A DNA stretch of 64,000 nt from Ulota crispa (Eukaryota > Streptophyta > Bryopsida > Orthotrichales > Orthotrichaceae), in NCBI GenBank assembly GCA_963920765.1, contig OY987244.1, positions 1,738,501-1,802,500 on the forward strand, read 5' to 3'. Below the pieces are notes generated by a model. That model worked only from the letters and a program-made list of their open reading frames with translations, made no database searches and was not told the DNA's origin. Both the position numbers and the translations under genes were made by a program. This document shows positions 1-64,000 of the stretch, in pieces (the stretch's first letter is position 1; each line of letters begins with the position of its first letter).

Positions 1-1192
1 TTGCTTCTTCCAAATTCTAGATGATAAAAATGCAATTTTTGTATTAAATTTTGATGATGGTCATCAAAATGACATTATAAATGCATCAAACTAATTTTGA
101 AGGATTTTGGCTTGCAGAAGATGATTTCCTTCCTATTTCAAGTAACTCATATATGCTTAATATAAGTTTGAATATGTTTATTGATTTCATATCCATAAGC
201 CCAAGCATGTATAAATTATACAAACACATAAAGATTTGTTATATGATATTGACCAAAAAGTAATCTCCTCAACTCAAACTCCTTGAAATGTATTTGGAAT
301 TACCACAATATTCTTCTAACTTGTGTTTGGTCTTCAAGAGAGTTCTTAATAGTAACCAAAGGAATGAAACAACCAGCAATGTACAAAATACAAATACAAG
401 TGTTTTGATTCAAAAAACCAAATCTAGCTTCTATCCAAAAATGCTTCCAACTCCATTGATTTTGAAGCGTTATTTAGTTTCAATTCCATCACCACCTTCA
501 ATAGTGAGCAATAATCATACAATCAACATAAAATACTAAGCACAACCTACAAAATTCAACAAAGAAAATACCTAATTGAGTAATAATATACTATTACACA
601 ACAATATATGGTGAATTTTTGGTTCCTGTACTTTTTTTGCAATATGAACTGTGAGTTATATCCTTTTTCAAGATTGCAAAGGCAAGACTCAATTTCCAAT
701 TGCCATTTGCCATACATAAACACACCTTCTCACCTCTAAACTCTTCATTTTTTTGAAAGAGGTCAAACATATCCTTATAACATTGACAAACAATACTACT
801 AAAAGACAATGATGACATAAACACTACCAAAACCTATCCATTCTTAAGCCTACATCCACCCTCATGCCGTATTTGTTCACCCAAATCTAATTAGTTTCTA
901 AAGCACTTCGGGTCAAATGAACTCACAAAATCCGCTTATCCTTGACATCTAGTATCACACCACAAGAAGACACAAGTACCAAAAGAAGACAAAGAAATAC
1001 TAGTACATGTTACACCTTGAATCAAACAATTGAAAGCCTTTTACGTCATGCCCATGAAGCAGACTTTGTATTCCAACTCTTTGATGAACAATTTTGATAC
1101 GTGTCTACGTGCTCCAATAGGAAGCTACTACCTTCAACTTCAAAAATTCATAAAAATAAGTAAATTAGGGTTACGTTACTCAACTCCTGGAC
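1..1192. other. AT-rich flank, no gene seen
   Basis: Reading frames here are short and of low complexity, with no recognisable protein. The stretch next to 1193 would hold the 3' UTR of the SRPBCC gene on the minus strand. I see no RNA gene or clear repeat. Confidence 0.5.
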
Positions 1193-3645
1193 TCAAATGG
1201 CCTGAGTGCCTTTTAGGTCATGCTGGTCAGGGTCCACTGCCGGCGTCGCGGGCGTCGCGAGCCCAGCGTCCGAGGAAGAGGACGATGTTTTGTGGAGCTC
1301 AGACAAGCGCTGGCATTCCCGCTGCAGATCGGCAAGCATGTCCCGTATGATCTTCTCAGTGATGCCTCGGATGTAGCTGCTGAGTGGCCACGGCGGCTTG
1401 ATGGACGGCTCCACTACTTGCTCAAATGTCACCCACGATCCCACCACCGGATCCTCCCCCTCCGGTTCCGTTTTCGTTGCCGTTGCCGTTTCCTTTTCCG
1501 TTTCCGTTTCCGTTTGGGAAGCTTTCTCCACCGGATTGGCACTGGCGCTGGCGTTACTGGACAAAGCCTGCGTTGCTGCTGCCTCAGAGGCCCGCATTGG
1601 TTCGATCTTCCATGAGCCTGAAAACTTGCGCATCATCCCCCCTTGCTTCGCCAAATCGAATGACAGCTGCAATCCGCTCGTCAGGGTGTCAAACCCTAAC
1701 TCACTGCCTTAAACCCTAACTCACTGCCTTAAATCCTAATTCACTGCCTCAGTTGAAACCAGAAAGAGAAAGTCCACTTCGGTAGCCAATGGTCGATTGT
1801 AAGAATTTCAAAATGCCAGCAAAGAAAGTCGTGCAGTGAAACGGAAACCCAATAGTCCTCCTACTCCTCGTACACTTGAACATGCCCTTCCCAAAAGATC
1901 ACTCCCTCACCAAACCCGAAGAAAAGGAAGCAGCTATTTCAAGTCTATATAAGGTAAGGGCATCTATTACCAATATTGTACCTAATGGCATCACTCTCTA
2001 CACAAGGTAGTCATTCTAGACCTTCAATCTTGGTACACCATAGATAGCTTATCATCTTGGTCAACAACTATAAGCTCTATGGAGTACCTAGATTTAAGTT
2101 TTAGAATGACTACCCTGTGTAAAGAGGGACGCCATTAAGTACAATGTTAGTGGTGCGCCTACCTTACTCTCAGGATCAGCTCTTATTAAGTCACTGGACG
2201 AGAGAGTGAATGAAATAGTTTTAGTAGCATAATTAAACCTCTCTTTAATACGATCTCTTATAAAATACCATTTTAAGGGTATCTTAGACACTTGTTACGC
2301 TATTGTCATTGCTTGTGGCACAGGTATTATAAGTTCAAATTATGTTATGATGATTTTTTTGTGACCCGTTGAGAAGGTCAGAGGTGAGGCAGTAGTAGTA
2401 CCGTTTTCTCCTGCCGCTTTTGCTCCAAGAAAATTCGGGTGGCAAACGACCCTGTCACGAACATGAATTTCCAGCGCCCCAGCTGCTCCACCTCCACATA
2501 CTGCCTGTTTCCATCGTCTTCCAGTACCTTGCGATACACGACTTCCTGTGGACATTGTGGGTATCCGCCTGGTGAGTACTCATTTAACCAGACCAAAAAA
2601 GAAACCAATACGCACAATTTGCCACAGTGAACCACAACTACCGGTAGATAGAGATCTTCCACTTTCTCCTGCCAGCTCGTTACGACTGTCTTTTATATCC
2701 AGCTTAAAAATTGCATACCACTAATGCAGCACAACATACGAGGCAAACTTCCAAAAGTATAAATTGGAAGTAATTTCATTGTTCATGGTTCCCAAGCCTC
2801 TTCGTTCCTTTCATTTATTGATCCATAACCCCTCGAAAATTTTCAAATTTTGGTTTCGAAAGACGCCAGATGTAGTAGTGTGGGAGAAAAATATATATCA
2901 ATAAATGTATGACTTCTGGGATACAGACGGTCAGCTACTTAGGAATTGAACAGAACTAAAAGACGAACATTGCAAACCGTTCTTCAATCTAATGGCATTT
3001 TGCATCATACCCCAAGTCATGAAACAAGTTTAAAAAAGAACCAAAGATAGCTAGGCTAGATAACCTTTCAAGAATCTGAAGAACAGAGAAAGGCTACTGG
3101 ACACATAACTGCCAAATCGTCCTGCTAAAGCCACGTCCATACCTTTTTTAGGGTTCGCGATGAAAAGCAACAAACGAGTAACCTAGACTACTTGAAACCC
3201 TAACTAGAAAAAAAACTATCCTTGTTTGCATTTCCTTGAAATGTGACTTGACGATATGTAACAAGATTCTAAAAACGCACAACCTGATTATTAACCAATG
3301 GTAAAACTATGATACACATCACTAGATTTAGTGGAAAAATCCAAGTAGAGAGAAGTAGGTTTGTAAGATGGAAGGTGAATTAATCACCTTGATGTTCTTG
3401 AAGACGCGGTAGTTGTTGGGATCGGTGACGATGTCGTAGACTCCATCAGGATCCAGAGCGGCAGCAAAGCGGGTGTGGATGTTACAAAAGGAACCCTTGG
3501 GCTGCGTCACCTCCAACAAAGGTGGCTCGTAGAGCAGCTCCGACTGCGCCCACGCGTCATCGGAGTAGGCTGACTTGCCGGCGCCTTCAACGCCGTCGAG
3601 GACCTTCACCTCTTTCGCCTTGTAGGAGAACAATCCCCGCGGCAT
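1193..3645 (-). CDS. COQ10/START-like (SRPBCC) lipid-binding protein, 3 exons
   Basis: Exons read on the minus strand are 3645-3388, 2545-2402 and 1666-1193. They sum to 876 nt (291 aa plus TGA), with GT-AG introns and phase-0 junctions (AAG|GTGATT, ACG|GTACTA). The ATG at 3645 is the first in frame and starts MPRGLFSYKA. Residues 50-165 match the polyketide-cyclase/COQ10 START-like fold as found in plants: FAAALDPDGVYDIVTDPNNY, then RKVLEDDGNRQYVEVEQ, then GSFATRIFLEQ, then MMRKFSGSWKIEP. After a Glu/Thr-rich linker comes VVGSWVTFEQVVEPSIKPPW, also typical of the family, and a Ser/Ala-rich tail. This family binds lipid or isoprenoid ligands in a helix-grip pocket; the ligand here is unknown. 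No clear transit peptide is visible from this start, so an upstream non-coding or targeting exon is possible. Confidence 0.85.
1463..1517 (-). repeat. hexanucleotide repeat inside SRPBCC exon 3
   Basis: The plus strand repeats GTTTCC/GTTGCC units. In the protein this gives an alternating Glu/Thr/Ala/Lys linker (TETETEKETATATKTE) between two conserved blocks of the START-like domain. The repeat is in frame, so unit changes alter linker length only. Confidence 0.7.
1691..1749 (+). repeat. 20-bp tandem repeat, 3 copies, in SRPBCC intron 2
   Basis: Three near-identical units of AACCCTAACTCACTGCCTTA type lie just inside the intron, about 25 bp upstream of the exon 3 acceptor on the minus strand. 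Confidence 0.75.
1950..2166. mobile_element. 217-bp foldback MITE in SRPBCC intron 2
   Basis: The two halves are almost complementary: TAAGGTAAGGGCATC... at the left pairs with ...GGTGCGCCTACCTTA at the right. Inside, ACACAAGGTAGTCATTCTA pairs with TAGAATGACTACCCTGTGT. The loop is near 2062. The TAAGGTA end resembles the other AAGGTAGG-ended elements in this window (3696, 4861, 59214). Confidence 0.75.
2546..3387 (-). other. SRPBCC intron 1, no feature seen
   Basis: An 842-bp AT-rich intron with donor AAG|GTGATT at 3387 and acceptor CCACAG at 2546. I see no repeat or RNA in it. Confidence 0.6.
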
Positions 3646-3695
3646 CCTTTCTGTCCACACAAAACTCCACCTTCACCATCACCACATGCACATAC

Positions 3696-4015
3696 TAAGG
3701 TAGGAGGTTTTAAAAGCATGCATGCTCTAAAATGGTGCACCTCCTCAAATGTACTCTCTTTGTACATGTAGTTTTTCATGGCCCCATGAAATGTACATTT
3801 GAGGAGGTGGGCGGTTTTAGAGCCCTATATGCCATTTCAACTTCAAAATTTATAACTAATTTCACAAAAATCTAAAACATATAAAACAACTTGAGTTCGA
3901 TGCCAATTCCTCTTGGCTTTCAAGGAAAATTTACTGAAAAATATTTCAAGGGGTTTCACCTCCCCAAAGTTCAGTTTCTGCCCTGATATAGTCCATTCAT
4001 GAGCCTCCTACCTTA
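3696..4015. mobile_element. MITE copy A (AAGGTAGG ends) beside the SRPBCC start
   Basis: Left end TAAGGTAGGAGG and right end GAGCCTCCTACCTTA are inverted, with TA on both outer sides, as expected for a TA target duplication. A second, inner palindrome of GCACCTCCTCAAATGTAC type spans 3741-3820. In reverse orientation the whole sequence aligns end to end with 59214-59595, so it is a real repeat family. It begins about 50 bp upstream of the SRPBCC start codon and so lies in its 5' UTR or promoter. Confidence 0.8.
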
Positions 4016-4426
4016 CCAAAAAAAACCAACACTCGACACTACAATCGTGACAAATGGCATCGTTACTAATCGACGTGGCAAGTTTTGCAACTGCAATGCC
4101 AGATCCAACGAAACCTCAGTCAAAAGTACATTTCAGATCCGAGCTCCGGAGTTAGGTTACCTCGATCTGAAATGCAAACTACTCTAGAATGCGACCCTTT
4201 TGTGGATGACTGTTGCTGTGGTATTCATCATGTTCGGCTTCTAGAGGTTTTTTTTAGAAAGAACTGCAAGCAAACAAGTTCACTAGCTTGCGAGTTACCT
4301 AAGCTAGAAGACATGTAATTTAAGTGACAATGGTTGGTGCGGCGATGATGGAGCTTGGCGATTGCAACAGCGTCATTGCATGTCCGTCACCAAAGATCCC
4401 CACTGCAAAAGCAACTCGTCGCTTAC

Positions 4427-4648
4427 CTTGTACGTGACTGGGAAGCTGGGCGAGCGACGTCTCTCCTGGGCCGGCAGAACTGATCCTATTCCAGATTCAA
4501 GCTCCTCGATGGACTCCTTGTTGAATGGATTGCACTGCCGATCGCTGCAAAATGGCTGGCAAGCTCAGCACACTCGTGTTTCCATAAACTGGGCCTGGTT
4601 GTAATTACGGAAGGAGCGCTCTTCGAGAGGCTGGTCCCACGTGGACAT
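4427..4648 (-). pseudogene. unidentified coding fragment with one internal stop
   Basis: From ATG at 4648 a 74-codon frame runs MSTWDQPLEERSFRNYNQAQ, a Cys-rich block (ACQPFCSDRQC), then NKESIEELESGIGSVLPAQE and SPSFPVTYK, and ends exactly at a consensus donor (AAG|GTAAGC) at 4427/4426. Amino-acid use and base composition are those of real coding DNA, unlike the surroundings. Codon 28 is TGA. The fragment lies between two inward-facing AAGGTAGG-type transposon ends (4015 and 4861), so a captured host-gene piece is likely. I do not recognise the parent. The TGA could also mark an intron boundary I have not resolved. Confidence 0.45.
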
Positions 4649-4860
4649 GGAATAAAAAGGCGGATCGCATGGTGAACAGTCTGGAATGCGCAAACCCCTA
4701 AAAACACGTGCCAGTGAAAGGAGGGGCGACGACCACTGACATCGGTGGATTGTTGAGAAATTGGTGTAGAAACTGCAAGGGTGTTGTGGGCAGCCATTTC
4801 AGTTTTCTTACTGGCGGATTTTCGCTAGAATTTTACCTTGTTTTGAATCTGGCTCCAGGG

Positions 4861-5450
4861 TAAGGTAGGAGGCTCGTGAATGGACCATCTAACCGAAAGT
4901 GCGCTTCTGTGCAAAAATTAGGGCAACTTGGTAAAATGGAAATATTTTTGGTAGAAAGCTAAAGAAGAGACAGTTATGTGGCTATTTAATTTGAAATTTT
5001 TTGAGTTAGTGTGGATTAATTACAATTTATCAAAACAAAAGGTGCATAGGTAGCTATTCTTGATCACATTCAAAGGCGGCTTGTAAATGGAGCATGTGAA
5101 TCCTAAAAGCAACCATTACAAAGTCAAGAATGCTCCAATAAGGCTCTTAAAGTGTGCAAGCACCCATTCCATATTCTAATACTCAAATCATGATTGAAAA
5201 CAAGTTTTCATTTATTTTAGTATGACATATATCTATATTATACTAAAAGACAAATGTGAATATAATTATGACCAATAAGCACACTCAATAGTGGCTCATG
5301 TCACTCTCTTAAGTTCCTAAAAAATGCATCTACAAGTACAATTTCTAAACATAGAAACTGTGACCCATTTATTAACCTCCGTACACTATTTTTGTGACCC
5401 CTACATGGTCAGTTCAAAATGCCTGGTCCAAATTAGAGCCTCCTACCTTA
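4861..5450. mobile_element. MITE copy B (AAGGTAGG ends), about 590 bp
   Basis: Left end TAAGGTAGGAGGCTC and right end GAGCCTCCTACCTTA are exact 15-bp inverted repeats. The interior is AT-rich and unlike copies A and C. The first 30 bp are also the near-perfect inverse of 3985-4015, the right end of copy A. Confidence 0.75.
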
Positions 5451-7671
5451 ATCCCTAATAGCCCATTGTCAGACAAAATGGATTTTGGGCCAGCTTGTTT
5501 TATTATGATTTATGATCAATCATTTTGTTATTTATTTTTAAAATAGAGTTTTGTAAGGGCTTTGTGGGGATATAAATTTTTATTGAAATCAAGCTTACAA
5601 TCCAAAAGGTACAAATAGTTTATGAGTGCTTTTATTCAAGGGGCATGTTGGGTATGCCATTTTTCATTAACATTTCTCAAGGGCAATCAATGAAGGCATG
5701 AACCTTCATTGCAATATGTCCAAAACAATAGTGTATTAGATAAATACATTATTGCACTTGATAAATACATTAGCCTTTGAATTAACTTCAAATGCGCATA
5801 TCTCTCTTACATAAATCTAATGCAAGATCCTATAGTTGGATATGCAAAAGACAAAAAAATATTCTTGAAATCAAATGATGGAAATTGCAACTTTTAGTAA
5901 TTTTAAAATGAACAAATAGGTTGAGTGGTTAGGGGCTAATCCCTCAATGCTTGAGGATATTTTTCTCTATCAAGAATGTATTTTGGGGTTTTTAGATGGT
6001 ACTGCCAAAAAATTTAAGAAAACTCATGCGAGTGCTAAGATATTTGTCATTGAATGTGGATGAGTATCATTTTTTTGTTTTTTTTGTAGTTGCCCAAAAC
6101 TTATTGTGCCAATGGCAACTTTTGTGTTCAAAATTGGAAAACAAGCACTTATGATGATTTAGTATTTATTATTGTTACTTCAAAACTAATGACTTCTTTT
6201 TCAAATCAGTGACAACAATTCATATATGAGCTTGCAATGCAACAATTAGAGAGTTACCACTTAACACAAAGAATTTTTTAGTTCCAATTATTGACCAAAA
6301 ATCAATATGAATAAAGAAAATTCAATAGGGGATGAAGTCTAATTCTTATAAGAGAAACATTCCAAATAAAATGAGCACAAAAACACATCTAGATTACTTA
6401 GCTGAAGAAGGTGCTTTCTTATTTTTAGAGTTTACAACATCTCTAAGTTCAAAATTTTGCAACACCAAAGTTGACCTTACACCGTCTTTTTAAAGGTGTT
6501 GCAATTGTTGACCTTATGCACCTCCGCCTTCGCGCCCTATGCTCTTGCCATGGCCTCTTTACCTTCTTTGCTCCCATTGCTAATATCTAGCACCTTTGTC
6601 TTTGTTGAAGCTTTGTTGTCTTCACGCTCATCGTTGTTGCTGCATTCTCTTTATTTGTATATGTTGTGTCAACTTTCTTGCTGTAGAGCTTCTTTGTTGT
6701 TATTCTCACTATTACGACTCTTGCATTGCAGAATTCTTTTGTTGTTACATTTATTATTTTCACTGTGCTTAGATTTGCTTCTTTAGGATGTTGATATTGG
6801 GAACTTGTTGTATGTATAGGCAACAACAGTGTTGGTGAAAAATACAGAATGCTAACCTTTCTTTAATATTTTTCTTAGTACCAAAAAAAAAGATTGGCCC
6901 TACTAATTTTGTGTCTTGTGCATCATTGTTGAAAGTGGTAGGCAACCTAAGTTGCTTGTCCTCATGGGCACATCAATTGAACATTGTAACTATCTTTAGA
7001 TCGCAGCGTCTCCAAAAAAGATTTAAAAATTCAAACCGCTGCCTTCAACACAGTCTTAAAGTTTCCTTAACACCAAAATTTGGTGTCTGGGGCGTTTCGG
7101 GGTAAAGGAGCTTTCAAAACTAACAAGCAAGTGATAATTCAAAACTCACATGCTTTTCGTAAGATTGCCAGAACGTTGTCTGCAATTTCCAGTTTTACTA
7201 CTTTGGAATAAACTTCCATGCAAAATTCTGTAACTCGATTGTTGTTTCTTGGCTTTTCCGATTCCGATTCCAATTGCCCATGTAAGGTGGTCCTAAGGTA
7301 CCTCTAACACTTTGCAATAAAGCAGTTCCTCAGAGACACACTAAAAAATCCTTCCAAACAGAAAGATTTCATTAACATCAAGAGAAGAGAATGCCAAGCA
7401 AGTCAATGCAACTAGACAATAAACTCGAAAAAACAACTAAAACTACAAAATTTTCAAAACCAAGTGCACAGCAGGCTCACAACTGCTGCACCTCACTGGC
7501 AACATGCATCTAGAGAACATGATTAGGTACAGCTTTTGGCAAACTTGCAGATGTGAATGTGACGCCTAAACTCCATATGAAGGCTATTATTGCTATGCGA
7601 AGCAAAAATTCCCCTGTTGCAAACGTTAATTTCTGCCTCGCTTTATTCTGCTTGCCAAGAGTTCCACTTGT
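5451..7671. other. AT-rich intergenic DNA, no gene seen
   Basis: No convincing frame. 6496-6830 is skewed towards TTG/TTC repeats and yields a Leu/Ser-rich frame on plus and an Asn/Thr-rich one on minus, as expected of decayed trinucleotide repeats. 7300-7671 is probably PGM 3' UTR. Confidence 0.5.
7642..7647 (-). terminator. possible AATAAA polyadenylation signal of PGM
   Basis: AATAAA occurs on the minus strand 25 bp past the PGM stop codon. Plant signals are loose, and this one is close to the stop, so another site may be used. Confidence 0.3.
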
Positions 7672-14677
<7,006 letters not shown>

Positions 14678-14687
14678 TGCTCAAATC

Positions 14688-15020
14688 CTGCACAAGAGCA
14701 TAAAGTTCAAACGCCAATTAAATGTAAAGTCTCTCAATCCAACACCTCGATGCACACTTCTGCTTAGTTCGTCGCCGTGGTATTTGAAAATCAAACGTCA
14801 TCAGCAGATCACACGTAAAACGACAAAAAGCTCTGAAGCCGGAGATGTGCCGTAATCTCAAAGCTTGATAACGTTCCACCTCTGACTTCACTCACCTCCG
14901 ATCAGGCTGAAAAGCAAATTGGCGAAATCCGGGATAACAGAAGGCTCAAGTAAAGGCGGAAAAGAAGACGGGGAAATGGTGAGAGTGAGAGAAGGAAGAG
15001 TGGAGAGGGAATTAGCTTAC
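14688..15020 (-). other. probable 5'-UTR intron of PGM
   Basis: On the minus strand a donor CACAAG|GTAAGC lies at 15021/15020. A good acceptor TTGTGCAG ends at 14688, ten bases before the start codon. This would place a short non-coding first exon at about 15021-15100. Confidence 0.55.
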
Positions 15021-15134
15021 CTTGTGAGAGAGGAGGAGAGGCGAAAGCGAGCGGGGAAACGAGAGAATGCAAAGTGGCAGATCCGTGCGGGAGAAAAGGG
15101 CACGGAGGGTGGCATTCATGCACCAGGGCTGTAC

Positions 15135-15450
15135 TGATGACGAGGGAACGGGAAGGGTGACGAGGGAACGGGGGAAAAATGACGAGGGAACGGGGGGAAA
15201 AATGACGAGGGAACGGGGGGAAAAATGACGAGGGAACGGGGGGAAAAATGACGAGGGAACGGGGGGAAAAATGACGAGGGAACGGGGGGAAAAATGACGA
15301 GGGAACGGGGGGAAAAATGACGAGGGAACGGGGGGGAAAATGACGAGGGAACGGGGGGAAAAATGACGAGGGAACGGGGGGAAAAATGACGAGGGAACGG
15401 GGGGAAAAATGACGAGGGAACGGGGAGGATGGCGAGGGAACAGGAAGGAT
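15135..15450 (+). repeat. 23-bp G-rich minisatellite in PGM promoter, about 14 copies
   Basis: Unit GACGAGGGAACGGGGGGAAA plus AAT. Thirteen GACGAGGG starts and one degenerate copy can be counted, with very little divergence except at the edges. It begins about 110 bp upstream of the probable 5'-UTR donor. Each unit has one G3 and one G6 run, so two units together could form a G-quadruplex on the plus strand, which is the template strand for PGM. Confidence 0.9.
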
Positions 15451-15554
15451 GGCGCTGCTGATGCAGACGCGTGGCGAGCATTGCGGGTGTCGTCCTCCTC
15501 TTCTCACTCTCAGCATCTCCAGCGCTGCCCTGCGGGGGTTTGACATACTTCAAA

Positions 15555-15650
15555 ACATGGATGATAGATATGGATGATAGATATGGATGATAAATACAGA
15601 TGATAAATATGGATGATAACATGGATGATTAACATGAATGATAATGATAA
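15555..15650 (+). repeat. degenerate GGATGATA-type short tandem repeat
   Basis: About seven imperfect copies of a 13-15-bp unit built on TGGATGATAGATA. Confidence 0.7.
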
Positions 15651-15754
15651 TTGCTGCGTGCCCCTCAATATCAGGGGGTTTCAAACATAAAATCTAGTCT
15701 TTGAACTTCTCACCTCACAAGATCTCCACTCACTATTGAATTGTTTTTGTTCTC

Positions 15755-15980
15755 TCGCACGTGCAAAGTTTGAGTCACCCGTGAGTTTCCGGAAGTTTTT
15801 GCAAAATAACTTTTTCTGGGTTTGAGGAAGCAGGTGAATGAGCCCCACAAAATCACAAAAAAGAGTTTTTGAAATTCACTGCTCACGTGAATCACATTAA
15901 GAGTGAAGTTCAGAGGTGAGTCACCTCCGGTTCATTACTGATTTCACAAAGGTGAATCGCTACGTGAGTCACCTAAAGAA
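15755..15980. promoter_or_regulatory. cluster of TGAGTCACC and CACGTG motifs upstream of PGM
   Basis: Within 220 bp there are three TGAGTCAC motifs (GCN4/bZIP type) near 15771, 15913 and 15966, and two CACGTG G-box cores (GCACGTGC near 15757, TCACGTGA near 15883). The region is 0.7-1.0 kb upstream of the probable PGM transcript start. Function is inferred from motifs only. Confidence 0.3.
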
Positions 15981-16007
15981 GTTTAAGTTTGAAGCCCCCT
16001 ATTCTTA

Positions 16008-16423
16008 GGGAATTGATATAGGCACATTGGGGTTGATATATGCACACCCCCCGTGGGATAAATTTTAGATTTCTATCATCAAGAAGTTGAATTTGAGAAC
16101 TTTGAATCCGAATTGGACTAAGAGACCTTGATTTAATTTGGAACCATAAAAAAAAAATTGTGTTTGAACAAAACCCAAGGAAAAGCTTAGCTAGGGGGAA
16201 AAGTATTACTTTTAATTTTGTTTGTCCAAAAAGATAAGCTTTTTCAATGGTGTTGTTCTAATGCAACTTTTTTTATGGTTCTAAAGACTAAATCAAGGTG
16301 TTTCAGTCCAAATCTAAATTCAAAATTCTCAATTTTCAACTTTTTGATGGTAGAAATCTAAAATTTAACCCTCAAAGGTGGGTGTGCATATATCAACCCC
16401 CTAGTGTGCCCATATCAATTCTC
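16008..16423. mobile_element. foldback MITE, GGGATTGATATG family, copy 1
   Basis: A near-complete palindrome of about 416 bp flanked by an exact 8-bp duplication TATTCTTA (16000-16007 and 16424-16431). The ends carry two tandem copies of a TTGATATATGCACACCC-like motif, followed by arms matching TAGATTTCTATCATCAA and its inverse. The centre is AAAGCTTAGCT. Confidence 0.88.
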
Positions 16424-16702
16424 TATTCTTATAGCAATTTGTCCTAGTGTGTTAAGTAATGGTCCTTGAAAGCACTATTCAACTTAAGCCTTATTTTGTA
16501 TCATGTCAATTCCATGAAACTTAGCACTTTTAATTTCAGTGAATAATCTTTGAAAGTATCCACCTTGAAGAACATGGTTTGAAATTATGTGATACCCATG
16601 AAATTCATTAAAAGTGTTTTGATTTATGTCACAGCTATCCATTATATACAACATGCTAAGAGACTTAGTCATTTAATGATTTTGCAATGTGCCAAAAAAA
16701 TA

Positions 16703-17111
16703 GCAAATTGATATGTGCACACCAGGGGTTGATATTTGCACACCCCCCGGGGATAAATTATAGATTTCTAACATCAAAAACCTGAATTTGAGAATTTTGA
16801 ATTCAAATTTGGACTTAGAGACCATGATTTAGTCTAGAAACATAAAAAAAAGTTGCAATTGAACAATACCCAATGAAAAAGCTTACATTTTTTACAAACA
16901 AAAGTAAAAGTAACACTTTTTCCCCTAACTAAGCTTGTTCATTGGGTGTTGTTCAATTGCAACTTTTTTTATATTTATAGGCTAAATTATGATCTCTAAG
17001 TCCAAATCTAAATTCTAATTTCTCAAATTTAGGTTTTTGATGTTAGAAATCTATAATTTATCCCAAGGGGTGTGCAAATATCAACCCCTTGGTGTGCACA
17101 TATCAATTCCC
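16703..17111. mobile_element. foldback MITE, same family, copy 2
   Basis: Same arms, centre and terminal motif pair as copy 1 and the same orientation of parts, only 280 bp away. Flanked by an 8-bp duplication AAAAAATA (16695-16702 and 17112-17119). Confidence 0.88.
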
Positions 17112-17499
17112 AAAAAATAATGGAACAGCTTCTCTTATTTATAACAAACAAACAAAATTAAACACATTTATAAATATTCTAATTTTTGGTTAATTTGCTT
17201 CATTATTTGACCTACTTGTTTACAAAAAATTAAAATAAATTTGTAAATGTAGCACGTATTGAATCATTTGTGGAAAAAAAAAAAAAACTGACTCTAAAGA
17301 ACCACACAATGCAAGTATGGCCTACATATAGGGAACTATCTAGTTTTAAGATGTTTAAATACTTTTTGAGTAGCAATTATTTGTTTTTGAATTCTACAAA
17401 AGAAAATTATTGAATTTAGCAACCAAAGAATTAATCAAAACATCAATTTTGATGGATAGAAACTAACATTTTTGAAATTTTACAACTCTTAAAGTTGTC

Positions 17500-18250
17500 A
17501 AATTACTTTATAAGAAATACAATGATCCAATGTGACAAATGGATTGTTTATTTTAGGCTTGCTTATTACACCTAATTTTTGCCCTACCATAGTACCTAAT
17601 CCATCATACTCAAATTCAACACACTTTTAAACAACCAAACCACATTTTTCAATAGATTGCAATAATTTATCATAAATAGTTTGTGCATCTTTTTTACCAT
17701 CAAAAATTTATGTAAATCTAAAAAGGCTGTTGTAGATAATCCAACTTTAAGAAGATTAGCAAAGACTTCTATATGGCAATTACATTGACATCAATAAATG
17801 TGTTTATCATCAATCCAAAAATACTTATTTTTTTAACCATATCCAAAATTTATTTGTGAAAAATGTCAAATGAGCAAAAAAAAAAATCATTTTTGCAATT
17901 TTTTTATCATAATATATAGTTTGAGTACATTTAGATTCATTTGTATTTAAAAGTTTACAAAAAGCTATATATTTGTTATAAGAAACTATGTTTTTAGTCT
18001 AAATAAATGCAAATATCTAAAGTAGACTTAGTAGAGCTTCATCACAACACTTATTACTTTTCTAATATTTTTTTGCATGATACTTTCAACTTGTTATGCC
18101 ACCAAGTTTAGTTTTTAATGTTCTTTAGAATTTTGGTGTTTTTGACATGCGAATACTTTAATGTTACAAGATTTATATTTTCTATATACACTTTTATGAC
18201 CTTTTTCTTTACAAAATTTGCAAAAAATTATATTCAACTCTAAACTGAAC
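17500..18250 (-). pseudogene. decayed hAT-like transposase with TTF-type zinc finger
   Basis: On the minus strand, near 18230, FCKFCKEKGHKSVY followed by a HQNSKEHKK block resembles the TTF/BED-like finger of hAT transposases of the ZNF862 type. Further on, near 17700-17540, come DAQTIYDKLLQSIEKCGL, DGLGTMVGQKLGVISKP and NPFVTLDHCISYK, matching the conserved GSDGASVM...HC.AHR region of the same family. Many stops and frame changes separate the blocks, so this is an old relic. The C-terminal dimerisation part is not seen and may have been lost where foldback copy 2 now lies. Confidence 0.5.
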
Positions 18251-18659
18251 TCTCCAATTAAATTGCCCATACTACACACCTTTTAAAGTCAATTTTGCTT
18301 CTTCAACCTCTGAAAATTGTTTAGAATTAGATGAAACTCATTGTGAAGAAGCAACCTCTTTTGTAACAACCAATTTGATTGATTCTCTTTTTAAAACATA
18401 TCCTTTATAGTCTTTTGCTTTTAACAAACAATTTTAATATTTTCTTATAGTACTTAAAATAAATAAATAAAACTAAAATTTAATAAAAAACAATATTCTA
18501 ATGCATTAATAGTAAGAATAAAAATAACAATCAATACAACAGCCTACACAGTTTGTAAATGATGCCAAAATTTGTAAGAGAACATAAACTTTTCATCTCT
18601 ATTTGAATTCAGTTATTGCAAGCACTCGCATAAAATAAAAGCACATTAAAATTAATAAA

Positions 18660-19040
18660 CCTATAAAAGGAGCTCTAAACAAAGATTTCGATTTTTTTAA
18701 AATCATTTTTGATGAGCATATGGCGTTAGTACAAAAGCCTCAAAAACAATTTATGACAAAAACTTTGAGTTATAACAAAGTTATAAGCAATTTTTGAATC
18801 TAGAAGGGAACTCTCAAAGAAAGTATGGATTCTCAAAAATCAATTTTTGTCTCTCATGAGCACATGATGGGCACATCAACAAAATTCTCAGTAAAATAAA
18901 TCGTAAATAAAAATAAATACTCAGGTATAACAAAAGCCACAATTAATTTTTGTACTCGAAAGGGAGCCTTTGAAGGGATCTAGATATTTTGAGATTTGCT
19001 TTTGCCTCTCATGAATACATGACAAATATCTTAGGGGACA
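18660..19040. repeat. diverged tandem repeat of about 160-200 bp, 2 copies
   Basis: A block with ATAACAAA...GGGAACTCTCAAAG...TTTTTGTCTCTCATGAGCACATGA recurs as ATAACAAA...GGGAGCCTTTGAAG...TTTTGCCTCTCATGAATACATGA. The copies are well diverged. Confidence 0.5.
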
Positions 19041-19411
19041 TTTCAAAAAGAAATTGTAAGAAATTAAATGTATGTTCTCCTTGGAGTGTTAAAAATATTC
19101 ATACATGTATCAATCTTGTATCTTACTTTAGCAAACACAAGCAAATATCAAAAAAACAAAAATGTAGTGCCAATGCAAAAAATGGATCAAAGGAGTTTTA
19201 ACTAGCAAGGTGCTAAGGTAACTGTACCCAATTCCGACCTTGCTCTTAAACCGCATCCTATAAATGGCCTGTTCATTGTGCATAATGAACTGAAAGCTGA
19301 GCGGTCACTTGGCTTCTGGATTTCAGGCACCATTTTGATCAATTCAAAGTTATTGAATGGGCAGTTTTTTACATTCAGGTGCACCTGCCTTCCCAACAAC
19401 CAAAGGGCTAG

Positions 19412-19555
19412 ATTATAAATAGCAATGTGGAATTTAAGAGTCATAAGGCGGCGGTGCACAGGTCAGGATTGCAACGAGGACCGGCACAAAAGATAGCCGC
19501 CGCAGTTCGGGACTGGGCCAACGCTCCTGAGAAAGACAACAAGCGCTGGTCATAG
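19412..19555 (+). other. coding-like segment, possible terminal exon
   Basis: A 47-codon open frame ending in TAG reads EFKSHKAAVHRSGLQRGPAQ, then KIAAAVRDWANAPEKDNKRW and a final Ser. GC content is well above the surroundings and the residue mix looks like real protein. Upstream, 19210-19375 has another open stretch (VPNSDLALKPHPINGLFIVH) in plus orientation that could be a partner exon. I do not recognise the protein and no start is evident. It could be a remnant or captured exon. Confidence 0.3.
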
Positions 19556-21202
19556 TTAGGAACGTTTAGCTACCACATTTGACGTGACTCAGCTGTGAAT
19601 CGAATCCAGCAAAGTTGGGATAGGGTTGAGTCAGCCCCAATTATTGGTTCTCTAATGCTTGCTTTAGGGTTAACTCTCAGACAGCTGTAGCGATTCATGT
19701 GAGTGAATATCAGGATACTTATAGCCACCCTTAGGATTCCTATACTTTCAACTTTGCCTTTTAATTAAAAAAGACCAAAGTATGATTCTTTGTGCAAATT
19801 GTGTTCCATAAAAACCCCTTCAAAGGCTAATACTCTAATTTTTTTTCCTCCATTTTTTCAAGTCCAGAAGATCATGTAAACCCTTAAATGGTCGGGAATA
19901 GGGATAGTTACCTTATTGATTGCCCCACAATCCTTGAAACATACGGCAGCTACTACTTTAATCTATATACAAACTTGAGAATTGGATTTGAAAATGAGAA
20001 CCGATTATAACCGGCCAGGCTTGAGCTACTTAATAGTAACTTGTGTAAATCAGTTGAAATTTGCTTTTTCTTGATGAAAAAAAAAGAAAAAAAGTCATTT
20101 TATTTCATAAGCAATTTATTTTTAATATTCCAAGTACTTTGTTTGATCATACAATCTAACACACAAAAATTTAATTGGTAATTAGCAATTTTAGTCAACC
20201 AATTTTACAACAATTGTTAAATCTCTTCATAAATTGGTTAAGAGTTTCCAAAGGTTTGCAAGCATTTGCAATGAAGACTAGAAGTAGGCAAAGATTATAT
20301 ATATTATTATTTTTTGTAGATTTTTTCTATGATGGATGTGTTCAAAATTGTAAAGATTTTGGATTTTTGGATGTATTATTGTCTTTTGAAATGAGAATTG
20401 TTTTTAGTTTAGAATATGACTGTCAAGTTTTATAAGAATTTTCACACAAATCAAAAGGTTTGATGGTGACTAAGGTGAGGGCTCTCTCCTAGTATTCTTA
20501 AAATTTGCACCAACGATTTTGTCCCATAATTTAGCAAAGAAAAAAGTATAAATTTGGACAAACAATTCCAAGACAGAGAAATTTTAAAGCTTTTGTAGGT
20601 AAAAGTAGTAGAAAAATGAAATGAACATTACGCATGTCAAGAACAACACAAGTGATATGCAAAATTAGCTATAAAGTGAAATGTAGGCATAAAAAAATGG
20701 GCTTGAAAATTGACTCTTTGTGAAAGCATGTAAGCAGGTAAAAAGGGTTGTGTAACATGGAATAAAACCATAAGGGTAAATACTACCACAAAACTAACCA
20801 ACAAATCAAAAATGAAAAAAAATTTGTTGCAGAAAGTAGTCGATGCTTAAAATAAGTGAACAAACAAAAGATGAAGTTAGTACAAATGAAGATCATTTTA
20901 ATGTTCTTCAATACAAGCATCTAAAGTCTAACTTTACAATAGCAAAAGAGTTGTTGATTCAACCTAATATTGCAAATCTTCCAAAAAAAACATTAGAGTG
21001 TACTAACAAGCCAAGATTATGTTACAACAATAGTTGATATGTGTTTTCATTTACCTAAAAATTGAGTTGCAATAGGAAAATTTTATTGTGATATCCATAG
21101 ATGAAGTCAACATGGTGTACAATCAACAATGATTGTTTATTTACATGTACACATTCTTTAGTTGCTTGTTATATAATATGCTTGTTTTAATACGTTGCAT
21201 AC
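19556..21202. other. AT-rich DNA, no gene seen
   Basis: Short low-complexity frames only, with no clear repeat structure. Confidence 0.45.
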
Positions 21203-21749
21203 TTAACCCCTAAACGCCCAAGGGGGTAAGGGCAAAACATATATGCATTCCACAAAATACTCTTGTAATTTCAATGAAGTTTGTTTCAAAAGAGAAAATA
21301 AGAATCATGATGTTTAGCAATTATCCATATGGTCAAATATTCAAAAAAAGTTTTTACTCTTATTCAATGAATTTAGAAGCATTTACCATTTAATGTTCAC
21401 CAAAATTACAAATTTTACTCATAGATTTCAAAATTTGGTATGATTGGTTAAAAATAGATAGTCTATCCTAAACTTCAAAATGCTATTTTTGAAAGGAGGG
21501 AACATCATTAGTTTCCCGAAATAGTAAATTCTACAACACTAGCAAATATTGAAGTGTTTGTCTTTGAAAAATTCTCCTTGGAGGAGTTTAACTTGAATTG
21601 ACACGATTCAAGTTAATTTGGAAAGTAGACTTGATTTTTTATTACAAAAAATATATATATATATATTTTTTAAAGTTTTTTTGGTCTTAGGCAGTCCATA
21701 AGAATTGAGCAGCAACCAAAAAATGGTTGATTGGGCGCTTAGGGGTTAA
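21203..21749. mobile_element. TIR element, TTAACCCCTAA ends, 547 bp
   Basis: Left TTAACCCCTAAACGCCCAA pairs with right TTGGGCGCTTAGGGGTTAA. The interior is AT-rich and without coding content. Similar ends occur at 62524-63187 and on the larger inverted repeat at 30990-32473, so this is a repeat family. Confidence 0.7.
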
Positions 21750-22837
21750 CAATGTTAGTGCTTGAAACACTTATGATTTGAGTTTTGAAATTTTTTTGTG
21801 AAACAAAATATTCCCTATGCTGGGTTTAAATGAGAAGTTCATCTCTTTTTGGGCTAATAATGTTTTTGTTTTTAAAAATTTGAAAAAACAAATGTCATTG
21901 TTTAATTGAAGCATAAAACTTATTTTATACAACCAAAATACATAATAGGGATTATGATTTATCAAATATGTTTTACAATAAAAAAGTTGTTGTTTATAAT
22001 TGGTTCAAAAGCTAAAAAGTCTTTGCAAATCTTTCTTTGTGTACTTTTTGAATTTTCTAAAGCACCATTTTATATTCTTCCAATTCACTAATACACTAAT
22101 ACTCTAAAGGTCTAAGGTCTTTTTACAAAATTTTAATGCAATGTATACATTTTTTGGACCACTAAACCAAGTTTTGAGGCGTTACAGGACCTTTCTCGTG
22201 AATTTAAAATAAAAATAAAATCTAATCATAAAGGTGTAAATTAAAACAACTTCAATATCTTACACAATGTATCAATGTTTTTAAACTTTTTTTTGTTTGT
22301 TTTTATTATTAAAATTTATCTGAAATTTAAGCAAATTTGTTTATTTTTGATGAATAAATAGGGGTAGTCACAGTTGGTGTGAGACTGAATTTTCCATGAA
22401 GATTGAGAAATTTTCAAGGGAATGTAAGAGCCAATGGGAGCAATTCTCCATGGAAGGAGGTGTGACACCCCTTTTGTGGGTAATGGAGAATGGAGAATAT
22501 TTTATTTAGAGAAAGGATTGAGGTAAGAAAGTAGAACGCATTCACATTGAAAGAACACCATAAGGTTTATAATTCTGCATTTTGGGGGAATTGCTCCAGT
22601 TTTTTTTATTTTTTTTGTAATAAGGATTGTGAAAACCAAAATGTATTGCTTTGTATGTTTTTGGTTCTTACAAACATACATGTTGGACATTGTAAATAAA
22701 TAAAATGCATATGGAATGCACTATTTAACTAAAAATAGAAAAAGCGTATGTGCATTGAAGAGGTAATCTTCCTTGCTTCTTAAACTACATGTAGGAAAAT
22801 CCTTGGTATGCTTTCCAAATAGATATATACATGTAAT
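21750..22837. other. AT-rich DNA, no gene seen
   Basis: No recognisable protein, RNA or repeat. Confidence 0.45.
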
Positions 22838-23097
22838 TTTGGGAAAATATCAAAAATACCCCTAGATAAAAAAATTAGGGATTTTTTTGGTTGTGCATGT
22901 TACTTCCCTTCTTCCTTTGTGCACATTTCATAAGAGAAAAAAAAGTAGTGTGCTCACAATGGGAGAAGGAAATGACATGCATAACAAAACAAACACCTAA
23001 TTTTTTTGCTCCAAGGGTATTTGTGATATTTTTGGAAAAGCAGGGGTACCTTTGAAAATATTGAAAACTTCTAGGGTATGCATGAAATTTTCCCAAA
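22838..23097. mobile_element. small inverted-repeat element, TTTGGGAAAAT ends
   Basis: The left end TTTTGGGAAAATATCA and the right end ATGAAATTTTCCCAAA are inverse. Further paired blocks inside are AATACCCC/GGGTATT and AAAAAAATTAGG/CCTAATTTTTTT. About 260 bp. Confidence 0.5.
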
Positions 23098-23173
23098 TCT
23101 TAAAACACCCTAAAACCCAATTTTAAGTACTAGCAACAAGTTTGTTGTTTCTGAAACTCTTGAACCCAAAGCA

Positions 23174-23437
23174 TCAAGAGGGCCGCTGTAAATTCTCTTC
23201 ATTATGCTTGTAATGACTTGGCATGTGAGCTTCAAGGCTAAACATTTTATAAAGTTGTGGATGAAAGGGGGCCTTGCATTCCGTGCATCTCTTTTTGGTC
23301 ACCATGTGGGGAATGAGATTCCTAGGATGGTACAAATGTGGACACATACCAAGGCTCCATCCACCCTCAAGGCCAAAAGGTTCTAAACACATAATACATA
23401 TCATTTTGTCTTTACAAAGTCCAAAACAAAAGGCCAC
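23174..23437 (-). pseudogene. RING/zinc-finger-like C-terminal fragment
   Basis: An open minus frame of 87 codons without an ATG. It reads CIMCLEPFGLEGGWSLGMCP, then HLYHPRNLIPHM, then KKRCTECKAPFHPQLYKMF and a short tail. The spacing Cx2C...C...H...Cx2C is RING-like, though the Cys/His expected within LYHPRNLI is not clear. Upstream sequence has stops, so this is probably the end of a longer, broken gene or transposon-borne domain. Confidence 0.4.
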
Positions 23438-24839
23438 AAGAATAAGTGATTGGCTACATGGCCTTTGTCAGCATACCTACATTGAATATCCTAACTAAAC
23501 TTATACAAGGCAGCCCAACTATCTAGATAGTTCTTCTCCTTGAGCATGATTTGTGAAACTTTGAACAAAAAAATAAAAAAACAAAAAAATCATTGAAACC
23601 TTAACCCCAAAAAATGCCCACGATTGCTGAATACAAGCAAAATCTTATCGTTGTAAACCTTGCTAAACCTTAAGAGCTCAGAGGATCGCAACTAGGCCCT
23701 AAACCACATGCAGCAACAATGGGAGCAGTAACAATGATGGGAGCCGGGAACAATAAAAATGACGGGAGCAGCGTGAAAGTTCTCTCGCGAAAACCTGAAG
23801 AACACCCATTTCTCCACGCCTGGGGGACACTAATTTTTTTCTCAATCTTCACAAAAAACCGCTCCCGCCAGTTGTGGACTGACCGCCACATCAGTTTTCC
23901 GTGCAGATTGCAAATGTGTAAATTGAACCGTGACTACCCCCAATGTTTTAAATTTTATTATAGCAATAAATGTTTTGTTAAGCTAAAATTATTAAAGTAT
24001 ATTATAACCTTAATATTATTTTTTATAAAATTTAAAGTCAATCACTACTAACATCATAAATTACTAGTCATATAGGATTTTACAAAAAATGATAGCAAAC
24101 TTGAATAGTAGAGCATACATAAATGTTTAAGCTTTCATTGCAAAATTTTCTACATCATACAAACCCTCTTCTTCAAAATTTAACTTTAAATTTCTTGTAA
24201 CCTCTACTGCAAAAACTGACTTAAAACCCTTGTCAAACTCTCACTTGCGGATCTTCTTATTAACCTTCAAAGATCCAAATGCCAAAAGTTTTGTCACTCC
24301 CTCCATCTTCTGCACGTCACATTCTTTCCTAATTTTGAATTTCACTTTACATTATTTTTTTGAAATCTTTAGAAAACTTCTTGAAAATATTTAAGACTTT
24401 TAGACTAACCCATATTTATTTTTTACAAAACACTTTAACTTTGGTTTTTGTTGAAATTAACTGTCACGATTTGGAGTAAAAAAAGTTTGACGTCAAAAGC
24501 TTCAAAATTTCTCTTGTCTTCTTTTATCCACTTCTACATTTTGTCTCCAACTCCTTCAATCTAGCTCTCATTTTTGCCTCTAGCTCTTTCAATTGCCTTC
24601 TATCTTTTACTTTTAATTGTTGCAAACATGATTTTTGAAATAAAACAAAATAGAAATAAAAAAACTCTTTAAGCTCAAAAATATCAAGACTAAAATTGAA
24701 TATAAGTGCTTCAAACAAAGACAAGAAGTGAAGCTAAGATTTTGGAAATATAATACAGATAAATTGTGAATTAATGAATACATTGAAAAGGACAAAAGTC
24801 AAACCTTTTAAGATGATGGATTTGTGCAATGAAATTAGA
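23438..24839. other. no confident gene; short GC-richer patch at 23670-23930
   Basis: 23670-23930 has a more coding-like composition in both strands' frames but no family match. The rest is AT-rich. Confidence 0.4.
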
Positions 24840-25375
24840 CAATTTCATTTGGATGATAATTGTAAAAGATGCACATTGGATGAAAAATATACAAAATGTA
24901 CACTAGATGAAAAATATATAAGATATACACTGGATGAAAATTGTACAAGATGTACATAAGATGGAAAATGTATAAGATGTACACTGGATAATAGGTATGT
25001 TGCAAGGGATTTGGACCCAAGAAAGGGCTGTGAGTTTGGATGTTCCCAATGCCACTGCTAGTTGTCAGTAAAATAATAATAAAAGTATTAAAAATATAAA
25101 AATATAAAAAGTCAAAAAAAGTTAAAAAAAGTTTTTTTCCAAAAATAATAATTAAATAATAATATCTGACATGATCACACTAATGCCATGTCATACTGCT
25201 GCAGATTGCCTATGTGAAAGTGTTGTGGAAGTGTTCCCAAAGTTCCCATAGTTTTGGGGGAAGGGGCCCATTTTTGGGTCCAAATCCCTTGTAATGATAT
25301 AAGATATACACATTTGATAACAAGCATACATAATGTACACTAGATGACAAGTGTTTGGGATGTACACTTGATGAT
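24840..25375 (+). repeat. 27-bp tandem repeat (9-residue period), split by a MITE
   Basis: Units of the form TGGATGAAAATTGTACAAGA plus TGTACAC repeat about 5 times before 25000 and 3 times after 25294. Because the period is a multiple of three, one plus frame reads repeated LDEKYTKCT-like nonapeptides. The array is interrupted by the element at 25006-25288. Confidence 0.75.
25006..25288. mobile_element. MITE with GGGATTTGGACCC ends, 283 bp
   Basis: GGGATTTGGACCCAA at the left pairs with TTGGGTCCAAATCCC at the right. Flanks TTGCAA and TTGTAA look like a 6-bp duplication with one change. It sits inside the 27-bp tandem array, so the array is older. Confidence 0.75.
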
Positions 25376-26937
25376 AAGGCAAAGTGTTGGAATTTGGAAG
25401 TGAGTAACTTCAAGTAAAATATGAGATATGGTATGAATTATATTTAGAATAATTTTATATATAGTTAAAACTTTTACTTTGATCAGGGTTTTTTTTTGTA
25501 TTTGTCAAGGTAGAGCAACTCGCACCCTGGACTGCACACTAGTAAGGAAAAGTTAGTTAAAATTGGAAATATTGAATGATGTGTGAATGTTCATCCAATT
25601 TTTTACTAATATAAGCTACTTTCATCCAAAATGTGACAAACTAGGTGTTTGCTGAAGGAAAGCTTTGGCAATTTCATCCACTTTTTTCACCAAATTTCTT
25701 AGTGTATTGGGAACCAGCGTGACTTTCAGGTAAGATTTTGGCAAAATTTTGCCAATAAAATTAATATTGACTTTGATGGATGGTTTCAGCTAAAAATTAA
25801 TAATAGAAATTTACAATTAGATTAAAAAAACAATTTATTTAAAGGACTAGTATTCTTTGAAATTATAAAATGGGGCTTGGAATGTGAGGAGATTAATTTC
25901 CTTTTGAGAATTAATTTCTTTCTGTGGTTGTGTGGCTGAGTTCTTTTGTAATCTTTATAGTCTATTACATATGGACTGTTGTTTTATTTGAGTATTTAGA
26001 TGATTCTAGTTACGGGCTAGAAGGGGTTTGTAACATATGATATTTTTTCTAAAAGAAAAAAATAGTCAATCGTTATGATACTTTGTAAGACTTTTTTTCA
26101 AGGCTATAAGACACCTCTTTAAACAACTTTCAAATATTTATAAGATAAAATATTATTTGTTGGATTTTAAGACATTTTAAAACACTTTTATGTCTTTTTA
26201 ATGTTTTGGATCACCCCATATATCATAATTTTGTATCTACTAGCACAACATCTAACCTTAGCCATGGCCTTGTGCATCTCCAACTCTTCCTAATTTCATC
26301 CACCACTTGACTACATTTATCATCTATTTAAAAAAAAATACTTAATTATATTCAATGTGTATTCTCAGATTCACTTCCAACAACTCTACTTTTTGTGCGT
26401 GTATCAAGTTTGTAGCTTCCAGTTGCAACAATTCACCAAATTGTTAAAAAATCCTTTTTTAAAAATGGGATAGGTTCCAAGTTTTATTAGCTTCATGTTT
26501 AAAATATAAACCAAGAATATAAATGACTTTGAAAACCAAAATCAAATTTGACCAATGCCCTTAAATTTTTGGATGTACGGACCTTTTGGAATTACACCAC
26601 TCCCATGGTTTTATTACACATATTTTTTTTGACATTTTGCCCTCATTTGAGATCATGATGATAAATCATGTGAAGTTCAAATGCTTTCACGAGAAACTCT
26701 ACTCAATGTCAAAATTGTACCTTTCTCAGATTGTAAAAGGTCAGAATTTATAATGAGCGATCTTAAAATTGCAACAAAAAGGAACTTATAAATTTCTTCA
26801 ATAATTTCAAATATTTCATTAGCTATGATTTATTTGAAGAACTTAAAAATTATAATTTTAGACAATCTAATTATACATATAACAAATTTGGCCGAACTTG
26901 CCTTACATATGAAATTATTTTGAAAACCCACACTCAA
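25376..26937. other. AT-rich DNA, no gene seen
   Basis: Low-complexity AT-rich sequence without recognisable frames. Confidence 0.45.
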
Positions 26938-27173
26938 GGCTGCTTCACACTATGGCCAACCAAGTCAAGAGGTCATGGAAATGAGTGTTTAATTTTATTG
27001 AGAGGCCAAGAAACTAGCTAAAAATAGGTAATAAAATATTGTTTTTGACATCTTTGGTTGTCCTTAGTGTGAAGCCTCCAAAGGTCAAACTCTTGGCAGT
27101 GAACTTTCACAACCTCGCAACTTGAATGAATCTAGTGTGAAGCTTCCAAAGGTCAAACCCAAAATCTAAGTCA

Positions 27174-27759
27174 TACTCCCTTTGTCCCAATATAAAACTC
27201 CAAATTAGGCATAGTTCTTGTCCCACTAAAAAGCTCCCTTGTGCTAATTTCAATTGTTGAGAAAGTGTTTGTCATGCCCAATGATCTCATGGGGGCAAGT
27301 TAGGCAATCAAAGAGCATCCCTCTCCTAACAAGCTTGGCCTTGCCCATATGAGGTACCATTGTTGCTACAAATCTTTAAATCATCAATAATGAGGAGCTA
27401 GCAACATGTACAAATATGGTACTTTTTGCATGGAATTTGGGTGCCCAAATGGCAACATCAAAGTTGGAGATTTTGCACACATATGGTAAATGGTATATTG
27501 ATTCTAGAACCCATGTGTCATTAGTACAAAGACCAAAAAAATGAGGAGCTAGCCGCCTTTACAAACTATGTACAAATATGGTACTTTTTGCATGGAATTT
27601 GGGTGTCTAAACATCAACATGAAAACTTGAGATTTTGTAGATATTTGATAGGTGGTACATTGATTCTAGAATGCATTTGTCACTAACATAATGACAAAAA
27701 ATACAATTAATCTCTCATGGAGAAGTTTTTTGGAGTTTTATAATGGGACAGAGGGAGTA
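27174..27759. mobile_element. Stowaway-like (Tc1/mariner) element, 586 bp, nested
   Basis: Ends TACTCCCTTTGTCCCAAT and ATGGGACAGAGGGAGTA carry the typical CTCCCTCYGTCCC-type Stowaway terminus and a TA target site. The arms AAAACTCC/GGAGTTTT extend the pairing. It lies inside the 26938-28062 element. Confidence 0.85.
27390..27690 (+). repeat. two tandem copies of about 150 bp inside the Stowaway-like element
   Basis: GAGGAGCTAGC...GTACAAATATGG...GCATGGAATTTGGGTG...TTGATTCTAGAA occurs twice in direct order, diverged by several changes. Confidence 0.7.
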
Positions 27760-28062
27760 ACATTTATCAAACCTTCCAAATTTAATGGCCAAGATCTTAT
27801 TGGCTTTTGATTATTTTATGAAAAAAACTAGAAACCTTGCAACTATACTATAGTTTGGGTCTCCATTTTTGCTTGACCCAAATTTTTCTTGAGAGGCCAT
27901 CGCTGTGAATGATAAAGTGCTGCCATGTAAACATTTGGAACATGAAGGCCTTTAAACTTTGACCTTTAGTGTGAAGAGCCAAGAAGCCAAACTCTTGGTT
28001 TCTTGCAATCTGATTGGTGGAAATCGACACCTCTCGACCTTTATCCATAGTGTGAAATGGCC

Positions 28063-28785
28063 CTCAATTGAACTTAAATCCAACACTTGTCATAAGTCAA
28101 ACTCCATGTCACATTCTAAGATGTTACAACCAATGCCATGTGTTACTCGACAAAATATTTAATTTTTTGACCCAAACAAGGGATAATTCAATTGATTCAT
28201 TGTTCGGCCAGCTTTGCATTAACAAATGCTACCCATCTACAGTGAATTGGAGGAGGTTTGAGTAGGTTGCTATTTGAAAAGAAGCCAGTAGAGACTCTGA
28301 AAACAAATTCAAAAACTAAACAAAGCCTGTCAGAATATGAAGCTGCTTGTTGACAGGAGACTTCAAGTCCGGTGGGGAGGAGCGAAATCAAAATCTCTTT
28401 CAAAAGCAAGCGTGTCCACAACGATCCGTATGCATTCCAGATTTGCTCATTGAGGAATTTCTGACCTAAGTAATACAGATTTCGATAGACGTTCTGATGA
28501 ATCCATGGACTAGAATCCACAGATCCACTAGCAAAGACAACTGCACATTGCTGAACTAGGTCACAGGTGGGCAGTTCTTAGAGTAAGACTCTTTTTTTGA
28601 TGGTAGAAGCCTGAACTGAAGCTTTCGTTCATTATGCACAGGTGACAGACTTGCACGTTAGATACCATAAACTTTCGATCCAGCAAGAAAATCAATTTCG
28701 CAAGCCAACAACACAAATGCATGAAATAAGACAGGGAGAAGAAAAAAAATTCTACATACTGAATGTACTAATAATTTGAAAGAAG
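28063..28785. other. downstream flank of CLPP4, probable 3' UTR
   Basis: A long minus frame at 28197-28520 has no recognisable domain and lies past the CLPP4 stop. I see no separate gene. Confidence 0.5.
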
Positions 28786-30708
28786 CTAATAAATTTCGTC
28801 ATCAGAAATTTCAGGGGTTAAGAACTTCCGTGGGTTTTCCATGGCAGCTAAATTCTCCTTCCGCGGTGTAGCTCTTTCTGACACTTGAGGCAGTTCATTA
28901 ATAGCAATGATCGCATCCTTGTCAATAACGCCATCTATAATGCCATACTCCATGGCTTCAATGGGAGACATGTATCGATCCCTATCAATGTCCTTCTCTA
29001 CCTGGAGAACCACAAACCACAGATCCAGTATCAGACTCATATTCTAGCATTTGTCCGATTCTTCTCCTCCGTAAGGCTACAACGTTCACCTCCTACTTCA
29101 TCCAAACAAGTGACTTCTAAGATTTGAGATACTTGTAAATAGTATCACAATCAAAGATGCATCATAGTTCAAGAGTAGTCTAGGCTCAGTGATTTCGACC
29201 TTGCATAGGGATCCAAATTATACGTTTTAGAGCCAGGGAATCCTCTCGAAAATATGGATAAGACTAATACTAATATATCCATTTCATTCGAATGATAGAA
29301 AGCACTCAAACCAGCTGAAAATCAAACCCTAGACAGCATTAGTAAAGCAGAATCCTCAGTTTATAAAGCACAAAGAGCCACACCTGTTCAATAGACCGCC
29401 CTGTGATCTCTGACAAAATACGCGTGATATTGCCCTTGTGGTACATGACCTCCTTGGCTTGAATCTCGACATCAATAGCCTGACCGCTGGCACCTCCAAG
29501 CGGCTGATGCATCATTATACGGGAATTCGGCATGGCAAGTCGCCTGCCCTTGGTACCGCCTGCGAGCACTATAGCAGCAGTGGAGGCAGCCAGGCCAAAG
29601 CAGATCGTAGACACATCGGCTCTACACAGCTGCATGGCATCGAAAATTCCCATGGCAGCACTGCAAGAACACAAACCAGAACAACAGCCAGAGCTCCAGT
29701 TCAACTTCTTTAAAACAGCAGATTATATCAAACCCTAAATTATCACAAAAAATGGACTTTATCCTCCATTGCGCCCAATTAGGTTACCTGATAGAGCCTA
29801 AAACAGCAGATTATATCAAACCCTAAAGATGATTGATATGTCTACCACACCCTTTCCACTATTCTACCACACCCCGGGCCCCGAGGAAAATTTTAGATTT
29901 CTACCATCAAATAGTTGAATTTGAGAATTTAGAATTCAGATTTGGACTTAGAGACCTTGATTTTGTCGAGAACCATAAAATAAAAAGGTTGTAATTGAAC
30001 AACACCCAATGAAAAAACTTAGCTCAAGAGAAAAATATTGCTTTCATTTTTGTTTATAAAAAAGATAAGCCTTTTCATTGGGTGTTGTTCAATTAGAACC
30101 TTTTTATGATTCTAGACTAAATCATGGTCTCTAAATCCAAATCTGAATTCCAAATTCTCAAACTCAGCTTTTGATGGTATAAATCTAAAATTTACCCCGG
30201 GGTGTGGTAGAATAGCTGAAACGGTGTGGTAGACATATCAATCCCCAACCCAAATTTATCACAAAAAGTGGACTTAATCCTCCATCACGCCCACATCAGG
30301 TTACCTGATAGAGCCTCCCGGGCAATTGACGAAGAGCCGGATCTCCTTCTTCGGGTCGACGGCGTCCAGGAGAAGCAACTGGCTGATAATGGCATCAGCG
30401 ACGAAATCGTCCATCTGGTTGCCGAGGAACACAATGCGCTGCCGCAACATGAGCCCCATCACATCCGCTTCCGCGGACCGCATGGCCTGGGGCGCAGCTT
30501 GCGACGCCATGGGCGTCCACAACGAAGTTGGCGCGGGCTGAACGTGAGTCTCTCGGGAGGACGTGACGCCATTGGAAACGGAAGCCCGAGGACATAATCC
30601 CGGGAGACGAGCTGAAGCCGCGCGCCGGGCGAGGTGCGGCAAGGACGGCGAGGGCGAAGTCGGCAAGGTGAGCTTGGAGGACGACGAGGCAACCATGGAC
30701 AGCGCCAT
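28786..30708 (-). CDS. CLPP4: plastid Clp protease proteolytic-core subunit ClpP4, 3 exons
   Basis: Serine-protease subunit of the stromal Clp core. Exons 30708-30305, 29660-29384 and 29001-28786 sum to 897 nt, 298 aa, with GT-AG introns in matching phases. Residues 1-60 are rich in Ser, Pro and Arg with few acids, as in a plastid transit peptide. The mature part shows CPGGSISAAMGIFDAMQ, the catalytic Ser in FGLAASTAA (near 161), His in MMHQPLGGASGQAIDVEIQ (near 186) and the Asp region KDIDRDRYMSPIEA (near 231-235). The C-terminus FLTPEISDDEIY is nearly identical to that of Arabidopsis ClpP4, which separates it from ClpP3, P5 and P6. The triad looks intact. Arabidopsis ClpP4 has more introns, so intron loss here or gain there is possible. 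Confidence 0.95.
29712..30316. repeat. CLPP4: 88-bp tandem duplication across the CLPP4 intron 1 donor
   Basis: The unit AAAACAGCAGATTATATCAA...AGGTTACCTGATAGAGCCT occurs at 29712-29799 and again at 29800-30316. The second copy is opened by the foldback element. Both copies contain the last bases of exon 1 and the donor (ATCAG|GTAACC). The functional donor is the outer one at 30305/30304; the inner one lies inside the intron. Confidence 0.85.
29828..30246. mobile_element. foldback MITE, same family, copy 3, in CLPP4 intron 1
   Basis: The ends GATTGATATGTCTACCACACCC and their inverse carry two copies of a CTACCACACCC-type motif. The arms and the GGGTGTTGTTCAATT core match copies 1 and 2. Flanks ACCCTAAA and AACCCAAA look like an imperfect 8-bp duplication. 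The neighbouring duplicated segment (29712-29799) shows the site without the insert. Confidence 0.87.
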
Positions 30709-30989
30709 GGCTGCAAAATTGAGGATTGGATTCGGAGCACGACGTCGACGGAGCAGGCTGGGTCAGTTAGCATCGGTGGTAAAGACACTTTGTTGCGAGT
30801 TCATCCTTTCTCCGTGGTCATAGGTCTGGGACCCTATGGCCACCCTGAAAGTGAAGCCCCTTTCGGCACCCAGCACTGTGAAGAATGTGAAAAATGCAGT
30901 ACTGGACACTGGTACTGGTGGGTTTAACCCTTAACCCTAAATGCATGCAGCACCAAATTTTGGTGATTTTTACACTAGAGTTTGGTATC
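30709..30989 (-). promoter_or_regulatory. CLPP4: CLPP4 upstream region
   Basis: Moderately GC-rich for about 200 bp upstream of the start codon, then AT-rich. No clear TATA box was found. Presumed 5' UTR and promoter by position only. Confidence 0.35.
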
Positions 30990-32473
30990 ACAGGTATTTA
31001 GGGGCTAAGCGTTGGGTGGGTCATCGTGGCGTGCTTTGATTTTAGTTTCTACAATATTTTTGCACTGGGCATTAATAATATTATTTCAAACTGGGTATTC
31101 AATAATATTATTTCAAAAAGTTGCAAAAGTCAACAGTGCATGCTGATTCCATGAAAATTGCAATAAGGGCAACTTGGGACCTAACATATGATTCTGAATT
31201 TTCTCACAATTTGGGGTACCTAAAAATATGAGTGTATTTGATGATTTTTTTTTACCTTCCATGATGCACTATGCATTTATGATCACTTCTAAAAAAACTC
31301 AAATCAAAATCTTTTTTTTTTTGGGCTATAGAGTCTTTTTTCAGAGCCTGCAGATGTTTTTTGTCCGCCTTAACATTCAGGGTTAAAAATCCCAATCTAT
31401 ATTGACACAGCTTTGATTTTGAAACTAAATATTTTGAGAGCACTAGAGTATTACATGAAGCAATAGTAATGTTAACAACTAACTTAACCATGTGACTCCT
31501 CATCACCTCCATAACACTCCCTCAACAATCTAAAATCTATGTTTTTGTAAGTTGTTACAATACTGTAACACTGTTGCTAACACTCAACAATTGTGAGTGT
31601 TAAAGATGCCACTGTGGACTCCACGTGATTTTTAGTGCTCCATAGTACTCCAAGTATGAATGCTAAGGCTCATAGCACCCCTTTTTGACTCTCTAGTTTG
31701 CTCCATAATACTAGGTGTGAAAGGACCATAAGAAGTACCCCTAAACGCCAAGGAGGACATTTTTAATACTTCAATTTATAAAAGGGTCTTGATATTGCCA
31801 CCCCTTTTTGATACAGCCACCCTTCCTCTTTTACATCATTATTTAAATTTTAGTGGTTTTTGGGATGATTTTTTTAAAATTTAGAATTAATTATGTATAA
31901 AACCAAGTGGTTTTTGTTGGTGTTTTTCAAAATGATAAAATGCAATCAAATTTTTTGAGAAGAAAAGATAATAGTGTGTTGTCTTTTCTTATCAAAAATT
32001 TTAATTGCAATTTCTCATTTTGAAAAATGCAACAAAAAATCACTTGGTTTTATACATATTTACTTTAAAAAAAATTTGTCCCCAAAAACCACTAAAATTT
32101 GAACAATGATGTAAAAGAGGGGGGTGGCAATATCAAGACCCTATAAAAAAAGCTCTTTTATGGCATGAAAAGCTATTTTTCATCTAATTTTTGTCAAAAG
32201 TGATCATAAACACATGGTCCATTGTGGAAGGCAAAAAACAACCTCACAAAATGCACTCATATTTTTTGGAAACTCAAATTGTGAGAAAATTTAGAACCAC
32301 AATGTTAGGTCCCAATTGCAAACTACCCTTAGTGCAATTTTCATGAGATTAGCATACATTGTTGACTTTTGCAAATTTTTATGAACATACTATAGGTGGA
32401 TACATTTAGAAACACTATAGAAGCTATAAGCAGGGCAAGCCGTGGTGATCCGCTTGACGCTTAAGGGTTAATA
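30990..32473. mobile_element. long inverted-repeat element, arms about 300 bp
   Basis: The left arm 30990-31300 and right arm 32160-32473 are inverse of each other: GGCTAAGCGT...TCATCGTGGCGTGC pairs with GCAAGCCGTGGTGATC...ACGCTTAAGG. Further blocks such as GTTGACTTTTGCAA and GGTCCCAATTGC/GCAACTTGGGACC also pair. The outer ends resemble the TTAACCCCTAAGCG family. The middle is occupied by a second foldback element. Confidence 0.65.
31784..32141. mobile_element. nested foldback MITE with GGGTCTTGATATTGCCACCCC ends
   Basis: A 358-bp near-palindrome flanked by an exact 7-bp direct repeat TATAAAA (31777-31783 and 32142-32148). Each end has two tandem motifs of TTGATATTGCCACCCC type, the same design as the GGGATTGATATG family but with different arms (ACATCATTATTTAAATTTTA and AACCAAGTGGTTTTT). 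Confidence 0.82.
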
Positions 32474-34731
32474 ATCAAGCTTGTAAGATACACTCCTCAT
32501 TTAGGTCCTTTTCACATAGTCAATTCTTAGTCTAGTTTAAAACTTGAGGGCAAACTTCCATGTTGCTTGGTATTGGCAACAATGATCAGCATTTTCCAAC
32601 TTTGGGAAACTCAAATTTTTAAAATTCATGTGCTTCTTGTAAAAAATTTGCCTCAACATCATTTTTGACTTCATTGATTTTAAGCACAATTTCATGCGTG
32701 GCTCTGTAACTCCTTTGTTGTTTTTTAAAATTCTCCATTTCCTATGCATCATTGAGATTGACCCTAATTGGAATATGATATTACAGAACTTGAGGTACAA
32801 ATAATTGGTCTACCATGATTGCAATTTTTGCTTACCTTACTTTTTGCACGTATAGCTTCAAATGAGTATGTCATTCTCATCAACATCGTTGGTCTTGAAA
32901 TTGCTTTTTTGAACTTGAAAGTGGCAAAAAAGTAATCCAAATTTTCTTGTTGATTGTTGATATATCTTTGATAGATTAGTGATAAATCAATATTGGATTG
33001 GCTAAAACCTCAAGAGGCTTTGGACCGTGATGTGAATATGTTTAAGAAAAAAACTTCTATTGCTTCTTTTGCTTGATGTGCTTGAGGATTTTACATATTT
33101 TGTTTTTTTTGCAACTTTCTAAATACAAATAAAAATTGAATTTAGTACTACCTAGCTAAGATGAACTTGTGTAAGAAAAATACTTGGATAAGATCACTGT
33201 CCCTGACATGGAAGTAGTCTAACAAGTTCACTATTGGGGAGCTGCAAGGGATGATTGGCTACAATGAATGCTCTCTTAAGATGAAATGAATTTTTTGTCC
33301 GGATACCTTCATCTTAGCCAAGCACTACCAGTGCGTTTTGTTTCATGTTAGCAGTCTTTGCTAGATTTCACGTGTCGACAAGCAACTGGATAAAATCTAG
33401 AGGGACTTCGCGCCAGTGGCTAAACTTGTTAGACTTTTTGCTAGACTGGCTCCATATTGCCAGAAAAAAATGCACCAGGCACTACTATATATGGAAAATT
33501 TGAGAGCAAGAAGTTGATTTTTTTGGTCCAGGTCTTTACATGTGGAATTTCCATCCTCTATTATAGGATTTTACAGTTTTGCAAACTAGAGGGTTTGCCC
33601 CCATTAGGACTTATACATTTAGAACCTCAATGTATGCTCTTTGTGCTCACTCAAAAACACATAACAAAGAATGCCCAACCAATTCTTTTGTATTTATTAG
33701 TTGGTCAAGTGTTAGCTCCCTATAATGTATTGAAGTGAAAAAAATATGGAGCGAATTCATCACTTTGTGTTTGTTCATCCATATAATTAGCTATTATAAA
33801 TAATATTCTTGCAAACATTGGAGAATTAATGGTTTTCTTATCAAATTGACAATTTAGTCTGTTTTTCTTATAAATTTTTTGACTTTAAAGTAGCGTATGT
33901 TACAACAAGATAAGATTATGATTGGCCAGGTTAGCTCCCTATTTGCAAAGGAAAGAGTATTGTCATGTTTTTTTAGGAACAATTATGATAACAATACTGA
34001 TAATAAGAATAGTAATAACAATAATTATTATTATGATTATTATGTTGTTATTGTTAACAATGATATTATTATTGTAGTCATTAAATTGTTTTATAAACAT
34101 TTTGTTTCTTTTTGTTCTCTTAGTTTGCACCCTTTTCTCATCCCTTCTTTTGTAATGCGCTAGGTGTGGTAGTTATGCATAAGTATCACGTATGAAAAAG
34201 TTGAATCTTATGAAGTTGTCCCGGGTGGATAACTTAGCACATTTTAAATTTGACATGAGGCATAATATAAAAAGGGGTTTATTCTTTTGAGGTAATAATT
34301 AAAAAATAATTACAACTAAGAAAGGGTTCATTCAAATGGCATAATTGAGTATAAGTAATATAGGTAGGTTTTAAATATGCCTCATTATTTTTTCTTATAA
34401 GTAATTAAGGGGCCAGTATTGTGGGGTATCTTATGGTTCTATTGTATTTATGGTGGGTATAGGATATCCAATGTTCCAATGAGGGTGCCAAGTGTTGGGT
34501 AATGAAAAATGAGGGCAATAAATGTGAATGAATGGTTAGGGTCTACTTCACTTTTAGGTCAAGGTTTTGTTGCTTGGTGTTAGGGTACAGGTTCCAGCCT
34601 TCCAGGTTTCAGCTTGTTTCATTTGGCTTGTGCGTGATAGGATTTTTTTAATACATACATGTAAACGGAGTTCATTCACATGCTTTGACTCTTAATTGAT
34701 TTACTCTTGAATTTTTGGAGTGAAGAGGCTT
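32474..34731. other. AT-rich DNA, no gene seen
   Basis: A weak inverted pair (AGTCTAACAAGTT near 33208 and AACTTGTTAGACT near 33425) may mark another small element. 33980-34080 is an (ATA/ATT)-rich palindromic microsatellite. No recognisable protein. Confidence 0.45.
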
Positions 34732-34744
34732 TACTACAAGAAAA

Positions 34745-34885
34745 ACCTTGTTCAAATGACAAAAACTTGATAAAACAATGGCATTTTTGACAAAACCAAT
34801 GATTATGTCAATTTTTTTGTCAATTTGGAGAAGGCTCAATTACTTTAGATGATTTTTGACAAATCTTGACTAGAAATTGTCAATT
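34745..34885. repeat. left subterminal TGACAA cluster of the CACTA element
   Basis: About seven TGACAA or TTGTCA motifs, in both orientations, lie within 140 bp of the left terminus. Such clusters are the usual transposase-binding sites of En/Spm elements. Confidence 0.6.
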
Positions 34886-35217
34886 CTAGCTAAGTTAAAG
34901 TAGTGGTCCCAAGCTCTAGTTTAGTCGGACCTTGGATTGCCAATCTTAAGCTCTTTCCGCTGTAAATAAAGGTGGCCTTAAAAAAACAAAGCTACTAATA
35001 TGGCAATATCTCTGAGTACAGTCAAAAGTTACCGTGGAAAGTAAAGAGCCGACAAATTTTATTGCAATTCTTAGTAAAAGTAGCTTTATTCATGCAATGG
35101 TCCCTGGTTACTCCAAAAATTTGTAAAATTTCTACCAAAAGAAAGTAATTCAGGGAACTCTAAAAACAATTACGACAGCAAACTATTACAACTGGAATGC
35201 ACTCCGCTATTATCACT

Positions 35218-36444
35218 TTACAAAACACTGCTTCCTACGATGTTCCCTTCATCTGTAGGCACTGTTTGGGAACCTCCATTTCTCATTTTGGCACCAGCTC
35301 TGCTTAAGTGCCTTCTTGTACGTTTTGTGATAGTATGGCCGAGATTTTCATCCGGAATTGTATTGGCCTCCTCTGCTCCTTCTAATACCAAATTATCATC
35401 TCCTTGAACTCTTGCACTGTCTATGCAAACCCGCTCTTGGTTGTTCAAACAGCTTCCACCATGACCCACTGGACAACAAAGATTTCCATGTTCTTCAGCG
35501 CTTCCTAAGCCATGTCCACGTCCACTTCCAGCTCGACCTTGTAACCTTCCACCAGATCTTCCCCAACTAGGCATCAGAATCTCTTGTAAAACCACATTCC
35601 TACCGATTGATGCCACCGGAATTGGATCCTCTCCAATTTCCCTTTGCGGTCTAAGTCCAATGAAATCCTTGTCTTCTCCCAAGTGGAATAAACTGTCATC
35701 CATGTGGTCATTAGTATTTGGAACAATTCTTTTACCAAGCACTTCCTTTCGCAACACAATTCTTCACCTGGGACTGTCATTTGCTTCAGAGTAAAATACT
35801 TGCTCGACACGTTGAGGGAAAGTGAAGCTATCAGCACATACGTAACTAGGTCTCCTCTCATAGTTAGCCAAAGTGAAACCCCATTTATCTCTTTTAATTG
35901 TTGCATTCCCTCCTACATAATTTGCTTTCACAAAGTTGCATACTAGAACTACAAAACAATGACGTCTATAATTTAACTCTAATATTTCCTCTATATGCCC
36001 CACGTATTCAACATCCGCATTAACTAGATGCAAGTCGCGCCTGCCATTTCTACATACCTGCCGGAATGTAACCGCAACTCCACTGTTAGCAATTTTGAGA
36101 TTTTGTACAGTGCTCACTGTCCTATAAAGCGTGCCATAAGCTATTAAGGATTTGTAAGCTATAGCTACCGGGAGAGGTCCCCTAGCCGTGTCCACCACAT
36201 CATCTTTGACAACCACACCGGATCTTCTGTCTCTACTGACTTCATTTGATATCCAGTTTGCAAAGTCTGGTAACATGCGTAGTTTGTCAAGAAATATGAT
36301 ACGCCCCCTCCTTTGCCCTTGACGATGTTTTGTTCTGTAGTCATTTCTTTTAGCTTCTCGGTCTAAAAATGCTTGTTGGTACCTCTTGCACAGAAGACGT
36401 GGATTCCACTTTGTGTCAATGCTTATAGCTATAGAATAGTTCAT
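35218..36444 (-). pseudogene. CACTA tnp2 gene, DUF4216 and C-terminal part
   Basis: From 36444 the frame reads RYQQAFLDREAKRNDYR, then LRMLPDFANWISNEVS, NADVEYVGHIEEILELNY, and KWGFTLANYERR...RVEQVFYSEAND, the pattern of DUF4216, which follows DUF4218 in plant En/Spm transposases. One TGA sits after SPR (near 35760), where the family has Trp. The frame then continues to 35218 with a Gly/Arg-rich tail. It ends about 490 bp from the left terminus of the CACTA element. 36448-36640 in the adjoining frame may also be coding. Confidence 0.75.
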
Positions 36445-37136
36445 GCATTAAGTGATAAAGCCATGACTCCGGCCTCGCCTTTCGTCGGGGGAAGTTACCT
36501 TACTCCTATGCGTACGATTGTACTTGCGACGAAACGCGGATAGTACCCATGCTATGGTTCCTTGCGGTCTGATCCCACATAAGGTTAGGGAGCCTACCCA
36601 AGCGATTGTTTTCAACCATCGTCTTCTCAAACGCGCCCTCCTAGGCGCACAACACTAAGTAAACCAAGCCAACTAACATTACACACTAATGGTGGATAAT
36701 CATATTTTTTAGAGGTACTAAATACAACTCCATAAATAAGCAAAATGATGGTTGCGTTAATAAGAAAGATCTCTGGGAAAAGCGCTAAAAAATCATGTTC
36801 AAACATTTCTTCAAACCTCTTTTTTATGTTTTTCAATCAAACACTCCCTCAGTCCCTCTCATGCAATGAAGAAGGTAAATAAAATAACGATAATACGGCA
36901 CTAACATACAACTCAAATTTTAAGTTTGCCGCTTGTTCCTTGAATGACAAGTTCCCATGTCAACCTACTCCCATCCACATGGTGCTTGGTCTAGTACGGA
37001 ACATAACTTCAATTACTAGGTCCTAAAACAGTCACAACTTCTGATACAATAGTATTCACACATTATATTAGAAACAAAATCATGAAGCCTAACAATGAAC
37101 TTGTACTTTGTAATTTTGAGACCCAATACGTGAGAG

Positions 37137-37914
37137 CAATTGGGTGAATGCATGGTTGAGTGGCTCAAAATTGTGTCACAATATTAAAAATTGCACACAT
37201 CCAATTTTCAAATGCCTAAAAGGTACATTAGAAATTTTCAAAAAAGATAAAGAAGTCCATTGTAGAGATTTAAACTTCATTCTAACTACAATAATGTTGT
37301 TCAATTTCTTCTTTGGCATTTTATGGAAGTGTAATGGACTTTTGAAAAAACACGAGTGTGACATTTCTACTGGTAGCAAATTTTTCAAGGACTTTTTAAA
37401 GATAACATAGTTACTCAAGAAAATACAAAGGACTAGGATTCTAGTAGGTATTTGAATAAATTTTTAAGAAATTATAATCTTGTTTTGTAAATGTGTATAG
37501 AATGTTTGCAAAGGACTTTTTAAGGCCTTTTTAAACCTTCAATCTTACGAGTTCTTTTTCTACTTTGTTTTTTCTTGCTTTTCCAATTTTTCTTTTTTAA
37601 ATTTGAGTAATTTTCTGAGTTCTAGGTGCGCCTCTAGCAATAAGGACTTTTTGAATAACTTTGATTGATTTAAGTCTAAGCCCTATAACATAGCGTGTAG
37701 TGGGTAATTTCAAAAAGAACAGATCTGGAGACATTGGACCATTGGATTGAGTTTATAAGTCTATTGTAGACATGAAGAGGCCACTTAGCCGCCAGGACAC
37801 TTGATGCAATTACAAACTAACATTTGAATCAAAATCCTTAAACCCACTTAATGGACTTTGAAGATAGGGACTTTTGCCAAAATTGAGCCATTCAACCTTG
37901 CATTCACCCAATTG
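37137..37914. mobile_element. TIR element with CAATTGGGTGAATGCA ends, 778 bp, nested
   Basis: CAATTGGGTGAATGCATGG...GTTGAGTGGCTCAAAATT at the left pairs with AATTGAGCCATTCAACC...GCATTCACCCAATTG at the right. CAATTG may be the target duplication or part of the terminal repeat. The interior has no transposase. It lies between DUF4218 and DUF4216 segments of the CACTA gene. Confidence 0.75.
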
Positions 37915-38042
37915 TACTTATCAAATTATTTAGGCTCAATAAGTCATGCTACGGGCTTTAGGTATTCTCCATTTCTAGTCAATTGTTAGCCCTTAAATGA
38001 CCATAGGGCATAGTATATACGCTGCCGTATAATCGGTATTTC

Positions 38043-38294
38043 CTACCAGTAAGAAGTTTTAATTTGAGATCTCAAGTAGCTCACTAAAACTGCTTTAATG
38101 TATTCTCCAACTTCTTTGTTGATATCTAATGCTAAAAAGGTGTGAATCTCTTCCAAATACAAGACAACTAAGACATATTCTACTAGACGGAGCTCACGCT
38201 GTGTCCTTTTGGGATTATCGAGCCAACTTAATGTACTTTCTGCATTCTCAAACTTTCTTTGTTCCAATTTAAAATCCGGCACATTACATTTCAC
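38043..38294 (-). pseudogene. possible exon between DUF4218 and DUF4216
   Basis: An 83-codon frame (FENAESTLSWLDNPKRTQRE, then LVEYVLVVLYLEEIH) in the right order and strand to belong to the CACTA transposase. No domain recognised. Confidence 0.3.
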
Positions 38295-38703
38295 CTAATC
38301 TATCAATAGTTAGGGTACTATTTTCTTCCAAACAACAGAATTCTACTTTGTTAATCATCATCTCTAACAAAAAACTATATTCACTAAATAAATTACTTTG
38401 TACAGCAGTACAGTGTATGCCTACTTGAATAAAATGAATTATATATTAGTGTTCCTATAGCTAATAGACATTACTTACTATAGCTGAAAGTCCATGTACG
38501 ATTTGTTTTTAGTCATATAATTTGGTAACTCTGGAACTTCCACGCACGAAATTAAGAAATAGAGATTTTAGATTGAAATTAATTGCCTCAAACCTACTTA
38601 TCTCAATCACTATCTCTTTCATCATAGCATTTCTGTATATACCAAATACCACATATATCTAAAAAACTTATGAAATGTTGAAATAGGTGGAAAAGAAAAT
38701 GTT

Positions 38704-39610
38704 TTACCTCTTGTATGCTTCCATGTGAGAGGTGTTGTCTAAGAAAAAGCCATGGATAAGCTTTATGAAAGCAGGGTCCATTGGTTGATTTTGTTTACTG
38801 ATGCCTGGGACTTCATCTGTCATTGTCAGTTCCTCTTCATCATCCCACGCCCATTTTCTTGTTGGAGTGTATTTCGATAAGAATTTAGTCATGAATCCGA
38901 TCAACTCCTCCCTTGTATAGCCACATGCCATACTCCCCTCCGGTTTTGCTTTGTTTTTGACATACCCTTTCAAAACTTTCATGTAGTGTTCAAAAGGGTA
39001 TATCCACCTGGTGTGAACAGGGCCACAAATAAACAATTCTTCTGCGAGGTGAATAGGGAGGTGCATCATTATCACAAAAACAGATGGTGGAAAATCCTTC
39101 TCTAGGCAACATATTGTTTCTGCCACTTGTTCAAGTACTTGCGCTTTCTGCTAAGAGTTTACAATCTTTGCACACAGCTTTTGAAATAGTCTGCTAACAC
39201 GCATGACTGCACCAACAACGGACAGATCTCCAACATTTTGTAGACATAATGGTAACACTTGTTGCATTAGTATGTGGTAGTCGTGTGTTTTTAGGCCTCT
39301 CAATTCACCGTCTTCAATTCTTTGGCAGAAAGTTGTTACATAATTTGAAGGGAACTTCAACTGCTGCAACGTTGTCAGAAAGTGTGACTGCTCCTCTTTT
39401 GTCAGGACATAAGGGGCATCCAACATAAAAAATGACTCACCATCACTATTTTATTGCAGATGAAGATGCGGACAAATATTACGTACACGCATGTCCTCCC
39501 TTGATTTCACTCTGTCGTTCTCACCAAATAAGGTCTTCAGTAAATTGTCACACACATTTTTTTCACAATGCATGATGTCCAGGGTGTGTCGTGTAGGAAG
39601 GCCCTGCACA
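38704..39610 (-). pseudogene. CACTA tnp2 gene, end of Transposase_21 plus DUF4218
   Basis: After an acceptor TTGTGCAG the frame reads TLDIMHCEKNVCDNLL, the conserved end of the tnp2 core, then VLTKEEQSHFLTTLQQLKFP and LKTHDYHILMQQVLPL. It then has ICCLEKDFPPSVFVIMMHLP, ICGPVHTRWIYPFEHYMKVL and YVKNKAKPEGSMA, the hallmark of DUF4218. Two in-frame stops (near 39447 and 39150) break it. The order tnp2 core, DUF4218, DUF4216 is that of plant En/Spm elements. Confidence 0.88.
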
Positions 39611-40179
39611 ATCAAAAGCAATAAGAATTACATCTCTCTTCCATTCTAGCACAATGATTAATAGGGAAATTATGAATGACAAACATGTATGCATTACCTC
39701 ATGCATTTAGTGCAATTACACTTATAATTTCAATTTAGACCAAAAAAAACGCTACTACTATTATTGGTGTAAGCAATGACATGCAAGAAAATAGCCATTT
39801 GGTACATTACAAATACTACATTGAAGCATTACTTTTATAGTTGCATTCCAAATTATAAAGCACCTTACAGTACATCACTTTCAAATACAAAAATATAAGC
39901 CTTTTGTATATAAATAATTTCCATTTCAGATCGTGTCATACGTGCCCATGAACAAAGACATTGCATTCATAAAAAAAATTCAGCTACCATTTCATGATTG
40001 CAAAGCACTTTCATTTGCCAATAAAATTCACAATTTCTTATCCATTTTATCATCCTGGAACCTACTCAACAATACTGACTACACATTGTTCTCCAAAAAA
40101 ATTACATTTTCACGGATACAATTGCTCTCTAAATAAATCAAGATGAATTTCCAATGTAATTTTGTAACCAAAGTTTCAG

Positions 40180-41720
40180 AACATACACATAGAATTAAAA
40201 TAATACTGAACATATAAATTTTGGCAGAAAAAACATACCAACCAGTATGGGAGTTCATAAAGAATACTTATCCTCTTAACTCCATATACTTTCACAGGAT
40301 CGTTTTCTGCATTAGGGCGACCACCACTCCTCAGATACAACTCCCTTGATGCACCTTGATGCACCTTGATGTGCTATGCTCTTTCCCGTTTGCCAAGGAG
40401 GAGCCTCATTGAAATTGGTTTGGCCATCAAAAGCCACACATGCAGTTTGCCAACTATGGCTTTGAGGTAACTATCTTCAATGTCCCATGTACAAACTTTG
40501 ATTTGCTTCTCCCGAATGCTCTGCAACTATATGTTCACCGCAGACAAGGCAACCTGCATACCCCTTGTCAGCTTAGCCTAAAACTAAAGTATATGCTGGA
40601 AAATTGTTCACTGCCCACATTAGGATTCCTTTGAGTTTGAAGTGCCTTTGTGGTCCTTCCGACTGTGACATATCAGATGCCAATACTCCTCGCCAAAGCT
40701 TTTTCATTTCGTTCACTAGTGGCCTCAAATAGACATCTATGGAATCTTTGTTAGGAGATGCCGGTCTAGGTATTATCATAGCCAGGGATATGAAAAAAAT
40801 TTAGTCACTAAATACTGCAATAGATTATACAATACCATAAGTACTGGCCACATTGAGTGCTTTGACGATTGGAGAGAGTGAGGGTTCACTCCATCCAAAG
40901 AAATCCCCTTTCTGATATTTCTATCCTCATTGCTAAAGGTAGGATATGTTTCATTGATGGAACACCACTGCTCACTATCTATGGTAGACCTCATTTTCCC
41001 ATCTTGGGAATGGTTAAGTTTGTGCCATTGAAGATGCTTTGCTACTTCAAGACACCTAAATAGCCTCCTCAACCTTTTTATAATAGAAAAGTACCTGAGG
41101 ACTCTAGTTTGAACTGTTTTAGAGTTTGCAATGTATCTTGATTTATGGCAATTTGGGCATTCATCCAAACTCTTATTCTCCCTCCAGTATAAAGTTTGCC
41201 CACATTTGCAGCAATAAATTGTCTCATGCGCTAGTCCCAATTTTGTTATCAGTGTTTTTAGTTCATAAGAATTTTTTGGGCATTTGTTATCCTTGGGTAA
41301 AACATCGTCTTTAAGAAAAGTGAAAAGCTCATCAAGGAACCAATGACTCACCAAAAAGAGAGTGCACAGGGACACTAGAATCACACTGCATTTCAATCGA
41401 TTTGTAGTTGACCTGGAAATAAAGGCTACCCTGCGCTCCAAAGTAAAGATTCCAGAAGGTCGGTGTTATCTTCTTCTTCCACTGTTGCCGATAGGTCCTC
41501 AAAATCAAGCATGCACCATTGTCCTCTGGGATTTCTTCATGAATTTTATCTACCCAATAGAAATAATTTTCCGCCATTTCTTCTAAGTTCACAGTGCTAT
41601 TATGCTAGGCCTCGTCCGAATATTGGAAATTTTCTTCTTTTGCCTGTGTTTCATGTCCATCCACAAGAAGACCTTCCTTTTCGAGGTCGACCAAATCAGC
41701 GTTGTTGTTGTCAGTATTCA
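40180..41720 (-). pseudogene. CACTA tnp2 transposase core (Transposase_21), decayed
   Basis: Blocks in order: SYELKTLITKLGLAHETIYC, then CCKCGQTLYWRENKSLDECP, VLRYFSIIKRLRRLFRCLEV, MRSTIDSEQWCSINETYPTF, then LDGVNPHSLQSSKHSMWPVL, MIIPRPASPNKDSIDVYLRP and LMWAVNNFPAY, all diagnostic of tnp2. Breaks seen are frame changes near 41370 and at the T-run near 40795, an in-frame stop near 41605, and several stops after 40600. The last part (ISILYELPYW) reaches the junction at about 40240. A short GCACCTTGAT repeat lies at 40346-40370. The gene cannot make an intact transposase as it stands. Confidence 0.88.
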
Positions 41721-44700
41721 CCTGCATGTAGTTCCAACGACCAAGATTGCTTCATATACTGACTAGTAACAACAATTGTAAAGCTTCAAAGATGGTATAT
41801 GCCATTGGTTTACATAACCAAATTCTAAAATATTAATTTTTGTGCATCATGTACTAAAGAACCATGTAAAAATACTTACTGCTAAAGTAATATAATATAT
41901 GACTATATTTTCAGTATGTTTTCATTATAGTAATGTAAGTAGTTGTTACATGTAACGCTCTCACACTGCTAGTCAATGTCAATCTTTCAAAAAAGTCGAA
42001 TAATGCTCTTACTAAAGAGCAGCATTTTCATTTATTGTCACAAACACTACATATGAATAGAATTCAAACAGTACATCTCTCCAGTGATCAAGGCATTTCA
42101 AATTTATAGTCCAAAAACATTTTAATGTACATTCAGGTCAATAAGATATCAGTATGTTTAATTGTAGTTTTACTAAAATGAAAAGGGAATGACAATCAGT
42201 GCTTTTTTGCAGAGTAGGAACTTGGAACACACATAGCACACCTACTTTAATGAGTCATCCTAGAAATGCTTTTTAGAAACTAGTTTCTGTAGATGCTGTT
42301 CAATTTGGAAGCGAGCTTGGTGGATTGGTTTCAAACCAAGACGTTATTCATTAAATTGGGAAAATGTTACATATTAAGACTTTTGGATTTCAAGTATTTT
42401 AAAAAGTATTCATTCAATACTACTTTTAAAACATAAAATGTTGAAGTCCAAAAACCCTCATTTCTCCAAATATCATGAAGAACGCGTTAATCCAATCCAT
42501 CATGTCGCAAACTACAAATAACGTACGTCCTCATTTTGTTGAATTAGATTTCATTGAATATCATTACATATAGAAAGTATGCCCACAATTCTGCCTTGTC
42601 ATTCAAATCAAGGAACTACCCATTTTTTTTATATGTAGATGACATTCCCAGACCATACCAAACTAAAGGTATAACATGGGATTCTAGTTTTTCCTATTTA
42701 ATGAAAATGGTGTTAAGAGTGAAGTAGTTACCAATAAAGGATCTCGCAACGACATATCTCAACCATATAAACGGTGATGACATTGTACAGTGTTGACTGT
42801 CAGCACCTTAAATCCATGGCACCTAATGCAATTGCAGAGGTACTTTTCAATACCTTGTTGATAGGCTATTGCCTTTTCAAAATAGTAAGCCCAATTCAAT
42901 CCAGCTGAATTCATGCAGCACACATTTTGAACAACCAAACAGGGTTAGCTATTATTTTGTAACATTACCAAAGATCACTACATACTACATGACAATAAGC
43001 ACATTAAATCTTGTAACACCTAAAAAGTGGAGTTAGCCTAACTTTTTAAAATAACTATTCAAGTATCATACGTCAGAATTCACATAGAACATGTGTAATC
43101 AGCGTATAAGCTATGACGTTTAGGAAAACATGTAGTTCCTGAAGAGAGAAATGAAGAACTTGTAGAGCAATAGGCAAAGGAACACTTCTAAAATATTACG
43201 GTTCCATGTGCATACAATGGCTATGTTTGGGAAAAAAAACGAACTAATACATTGCTTAAGTTGACTTACCTTATTGGTCTTGACAGAAATTGTATATGTT
43301 TTGAGTGATGATGAACGCGAATGGATTTTGCCAAATTATAGGTCTTCAGCAATATGAGATTCAGCTTATTGCTTATTGGAAAGAGTATTACATACCTGGT
43401 TGTAACGGAAAAAGAAAATTTAATTGTTAGTAAACTTCAAAATCAGTTTTTTTATGTTTGAGACTTAATAATACTATTCGAAAGCAAAGGTGTCCATGTT
43501 GTTTTCTACGACAAGCACATACTGGTCCAGTCAAACGTTAACCTATCTTGACATTTTCCTTCCAAGTATAGAGTACACCCCTTGCTATTAAAAACCAACA
43601 TCTTTCAACAATTTCTGAGCTTCTAGTATTGCAAATATTGGAACTGCAATCTCAGCCATGGAAGTTAAAAAACAAACTATATTGACTTAGGGTTCATTAG
43701 AGTTGCCATTTCATGAATCACTTATATACAACCACTACATTGTGGGTGCAATACAAGACATTTTACAGTATGAGAATTAGTTCAGTGAAGTGTGATGATA
43801 TCTCATACAGTAGTGACAACCGACGTTTATGAAATGATAACATTTTGGGGTTCTGAATTCAAAAAAATAACTTCTGCATCTTACATTTCATTCACATGAA
43901 AGTGACAAAGCAATAACAATGCTTGCCTGCTTACAGCACTTGGTTTAATCCGTATGTGAATATAATCCTTCTAGAATTGCCGCTGTCTGGTTGAGAGGAG
44001 CGCGCCTCGGGAACACGCAGGGTGTCTTGCTACGATCGTGCGTTGCCGACTAAAATTGTCTTCAATTTTGATCTTCTCTTCAAATCTTCAGTCTTTAGTC
44101 TTTCGTTGATCTGTCCTGTGGTTGACTCTAAAGATATAAGGGTCAAGGTAGGAATAAGAGCCCACTGGATACGGGACGGATAGATTGGGATAGCAGATAC
44201 GAGCTGCCGTCCATATGACGGGATCCTAAAATCAAATTCACGATCTGCTAGCCAAAACTCCAAATCGTAAGAACAGAGCAAGTCTCGACCATGTGGGTGA
44301 TCAATCCCACTTCGTCACCACAACAATAAATGGGGTTAAGTTTGGTTTAACTCAAACTGCCCGCAACAAGGTTTACAAAACAGAATGGAAATGAATTGAC
44401 AAACGAGCCTCCAAAACCGGCTAGGAATAACAAAGCCACATCCCACACATACATAAAAAATAAATTCAAAACATTTCTTTTGAAATCTTCATATCTTTAG
44501 ATCTTCAAGTCTTCATATCTTCAAGTCTTCAAATCTTCATGTTTTAATAAAAACAATGGGGAAAATCACAAATAACAAGTCTTAGAAAAGCAGCGACCTT
44601 CTATCTAGTGCCACAGATGGCTCAAAGATTCAAATGCTAATTATAATAGCAATTTGAAAAATTCTTCTAACCTTCTAACATCCCTCTAAATTTCAACTCA

Positions 44701-45700
44701 ATCTAAAATATTGTTCAAAAGTTATGTGAGTTCAAAGTAGAGGCTCTTTTTCCTCTTTACAAACTAAACACTGCCTCTATAAACCTCTATAACTTTTGTT
44801 CTATACATCACTCATAGAAACGTGATATCAATTAGAAAGATGATATCAGTGGCTACAACCCATAAAATTTTCACTTCAAAACAAAACTCTGTCCAAAAGC
44901 TCTAATCAATCAAAGTGTGGGTCTCAATTTTTTAGAGAGCATCCAAACTCCCAACTTCTACCCACTATAACTTCTTTAATAAAACTCCAAATGAAATGAT
45001 TAAAGACAATTTGAAAAACTATGACAACAAACTATCACTTCTAAAAATCTGAGAAGAAAATTTCATACTATCCAAAAGTTTTAGTTCTTCAAAGTCTCGG
45101 CTTTCTCCTAACAAAAGGGCAGCCACCTCTAAACCTTCACACTTCCATAACTTTCTCGTCTAAGCTTCAAACCTCAAGTTTAAGGACTTTCTAAAAAGCC
45201 AATACTAAAATAAACACTCTTTCTAAATTTTGTTGCAAAATGATATACAAATCATAAGTTATGGCTTGTCAAAGTCTCAGCCTTTCTCCATAGTTTGGCT
45301 TTTTGACTTCAAAATTCAAACACTCATAACTTTTGCATCACAACTCCAAATCAAACTTGCAAACTCATTTTGAAAAGGTAATCACACAAGGAACAACCTC
45401 CTTTAATTTCAATTCAAAATCATGTATACACAGAAAAAAATCTTACATCAAAGTTTTGGGATTTTTCTCCTTTTTCCCACCAACACTCATATACTAACTA
45501 CCAACAACTAAGGAATCGTTTTTTTCATAATTTCAACCCTATCTAAGGTAAGGAGGAGGGGCACATCAATCCATGCTCCTCTTTATTCTAATCCCACCAT
45601 AGATGCCAAAACGTTTTTTCTTTCCCACCTTTCCCATTGACTTCTAGATCCTTAGTATTTTTATTCAAACAAAGGCAAAATATATTAGCCTTCCAAAATA
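41721..45700. other. non-coding interior of the CACTA element
   Basis: Mostly AT-rich with no recognised domain. It should hold the 5' end and promoter of tnp2. 44000-44320 is GC-richer with an 83-codon minus frame lacking any family match. 44320-45560 has many CTTCAA/AACTTC stretches and no frames. Confidence 0.4.
44489..44545 (+). repeat. short tandem repeat of ATCTTCAAGTCTTCAT type
   Basis: About four imperfect 15-bp units. Confidence 0.55.
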
Positions 45701-45774
45701 TCTAGATAAACATATGAAAATGATTAAATTACAAAATAAACACCATCATAGAGTGGCCACGTGCCCTTGCAAGC

Positions 45775-46075
45775 ATATAATAGCGTTAAACGCTTGTCTT
45801 CAATTGCCAAGTCGTGGACTTGGTTGGCTGGAGAAGCGGTCGTCTCTGGCCGCCCGTCGGTCCGGATTCGAATCCCATCGAACTCGTCGAGCGGTGATGG
45901 CGGCTCACGACTTGGCAGCTAGTGAGGCAGGAAATTGACCCAGCCAACTCGCTACCTACCCCCTTGAGCTGTGCATGTGACAAGACAGCGCAGCGCATTG
46001 GAATCTATGGCCGCTGCGCTGTCACCAAACCGTGGTCCTCACCACGACCACCCTTTTTGCCTCAACTGTTGATTT
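45775..46075 (+). mobile_element. tRNA-derived SINE, plus strand
   Basis: The head contains a tRNA-like A box (TTGGTTGGCTGGAGAAG near 45820) and, about 40 bp on, a B box (GGATTCGAATCCC near 45856). This is followed by a GC-rich tRNA-unrelated body up to about 46065. It stands out from the AT-rich CACTA interior. Target duplications not determined. Confidence 0.6.
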
Positions 46076-46394
46076 ATTGAAATCAACACAAACATAAATA
46101 AATAACAAGTATTTACATGATGGAAAAATCTCCATTAGGACACCACTGTTGCTACTCGATCACGTAGTTCTCCATTGCGGCAGTGCATTCCTTACAACAA
46201 CATGACCATCTTCTTCTTCAGAAAGTATCAGCAAATTATTTAAAGGAAAAGCAAAGAAGTTCAGAGCATAAAAATATCCAACAGAAGGCGACAAGGCTTG
46301 CACAATGTATGTAAGTTCCGCCCAAATAAAGAGTTTTGCAATTTTTGCGTAGGTTTAGCTAAAGACATTCTCGCAATTTCTTGCTCATTTAGTA

Positions 46395-46556
46395 ATGGAA
46401 GGATCTATTTACCTAATTCTTTGTGTAGATGGCAATGAAGTATGCATTGTCAACGCGGCTATGAAAATGGCTATTCTTGACCCCTGCGGAATTGCAGTCT
46501 CTAAAAGTGATTCACTTACTGCAAAACGGAAATTTCATGTTGCATTAGTAGTTTAA
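46395..46556 (+). pseudogene. possible first exon of the plus-strand CACTA gene
   Basis: A 53-aa frame from ATG: MEGSIYLILCVDGNEVCIVN, then AAMKMAILDPCGIAVSKSDS. It has coding-like composition in a non-coding surround and the same strand as the later exons. No domain recognised; assignment to the gene is inferred from position. Confidence 0.25.
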
Positions 46557-46599
46557 GTTTGTCATCACTTTTCCACTTGCATTGCGAAATTTCAGTTCA

Positions 46600-49000
46600 G
46601 CATTTCTGAAATTAGGTTTTCATTGGATGAAAAAGACACTGCATTTTGTGCCATTATGGCACGTACTTCTATGATAGTTCTGTGCTGTCAGTTTTCTGTC
46701 AATACATGTGCATGGCTGTTATTTTTATCTTTTCCTAAAATGTAAATGCCAGTGGTGGTTAAAACAAATTAGATCTCACTTTTAGGGGAGGCTGGAAGAT
46801 TACGTACATGTTGCAGAGGCCCCTACTTTGGTTACCTCTATGCAAGCACTACTATCCTCCGCTCTTTGTTGCAATCGTTGTTCTCTTATTTGATACAAAC
46901 GTACGGCAGTATCAGTGTAAGTTATGTATGATACAATGCAATGCATTTTCAAACATGTTTACAGAATTGCATAGGTCTTTGTAAACAATAAGCATGCATA
47001 GCAAAGTATGTACATTATCACTCTACCAATCCTAGAGCAACTTCCAAAATTTCTGAATACTCAATGTCTGGCTGTACTTCTTTAGTTTTGATAGTGTACA
47101 AAATGAATAATTTGTGACATGGTGGTATTACAGTGTACAAGCTTAACAATAGCAGGTACTACCATCTGTGGCCGTTGTTGACTTTATACGTCACCAATTT
47201 GCAAAGGCAACCAACTTTTGAGGTACAATAGAGAAGTTTTTCATACAAGAGTGGATATAACATGTTTTCAATAAGTAAGAAATCTGTTAAGAAGCTGGAT
47301 GTGCAAGGACTAAGGAGGTTCAGAAGACATACAAGTTCACAGTGACAGTTAATTGAATTTCATCAAGCCTTCTTAGAAATAAACCTAATCTTGGAAGATT
47401 GTAAACATCAAACATAGCAAATTAAAAGCAATTCACGTTGATAAATGCTCTGATACATGATCCTAATATGATCAGCCGTATGAAATAAGTAATTATTGTA
47501 TAAGCCAATTCCTTGAATATGTCGTAAGATTTGTGGATGATGCAAGAACGATGTTAAAATGAGGAAAATGAGAAAATTAGCAAATTTGATTGATATAGGT
47601 AGATTTCATATGACAACAGAGCTTGATATAACAACAGCCAATGTGATGTTCAGAATACTAGTTTTGGAAAAAGATACGGTGGACATGGGGAAAAATTGGA
47701 TATGAACTACCTACAAGAATGGTAAATACTAACATGGGAGTTTTACAATATAACCCTAATACTCTGTTAACAAAGTGAATTAGAGAGAGGTTGTCTATCC
47801 TGTCAGCTCATTACATTGTGTACGTAATTGTTTCAAAAACAATTGAAGAGAATACAAATTTTATGTGATGACTTAGTTTCTTGATTCATGGCATGAATTG
47901 CAAATTGTCTCAGCTTCCACAGAACTTGGTCTCTTTGGTGGAGTTCAATTCCACAATATTGTAGGTATATTATAAATGTGAATGAAGAATACACTAGCCT
48001 AATTTGTAATCATTGTGTAATGAATAATGTTTTTGACAAAATGGATGAAATTAGAATATAGTGTTAGGTAGTTAATCTCTATTAATATGTACATTCAGAC
48101 CTTTAGCAAGGTCAATTTAATTTTGAGTATCCGGTTCTAGTACTACATGAGTACTCAATTGGTTCATATGTAATAATTGTCTCCAATGTTAAAAATTATA
48201 CCCCTTGATATACAATAAATGTGTTTCTTAACAGTCACTTAATATAAGTTATGTTAGTACACATATGGACTGATGTCGTGATATGCACAACATGGAAATT
48301 GTGAGAAGAAAATATTTTGTGATGAAGACAAGTACATATTCACAGGGGGGTGAGTATAAAATGTTTACTGCATTCAATCCTAAGGCTTGAAATATTTGGT
48401 GTCAGGGTAACAAGTAGAACCTTAGTGTTTGGCTAAAATGTTTGATTGATTTTTTTTTCTTTTGTTTTTTTAGATGGATTTTTAAAATGAGTAATTAATG
48501 CCGTGTCTTCAATATTATGTCCATAAAGTATTGTGCTGAAAGAAAAGGTATAGTAAAAACCCGTGAATGTAAGTTCGTATCCCTCTTCAGGGACTCATTC
48601 ACTAACATTGAATTACTGTTTCACATACTAGCAAATATTATGTGTCATTGGGATTACAATATTTCTTAGAGTAAGATTCCATTGAGAAAGTACTGTTTTA
48701 ACAAGTTGATTCATTTCTTGCTGAAGAATACTATATTGGTTGATTATTTCAATTTATGTTTAGTTTATTTGCTTAAAAAAAATCATGTTACGAGTATTAC
48801 TTTACGGAAGGTAACGTTCATTGTAAAGTATAGTGTTGTGCTTGAAGGGAATATGAAGGCATAGATCACAAAGAGAAAATATAACAATGCAAGAACTGAA
48901 TAGACATATGTGCCAATAATGTACAATTTCCACCTCATGTTGGTGTTGATTTGGCCAATGTGGAATAATATGGTCCGTATTGAACTGATTCTGTGCTATT
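46600..49000. other. AT-rich interior, no exon recognised
   Basis: Probably intron or spacer of the plus-strand CACTA gene. Nothing identifiable. Confidence 0.4.
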
Positions 49001-49011
49001 GAGATTAGGGA

Positions 49012-49377
49012 ATGGCTCAAATAGCAAACACTGCAAGACAGAAGGAGAAATTTGTGCAATGGAATGACAATACTCGGACTTTTGATGAGGTTGGTAATGG
49101 AGATGGGGAGGCCTCAACACCTGTCTCCAAAAATAAAAGACAATTGCCACGCATGAGTTATATGAGAGACGTGCCTAGGCTACCTATGACAGTAGGATTT
49201 CAGGCAAAGTATCCTAAGAGTCAATTCTCAAGAAATCTTGTAGGAAGAGGCATACCAACCTTGCAAACTGGAAGAAGAGTGTTGAATTCAACTGCCACTC
49301 AAACAAGCATTTTGTCTGCAAAAAATGCAAAATCCAAGATTTATAACTCAGAACAGACATGGAGAACGTCTTGGTAG
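49012..49377 (+). pseudogene. exon of the second CACTA gene (plus strand)
   Basis: A 121-codon frame from ATG: QKEKFVQWNDNTRTFDEVG, then NKRQLPRMSYMRDVPRLPM, VGFQAKYPKSQFSRNLVGRG and a Ser/Lys-rich end. Basic and polar like the N-terminal part of TNP1/TnpA-type accessory proteins, but without a named domain. A role in the CACTA second gene is inferred from strand and order. Confidence 0.45.
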
Positions 49378-50155
49378 TCAGTCTACTGGAGAAGAAGTTT
49401 ATTACATACCAAACCCAACAATTTAGTCTTCCAGGGATTCCTCCACAGAAGAAGGTATCGTGAATAATAAAACTTTATGTTAAAGAACGTTGCCACACAA
49501 TCTTTGTTGCTTGTTCTGTAAAGAAACGGTAGGATTAGTAATATTGATGGGAGAACAGTTGTTGATAATGAATATCTGTAGTCATGTAAGTTTGTTCATG
49601 CAAAAACTGTCCCAATAGAAACTGTGTTGAAAATGATCTCATTAAAAGATATTGCAATTTTGTTGTACATGTATGTGTAGGTCTTGCTTTACAAAACAAT
49701 ATATATGTGAACATGGGGACTTCAAAAGCATTGATGTTGAAAGTATTGGTCTACTTATGAGCAGAGTAGCTACACTATATAGTACATGAATGATAAAAAT
49801 TGTACTTACAGAAATATACATTCTGTAATCTATATGTAATGTATTCCAATTGTTCTGCTTATTCTTGTGGTTTTTTCTTTTTAGGGTGGTGGAACCAATT
49901 CATATTTTTAATTGGCATGGATAGAACTATAGTAATTTTAGTCAAGAAATGGGTATGGTGAACCTGTATTTATTTTATGAATAGCATGATCTGTTCATCA
50001 ATCAATAAATATAGTAATTGCAATATAGGTTATATTGCCTAAATCATGGCATAGCTTGTTTTGGTCCAGTAACATTTGATCCAAGGTTTTTGAAATCTAC
50101 AGACGTCTAAGGAGAATCAAGCAGGGGTTTTCATTTTTGCTCTCTAGCGGCCAAA

Positions 50156-50389
50156 ATGAGTGGTAGTAAAAGGCCTGCCGAGTCCTTGTATTCCCATGAA
50201 GGGAGAATGGACGTATTATCTGCCAAAGCATTGTTTACAGAAGAAATGGGAGGATAGAGAACTCCGGAGTTCTCGAAGAAACAACTCAACAGTTTTGATC
50301 ATCCTGGGTATCGTCAGCCATGTGATAGGATGCAAGAGCTTCATAACAAAAATAACTGGAGTATGTCAAAATTGCAGCAATCTAATTAA
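50156..50389 (+). pseudogene. exon of the second CACTA gene with one stop
   Basis: From ATG: MSGSKRPAESLYSHEGRMDV, then SAKALFTEEMGG, an in-frame TAG near 50255, then FSKKQLNSFDHPGYRQPCDR and MQELHNKNNWSMSKLQQSN before TAA. The continuity of sense across the TAG suggests one broken exon. Confidence 0.45.
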
Positions 50390-52099
50390 ATGCGCACAGA
50401 GGTTAGTATCTCTGCTTTATATTATAGTTAGTGGTTATGAATGAAGCAACTATGTGTAGTATCGGTAATATAGTTGTTTGTGTTATAAATTGGAGGAAGT
50501 TGAAGTAACCGTAGAGTACTAATATTAACAAATATATATTGAGTAAGACTTTTACTGAGACATTGAAACAGAGTAACATTAATATATTTCCAAGTAAAGA
50601 TTATGGAATGAGAGTACAACGCACCTTCTAGTTAACAAAAGCATTTCAAAAGTAAGTAATGCTTGTTGTGCTGTGTATATATGACTATGAAGTTATGTAG
50701 GTGTGTCGATAACATGGAATCCTATGGCTACAGAATAGAGGCATCAAATAATTTTTTCTCACTGCATGTAATGAGTTTTTGTGTAATGAATTTATGTTGA
50801 AATTTTCCAAGCTTCATACTGTAAACTAAATAAGGTAGGGGATTTAATTTAACTGCCAAAAGTTTGGAATTTATATTGAGAATTTTGTGTCATGTGTTAA
50901 AGTAATCTGTGACTGTTATAATCATATTGAGAGCTTGCACATACCAATATGTACTAGATTTTGTGCATGTGTCTTGTGCTGCTGAATCGTAAATCTGTGA
51001 TGACAGTGTCATAAAAGTGATTGAAGTAAATGTCATGCTATTTCAAATTCTGTTGACATGTATGTGTGGGATTTCTTTGACAAGAAGGGGTCTCGTGGTG
51101 AGGAAGTATATGAACAGTCTCTAACAGTGATTCAACGCAACACCTGTGAAGTGGACCATGTGGAAATATGTGATAATGAAGCAAACAACCTCAGAGACTT
51201 TCAAGAGGATGTTGACAACTATGTTGATGGGGTCATGCAAGACCGGCATGTGCAAATCCAGGAATATAGAAGAACACAAGAATTAGTATTGAAGACAGAG
51301 GTCAACAAATGAAGGGATAGAAGACACGCTAAGGCTGCTCACAAGAAAGAGGGGGCAAGGCGTTTACAAGAAAGACTATCGTGGAATAAATTAAAAGTTG
51401 ACAAGTACACAGAAGAACTTTACGGTGAAGAAGTTGGAGATTGGCGCAGAGAAGTCATGCTACTATCTAAGAAGCTTGACCCAGTGATTGGCCACATCAA
51501 ACACCAGCCCCACAATGGAATCCAAAAAATAGTGTGTTTGATCCAGCAAACATGGGAGTACACCTCTCTCATGAGATACAATATTTTAAAACCTGCCATT
51601 GCCAAAGGTGTGAGATTACAGCATGCAAATTTGATGGATAAAATATGCCAAAAACAAGCAAAATGACGCGACGTAAGCGACCTTATATGGTCCATCATGT
51701 CGGAGGAGATTAACGATCCAGTGAAGATTTAAAAAATCAAAAATTGTAACAAGGCAAATGCAAGCCATCACAACTTTGGGCAAACAAGTCCAGCTGGAAA
51801 AGTTGGTGTGCAACACAGGCTAAGGGAAAAATTTGGAAGATTACACTAGTAGAAAATTCAGCACAAAATCAACAAAATTTCAACCAAAAACTGTTGATTT
51901 TTTCTATGGATTTGGTTAAGTTGATTTGGGTACGTTTTTGTTGATTTTCTATTGATTTTTTGTCAATTATTTACTATATTTTGTTAATTTTTTGTTGATT
52001 TTTTGTTACTTTTCACTTATTTTATATTGTTCAATTCTTTTTTTTTTCAATTTTTCAATTTTTTTTTTCATAGAATTTCATTTTATTTTATAAAAAAAT

Positions 52100-52240
52100 G
52101 AAATTTTTTAAGGGTCGGGCAGTTGCCCGCACCACCGGATAGGGTTGCCGGCAGTGGGGTTTGAATCTCCCATCTCCGAGCTCACACTCCAGAACTCTTC
52201 CACATTACTCACAACCACTAGAGCACATGCACCCATACAT
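52100..52240 (-). mobile_element. tRNA-derived SINE, minus strand, in the nested CACTA
   Basis: On the minus strand an A-box-like GCTCTAGTGGTTGTGAG is followed by a B-box-like GAGATTCAAACCCC and a GC-rich end, then an A/T tail near 52040-52100. About 140 bp. Confidence 0.6.
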
Positions 52241-52743
52241 GTGCACAATAAAATCATGATTCTATTTGTACATTAAATGTTCATGTTTTTAGTAACCCAG
52301 TAGACTTTGGAAGCTATTTCAGCTCATTAAAAGACTTTTTTTCAAAAAACTTAAAACTAAAAAAAGTTGGTAAATGTATTTTACTTTCACCTCCAACAAG
52401 TTTTTTTTGGACTTCCATCTTTTTATCAAAAGTTATGAGCTAAAATCAAAGAAGGTGTTTATAAATTTAAAAAAATTGTTTATTTCTATCCTTTTGATTT
52501 TGCTTATAAATTTTTATCAGAATTTGCAAATCTCAAAAGGATTGTTGCAGGCAAAGGTTGGATTCATTAATAATTATTTTTTAGTGCTAGTTTTTTTGTA
52601 AAAAGAACCTTATTATGTTAAAATAGCTTCCGTAGTTTGATAGCTTTAAATAACATGAAATTGTGAAAAGTTACGGAAATAAAAACCTTGCAATTATAAA
52701 ATCAAAATTCTATAGACTTTTGAATAGTTTTGGATATTTTTAA

Positions 52744-53154
52744 GGGCATTAATATGTGAACCACACCCTTTGAACTACTGTACCACACCCCCAGGATAAA
52801 TTTTAGATTTCTACCATCAAAAATTTGAGTTTGAGAATTTTGAATTCAAATTTGGACTTTGAGACCATGATATTGTCTAGGACCATAAGAAAGTTGCAAT
52901 TCAACAACACCCAATGAAAGAGCTTATCATTTTTTACAAATAAAAGTAAAATTGATAATTTTCTTCCTAACTAAACTTTTTCATTGGGTGTTGTTGAATT
53001 GCAACTTTTTTTATGGTCCTAGACAATACCATGGTCTCTAAGTCCAAATTTGAATTCAAAATTTTCAAATTCAGCTTTTTGATGGTAGAAATCTAAAATT
53101 TACCCCGTGGTGTGGTATAGTAATTGGAAGGGTGTGGTACATATATCAATTCCC
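52744..53154. mobile_element. foldback MITE, GGGATTGATATG family, copy 4
   Basis: Same arms and centre as copies 1-3, with the ACCACACCC variant of the doubled terminal motif, as in copy 3. Flanks TATTTTTAA and ATCTTTTAA are an imperfect duplication. Confidence 0.85.
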
Positions 53155-53224
53155 ATCTTTTAAAGCTTATAAAAATATTTTATAAGATTGTTTTTTTTAA
53201 TTCATTTGGTTAGTAATAAAAGGA

Positions 53225-53640
53225 AAAATACTAAAAATACCCTTTAAGTCTTTCAAAATATCAAGTTTATGCCGAAAATATTTAAAACATAAAAAATATT
53301 CCTTATTTTTTGTAGGAATATCAATTATACTCCTATTATTTTGGAAAAATAATAAAAACACTCTTCTATTATGAAATGTTAAATATATCCTTGTGTTATT
53401 TGAAATGTAAAAATCACCTTTGGTTTCTTGTAAGAATTTGCATTAAACTATACACTTGGTTATCATATAACACAAAGATATTAATAATTTAAAATAGTTG
53501 AGGAGCATTTTTAATATTTTCCCAATACATTAGAAGCATTGTTGATATTTATACAAAAAAGAAAGATATTTTTGGTACTTTTAATCCTTGAGGGACATAT
53601 ATGATTTTTTCAAAGACTTAAGGAGCATCTTTTATATTTG
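53225..53640. mobile_element. AT-rich inverted-repeat element
   Basis: AAATACTAAAAATACCC...TTAAGTCTTTCAAAA at the left pairs loosely with TTTTCAAAGACTTAA...GGAGCATC...TATATTTG at the right. Internal GGAATATCAATTATACTCC-type motifs recur. Boundaries uncertain. Confidence 0.4.
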
Positions 53641-54089
53641 TTTGCAAAGAAGTTTTGGTATCTAAAACAACAAAATGTTGTATTTTTTATATAAAATTTT
53701 GTTGAATTAGTGAAGTTGTGTCCAAAAGTGTGCAGATCAACAAAAAATTGTTGATTTTTTTGTTATTATGGTCATGTTTTTACTTGACTTTAAAGGCTGC
53801 TAATTTTAAATCTAACCAAATTGTGAAAAGTAAAGAAAATAAAACCAGTCAATGTACACTCAAACTTCTAAAAGATTCTATTTTTTTTGAAAACTTCTTT
53901 TATTTTTTAAAATTTCAAAACATTTTAATGAGGTCCAAAAAGATTCTAGAAAGATTTCAAAAACAAACCTAAACTACTGTAATAGTTTTTTTATTAAAAA
54001 TGTTTTAAAGTATTTTGATGAATTATAAAAAGATTCCTAAAGGACTCTAATTTAGTCTAAGAGACTCTATTTTTATAAATATTTGGAAA

Positions 54090-54690
54090 TATTTTAATAA
54101 ATTTTATAAAGATTTTAAAAAGATTCTCAAAGATTCCAAAAAGGTTCTTGAAAATTCTTTGAGATTCTCAAAGATTTTTAAAATTTCCAAAAAGATTCTC
54201 AAAGCTTCTCAAAGCTTCCAGGAAGATTCCAAGAAGATTTTTACAGATTTTCAAAACTTCTCAAAAAATTCAAAATTCCTAGAACATTTCTAGAGATTTT
54301 CAAATATTCCAAACTATTCTCAAAGATTCTCAAGAATTCTCAAATATTCCTAAAAGATTTTCAAAGATTCCAAGAAGATTCTCAAAGATTCCAAGAAGAT
54401 TCTCAAAGATTCCAAGAAGATTTTCAAAGATTTCTGAAGATTTTCAAACATTCTCAAAGATTCCAAAAAAACTTGAAAAGATTTCCAAAGATTTCCAAAG
54501 ATTCTCAAAGATTCTCAAAGATTCCTAAAAGATTTTCATAGATTCCAAGAAGATTCTCAAAGATTCTAAAATATCAAGAAGATTTTGAAATATTCTTAAA
54601 AATCTTGAAAAGATTCTCAATGATTCTTAAAGATTCTTAAAGATTCACAAAAAATCCTCAAAAGATTCTCAAAAGATTCCAAAATTTCTG
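54090..54690 (+). repeat. short-period repeat of AGATTCYMAA units
   Basis: Dozens of 10-11-bp units such as AGATTCTCAA and AGATTCCAAGA, with local 20-21-bp higher-order copies near 54360-54430. It lies close to the right end of the nested CACTA, where such elements often have subterminal repeats. Confidence 0.8.
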
Positions 54691-55555
54691 TTGATTTAGA
54701 TAATGGTGTCCAAATCAACAAAATGTATTTATTTTTTTACAGAATTTTGTTAAATTAGTCAATTAGCGTAGGCAAGTGCCCAAATCAACAAGAAACTGTT
54801 GGTTTTTTGTTGTTTTGGACGGAGTTTTCTATTAGTGTCACCTGATCCCGAGGAGGTATGCATAGAAATGAGCCGCGACAAAGGATATGGGGGACGATCA
54901 AAGAGCAACAAAAAGTTGCACATGATAATGCATGGAAGTGCTAGTCAAGGGACTTCGACTCCAGAAGTGGCAGCGGCGCATGCACTTAATGAAAACTGTG
55001 ATCAAGAACCCGATGAAGTGACCAACCTCGCTCAGGTTCTTGGCAAATCGGATTGTCGATTGAGTTCCAGTATGGACAAGACTAGAATACCTGTATCCCC
55101 AAACTTGCAGTCACCAAGGTCTATACCAGTGGCAGGTATTGAAATTACAAGTCATTCGTTTGTATTGAATATGATGCAGCAAATGCGCGAGCAAATGACA
55201 ACAGTACAAGATCTCCAAAAACTTGTCTTCAGTGTCATGTAGACACGCCGAACTGAAGCTGCAAATGCGGCAGTTGTGACGGTGAAATCAAACATTGTAC
55301 GCGATGACAGAGCGTCAGAAGGTAATGGGAACAATTATTGAATTCATAGAAATATACAATGAACCTGCATTATAGGAATGCAGATGAAGATGTGAAGATC
55401 TTCATTTGTACATGTTCTGTCAGTACTAAAACTGGTCTCCATGGAACCCTAAACCTTGGCAAAACAAACACTATGGTGCATGGTGACTACGGCTATTATA
55501 AATACATGTAATGAATTAGTAATGTGTATGGCATTTTCTATTTTTTATGTAGAGA

Positions 55556-55653
55556 ATTTGAGATAGAGAATCTTCCAATCCCTGTTGGAGTATATGACGT
55601 TGTAAATGCTGTGCAGGTTAGGAAGTTCAAGAGGCAAAAGCTCCAGCCCATGG
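55556..55653 (+). pseudogene. penultimate exon of the second CACTA gene
   Basis: Acceptor TATGTAGAG and donor ATG|GTAAGA bound a frame reading FEIENLPIPVGVYDVVNAVQ and VRKFKRQKLQPM. It joins in phase to the exon ending at 55321 and to the one starting at 56039, which supports a genuine spliced gene. Confidence 0.5.
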
Positions 55654-56038
55654 TAAGAATTTACTGGTATGTTAGTACTTTGTGACATTGCTGATTCAGA
55701 TTTATCAATGACAAGTGGATGAGGCTGCAACTAACATATGCAAATCTATGAAGTAGTGAAAAGAATTGGATCAATTCATGGAAAATGTAGCACAATGTGA
55801 GAATTAAGAATACTTTTTTATCTGTTCTGCAATTGTGCCATGTACGTCAGTTCTCATTGATAATTCAAAGTATAAAATGTTTTAGGGTTTTTTTTGGAAA
55901 ATAGTTTGTACAGAATAATTACAAGCAATATTGTACAGTAATGTGGTGGAAAGTCCTTTTTAAATGTTTTTTGAAAATAATAGTACTACTATATACACTG
56001 TTATAAACGATCTAATATATTCAAAATGAAAATTGCAG

Positions 56039-56161
56039 GTGAAAGGAAAGGCATGCCAAAGAAAAGAGCAACGTATTCAAAGGGGGAGTTATGGCAGGAG
56101 TTTATATGTTGTATGTCAGTTAGCCAGAGATTTTTTGAATAGCAGAAGTAAGAGGCAGTAG
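56039..56161 (+). pseudogene. last exon of the second CACTA gene
   Basis: After acceptor AAATTGCAG the frame reads VKGKACQRKEQRIQRGSYGR, then SLYVVCQLARDFLNSRSKRQ and TAG. Basic C-terminus. It ends 756 bp from the right terminus of the 22-kb element, mirroring the tnp2 gene at the left. Confidence 0.5.
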
Positions 56162-56769
56162 CACAGATTGTATTAGTGTAGTATTTGTAGCTCAACTAAA
56201 GTGAGATTTATGTGTTTAGTGTCTTCTGATGTTGGAGCAGTTGGTTGCAAATACTAATGTATTTCTTCCATAATGATGTTATGAGATATCATCAACTTCA
56301 TTGGCAGTTGGGGACTCTACAACATATGTTTAATTGATGTGTAAGTCCAAATACTAATAACATAGTGCAATAACAGTAATTGGTAATTTAATATTAGGAT
56401 TGGGACCTATTCATTTACTAATATAGTGGGGCTACTATATATGAAGTTTATGTGAATTGGTGATTTTTGAATGTTTTGGTTATAATACATGTGGCATGAG
56501 GGAAGAACACGTGTCAGACTCTGAAATGTCGCATTACTATAGAGGAGTAGAAAATTATCCACTTTCGTTTTCTTGAAATGGCACTGTGACATCCAACAAA
56601 ACAAAGGAAAATTCCAGGAAGGGAGACGCATTGTTCTATTTCAGAAATAGCCTTTGTTAATAATAAACAACTACATGCTTACAGGAATTACTAAAGTGCC
56701 AAAGTCAAAGGAATAAGTGATATATAATTTTAGAGATTCAATAAGGCAGTTCTATTCATACGTTGATGT

Positions 56770-56915
56770 GGAGAGATGGACAAATTGACAAGAGAATGAT
56801 AGGAAAATGACTTAAGTTTGTCAAAAAAACAACCTCATGAGGGTCTCCTAAATGACAAGGAAGTTGACTAATTTCTGTCAGTATGTAGTCAAATAGGTTA
56901 GAATTCTTCTTCTAG
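56770..56915. repeat. right subterminal TGACAA cluster of the CACTA element
   Basis: TTGACAA, TTTGTCAA, ATGACAAGG, GTTGACTA and CTGTCA occur within 130 bp of the right terminus, matching the left cluster. Confidence 0.55.
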
Positions 56916-56917
56916 TG

Positions 56918-58152
56918 CTTTTCTATTTGCATTGTATATTTCCATGAAGGATTTGATATTTGTCTTGAAATTACTTGTGAAAGCATAATGCATTCATATC
57001 CTAACCCCTAAAACTTGAATTGTCAAATTACGTAACAATTTAAAATTTTCAATTATTAAGAAAATAGCCTAAGAAAAAAAAACTACTTAGCCCTTATAAG
57101 TAATTAAAGAGTGCCCTAAAAATGGCCATTTGACCCAATTATATAATTGTAGAGGCCCTTTTATTTGGCCCAAGGAACTAAATAGCCTCTTATAAATTAC
57201 CCCCTCGCTACACGTGAGGTACCCAACATACAAAGAGTGATCCACCCAAGGAAATTGTTTCAACATTGTTATTAACATCATACCTGTGTTGAATGAAATT
57301 GTTCTACATGTAAAGCTAATAAAAAGATGTTTGAGTTCTTGTTTGCACTTGATTGTATATTGATAAACATCTTTATTCCAAGTATTTCAAAGTTCTAAAC
57401 TACAAGCTTATCAATTAGAAGACACAATTTTTTGTTTGCACCACTAACAATGACCTAATACAGTTCTGTAAAACAATATGAATTTAAATGACTCCAAGAT
57501 GTCTTCAAACACACTATTTGAGTGCAATAAAGTGGACATACCATATTACAAAAGATTCACGTGTCAACTCAAAATCATCTAATTCAACTCCCTACATATA
57601 TTGCTTCAAGGTCTTTGTGGTATAAATATGAAGTGCTTGATGTGATGGTTAGTGGGCATCCAAAGTGGATCTATGTTGGCTTGCATCTAGCTTTGTTTTT
57701 CAAGGGCATTAGATGGGGAAGCTAATTCTTCAACTCTAGTTGTCAAGGAGGCTTGCAATTCATGTAGCATTCTATGTTGTCTTTAGATGTTAACATAAAC
57801 TTACAAAACATGAATCAAGCCAATGTATTGACAAAAAACACCATATTATTGCCAAAAGATATACACTCACAAGTGAGTCTATTCAACCAAGGACTTTAGT
57901 TGGTTGATTTAAACAATTGTTACATGAATTTCTATCCAAACTCAAAGATTCTAACTATATGCATTGAATGATTACTTGAGACAGATCAAATGTATGATAA
58001 ATTAGCATTAGAGAAGGAATCCCATGTTTGTAGCATCTTCTATATGAAGTTGTTTAAAGGTGCAAGACATGGCAAGTAATTGCTAGCAACTAGCTCAAGT
58101 AACTATCTAGTATATAGTAACTAGTGAGTTGAGAAAAATGGTCTTTTAGGTT
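56918..58152. other. AT-rich flank right of the CACTA element, no gene seen
   Basis: No recognisable frame, RNA or repeat. Confidence 0.45.
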
Positions 58153-58325
58153 CATTAGAAGAAACTTGTGTTTTTTATAACGGACTTTTTTGGACATCCA
58201 CTTGAATTATATTACAATTGACGTTAAAACTAATATCGTGATGTCATGTTTGATGTCCTTGTTAACACTAAAACAAGTAGATATCCAAAAAAATACGTTA
58301 TAAAAAACATTGGTTTCTTCTAGTG
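58153..58325. mobile_element. 173-bp CACTA-type MITE with 3-bp duplication
   Basis: The left CATTAGAAGAAAC and right GTTTCTTCTAGTG are inverse, and the pairing continues through TTTTTTATAACG and TTTTTTGGACATCCACTTG-like arms. It is flanked by an exact GTT on both sides (58150-58152, 58326-58328). Its CACTAGAAGAA end resembles the right end of the 22-kb element. Confidence 0.82.
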
Positions 58326-59213
58326 GTTGTAAGCTTACCATGTAAGGTGTACACATTACTAGTTAATAAAGATACATAAGGCTTGTTTTGCAGGTCAAAG
58401 AACTTGCATAATATAATGTATGATTGATATTTTTTTGTCTTGCATCATAGTTTTGTAATTCTTATGCAATCCCAATTTAACATAACAAATTTAAGTTTAG
58501 AATACTCAAATCCCATTTTTGATGAATTGTTTTGTAATAAATTCATGATAATTGATTGAAAAATATAGTTGATGCATTTTTGAGATTTGATTGCATGGGT
58601 ATATAGGAAACATTATTAGGCACATCTTCCACTCTAAAACAAATTGCCTTAAACAACAAAAAAATGATCTACAAAGAATTCAATGTGACCTATGATTTGC
58701 TCAATTTTTGTAAAATAGATATTTTTATTTTTTAACTAGCTTTTCACCATGTAAACATAACATCATTCTGAAAGACACAAAGTTATTCATACTATATGAG
58801 TCAAACAGCAAAATTGGATAAAAGAAATTTTTATTTTACAAAATTTGGGCAAACCTTAAGTCGCAATGAATTCCTTATAAACCATTTTTTTTGTTACTTA
58901 AGGCAGTTTTTTTAGAGTGAGATGTGCATGATGATGATTCTTACAAGCCCTTACAACCAAATCTCAAAATTTCATTTCCAATAATTTTCAATCAATTTTC
59001 ATGAATTTAATTCAAAAAAATACATCAAAAATGGGATTTAGATTTTCTAGGACTAAACTTGGCATACTTGATTGGAATTGCATATAAGAATCATAAAATT
59101 GTGATGCAAGATGAAAAAAACACCAACTATACTTTATAGTATGTAAAGTATGGTACTGTACATGTATTCCTTGCAAAACCTAGATTTTACTTCTTCATTA
59201 TCTAAGGACGTTC
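58326..59213. other. AT-rich DNA, no gene seen
   Basis: Two patches (58430-58720 and 58840-59110) are partly inverse of each other, for example around AAATCCCATTTTTGATG and CATCAAAAATGGGATTT, so a further foldback element of about 680 bp is likely. No coding content. Confidence 0.4.
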
Positions 59214-59595
59214 TAAGGTAGGAGGCTCATAAATGGAGCATTTAAGAGCTGAAACTAAATTTTGGGTAGGTGAAACTCCTTGAAATGATTTTCAATAAAC
59301 TTTACTTGAAAGACAAGAAGAATCGGCATCTAATACAAGTTGTTTCATGTTTTTTGGAATTTTGTGGAATTAGTTATGAATATTTGAAGTGGAAAGGCCA
59401 TAGGGCTCTATAATGGAGCACCTCCTCAAATGTACATGAGCTATACATTGTTGAAGGGCTATGAAAAACAAGATGTACAAAAAGAGTACATTTGAGGAGG
59501 TGCTCTCAATTTGAGCTTGCTTTGAATTTGAGCTTGCTCCAAATTTGAGCTTGCTTCGAATTTGAGCTTGCTCTGAATTTGAGCCTCCTACCTTA
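59214..59595. mobile_element. MITE copy C (AAGGTAGG ends), 382 bp
   Basis: TAAGGTAGGAGGCTC and GAGCCTCCTACCTTA ends. The body aligns with the inverse of copy A (3696-4015) throughout, including the inner GCACCTCCTCAAATGTAC palindrome. Next to its right end a TTTGAGCTTGCTC motif is repeated about five times (59505-59584), which copy A lacks. Confidence 0.82.
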
Positions 59596-59734
59596 CGTAA
59601 TCCAAGTTTGTCTATCTTTGTGCTACCCACATTGTTGGACTCACTGTATTGCACATATATCAATGTGGAGCCAAGGTTGAAAAGCTCAGGTTTTTCTCCA
59701 AACAAGGGTAATAATAATAATTTGTCCCCTATTT

Positions 59735-59850
59735 TTTTTGTTCAAATCCTACTTCAGGGTTTCAAAGTTAAACAAGGTCTTTGAATCCAAATATGAATTC
59801 AAAATTCCCAAGTTTAGTCATCGAATGGTAAGGTAGACACACCCATTCCC
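59735..59850. mobile_element. half of a foldback MITE, GGGATTGATATG family
   Basis: AACAAGGTCTTTGAATCC, then ATGAATTCAAAATTCCCAAG and GTAGACACACCCATTCCC, match the right arm of copies 1-4. The left arm is absent. Confidence 0.55.
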
Positions 59851-60585
59851 AATCCCTCTCCAATCCTGCACTCTAGATTTGAGGCTTTCACCACACACTA
59901 TTGAACCCATAGTGGAGCAGTGAATGCCACTTGCACAAGCAAATTTTGCCACGTGTCAATTGCTAAGGTACTTTGGGATGGTTGGGATTGGGACCATTGA
60001 GTGCCACTATGGAAACACATCCAAGCATTTTCAAGGTAAGTCTAGAGTCGCTAATAGGAACCCTATGAATTGCAACTTTGCCCTTAATATAAAATGTTCT
60101 ACAATATTGTTTTCCACAAGAGTTACATTCCATGATAGCTTGTTGAAATACTAACCCTACAAAAGAAATCTGAATTTCCAAGACCTTGAGGTACACCAAA
60201 CCCTTAAACAATTGGGTACGGGTATATCTACCTTGATATCTAAACTCCCACATTTCTTGATGGGTTTTAATAGAGCTTTTCCACCCTCGCCCCACAGCGA
60301 CGTATGTGCAGTAAACTGAAGGGGCGTTTACACAAGTGTATGCAGAAGCAGCCTTTTGGGGGCTACACACGCATGCACACCCATGCATACGCATTTGTGT
60401 TTCCACTTGTTGCACACACATGGGAAAGTAGAAGGTAATTCCATTTTGTAAATTCATTGGATGCATGTTAAGAGTTGCTTCCACTTTGAATGCCTATAAT
60501 TTCTGAAAATAAAAACTCTTAATTCACAATGTGTTCCAATTAACTTTTAAGTGAATTAAATGAAATTTCAACTATGATTGTTTTT
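59851..60585. other. no confident gene
   Basis: A 173-codon minus frame (59963-60484) is open but has no recognisable domain and passes through a CACACGCATGCAC-like simple-sequence patch (60360-60415). Confidence 0.4.
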
Positions 60586-61990
60586 GGGAATTGATATGTG
60601 CACATCCGGGATTTGATACATGCACACCTAGGATTTGATATATGTACACCCCGGGGTTTGATAATATGCACACTTGTGATTGATAATATGCACACCTGTG
60701 ATTTGATAATATGCACACCCATGATTTGATAATATGCACACCCATGATTTGATAATATGCGCACCCATGATTTGAAAATATACACACTCGTGATTTGAAA
60801 ATATGCACATCCGTGGTTTGATATATGCACACCCGGGGTTTGATATATGCACACCCAAGGTTTGATGTATGCACACCGATGAGTTTGATATATGTACTCA
60901 AAAGGGTTTGATATATGCACACGAAGGGGTTTGATGTATGCACACCCGGGGTTTGATGTATGCACACCCGGGATTCGATGTATGCACACCCGGGGCTTGA
61001 TGTATGCACACCCGGGGTTTGATAATATGCACACTTGTGATTTGATAATATGCATACGAAGGGGTTTGATATATGCACACAAAGGGGTTTGATATATGCA
61101 CACAAAGGGGTTTGATATATGCACACAAAGGGGTTTGATGTATGCACACCCGGGGTTTGATATATGCACATCCGAGGTTTAATATATGTACAACCGGGGT
61201 TTGATATATGCACACCCGAGATTTGATAATATGCACACCGATGAGTTTGATTTATGTACACAAAAGGATTTGATTCACGCCCACGAAGGGGTTTGATATA
61301 TACACACCCGGGATTTGATGTATGCACACCCGTGATTTGATAGTATGCACACTTGTGATTTGATAATATGCACACCCGTGATTTGATAATATGCACACCT
61401 GTGATTCATAAAATGCACACTTGTGATTTGATAATATGCACACCCATAATTTGATAATATACACACTTGTAATTTGACAATATGCACACAAAGAGGTTTG
61501 ATATATGCACACCCAGGATTCGATGTATGCACACCCGGGGTTTGATGTGTGCACACCCAAGGTTTGATATATGCACACTCGGGGTTTGATATATGCACAC
61601 CCGGGATTTGATATATGCACACCAGGGAGGGGTAAATCTTAGATATTTATCATCAACAAGCTAATTTGGAAAATTTGAAATCAGATTTGGATTTGGAAAC
61701 CTTAGTTTGGTTTAGAACCACAAGAAAGGATACATTTGAACAACACCCATTGGAAAAATTTAGCTAGGGGCCAAATTATTACTTTTATCTTTATTTGTAA
61801 AAAGAAGTAAGCTTTTCCACCGGGTGTTGTTCAATTGTATCTTTCTTTGTGGTTCTAGACTAATTCAAGGTCTCTAGAACCAAATGTGAATTCAAATTTT
61901 CCAAATTTAGCTTGTTGATGGTGAATATTTAAGATTTACCACCTCCTCCATTGAGAGTATATCAAACCCCAAGGCACATATCAATTCCCT
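60586..61990. mobile_element. foldback MITE, copy 5, with a hugely expanded left end
   Basis: Starts GGGAATTGATATGTGCACA and ends GGCACATATCAATTCCC, flanked by TTGTTTTT at both sides (60578-60585, 61991-61998). From 61625 rightwards it is a normal family member (GGTAAATCTTAGATATTTATC, a GGGTGTTGTTCAATT core and the inverse arm). To the left, in place of two terminal motif copies, there is about 1 kb of them. Confidence 0.85.
60596..61622 (+). repeat. TTGATATATGCACACCCGGG minisatellite, several dozen copies
   Basis: The units are 21-23 bp, mainly TTTGATATATGCACACCCGG, TTTGATGTATGCACACCC and TTTGATAATATGCACACC, with GTGATT or GGGGTT joints. Variants are grouped in local runs, which suggests repeated local duplication. 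By spacing there are roughly 45-50 copies. Open frames through it merely follow the repeat. Confidence 0.92.
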
Positions 61991-62076
61991 TTGTTTTTTT
62001 GTGCAATTCATATTGGATGTTCCATATTTGGTATGCATTGTAATATAGAGTATACTATAATCCGGCAAACTAAATA

Positions 62077-62103
62077 AACAAATAAATAAATAAATAAATA
62101 AAA
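62077..62103 (+). repeat. (AAAT)n microsatellite
   Basis: About six AAAT units. 62190-62300 is also rich in ACATAAATATATA-like repeats. Confidence 0.75.
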
Positions 62104-62523
62104 ACTAAAATTTTAGAGATCCCTTTTAGTGGAATTTTGTTTTGTTTTTTCGCAAACTTGTGCAACCTACACAAGGGTGAGGACTTAAAGAGTTAATACA
62201 TATAATAACATGAATATATATAAACATAAATATATACATGTGAATACAAATATTAATAAAAACATGAATATAAACGTAAATGCAATGATATGTATAAAGA
62301 TAAAATTAAAGATAATCATGAATACAACATATTTTTGTGTTTTTGTTTTTGTTAAATGGTAAATTAACTAAAGTAACAAAGTAAGCATTCAATATTAGTT
62401 ATGGTTATCAATACTTTTTGTCAAAAATAACACAATTTATACTCCTTTACCTTGTATATTTGTTTTTCAATTTACTATAAAAAAACCCCCACATTGTCAA
62501 GATCACAAGTCATTATAATTAAA

Positions 62524-63187
62524 TTAACCTCTAAATGTGCAAGGCTTTTTGAGCTTCTTGAAATCCCATGAAAATGAACACTCAACCAACTTTTTTGTAA
62601 ATTTCATCAAGTTTCTTTTAAATGTAACCGTACACATTTAAACTAAACATATTAGCAATTGCATAAAAAAGTAAAACAAAATATTATCACTTATAGTTTG
62701 AAAAATTATAATGGTCAAATAAGAGGGTGTTAAAATTGCAAAAGTGACTATAAGCCTTCCAATCCTCATTTCACATGTCAAATCTAAGAAATTGGTCACC
62801 AAAAAAGTATGAGGTTTAAACCTTTAAGGTCGTTACATGTCTAACTTTAATTAATGTACGGCTTTCAAAATCTACTCCTATTTTTTTAGATTAACTTCTA
62901 ATGTAGAACTTGTCTCCAAGCTTTATTGTATTTGAGGCTCATTTTGAAGATTTTCTAACACTAAAAACCCCAAGATTGCAATGCACAATGCACACCCTTG
63001 TACAAAAATTTGAGTATAAAAATTCCACATTCATTTTCAAAATCAGATTTTTATTGTTGAAAATATACTTCAAAACAAACTTGTACTGAAAAAAAAACTA
63101 CTAAAAAATAATGATTCAATAAGGTTTTATTCAATTTCAAAGTTTTGTAAACACCCAAATTGGGGGCTTTGGGCATTCAAGGGTTAA
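62524..63187. mobile_element. TIR element, TTAACCTCTAA ends, about 660 bp
   Basis: TTAACCTCTAAATGTGCAAG at the left pairs with TTTGGGCATTCAAGGGTTAA at the right. Same family style as 21203-21749. No coding content. Confidence 0.5.
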
Positions 63188-63374
63188 GTAGAAACATGTA
63201 AGGGTGAATTGGGAGGTGGAGCCGCTTCAAAAAGTTACCCAAGGACATGTAGCGCTTCAAGATCCTCCCCTAAAATTATGTTGCACATCCTTCGTGCTAC
63301 CGCATACACATAAAAGTGGTAGCAAGATTGCACACCCATTGCCTCACTCCAAAGTTATAGGATGCCCAGTTTAG

Positions 63375-63729
63375 TGCTCCCTCAGTCCCAAAATGATCTT
63401 CTTGTTGCCCTTTATTTAGTGTCCCAAAGTGATCTTCTTGTTGGAGGAGGAAGGGAGCTAGTGACACTTGCACATAATCCAAAAGCATGAGCATGCTAAC
63501 CAATCCCATGCCATGAAGCGAGTGGCCACCGGTGCTCTTCAAAAATGCCTCAAAAATTCAATTTTCAAGCACTTTGAAACCACACTTTGAAAACTAATTT
63601 GAAACTCAAAATTTCAGAACAGTAGGAGGACATCAAACTCTATTCATAAGTCAATGAAAAATGGTTCTTTTTGAGCTTAATCTATAACATTTTGTGTAAC
63701 AAGAAGATCATTTTTGGACGGAAGGAGTA
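63375..63729. mobile_element. Stowaway-like MITE, about 350 bp
   Basis: CTCCCTCAGTCCCAAAATGA with TCTTCTTGTT at the left pairs with AACAAGAAGATCATTTTTGG with ACGGAAGGAG and TA at the right. A second copy of the left-end motif (GTCCCAAAGTGATCTTCTTG) follows at about 63420. Confidence 0.82.
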
Positions 63730-64000
63730 TTGTTTTTCAGTGCACACGCGTACGCACACTGTCGTGTAAACGTCCATGAGCCACAGTGTTGTCAGCCTCG
63801 CTTGGAAATGCTCCAATGCGTCCAAGTGGCGCCATATCAGCCGTCTCTCGGGGCTGCTACAGGTCCTCAAATGTGGGGCCTAGAAGCTTGTCGGCCGAAG
63901 CATGGACGAAAGAAGTAGTTGCTAGCAAGCAATTCGCGCGCAGTCTTCGCTTGTTCTCTTCGCCATCGCCACAAGTTCACTACGGCAGTGCCATGAATTC
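63730..64000. other. GC-richer end of window, possible promoter or 5' region
   Basis: Composition shifts to about 50% GC with sequence resembling a host gene's 5' region. An ATG occurs near 63992, too close to the edge to judge. No frame is recognisable within the window. Confidence 0.3.

Follow-up and report, generated by a model that had tools for sequence, protein, structure and literature searches.

Within a 64,000-nucleotide stretch of Ulota crispa DNA (hereafter, the window), a foldback transposon ends on its right side in two short tandem units and on its left side in a minisatellite of 46 such units. We consider it highly probable that this asymmetry followed a single insertion. A short, putatively noncoding foldback DNA transposon with a tandem pair of 22-bp motifs at each end would have entered a larger repeat once, the composite would then have been copied to at least 22 places, and the left pair would have grown independently at several of these, with new units arising between the outer and the inner member of the pair. 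The growth step itself may have been replication slippage or unequal exchange between neighboring copies; in the window copy it would have led to 46 units, after which the array would have diverged through point mutation and multi-unit duplication.

RESULTS AND DISCUSSION

Architecture of the window element

The features of the element and its surroundings are collected in Table 1. The sequence-only reading had described a left pair grown into several dozen copies next to a right end of normal form, and this description holds, as segmentation gave 46 units against two and Tandem Repeats Finder (TRF) reported, for 60586-61628, a period of 23, 46.2 copies, 81% matches, and a score of 873. With units within about 10 to 100 bp and tens of copies, the array has the size of a minisatellite. 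The terminal inverted repeats and the palindromic body that define a foldback family are both present, the body of the window element reaching a local self-complement score of 312 of 628. In several cases, copies of the same insertion that lack an array measure 412 to 425 bp. According to the open reading frame list of the window, two frames of 209 and 274 amino acids traverse the array.

Table 1. Coordinates of the foldback element and of the larger repeat that contains it (positions in the window)
Feature	Position	Strand	Description
Larger transposon-like repeat with the foldback element inside	60320..63776		Ends AGGGGCGTTTACAC and GTGTAAACGTCCA (other copies: CGCCCCA)
Left target-site repeat TTGTTTTT	60578..60585		9-bp reading ATTGTTTTT from 60577
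Left-end array	60586..61628	+	46 full units of 38 types; length 22-23 bp, in a few 24 bp
Foldback element body	61634..61938		Imperfect palindrome; borders approximate
Right end	61939..61990	-	Two units GGGAATTGATATGTGCCTT, GGGGTTTGATATACTCTCAATG (read on the - strand) plus inner tail
Right target-site repeat TTGTTTTT	61991..61998		9-bp reading TTTGTTTTT from 61990
Insertion within the larger repeat (right part)	63377..63727		Ends CTCCCTCAGTCCC... / ...GGACGGAAGGAG

The borders of the array are informative about where it grew. The terminal signature GGGAATTGATATG is still present in the first unit, and the last unit continues into the inner tail GGGAGGGG, so that growth took place between these two. 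The dissection into units that had been proposed along with the first reading resolved 38 types among the 46 units, and adjacent units are more similar to each other than in shuffled order (p=0.0005). Multi-unit stretches that resemble one another were also seen along the array, by inspection rather than against a chance expectation.

The 8-bp repeat that had been noticed outside the array is present on both sides, and it can be read in two ways: as an exact 8-bp repeat, if the right end has one extra terminal T (position 61990), or as a 9-bp repeat with one mismatch. Elsewhere, exact 8-bp repeats flank, for example, loci L023, L032, L038, and L048 and the window copies at 16008 and 16703, and exact 9-bp repeats flank L035, L044, L051, and the second copy at L033; the comparison reports near-matching pairs only and therefore gives no denominator for these examples. 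A 9-bp duplication is characteristic of the Mutator-like superfamily and an 8-bp duplication of the hAT superfamily. Because the flanking repeat is inherited with the surrounding repeat, its survival alone is weak evidence that growth came after insertion.

Comparison within the window covered four other foldback copies. Two units per end are found in the copies from 16008 and 16703; those from about 29887 and 52744 belong to a diverged type whose ends show no clear second copy of the motif.

One insertion copied together with its surroundings

The larger repeat around the window element is bounded by inverted ends, AGGGGCGTTTACAC on one side and a sequence like GTGTAAACG(C/T)CC(C)A on the other. 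Outside it, TGA is found at the left end in eight of nine aligned copies and at the right end in all eight. The further insertion in its right part is missing in the seven other copies of the right-edge alignment; we take it to be Stowaway-like.

Both flanks of the window element recur in copies elsewhere in the genome, and the same foldback insertion was found at no fewer than 21 further places, that is, in 22 filled copies including the window. The left-flank search returned 43 matches after scoring 40 of the 48 first candidates, and the right-flank search returned 47 matches after scoring 40 of 4,349 candidates; since only part of the candidates were scored, the copy number of the nested insertion is a lower bound. 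Nine weaker left-flank copies were fetched in addition. Two of these (L075 and L077, counted among the 22) are filled with a two-unit form of the element that is older and more diverged, and the other seven (L070 to L074, L076, and L078) are empty sites, which hold one copy of the target site, no element, and no target-site duplication. Four of the empty sites carry the identical string ATGATTGTTTATTTGTACAATTC, from which L074, L076, and L078 differ slightly. Together, the common flanks and the empty sites show that the element entered the larger repeat once and that the composite was then copied.

Recurrent growth of the left end

Among the 22 filled copies, the left end consists of two units in 15, of which 13 are uninterrupted (L002, L007, L008, L060, L062 to L065, L067 to L069, L075, and L077). 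The remaining two, L042 and L066, have a common insert of roughly 190 bp that splits the second left unit. Expanded left ends have 3 units in L005, 4 in L003, 5 in L061, 6 in L004, 7 in L006, 10 in L059, and 46 in the window. The right end, which was measured in 18 of the 22 copies, has two units everywhere except in L064, where there is one, and never more than two; expansion is thus found in 7 of 22 left ends versus none of 18 right ends (Fisher p=0.011). In L004 the outermost unit is of the interior type and lacks the terminal signature, so the border unit of this copy has been lost or overwritten.

A tree was built from 625 columns of flank and body sequence, the flanks (about 1.6 kb at full length) being covered in part for 13 of the 22 copies. 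Its resolution is weak (of 19 inner branches, 2 are starred and 13 are open). On this flank tree the state of the left end, expanded or two units, changes at least five times, growth and contraction being inseparable copy by copy. The approximately unbiased (AU) test rejects a tree with the seven expanded copies in one clade (p=6e-5), and it is safe to state that expansion of the left end had more than one origin. The units themselves also tend to stay with their array: interior units have their nearest relative in their own array at a rate of 0.72, versus 0.45 with shuffled labels, and the same measure without the window gives 0.71 versus 0.19. The array of L006 contains a private dimer, and that of L059 contains private ATGTG/ACGTG units. 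The graded unit counts, the rejected single origin, and the private variants argue that growth came after insertion, was recurrent, and was mostly local. Slippage or unequal exchange would fit this picture, given that growth lay between border units that differ from each other (except in L004), that some variants are private, that neighbors are alike, and that similar stretches recur along the array.

The proposal that the terminal pair of the window copy expanded where it stood, once the element had inserted, and gave rise to a minisatellite is therefore sustained by the 21 paralogues, the two-unit left ends of 15 of the 22 copies, the seven empty sites, and the near-private unit variants described below. 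What does not survive is its status as the sole case, as growth turned out to be recurrent in the foldback family.

Probable local origin and age of the window array

Two diagnostic unit variants tie the array to its place. The commonest odd unit, GTGATTTGATAATATGCACAC, has eight matches in the genome with at most one mismatch, and all eight lie inside the window array; the odd junction variant GCACACAAAGGGGTTTGATATATGCACAC has four of its five genome matches there, the fifth being located elsewhere and one base off. As these variants are exclusive or nearly exclusive to the array, it was most likely built and diversified in place. Import from a different array of the family, through gene conversion or recombination, might be considered instead, since the canonical unit also occurs in arrays elsewhere in the genome, but we regard this as improbable in view of the two variants and of the greater homogeneity of 16 other arrays, which require 2 to 20 spanning-tree edits versus 83 in the window. 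Slightly less probable still is that the element was inserted with a long array from which the short copies derive. Long arrays do occur elsewhere in the family, but the two-unit state of 15 of the 22 copies, which include the most distant ones (L075 and L077), already largely refutes this order of events. Least probable of all is an assembly artefact; the array rests on one assembly, yet 38 distinct types among 46 units make inflation or collapse by the assembler unlikely, and the flanks agree with those of 21 paralogues.

A more serious competitor concerns when expansion began, and the timing of growth on the window lineage is something that we infer. The window copy belongs to a tree group with L003, L006, L059, and L002 (support 94/96), and it is possible, though clearly the less likely reading, that the left end was already expanded in the ancestor of this group, that L002 shrank back to two units, and that the array of 46 was partly inherited. 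Four of the five members are expanded, and a single origin for these four is compatible with the AU test (p=0.22). Moreover, the minimum spanning tree of the window array contains at least 64 substitutions and 16 gaps. With about five substitutions set aside as an estimate of the difference between founder units, about 59 are left, compared to about 44 expected at full length over the end branch of 0.042 (Poisson p=0.015). This excess suggests either that the array predates its divergence from the closest sister copies or that it mutates faster than its flanks. Against an ancestral expansion stand the private dimer of L006 and the private ATGTG/ACGTG units of L059, the clustering of units by array, and the fact that no diagnostic unit common to the arrays of the group was noticed in an informal look at the unit listing. 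Independent growth at several places, the window among them, is our preferred reading.

Candidate causes of growth and of the left bias

Three candidate causes were considered and dropped. An idealized three-unit repeat of the canonical motif folds better than its shuffled versions (z=-3.0, and -2.8 on the other strand), but hairpin-driven growth as a general cause was rejected, as the other expanded unit types gave z values of -1.7, -1.1, and 0.1 and the two-unit ends gave 0.8 and 0.2. A greater likeness of the starting units does not account for the left bias either: identity at a shift of 22 is 17 to 20 of 28 in six left ends versus 18 to 19 in three right ends, with the right end of L008 as an outlier (identity of 9, and 8 bp longer). 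Finally, a fixed preferred end throughout the family was rejected by the array-bearing bodies: of 15 compared (without L030), eight match best in one orientation and six in the other, and L031 is nearly tied; the body of L029 could not be aligned in this comparison. Given that these bodies have no common orientation, the left bias appears to be specific to the nested insertion.

Relation to known systems

That terminal repeats can seed satellites is already known from the Tetris and Galileo elements; the present set is an unusually clear instance. In Tetris (TIR-220), a foldback transposon of Drosophila virilis whose terminal repeats contain tandem units, the number of terminal units varies (three or four in two allelic copies) and kilobase-size satellite-like arrays result, as in our case (PMC4079207). 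The Tetris unit is, however, about 220 bp long and growth was seen there in one allelic pair (PMC4079207), whereas here there are 22 paralogous copies of one insertion and empty sites; the two systems are compared by description. In Galileo group F of Drosophila mojavensis, the direct tandem repeats within the terminal repeats likewise expand and contract, and the two ends of a single copy have different numbers of them, but the repeat measures about 210 bp, reaches up to three copies, and belongs to an element of the P superfamily, and long arrays are not described in the portion of the source available (PMC3573991). Xenopus supplies two miniature inverted-repeat transposable elements (MITEs), Xstir and miDNA4 (Hikosaka and Kawahara 2004; Scalvenzi and Pollet 2014, both as described in the available part of PMC12628747), whose tandem repeats vary in copy number and can yield satellite arrays; there the repeats are internal to the MITE, whereas here it is the terminal motif itself that is repeated (PMC12628747). 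Terminal repeats and MITE-internal repeats have both been presented as sources of satellites (PMC6947457, PMC9659126, and PMC12628747, in the parts available), and the available portion of another source reports tandem MITE arrays (PMC2872659).

The uncommon part of our observations is their replicate design, in which one insertion was copied many times and empty sites are preserved. No comparable set was recognized in the literature searched, which was partly available and lay mostly outside subscription journals, and a text search with three unit-sequence strings found no occurrence in print. The beginnings of satellite DNA are usually inferred from finished arrays. The nested insertion instead offers replicate starting points, with a recognizable two-unit ancestor, empty sites, and both intermediate and long arrays, so that within one genome growth, homogenization, and decay can be measured and the influence of how many starting units there are, and how alike, can be tested.

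Arrays elsewhere in the foldback family

The family consists of short elements present in high copy number. Its inner motif has 956 matches in the genome (at most three mismatches; up to two matches per intact element), compared to none for a reversed control pattern, which together with the size of the array excludes chance. Of 20 loci fetched from this list, two (L040 and L041) stood out in a first count by clearly longer ends; they are copies of the nested insertion, at the places of L006 and L004. The search for arrays, in which 39 of 636 candidates were scored, led to 30 loci: the window, 13 on contig C6, and 16 others. The claim of exactly two units at either end in every full copy thus has to be given up, as long arrays are numerous genome-wide.

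At least 16 other elements have arrays of about 14 to 43 units at one end. An outermost unit of the AATTGATAT type is kept in 15 of these 16 arrays (the exception being L031), and the opposite end is short in the eight that were paired at both ends (L011, L023, L026, L027, L031, L032, L036, and L038). Their greater homogeneity suggests that they are probably younger than the window array. In L080 (C5:14096250-14097200) both ends carry an array, one of nine units and one of ten; each is nearly homogeneous, and the two are built from different unit types. Family members with long arrays at both ends had been named by the sequence-only reading as evidence that would count against it; L080 has this form, but its unlike units favor separate local growth at either end over an ancestral long-array form.

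The largest array lies on contig C6, from about 14627388 to beyond 14638731 (L010, L012 to L022, L025, and L079), where the 22-bp unit reaches the size of a satellite, with at least 467 units followed by at least 1 kb more. An exact 20-base core of the unit has 928 reverse-strand matches in the genome, 480 of them in the examined stretches of C6. The inner motif was not found in these C6 loci, whose outer border lies outside the examined stretches. We lean toward the view that two-unit ends are general, end-independent seeds of tandem repeats, and that one genome holds a series from 2 through 3 to 10 and 14 to 46 units up to an element-free satellite several hundred units long, including homogeneous, apparently young arrays as well as the diverged array of the window.

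Some loci form subfamilies with common flanks beyond the usual end of the element (L011, L026, L027, L031, and L037; L043, L046, L049 to L052, and L055). Loci with both flanks read show these as inverted matches of each other, as would be expected from an extended terminal repeat or from an element at the center of another palindrome.

Other repeats in the window

A tandem array with a 23-bp unit, clean at 96% matches over 12.7 copies, occupies positions 15137-15425 of the window, within minus-strand open frames of 168 and 214 amino acids. Also on the minus strand, a frame at 40779-41441 matches Pfam Transposase_21 (E value of 1.6e-18) and positions 35767-36444 give a weak match to DUF4216, under the curated cutoff; we presume that both belong to the remnant of a CACTA-type transposon.
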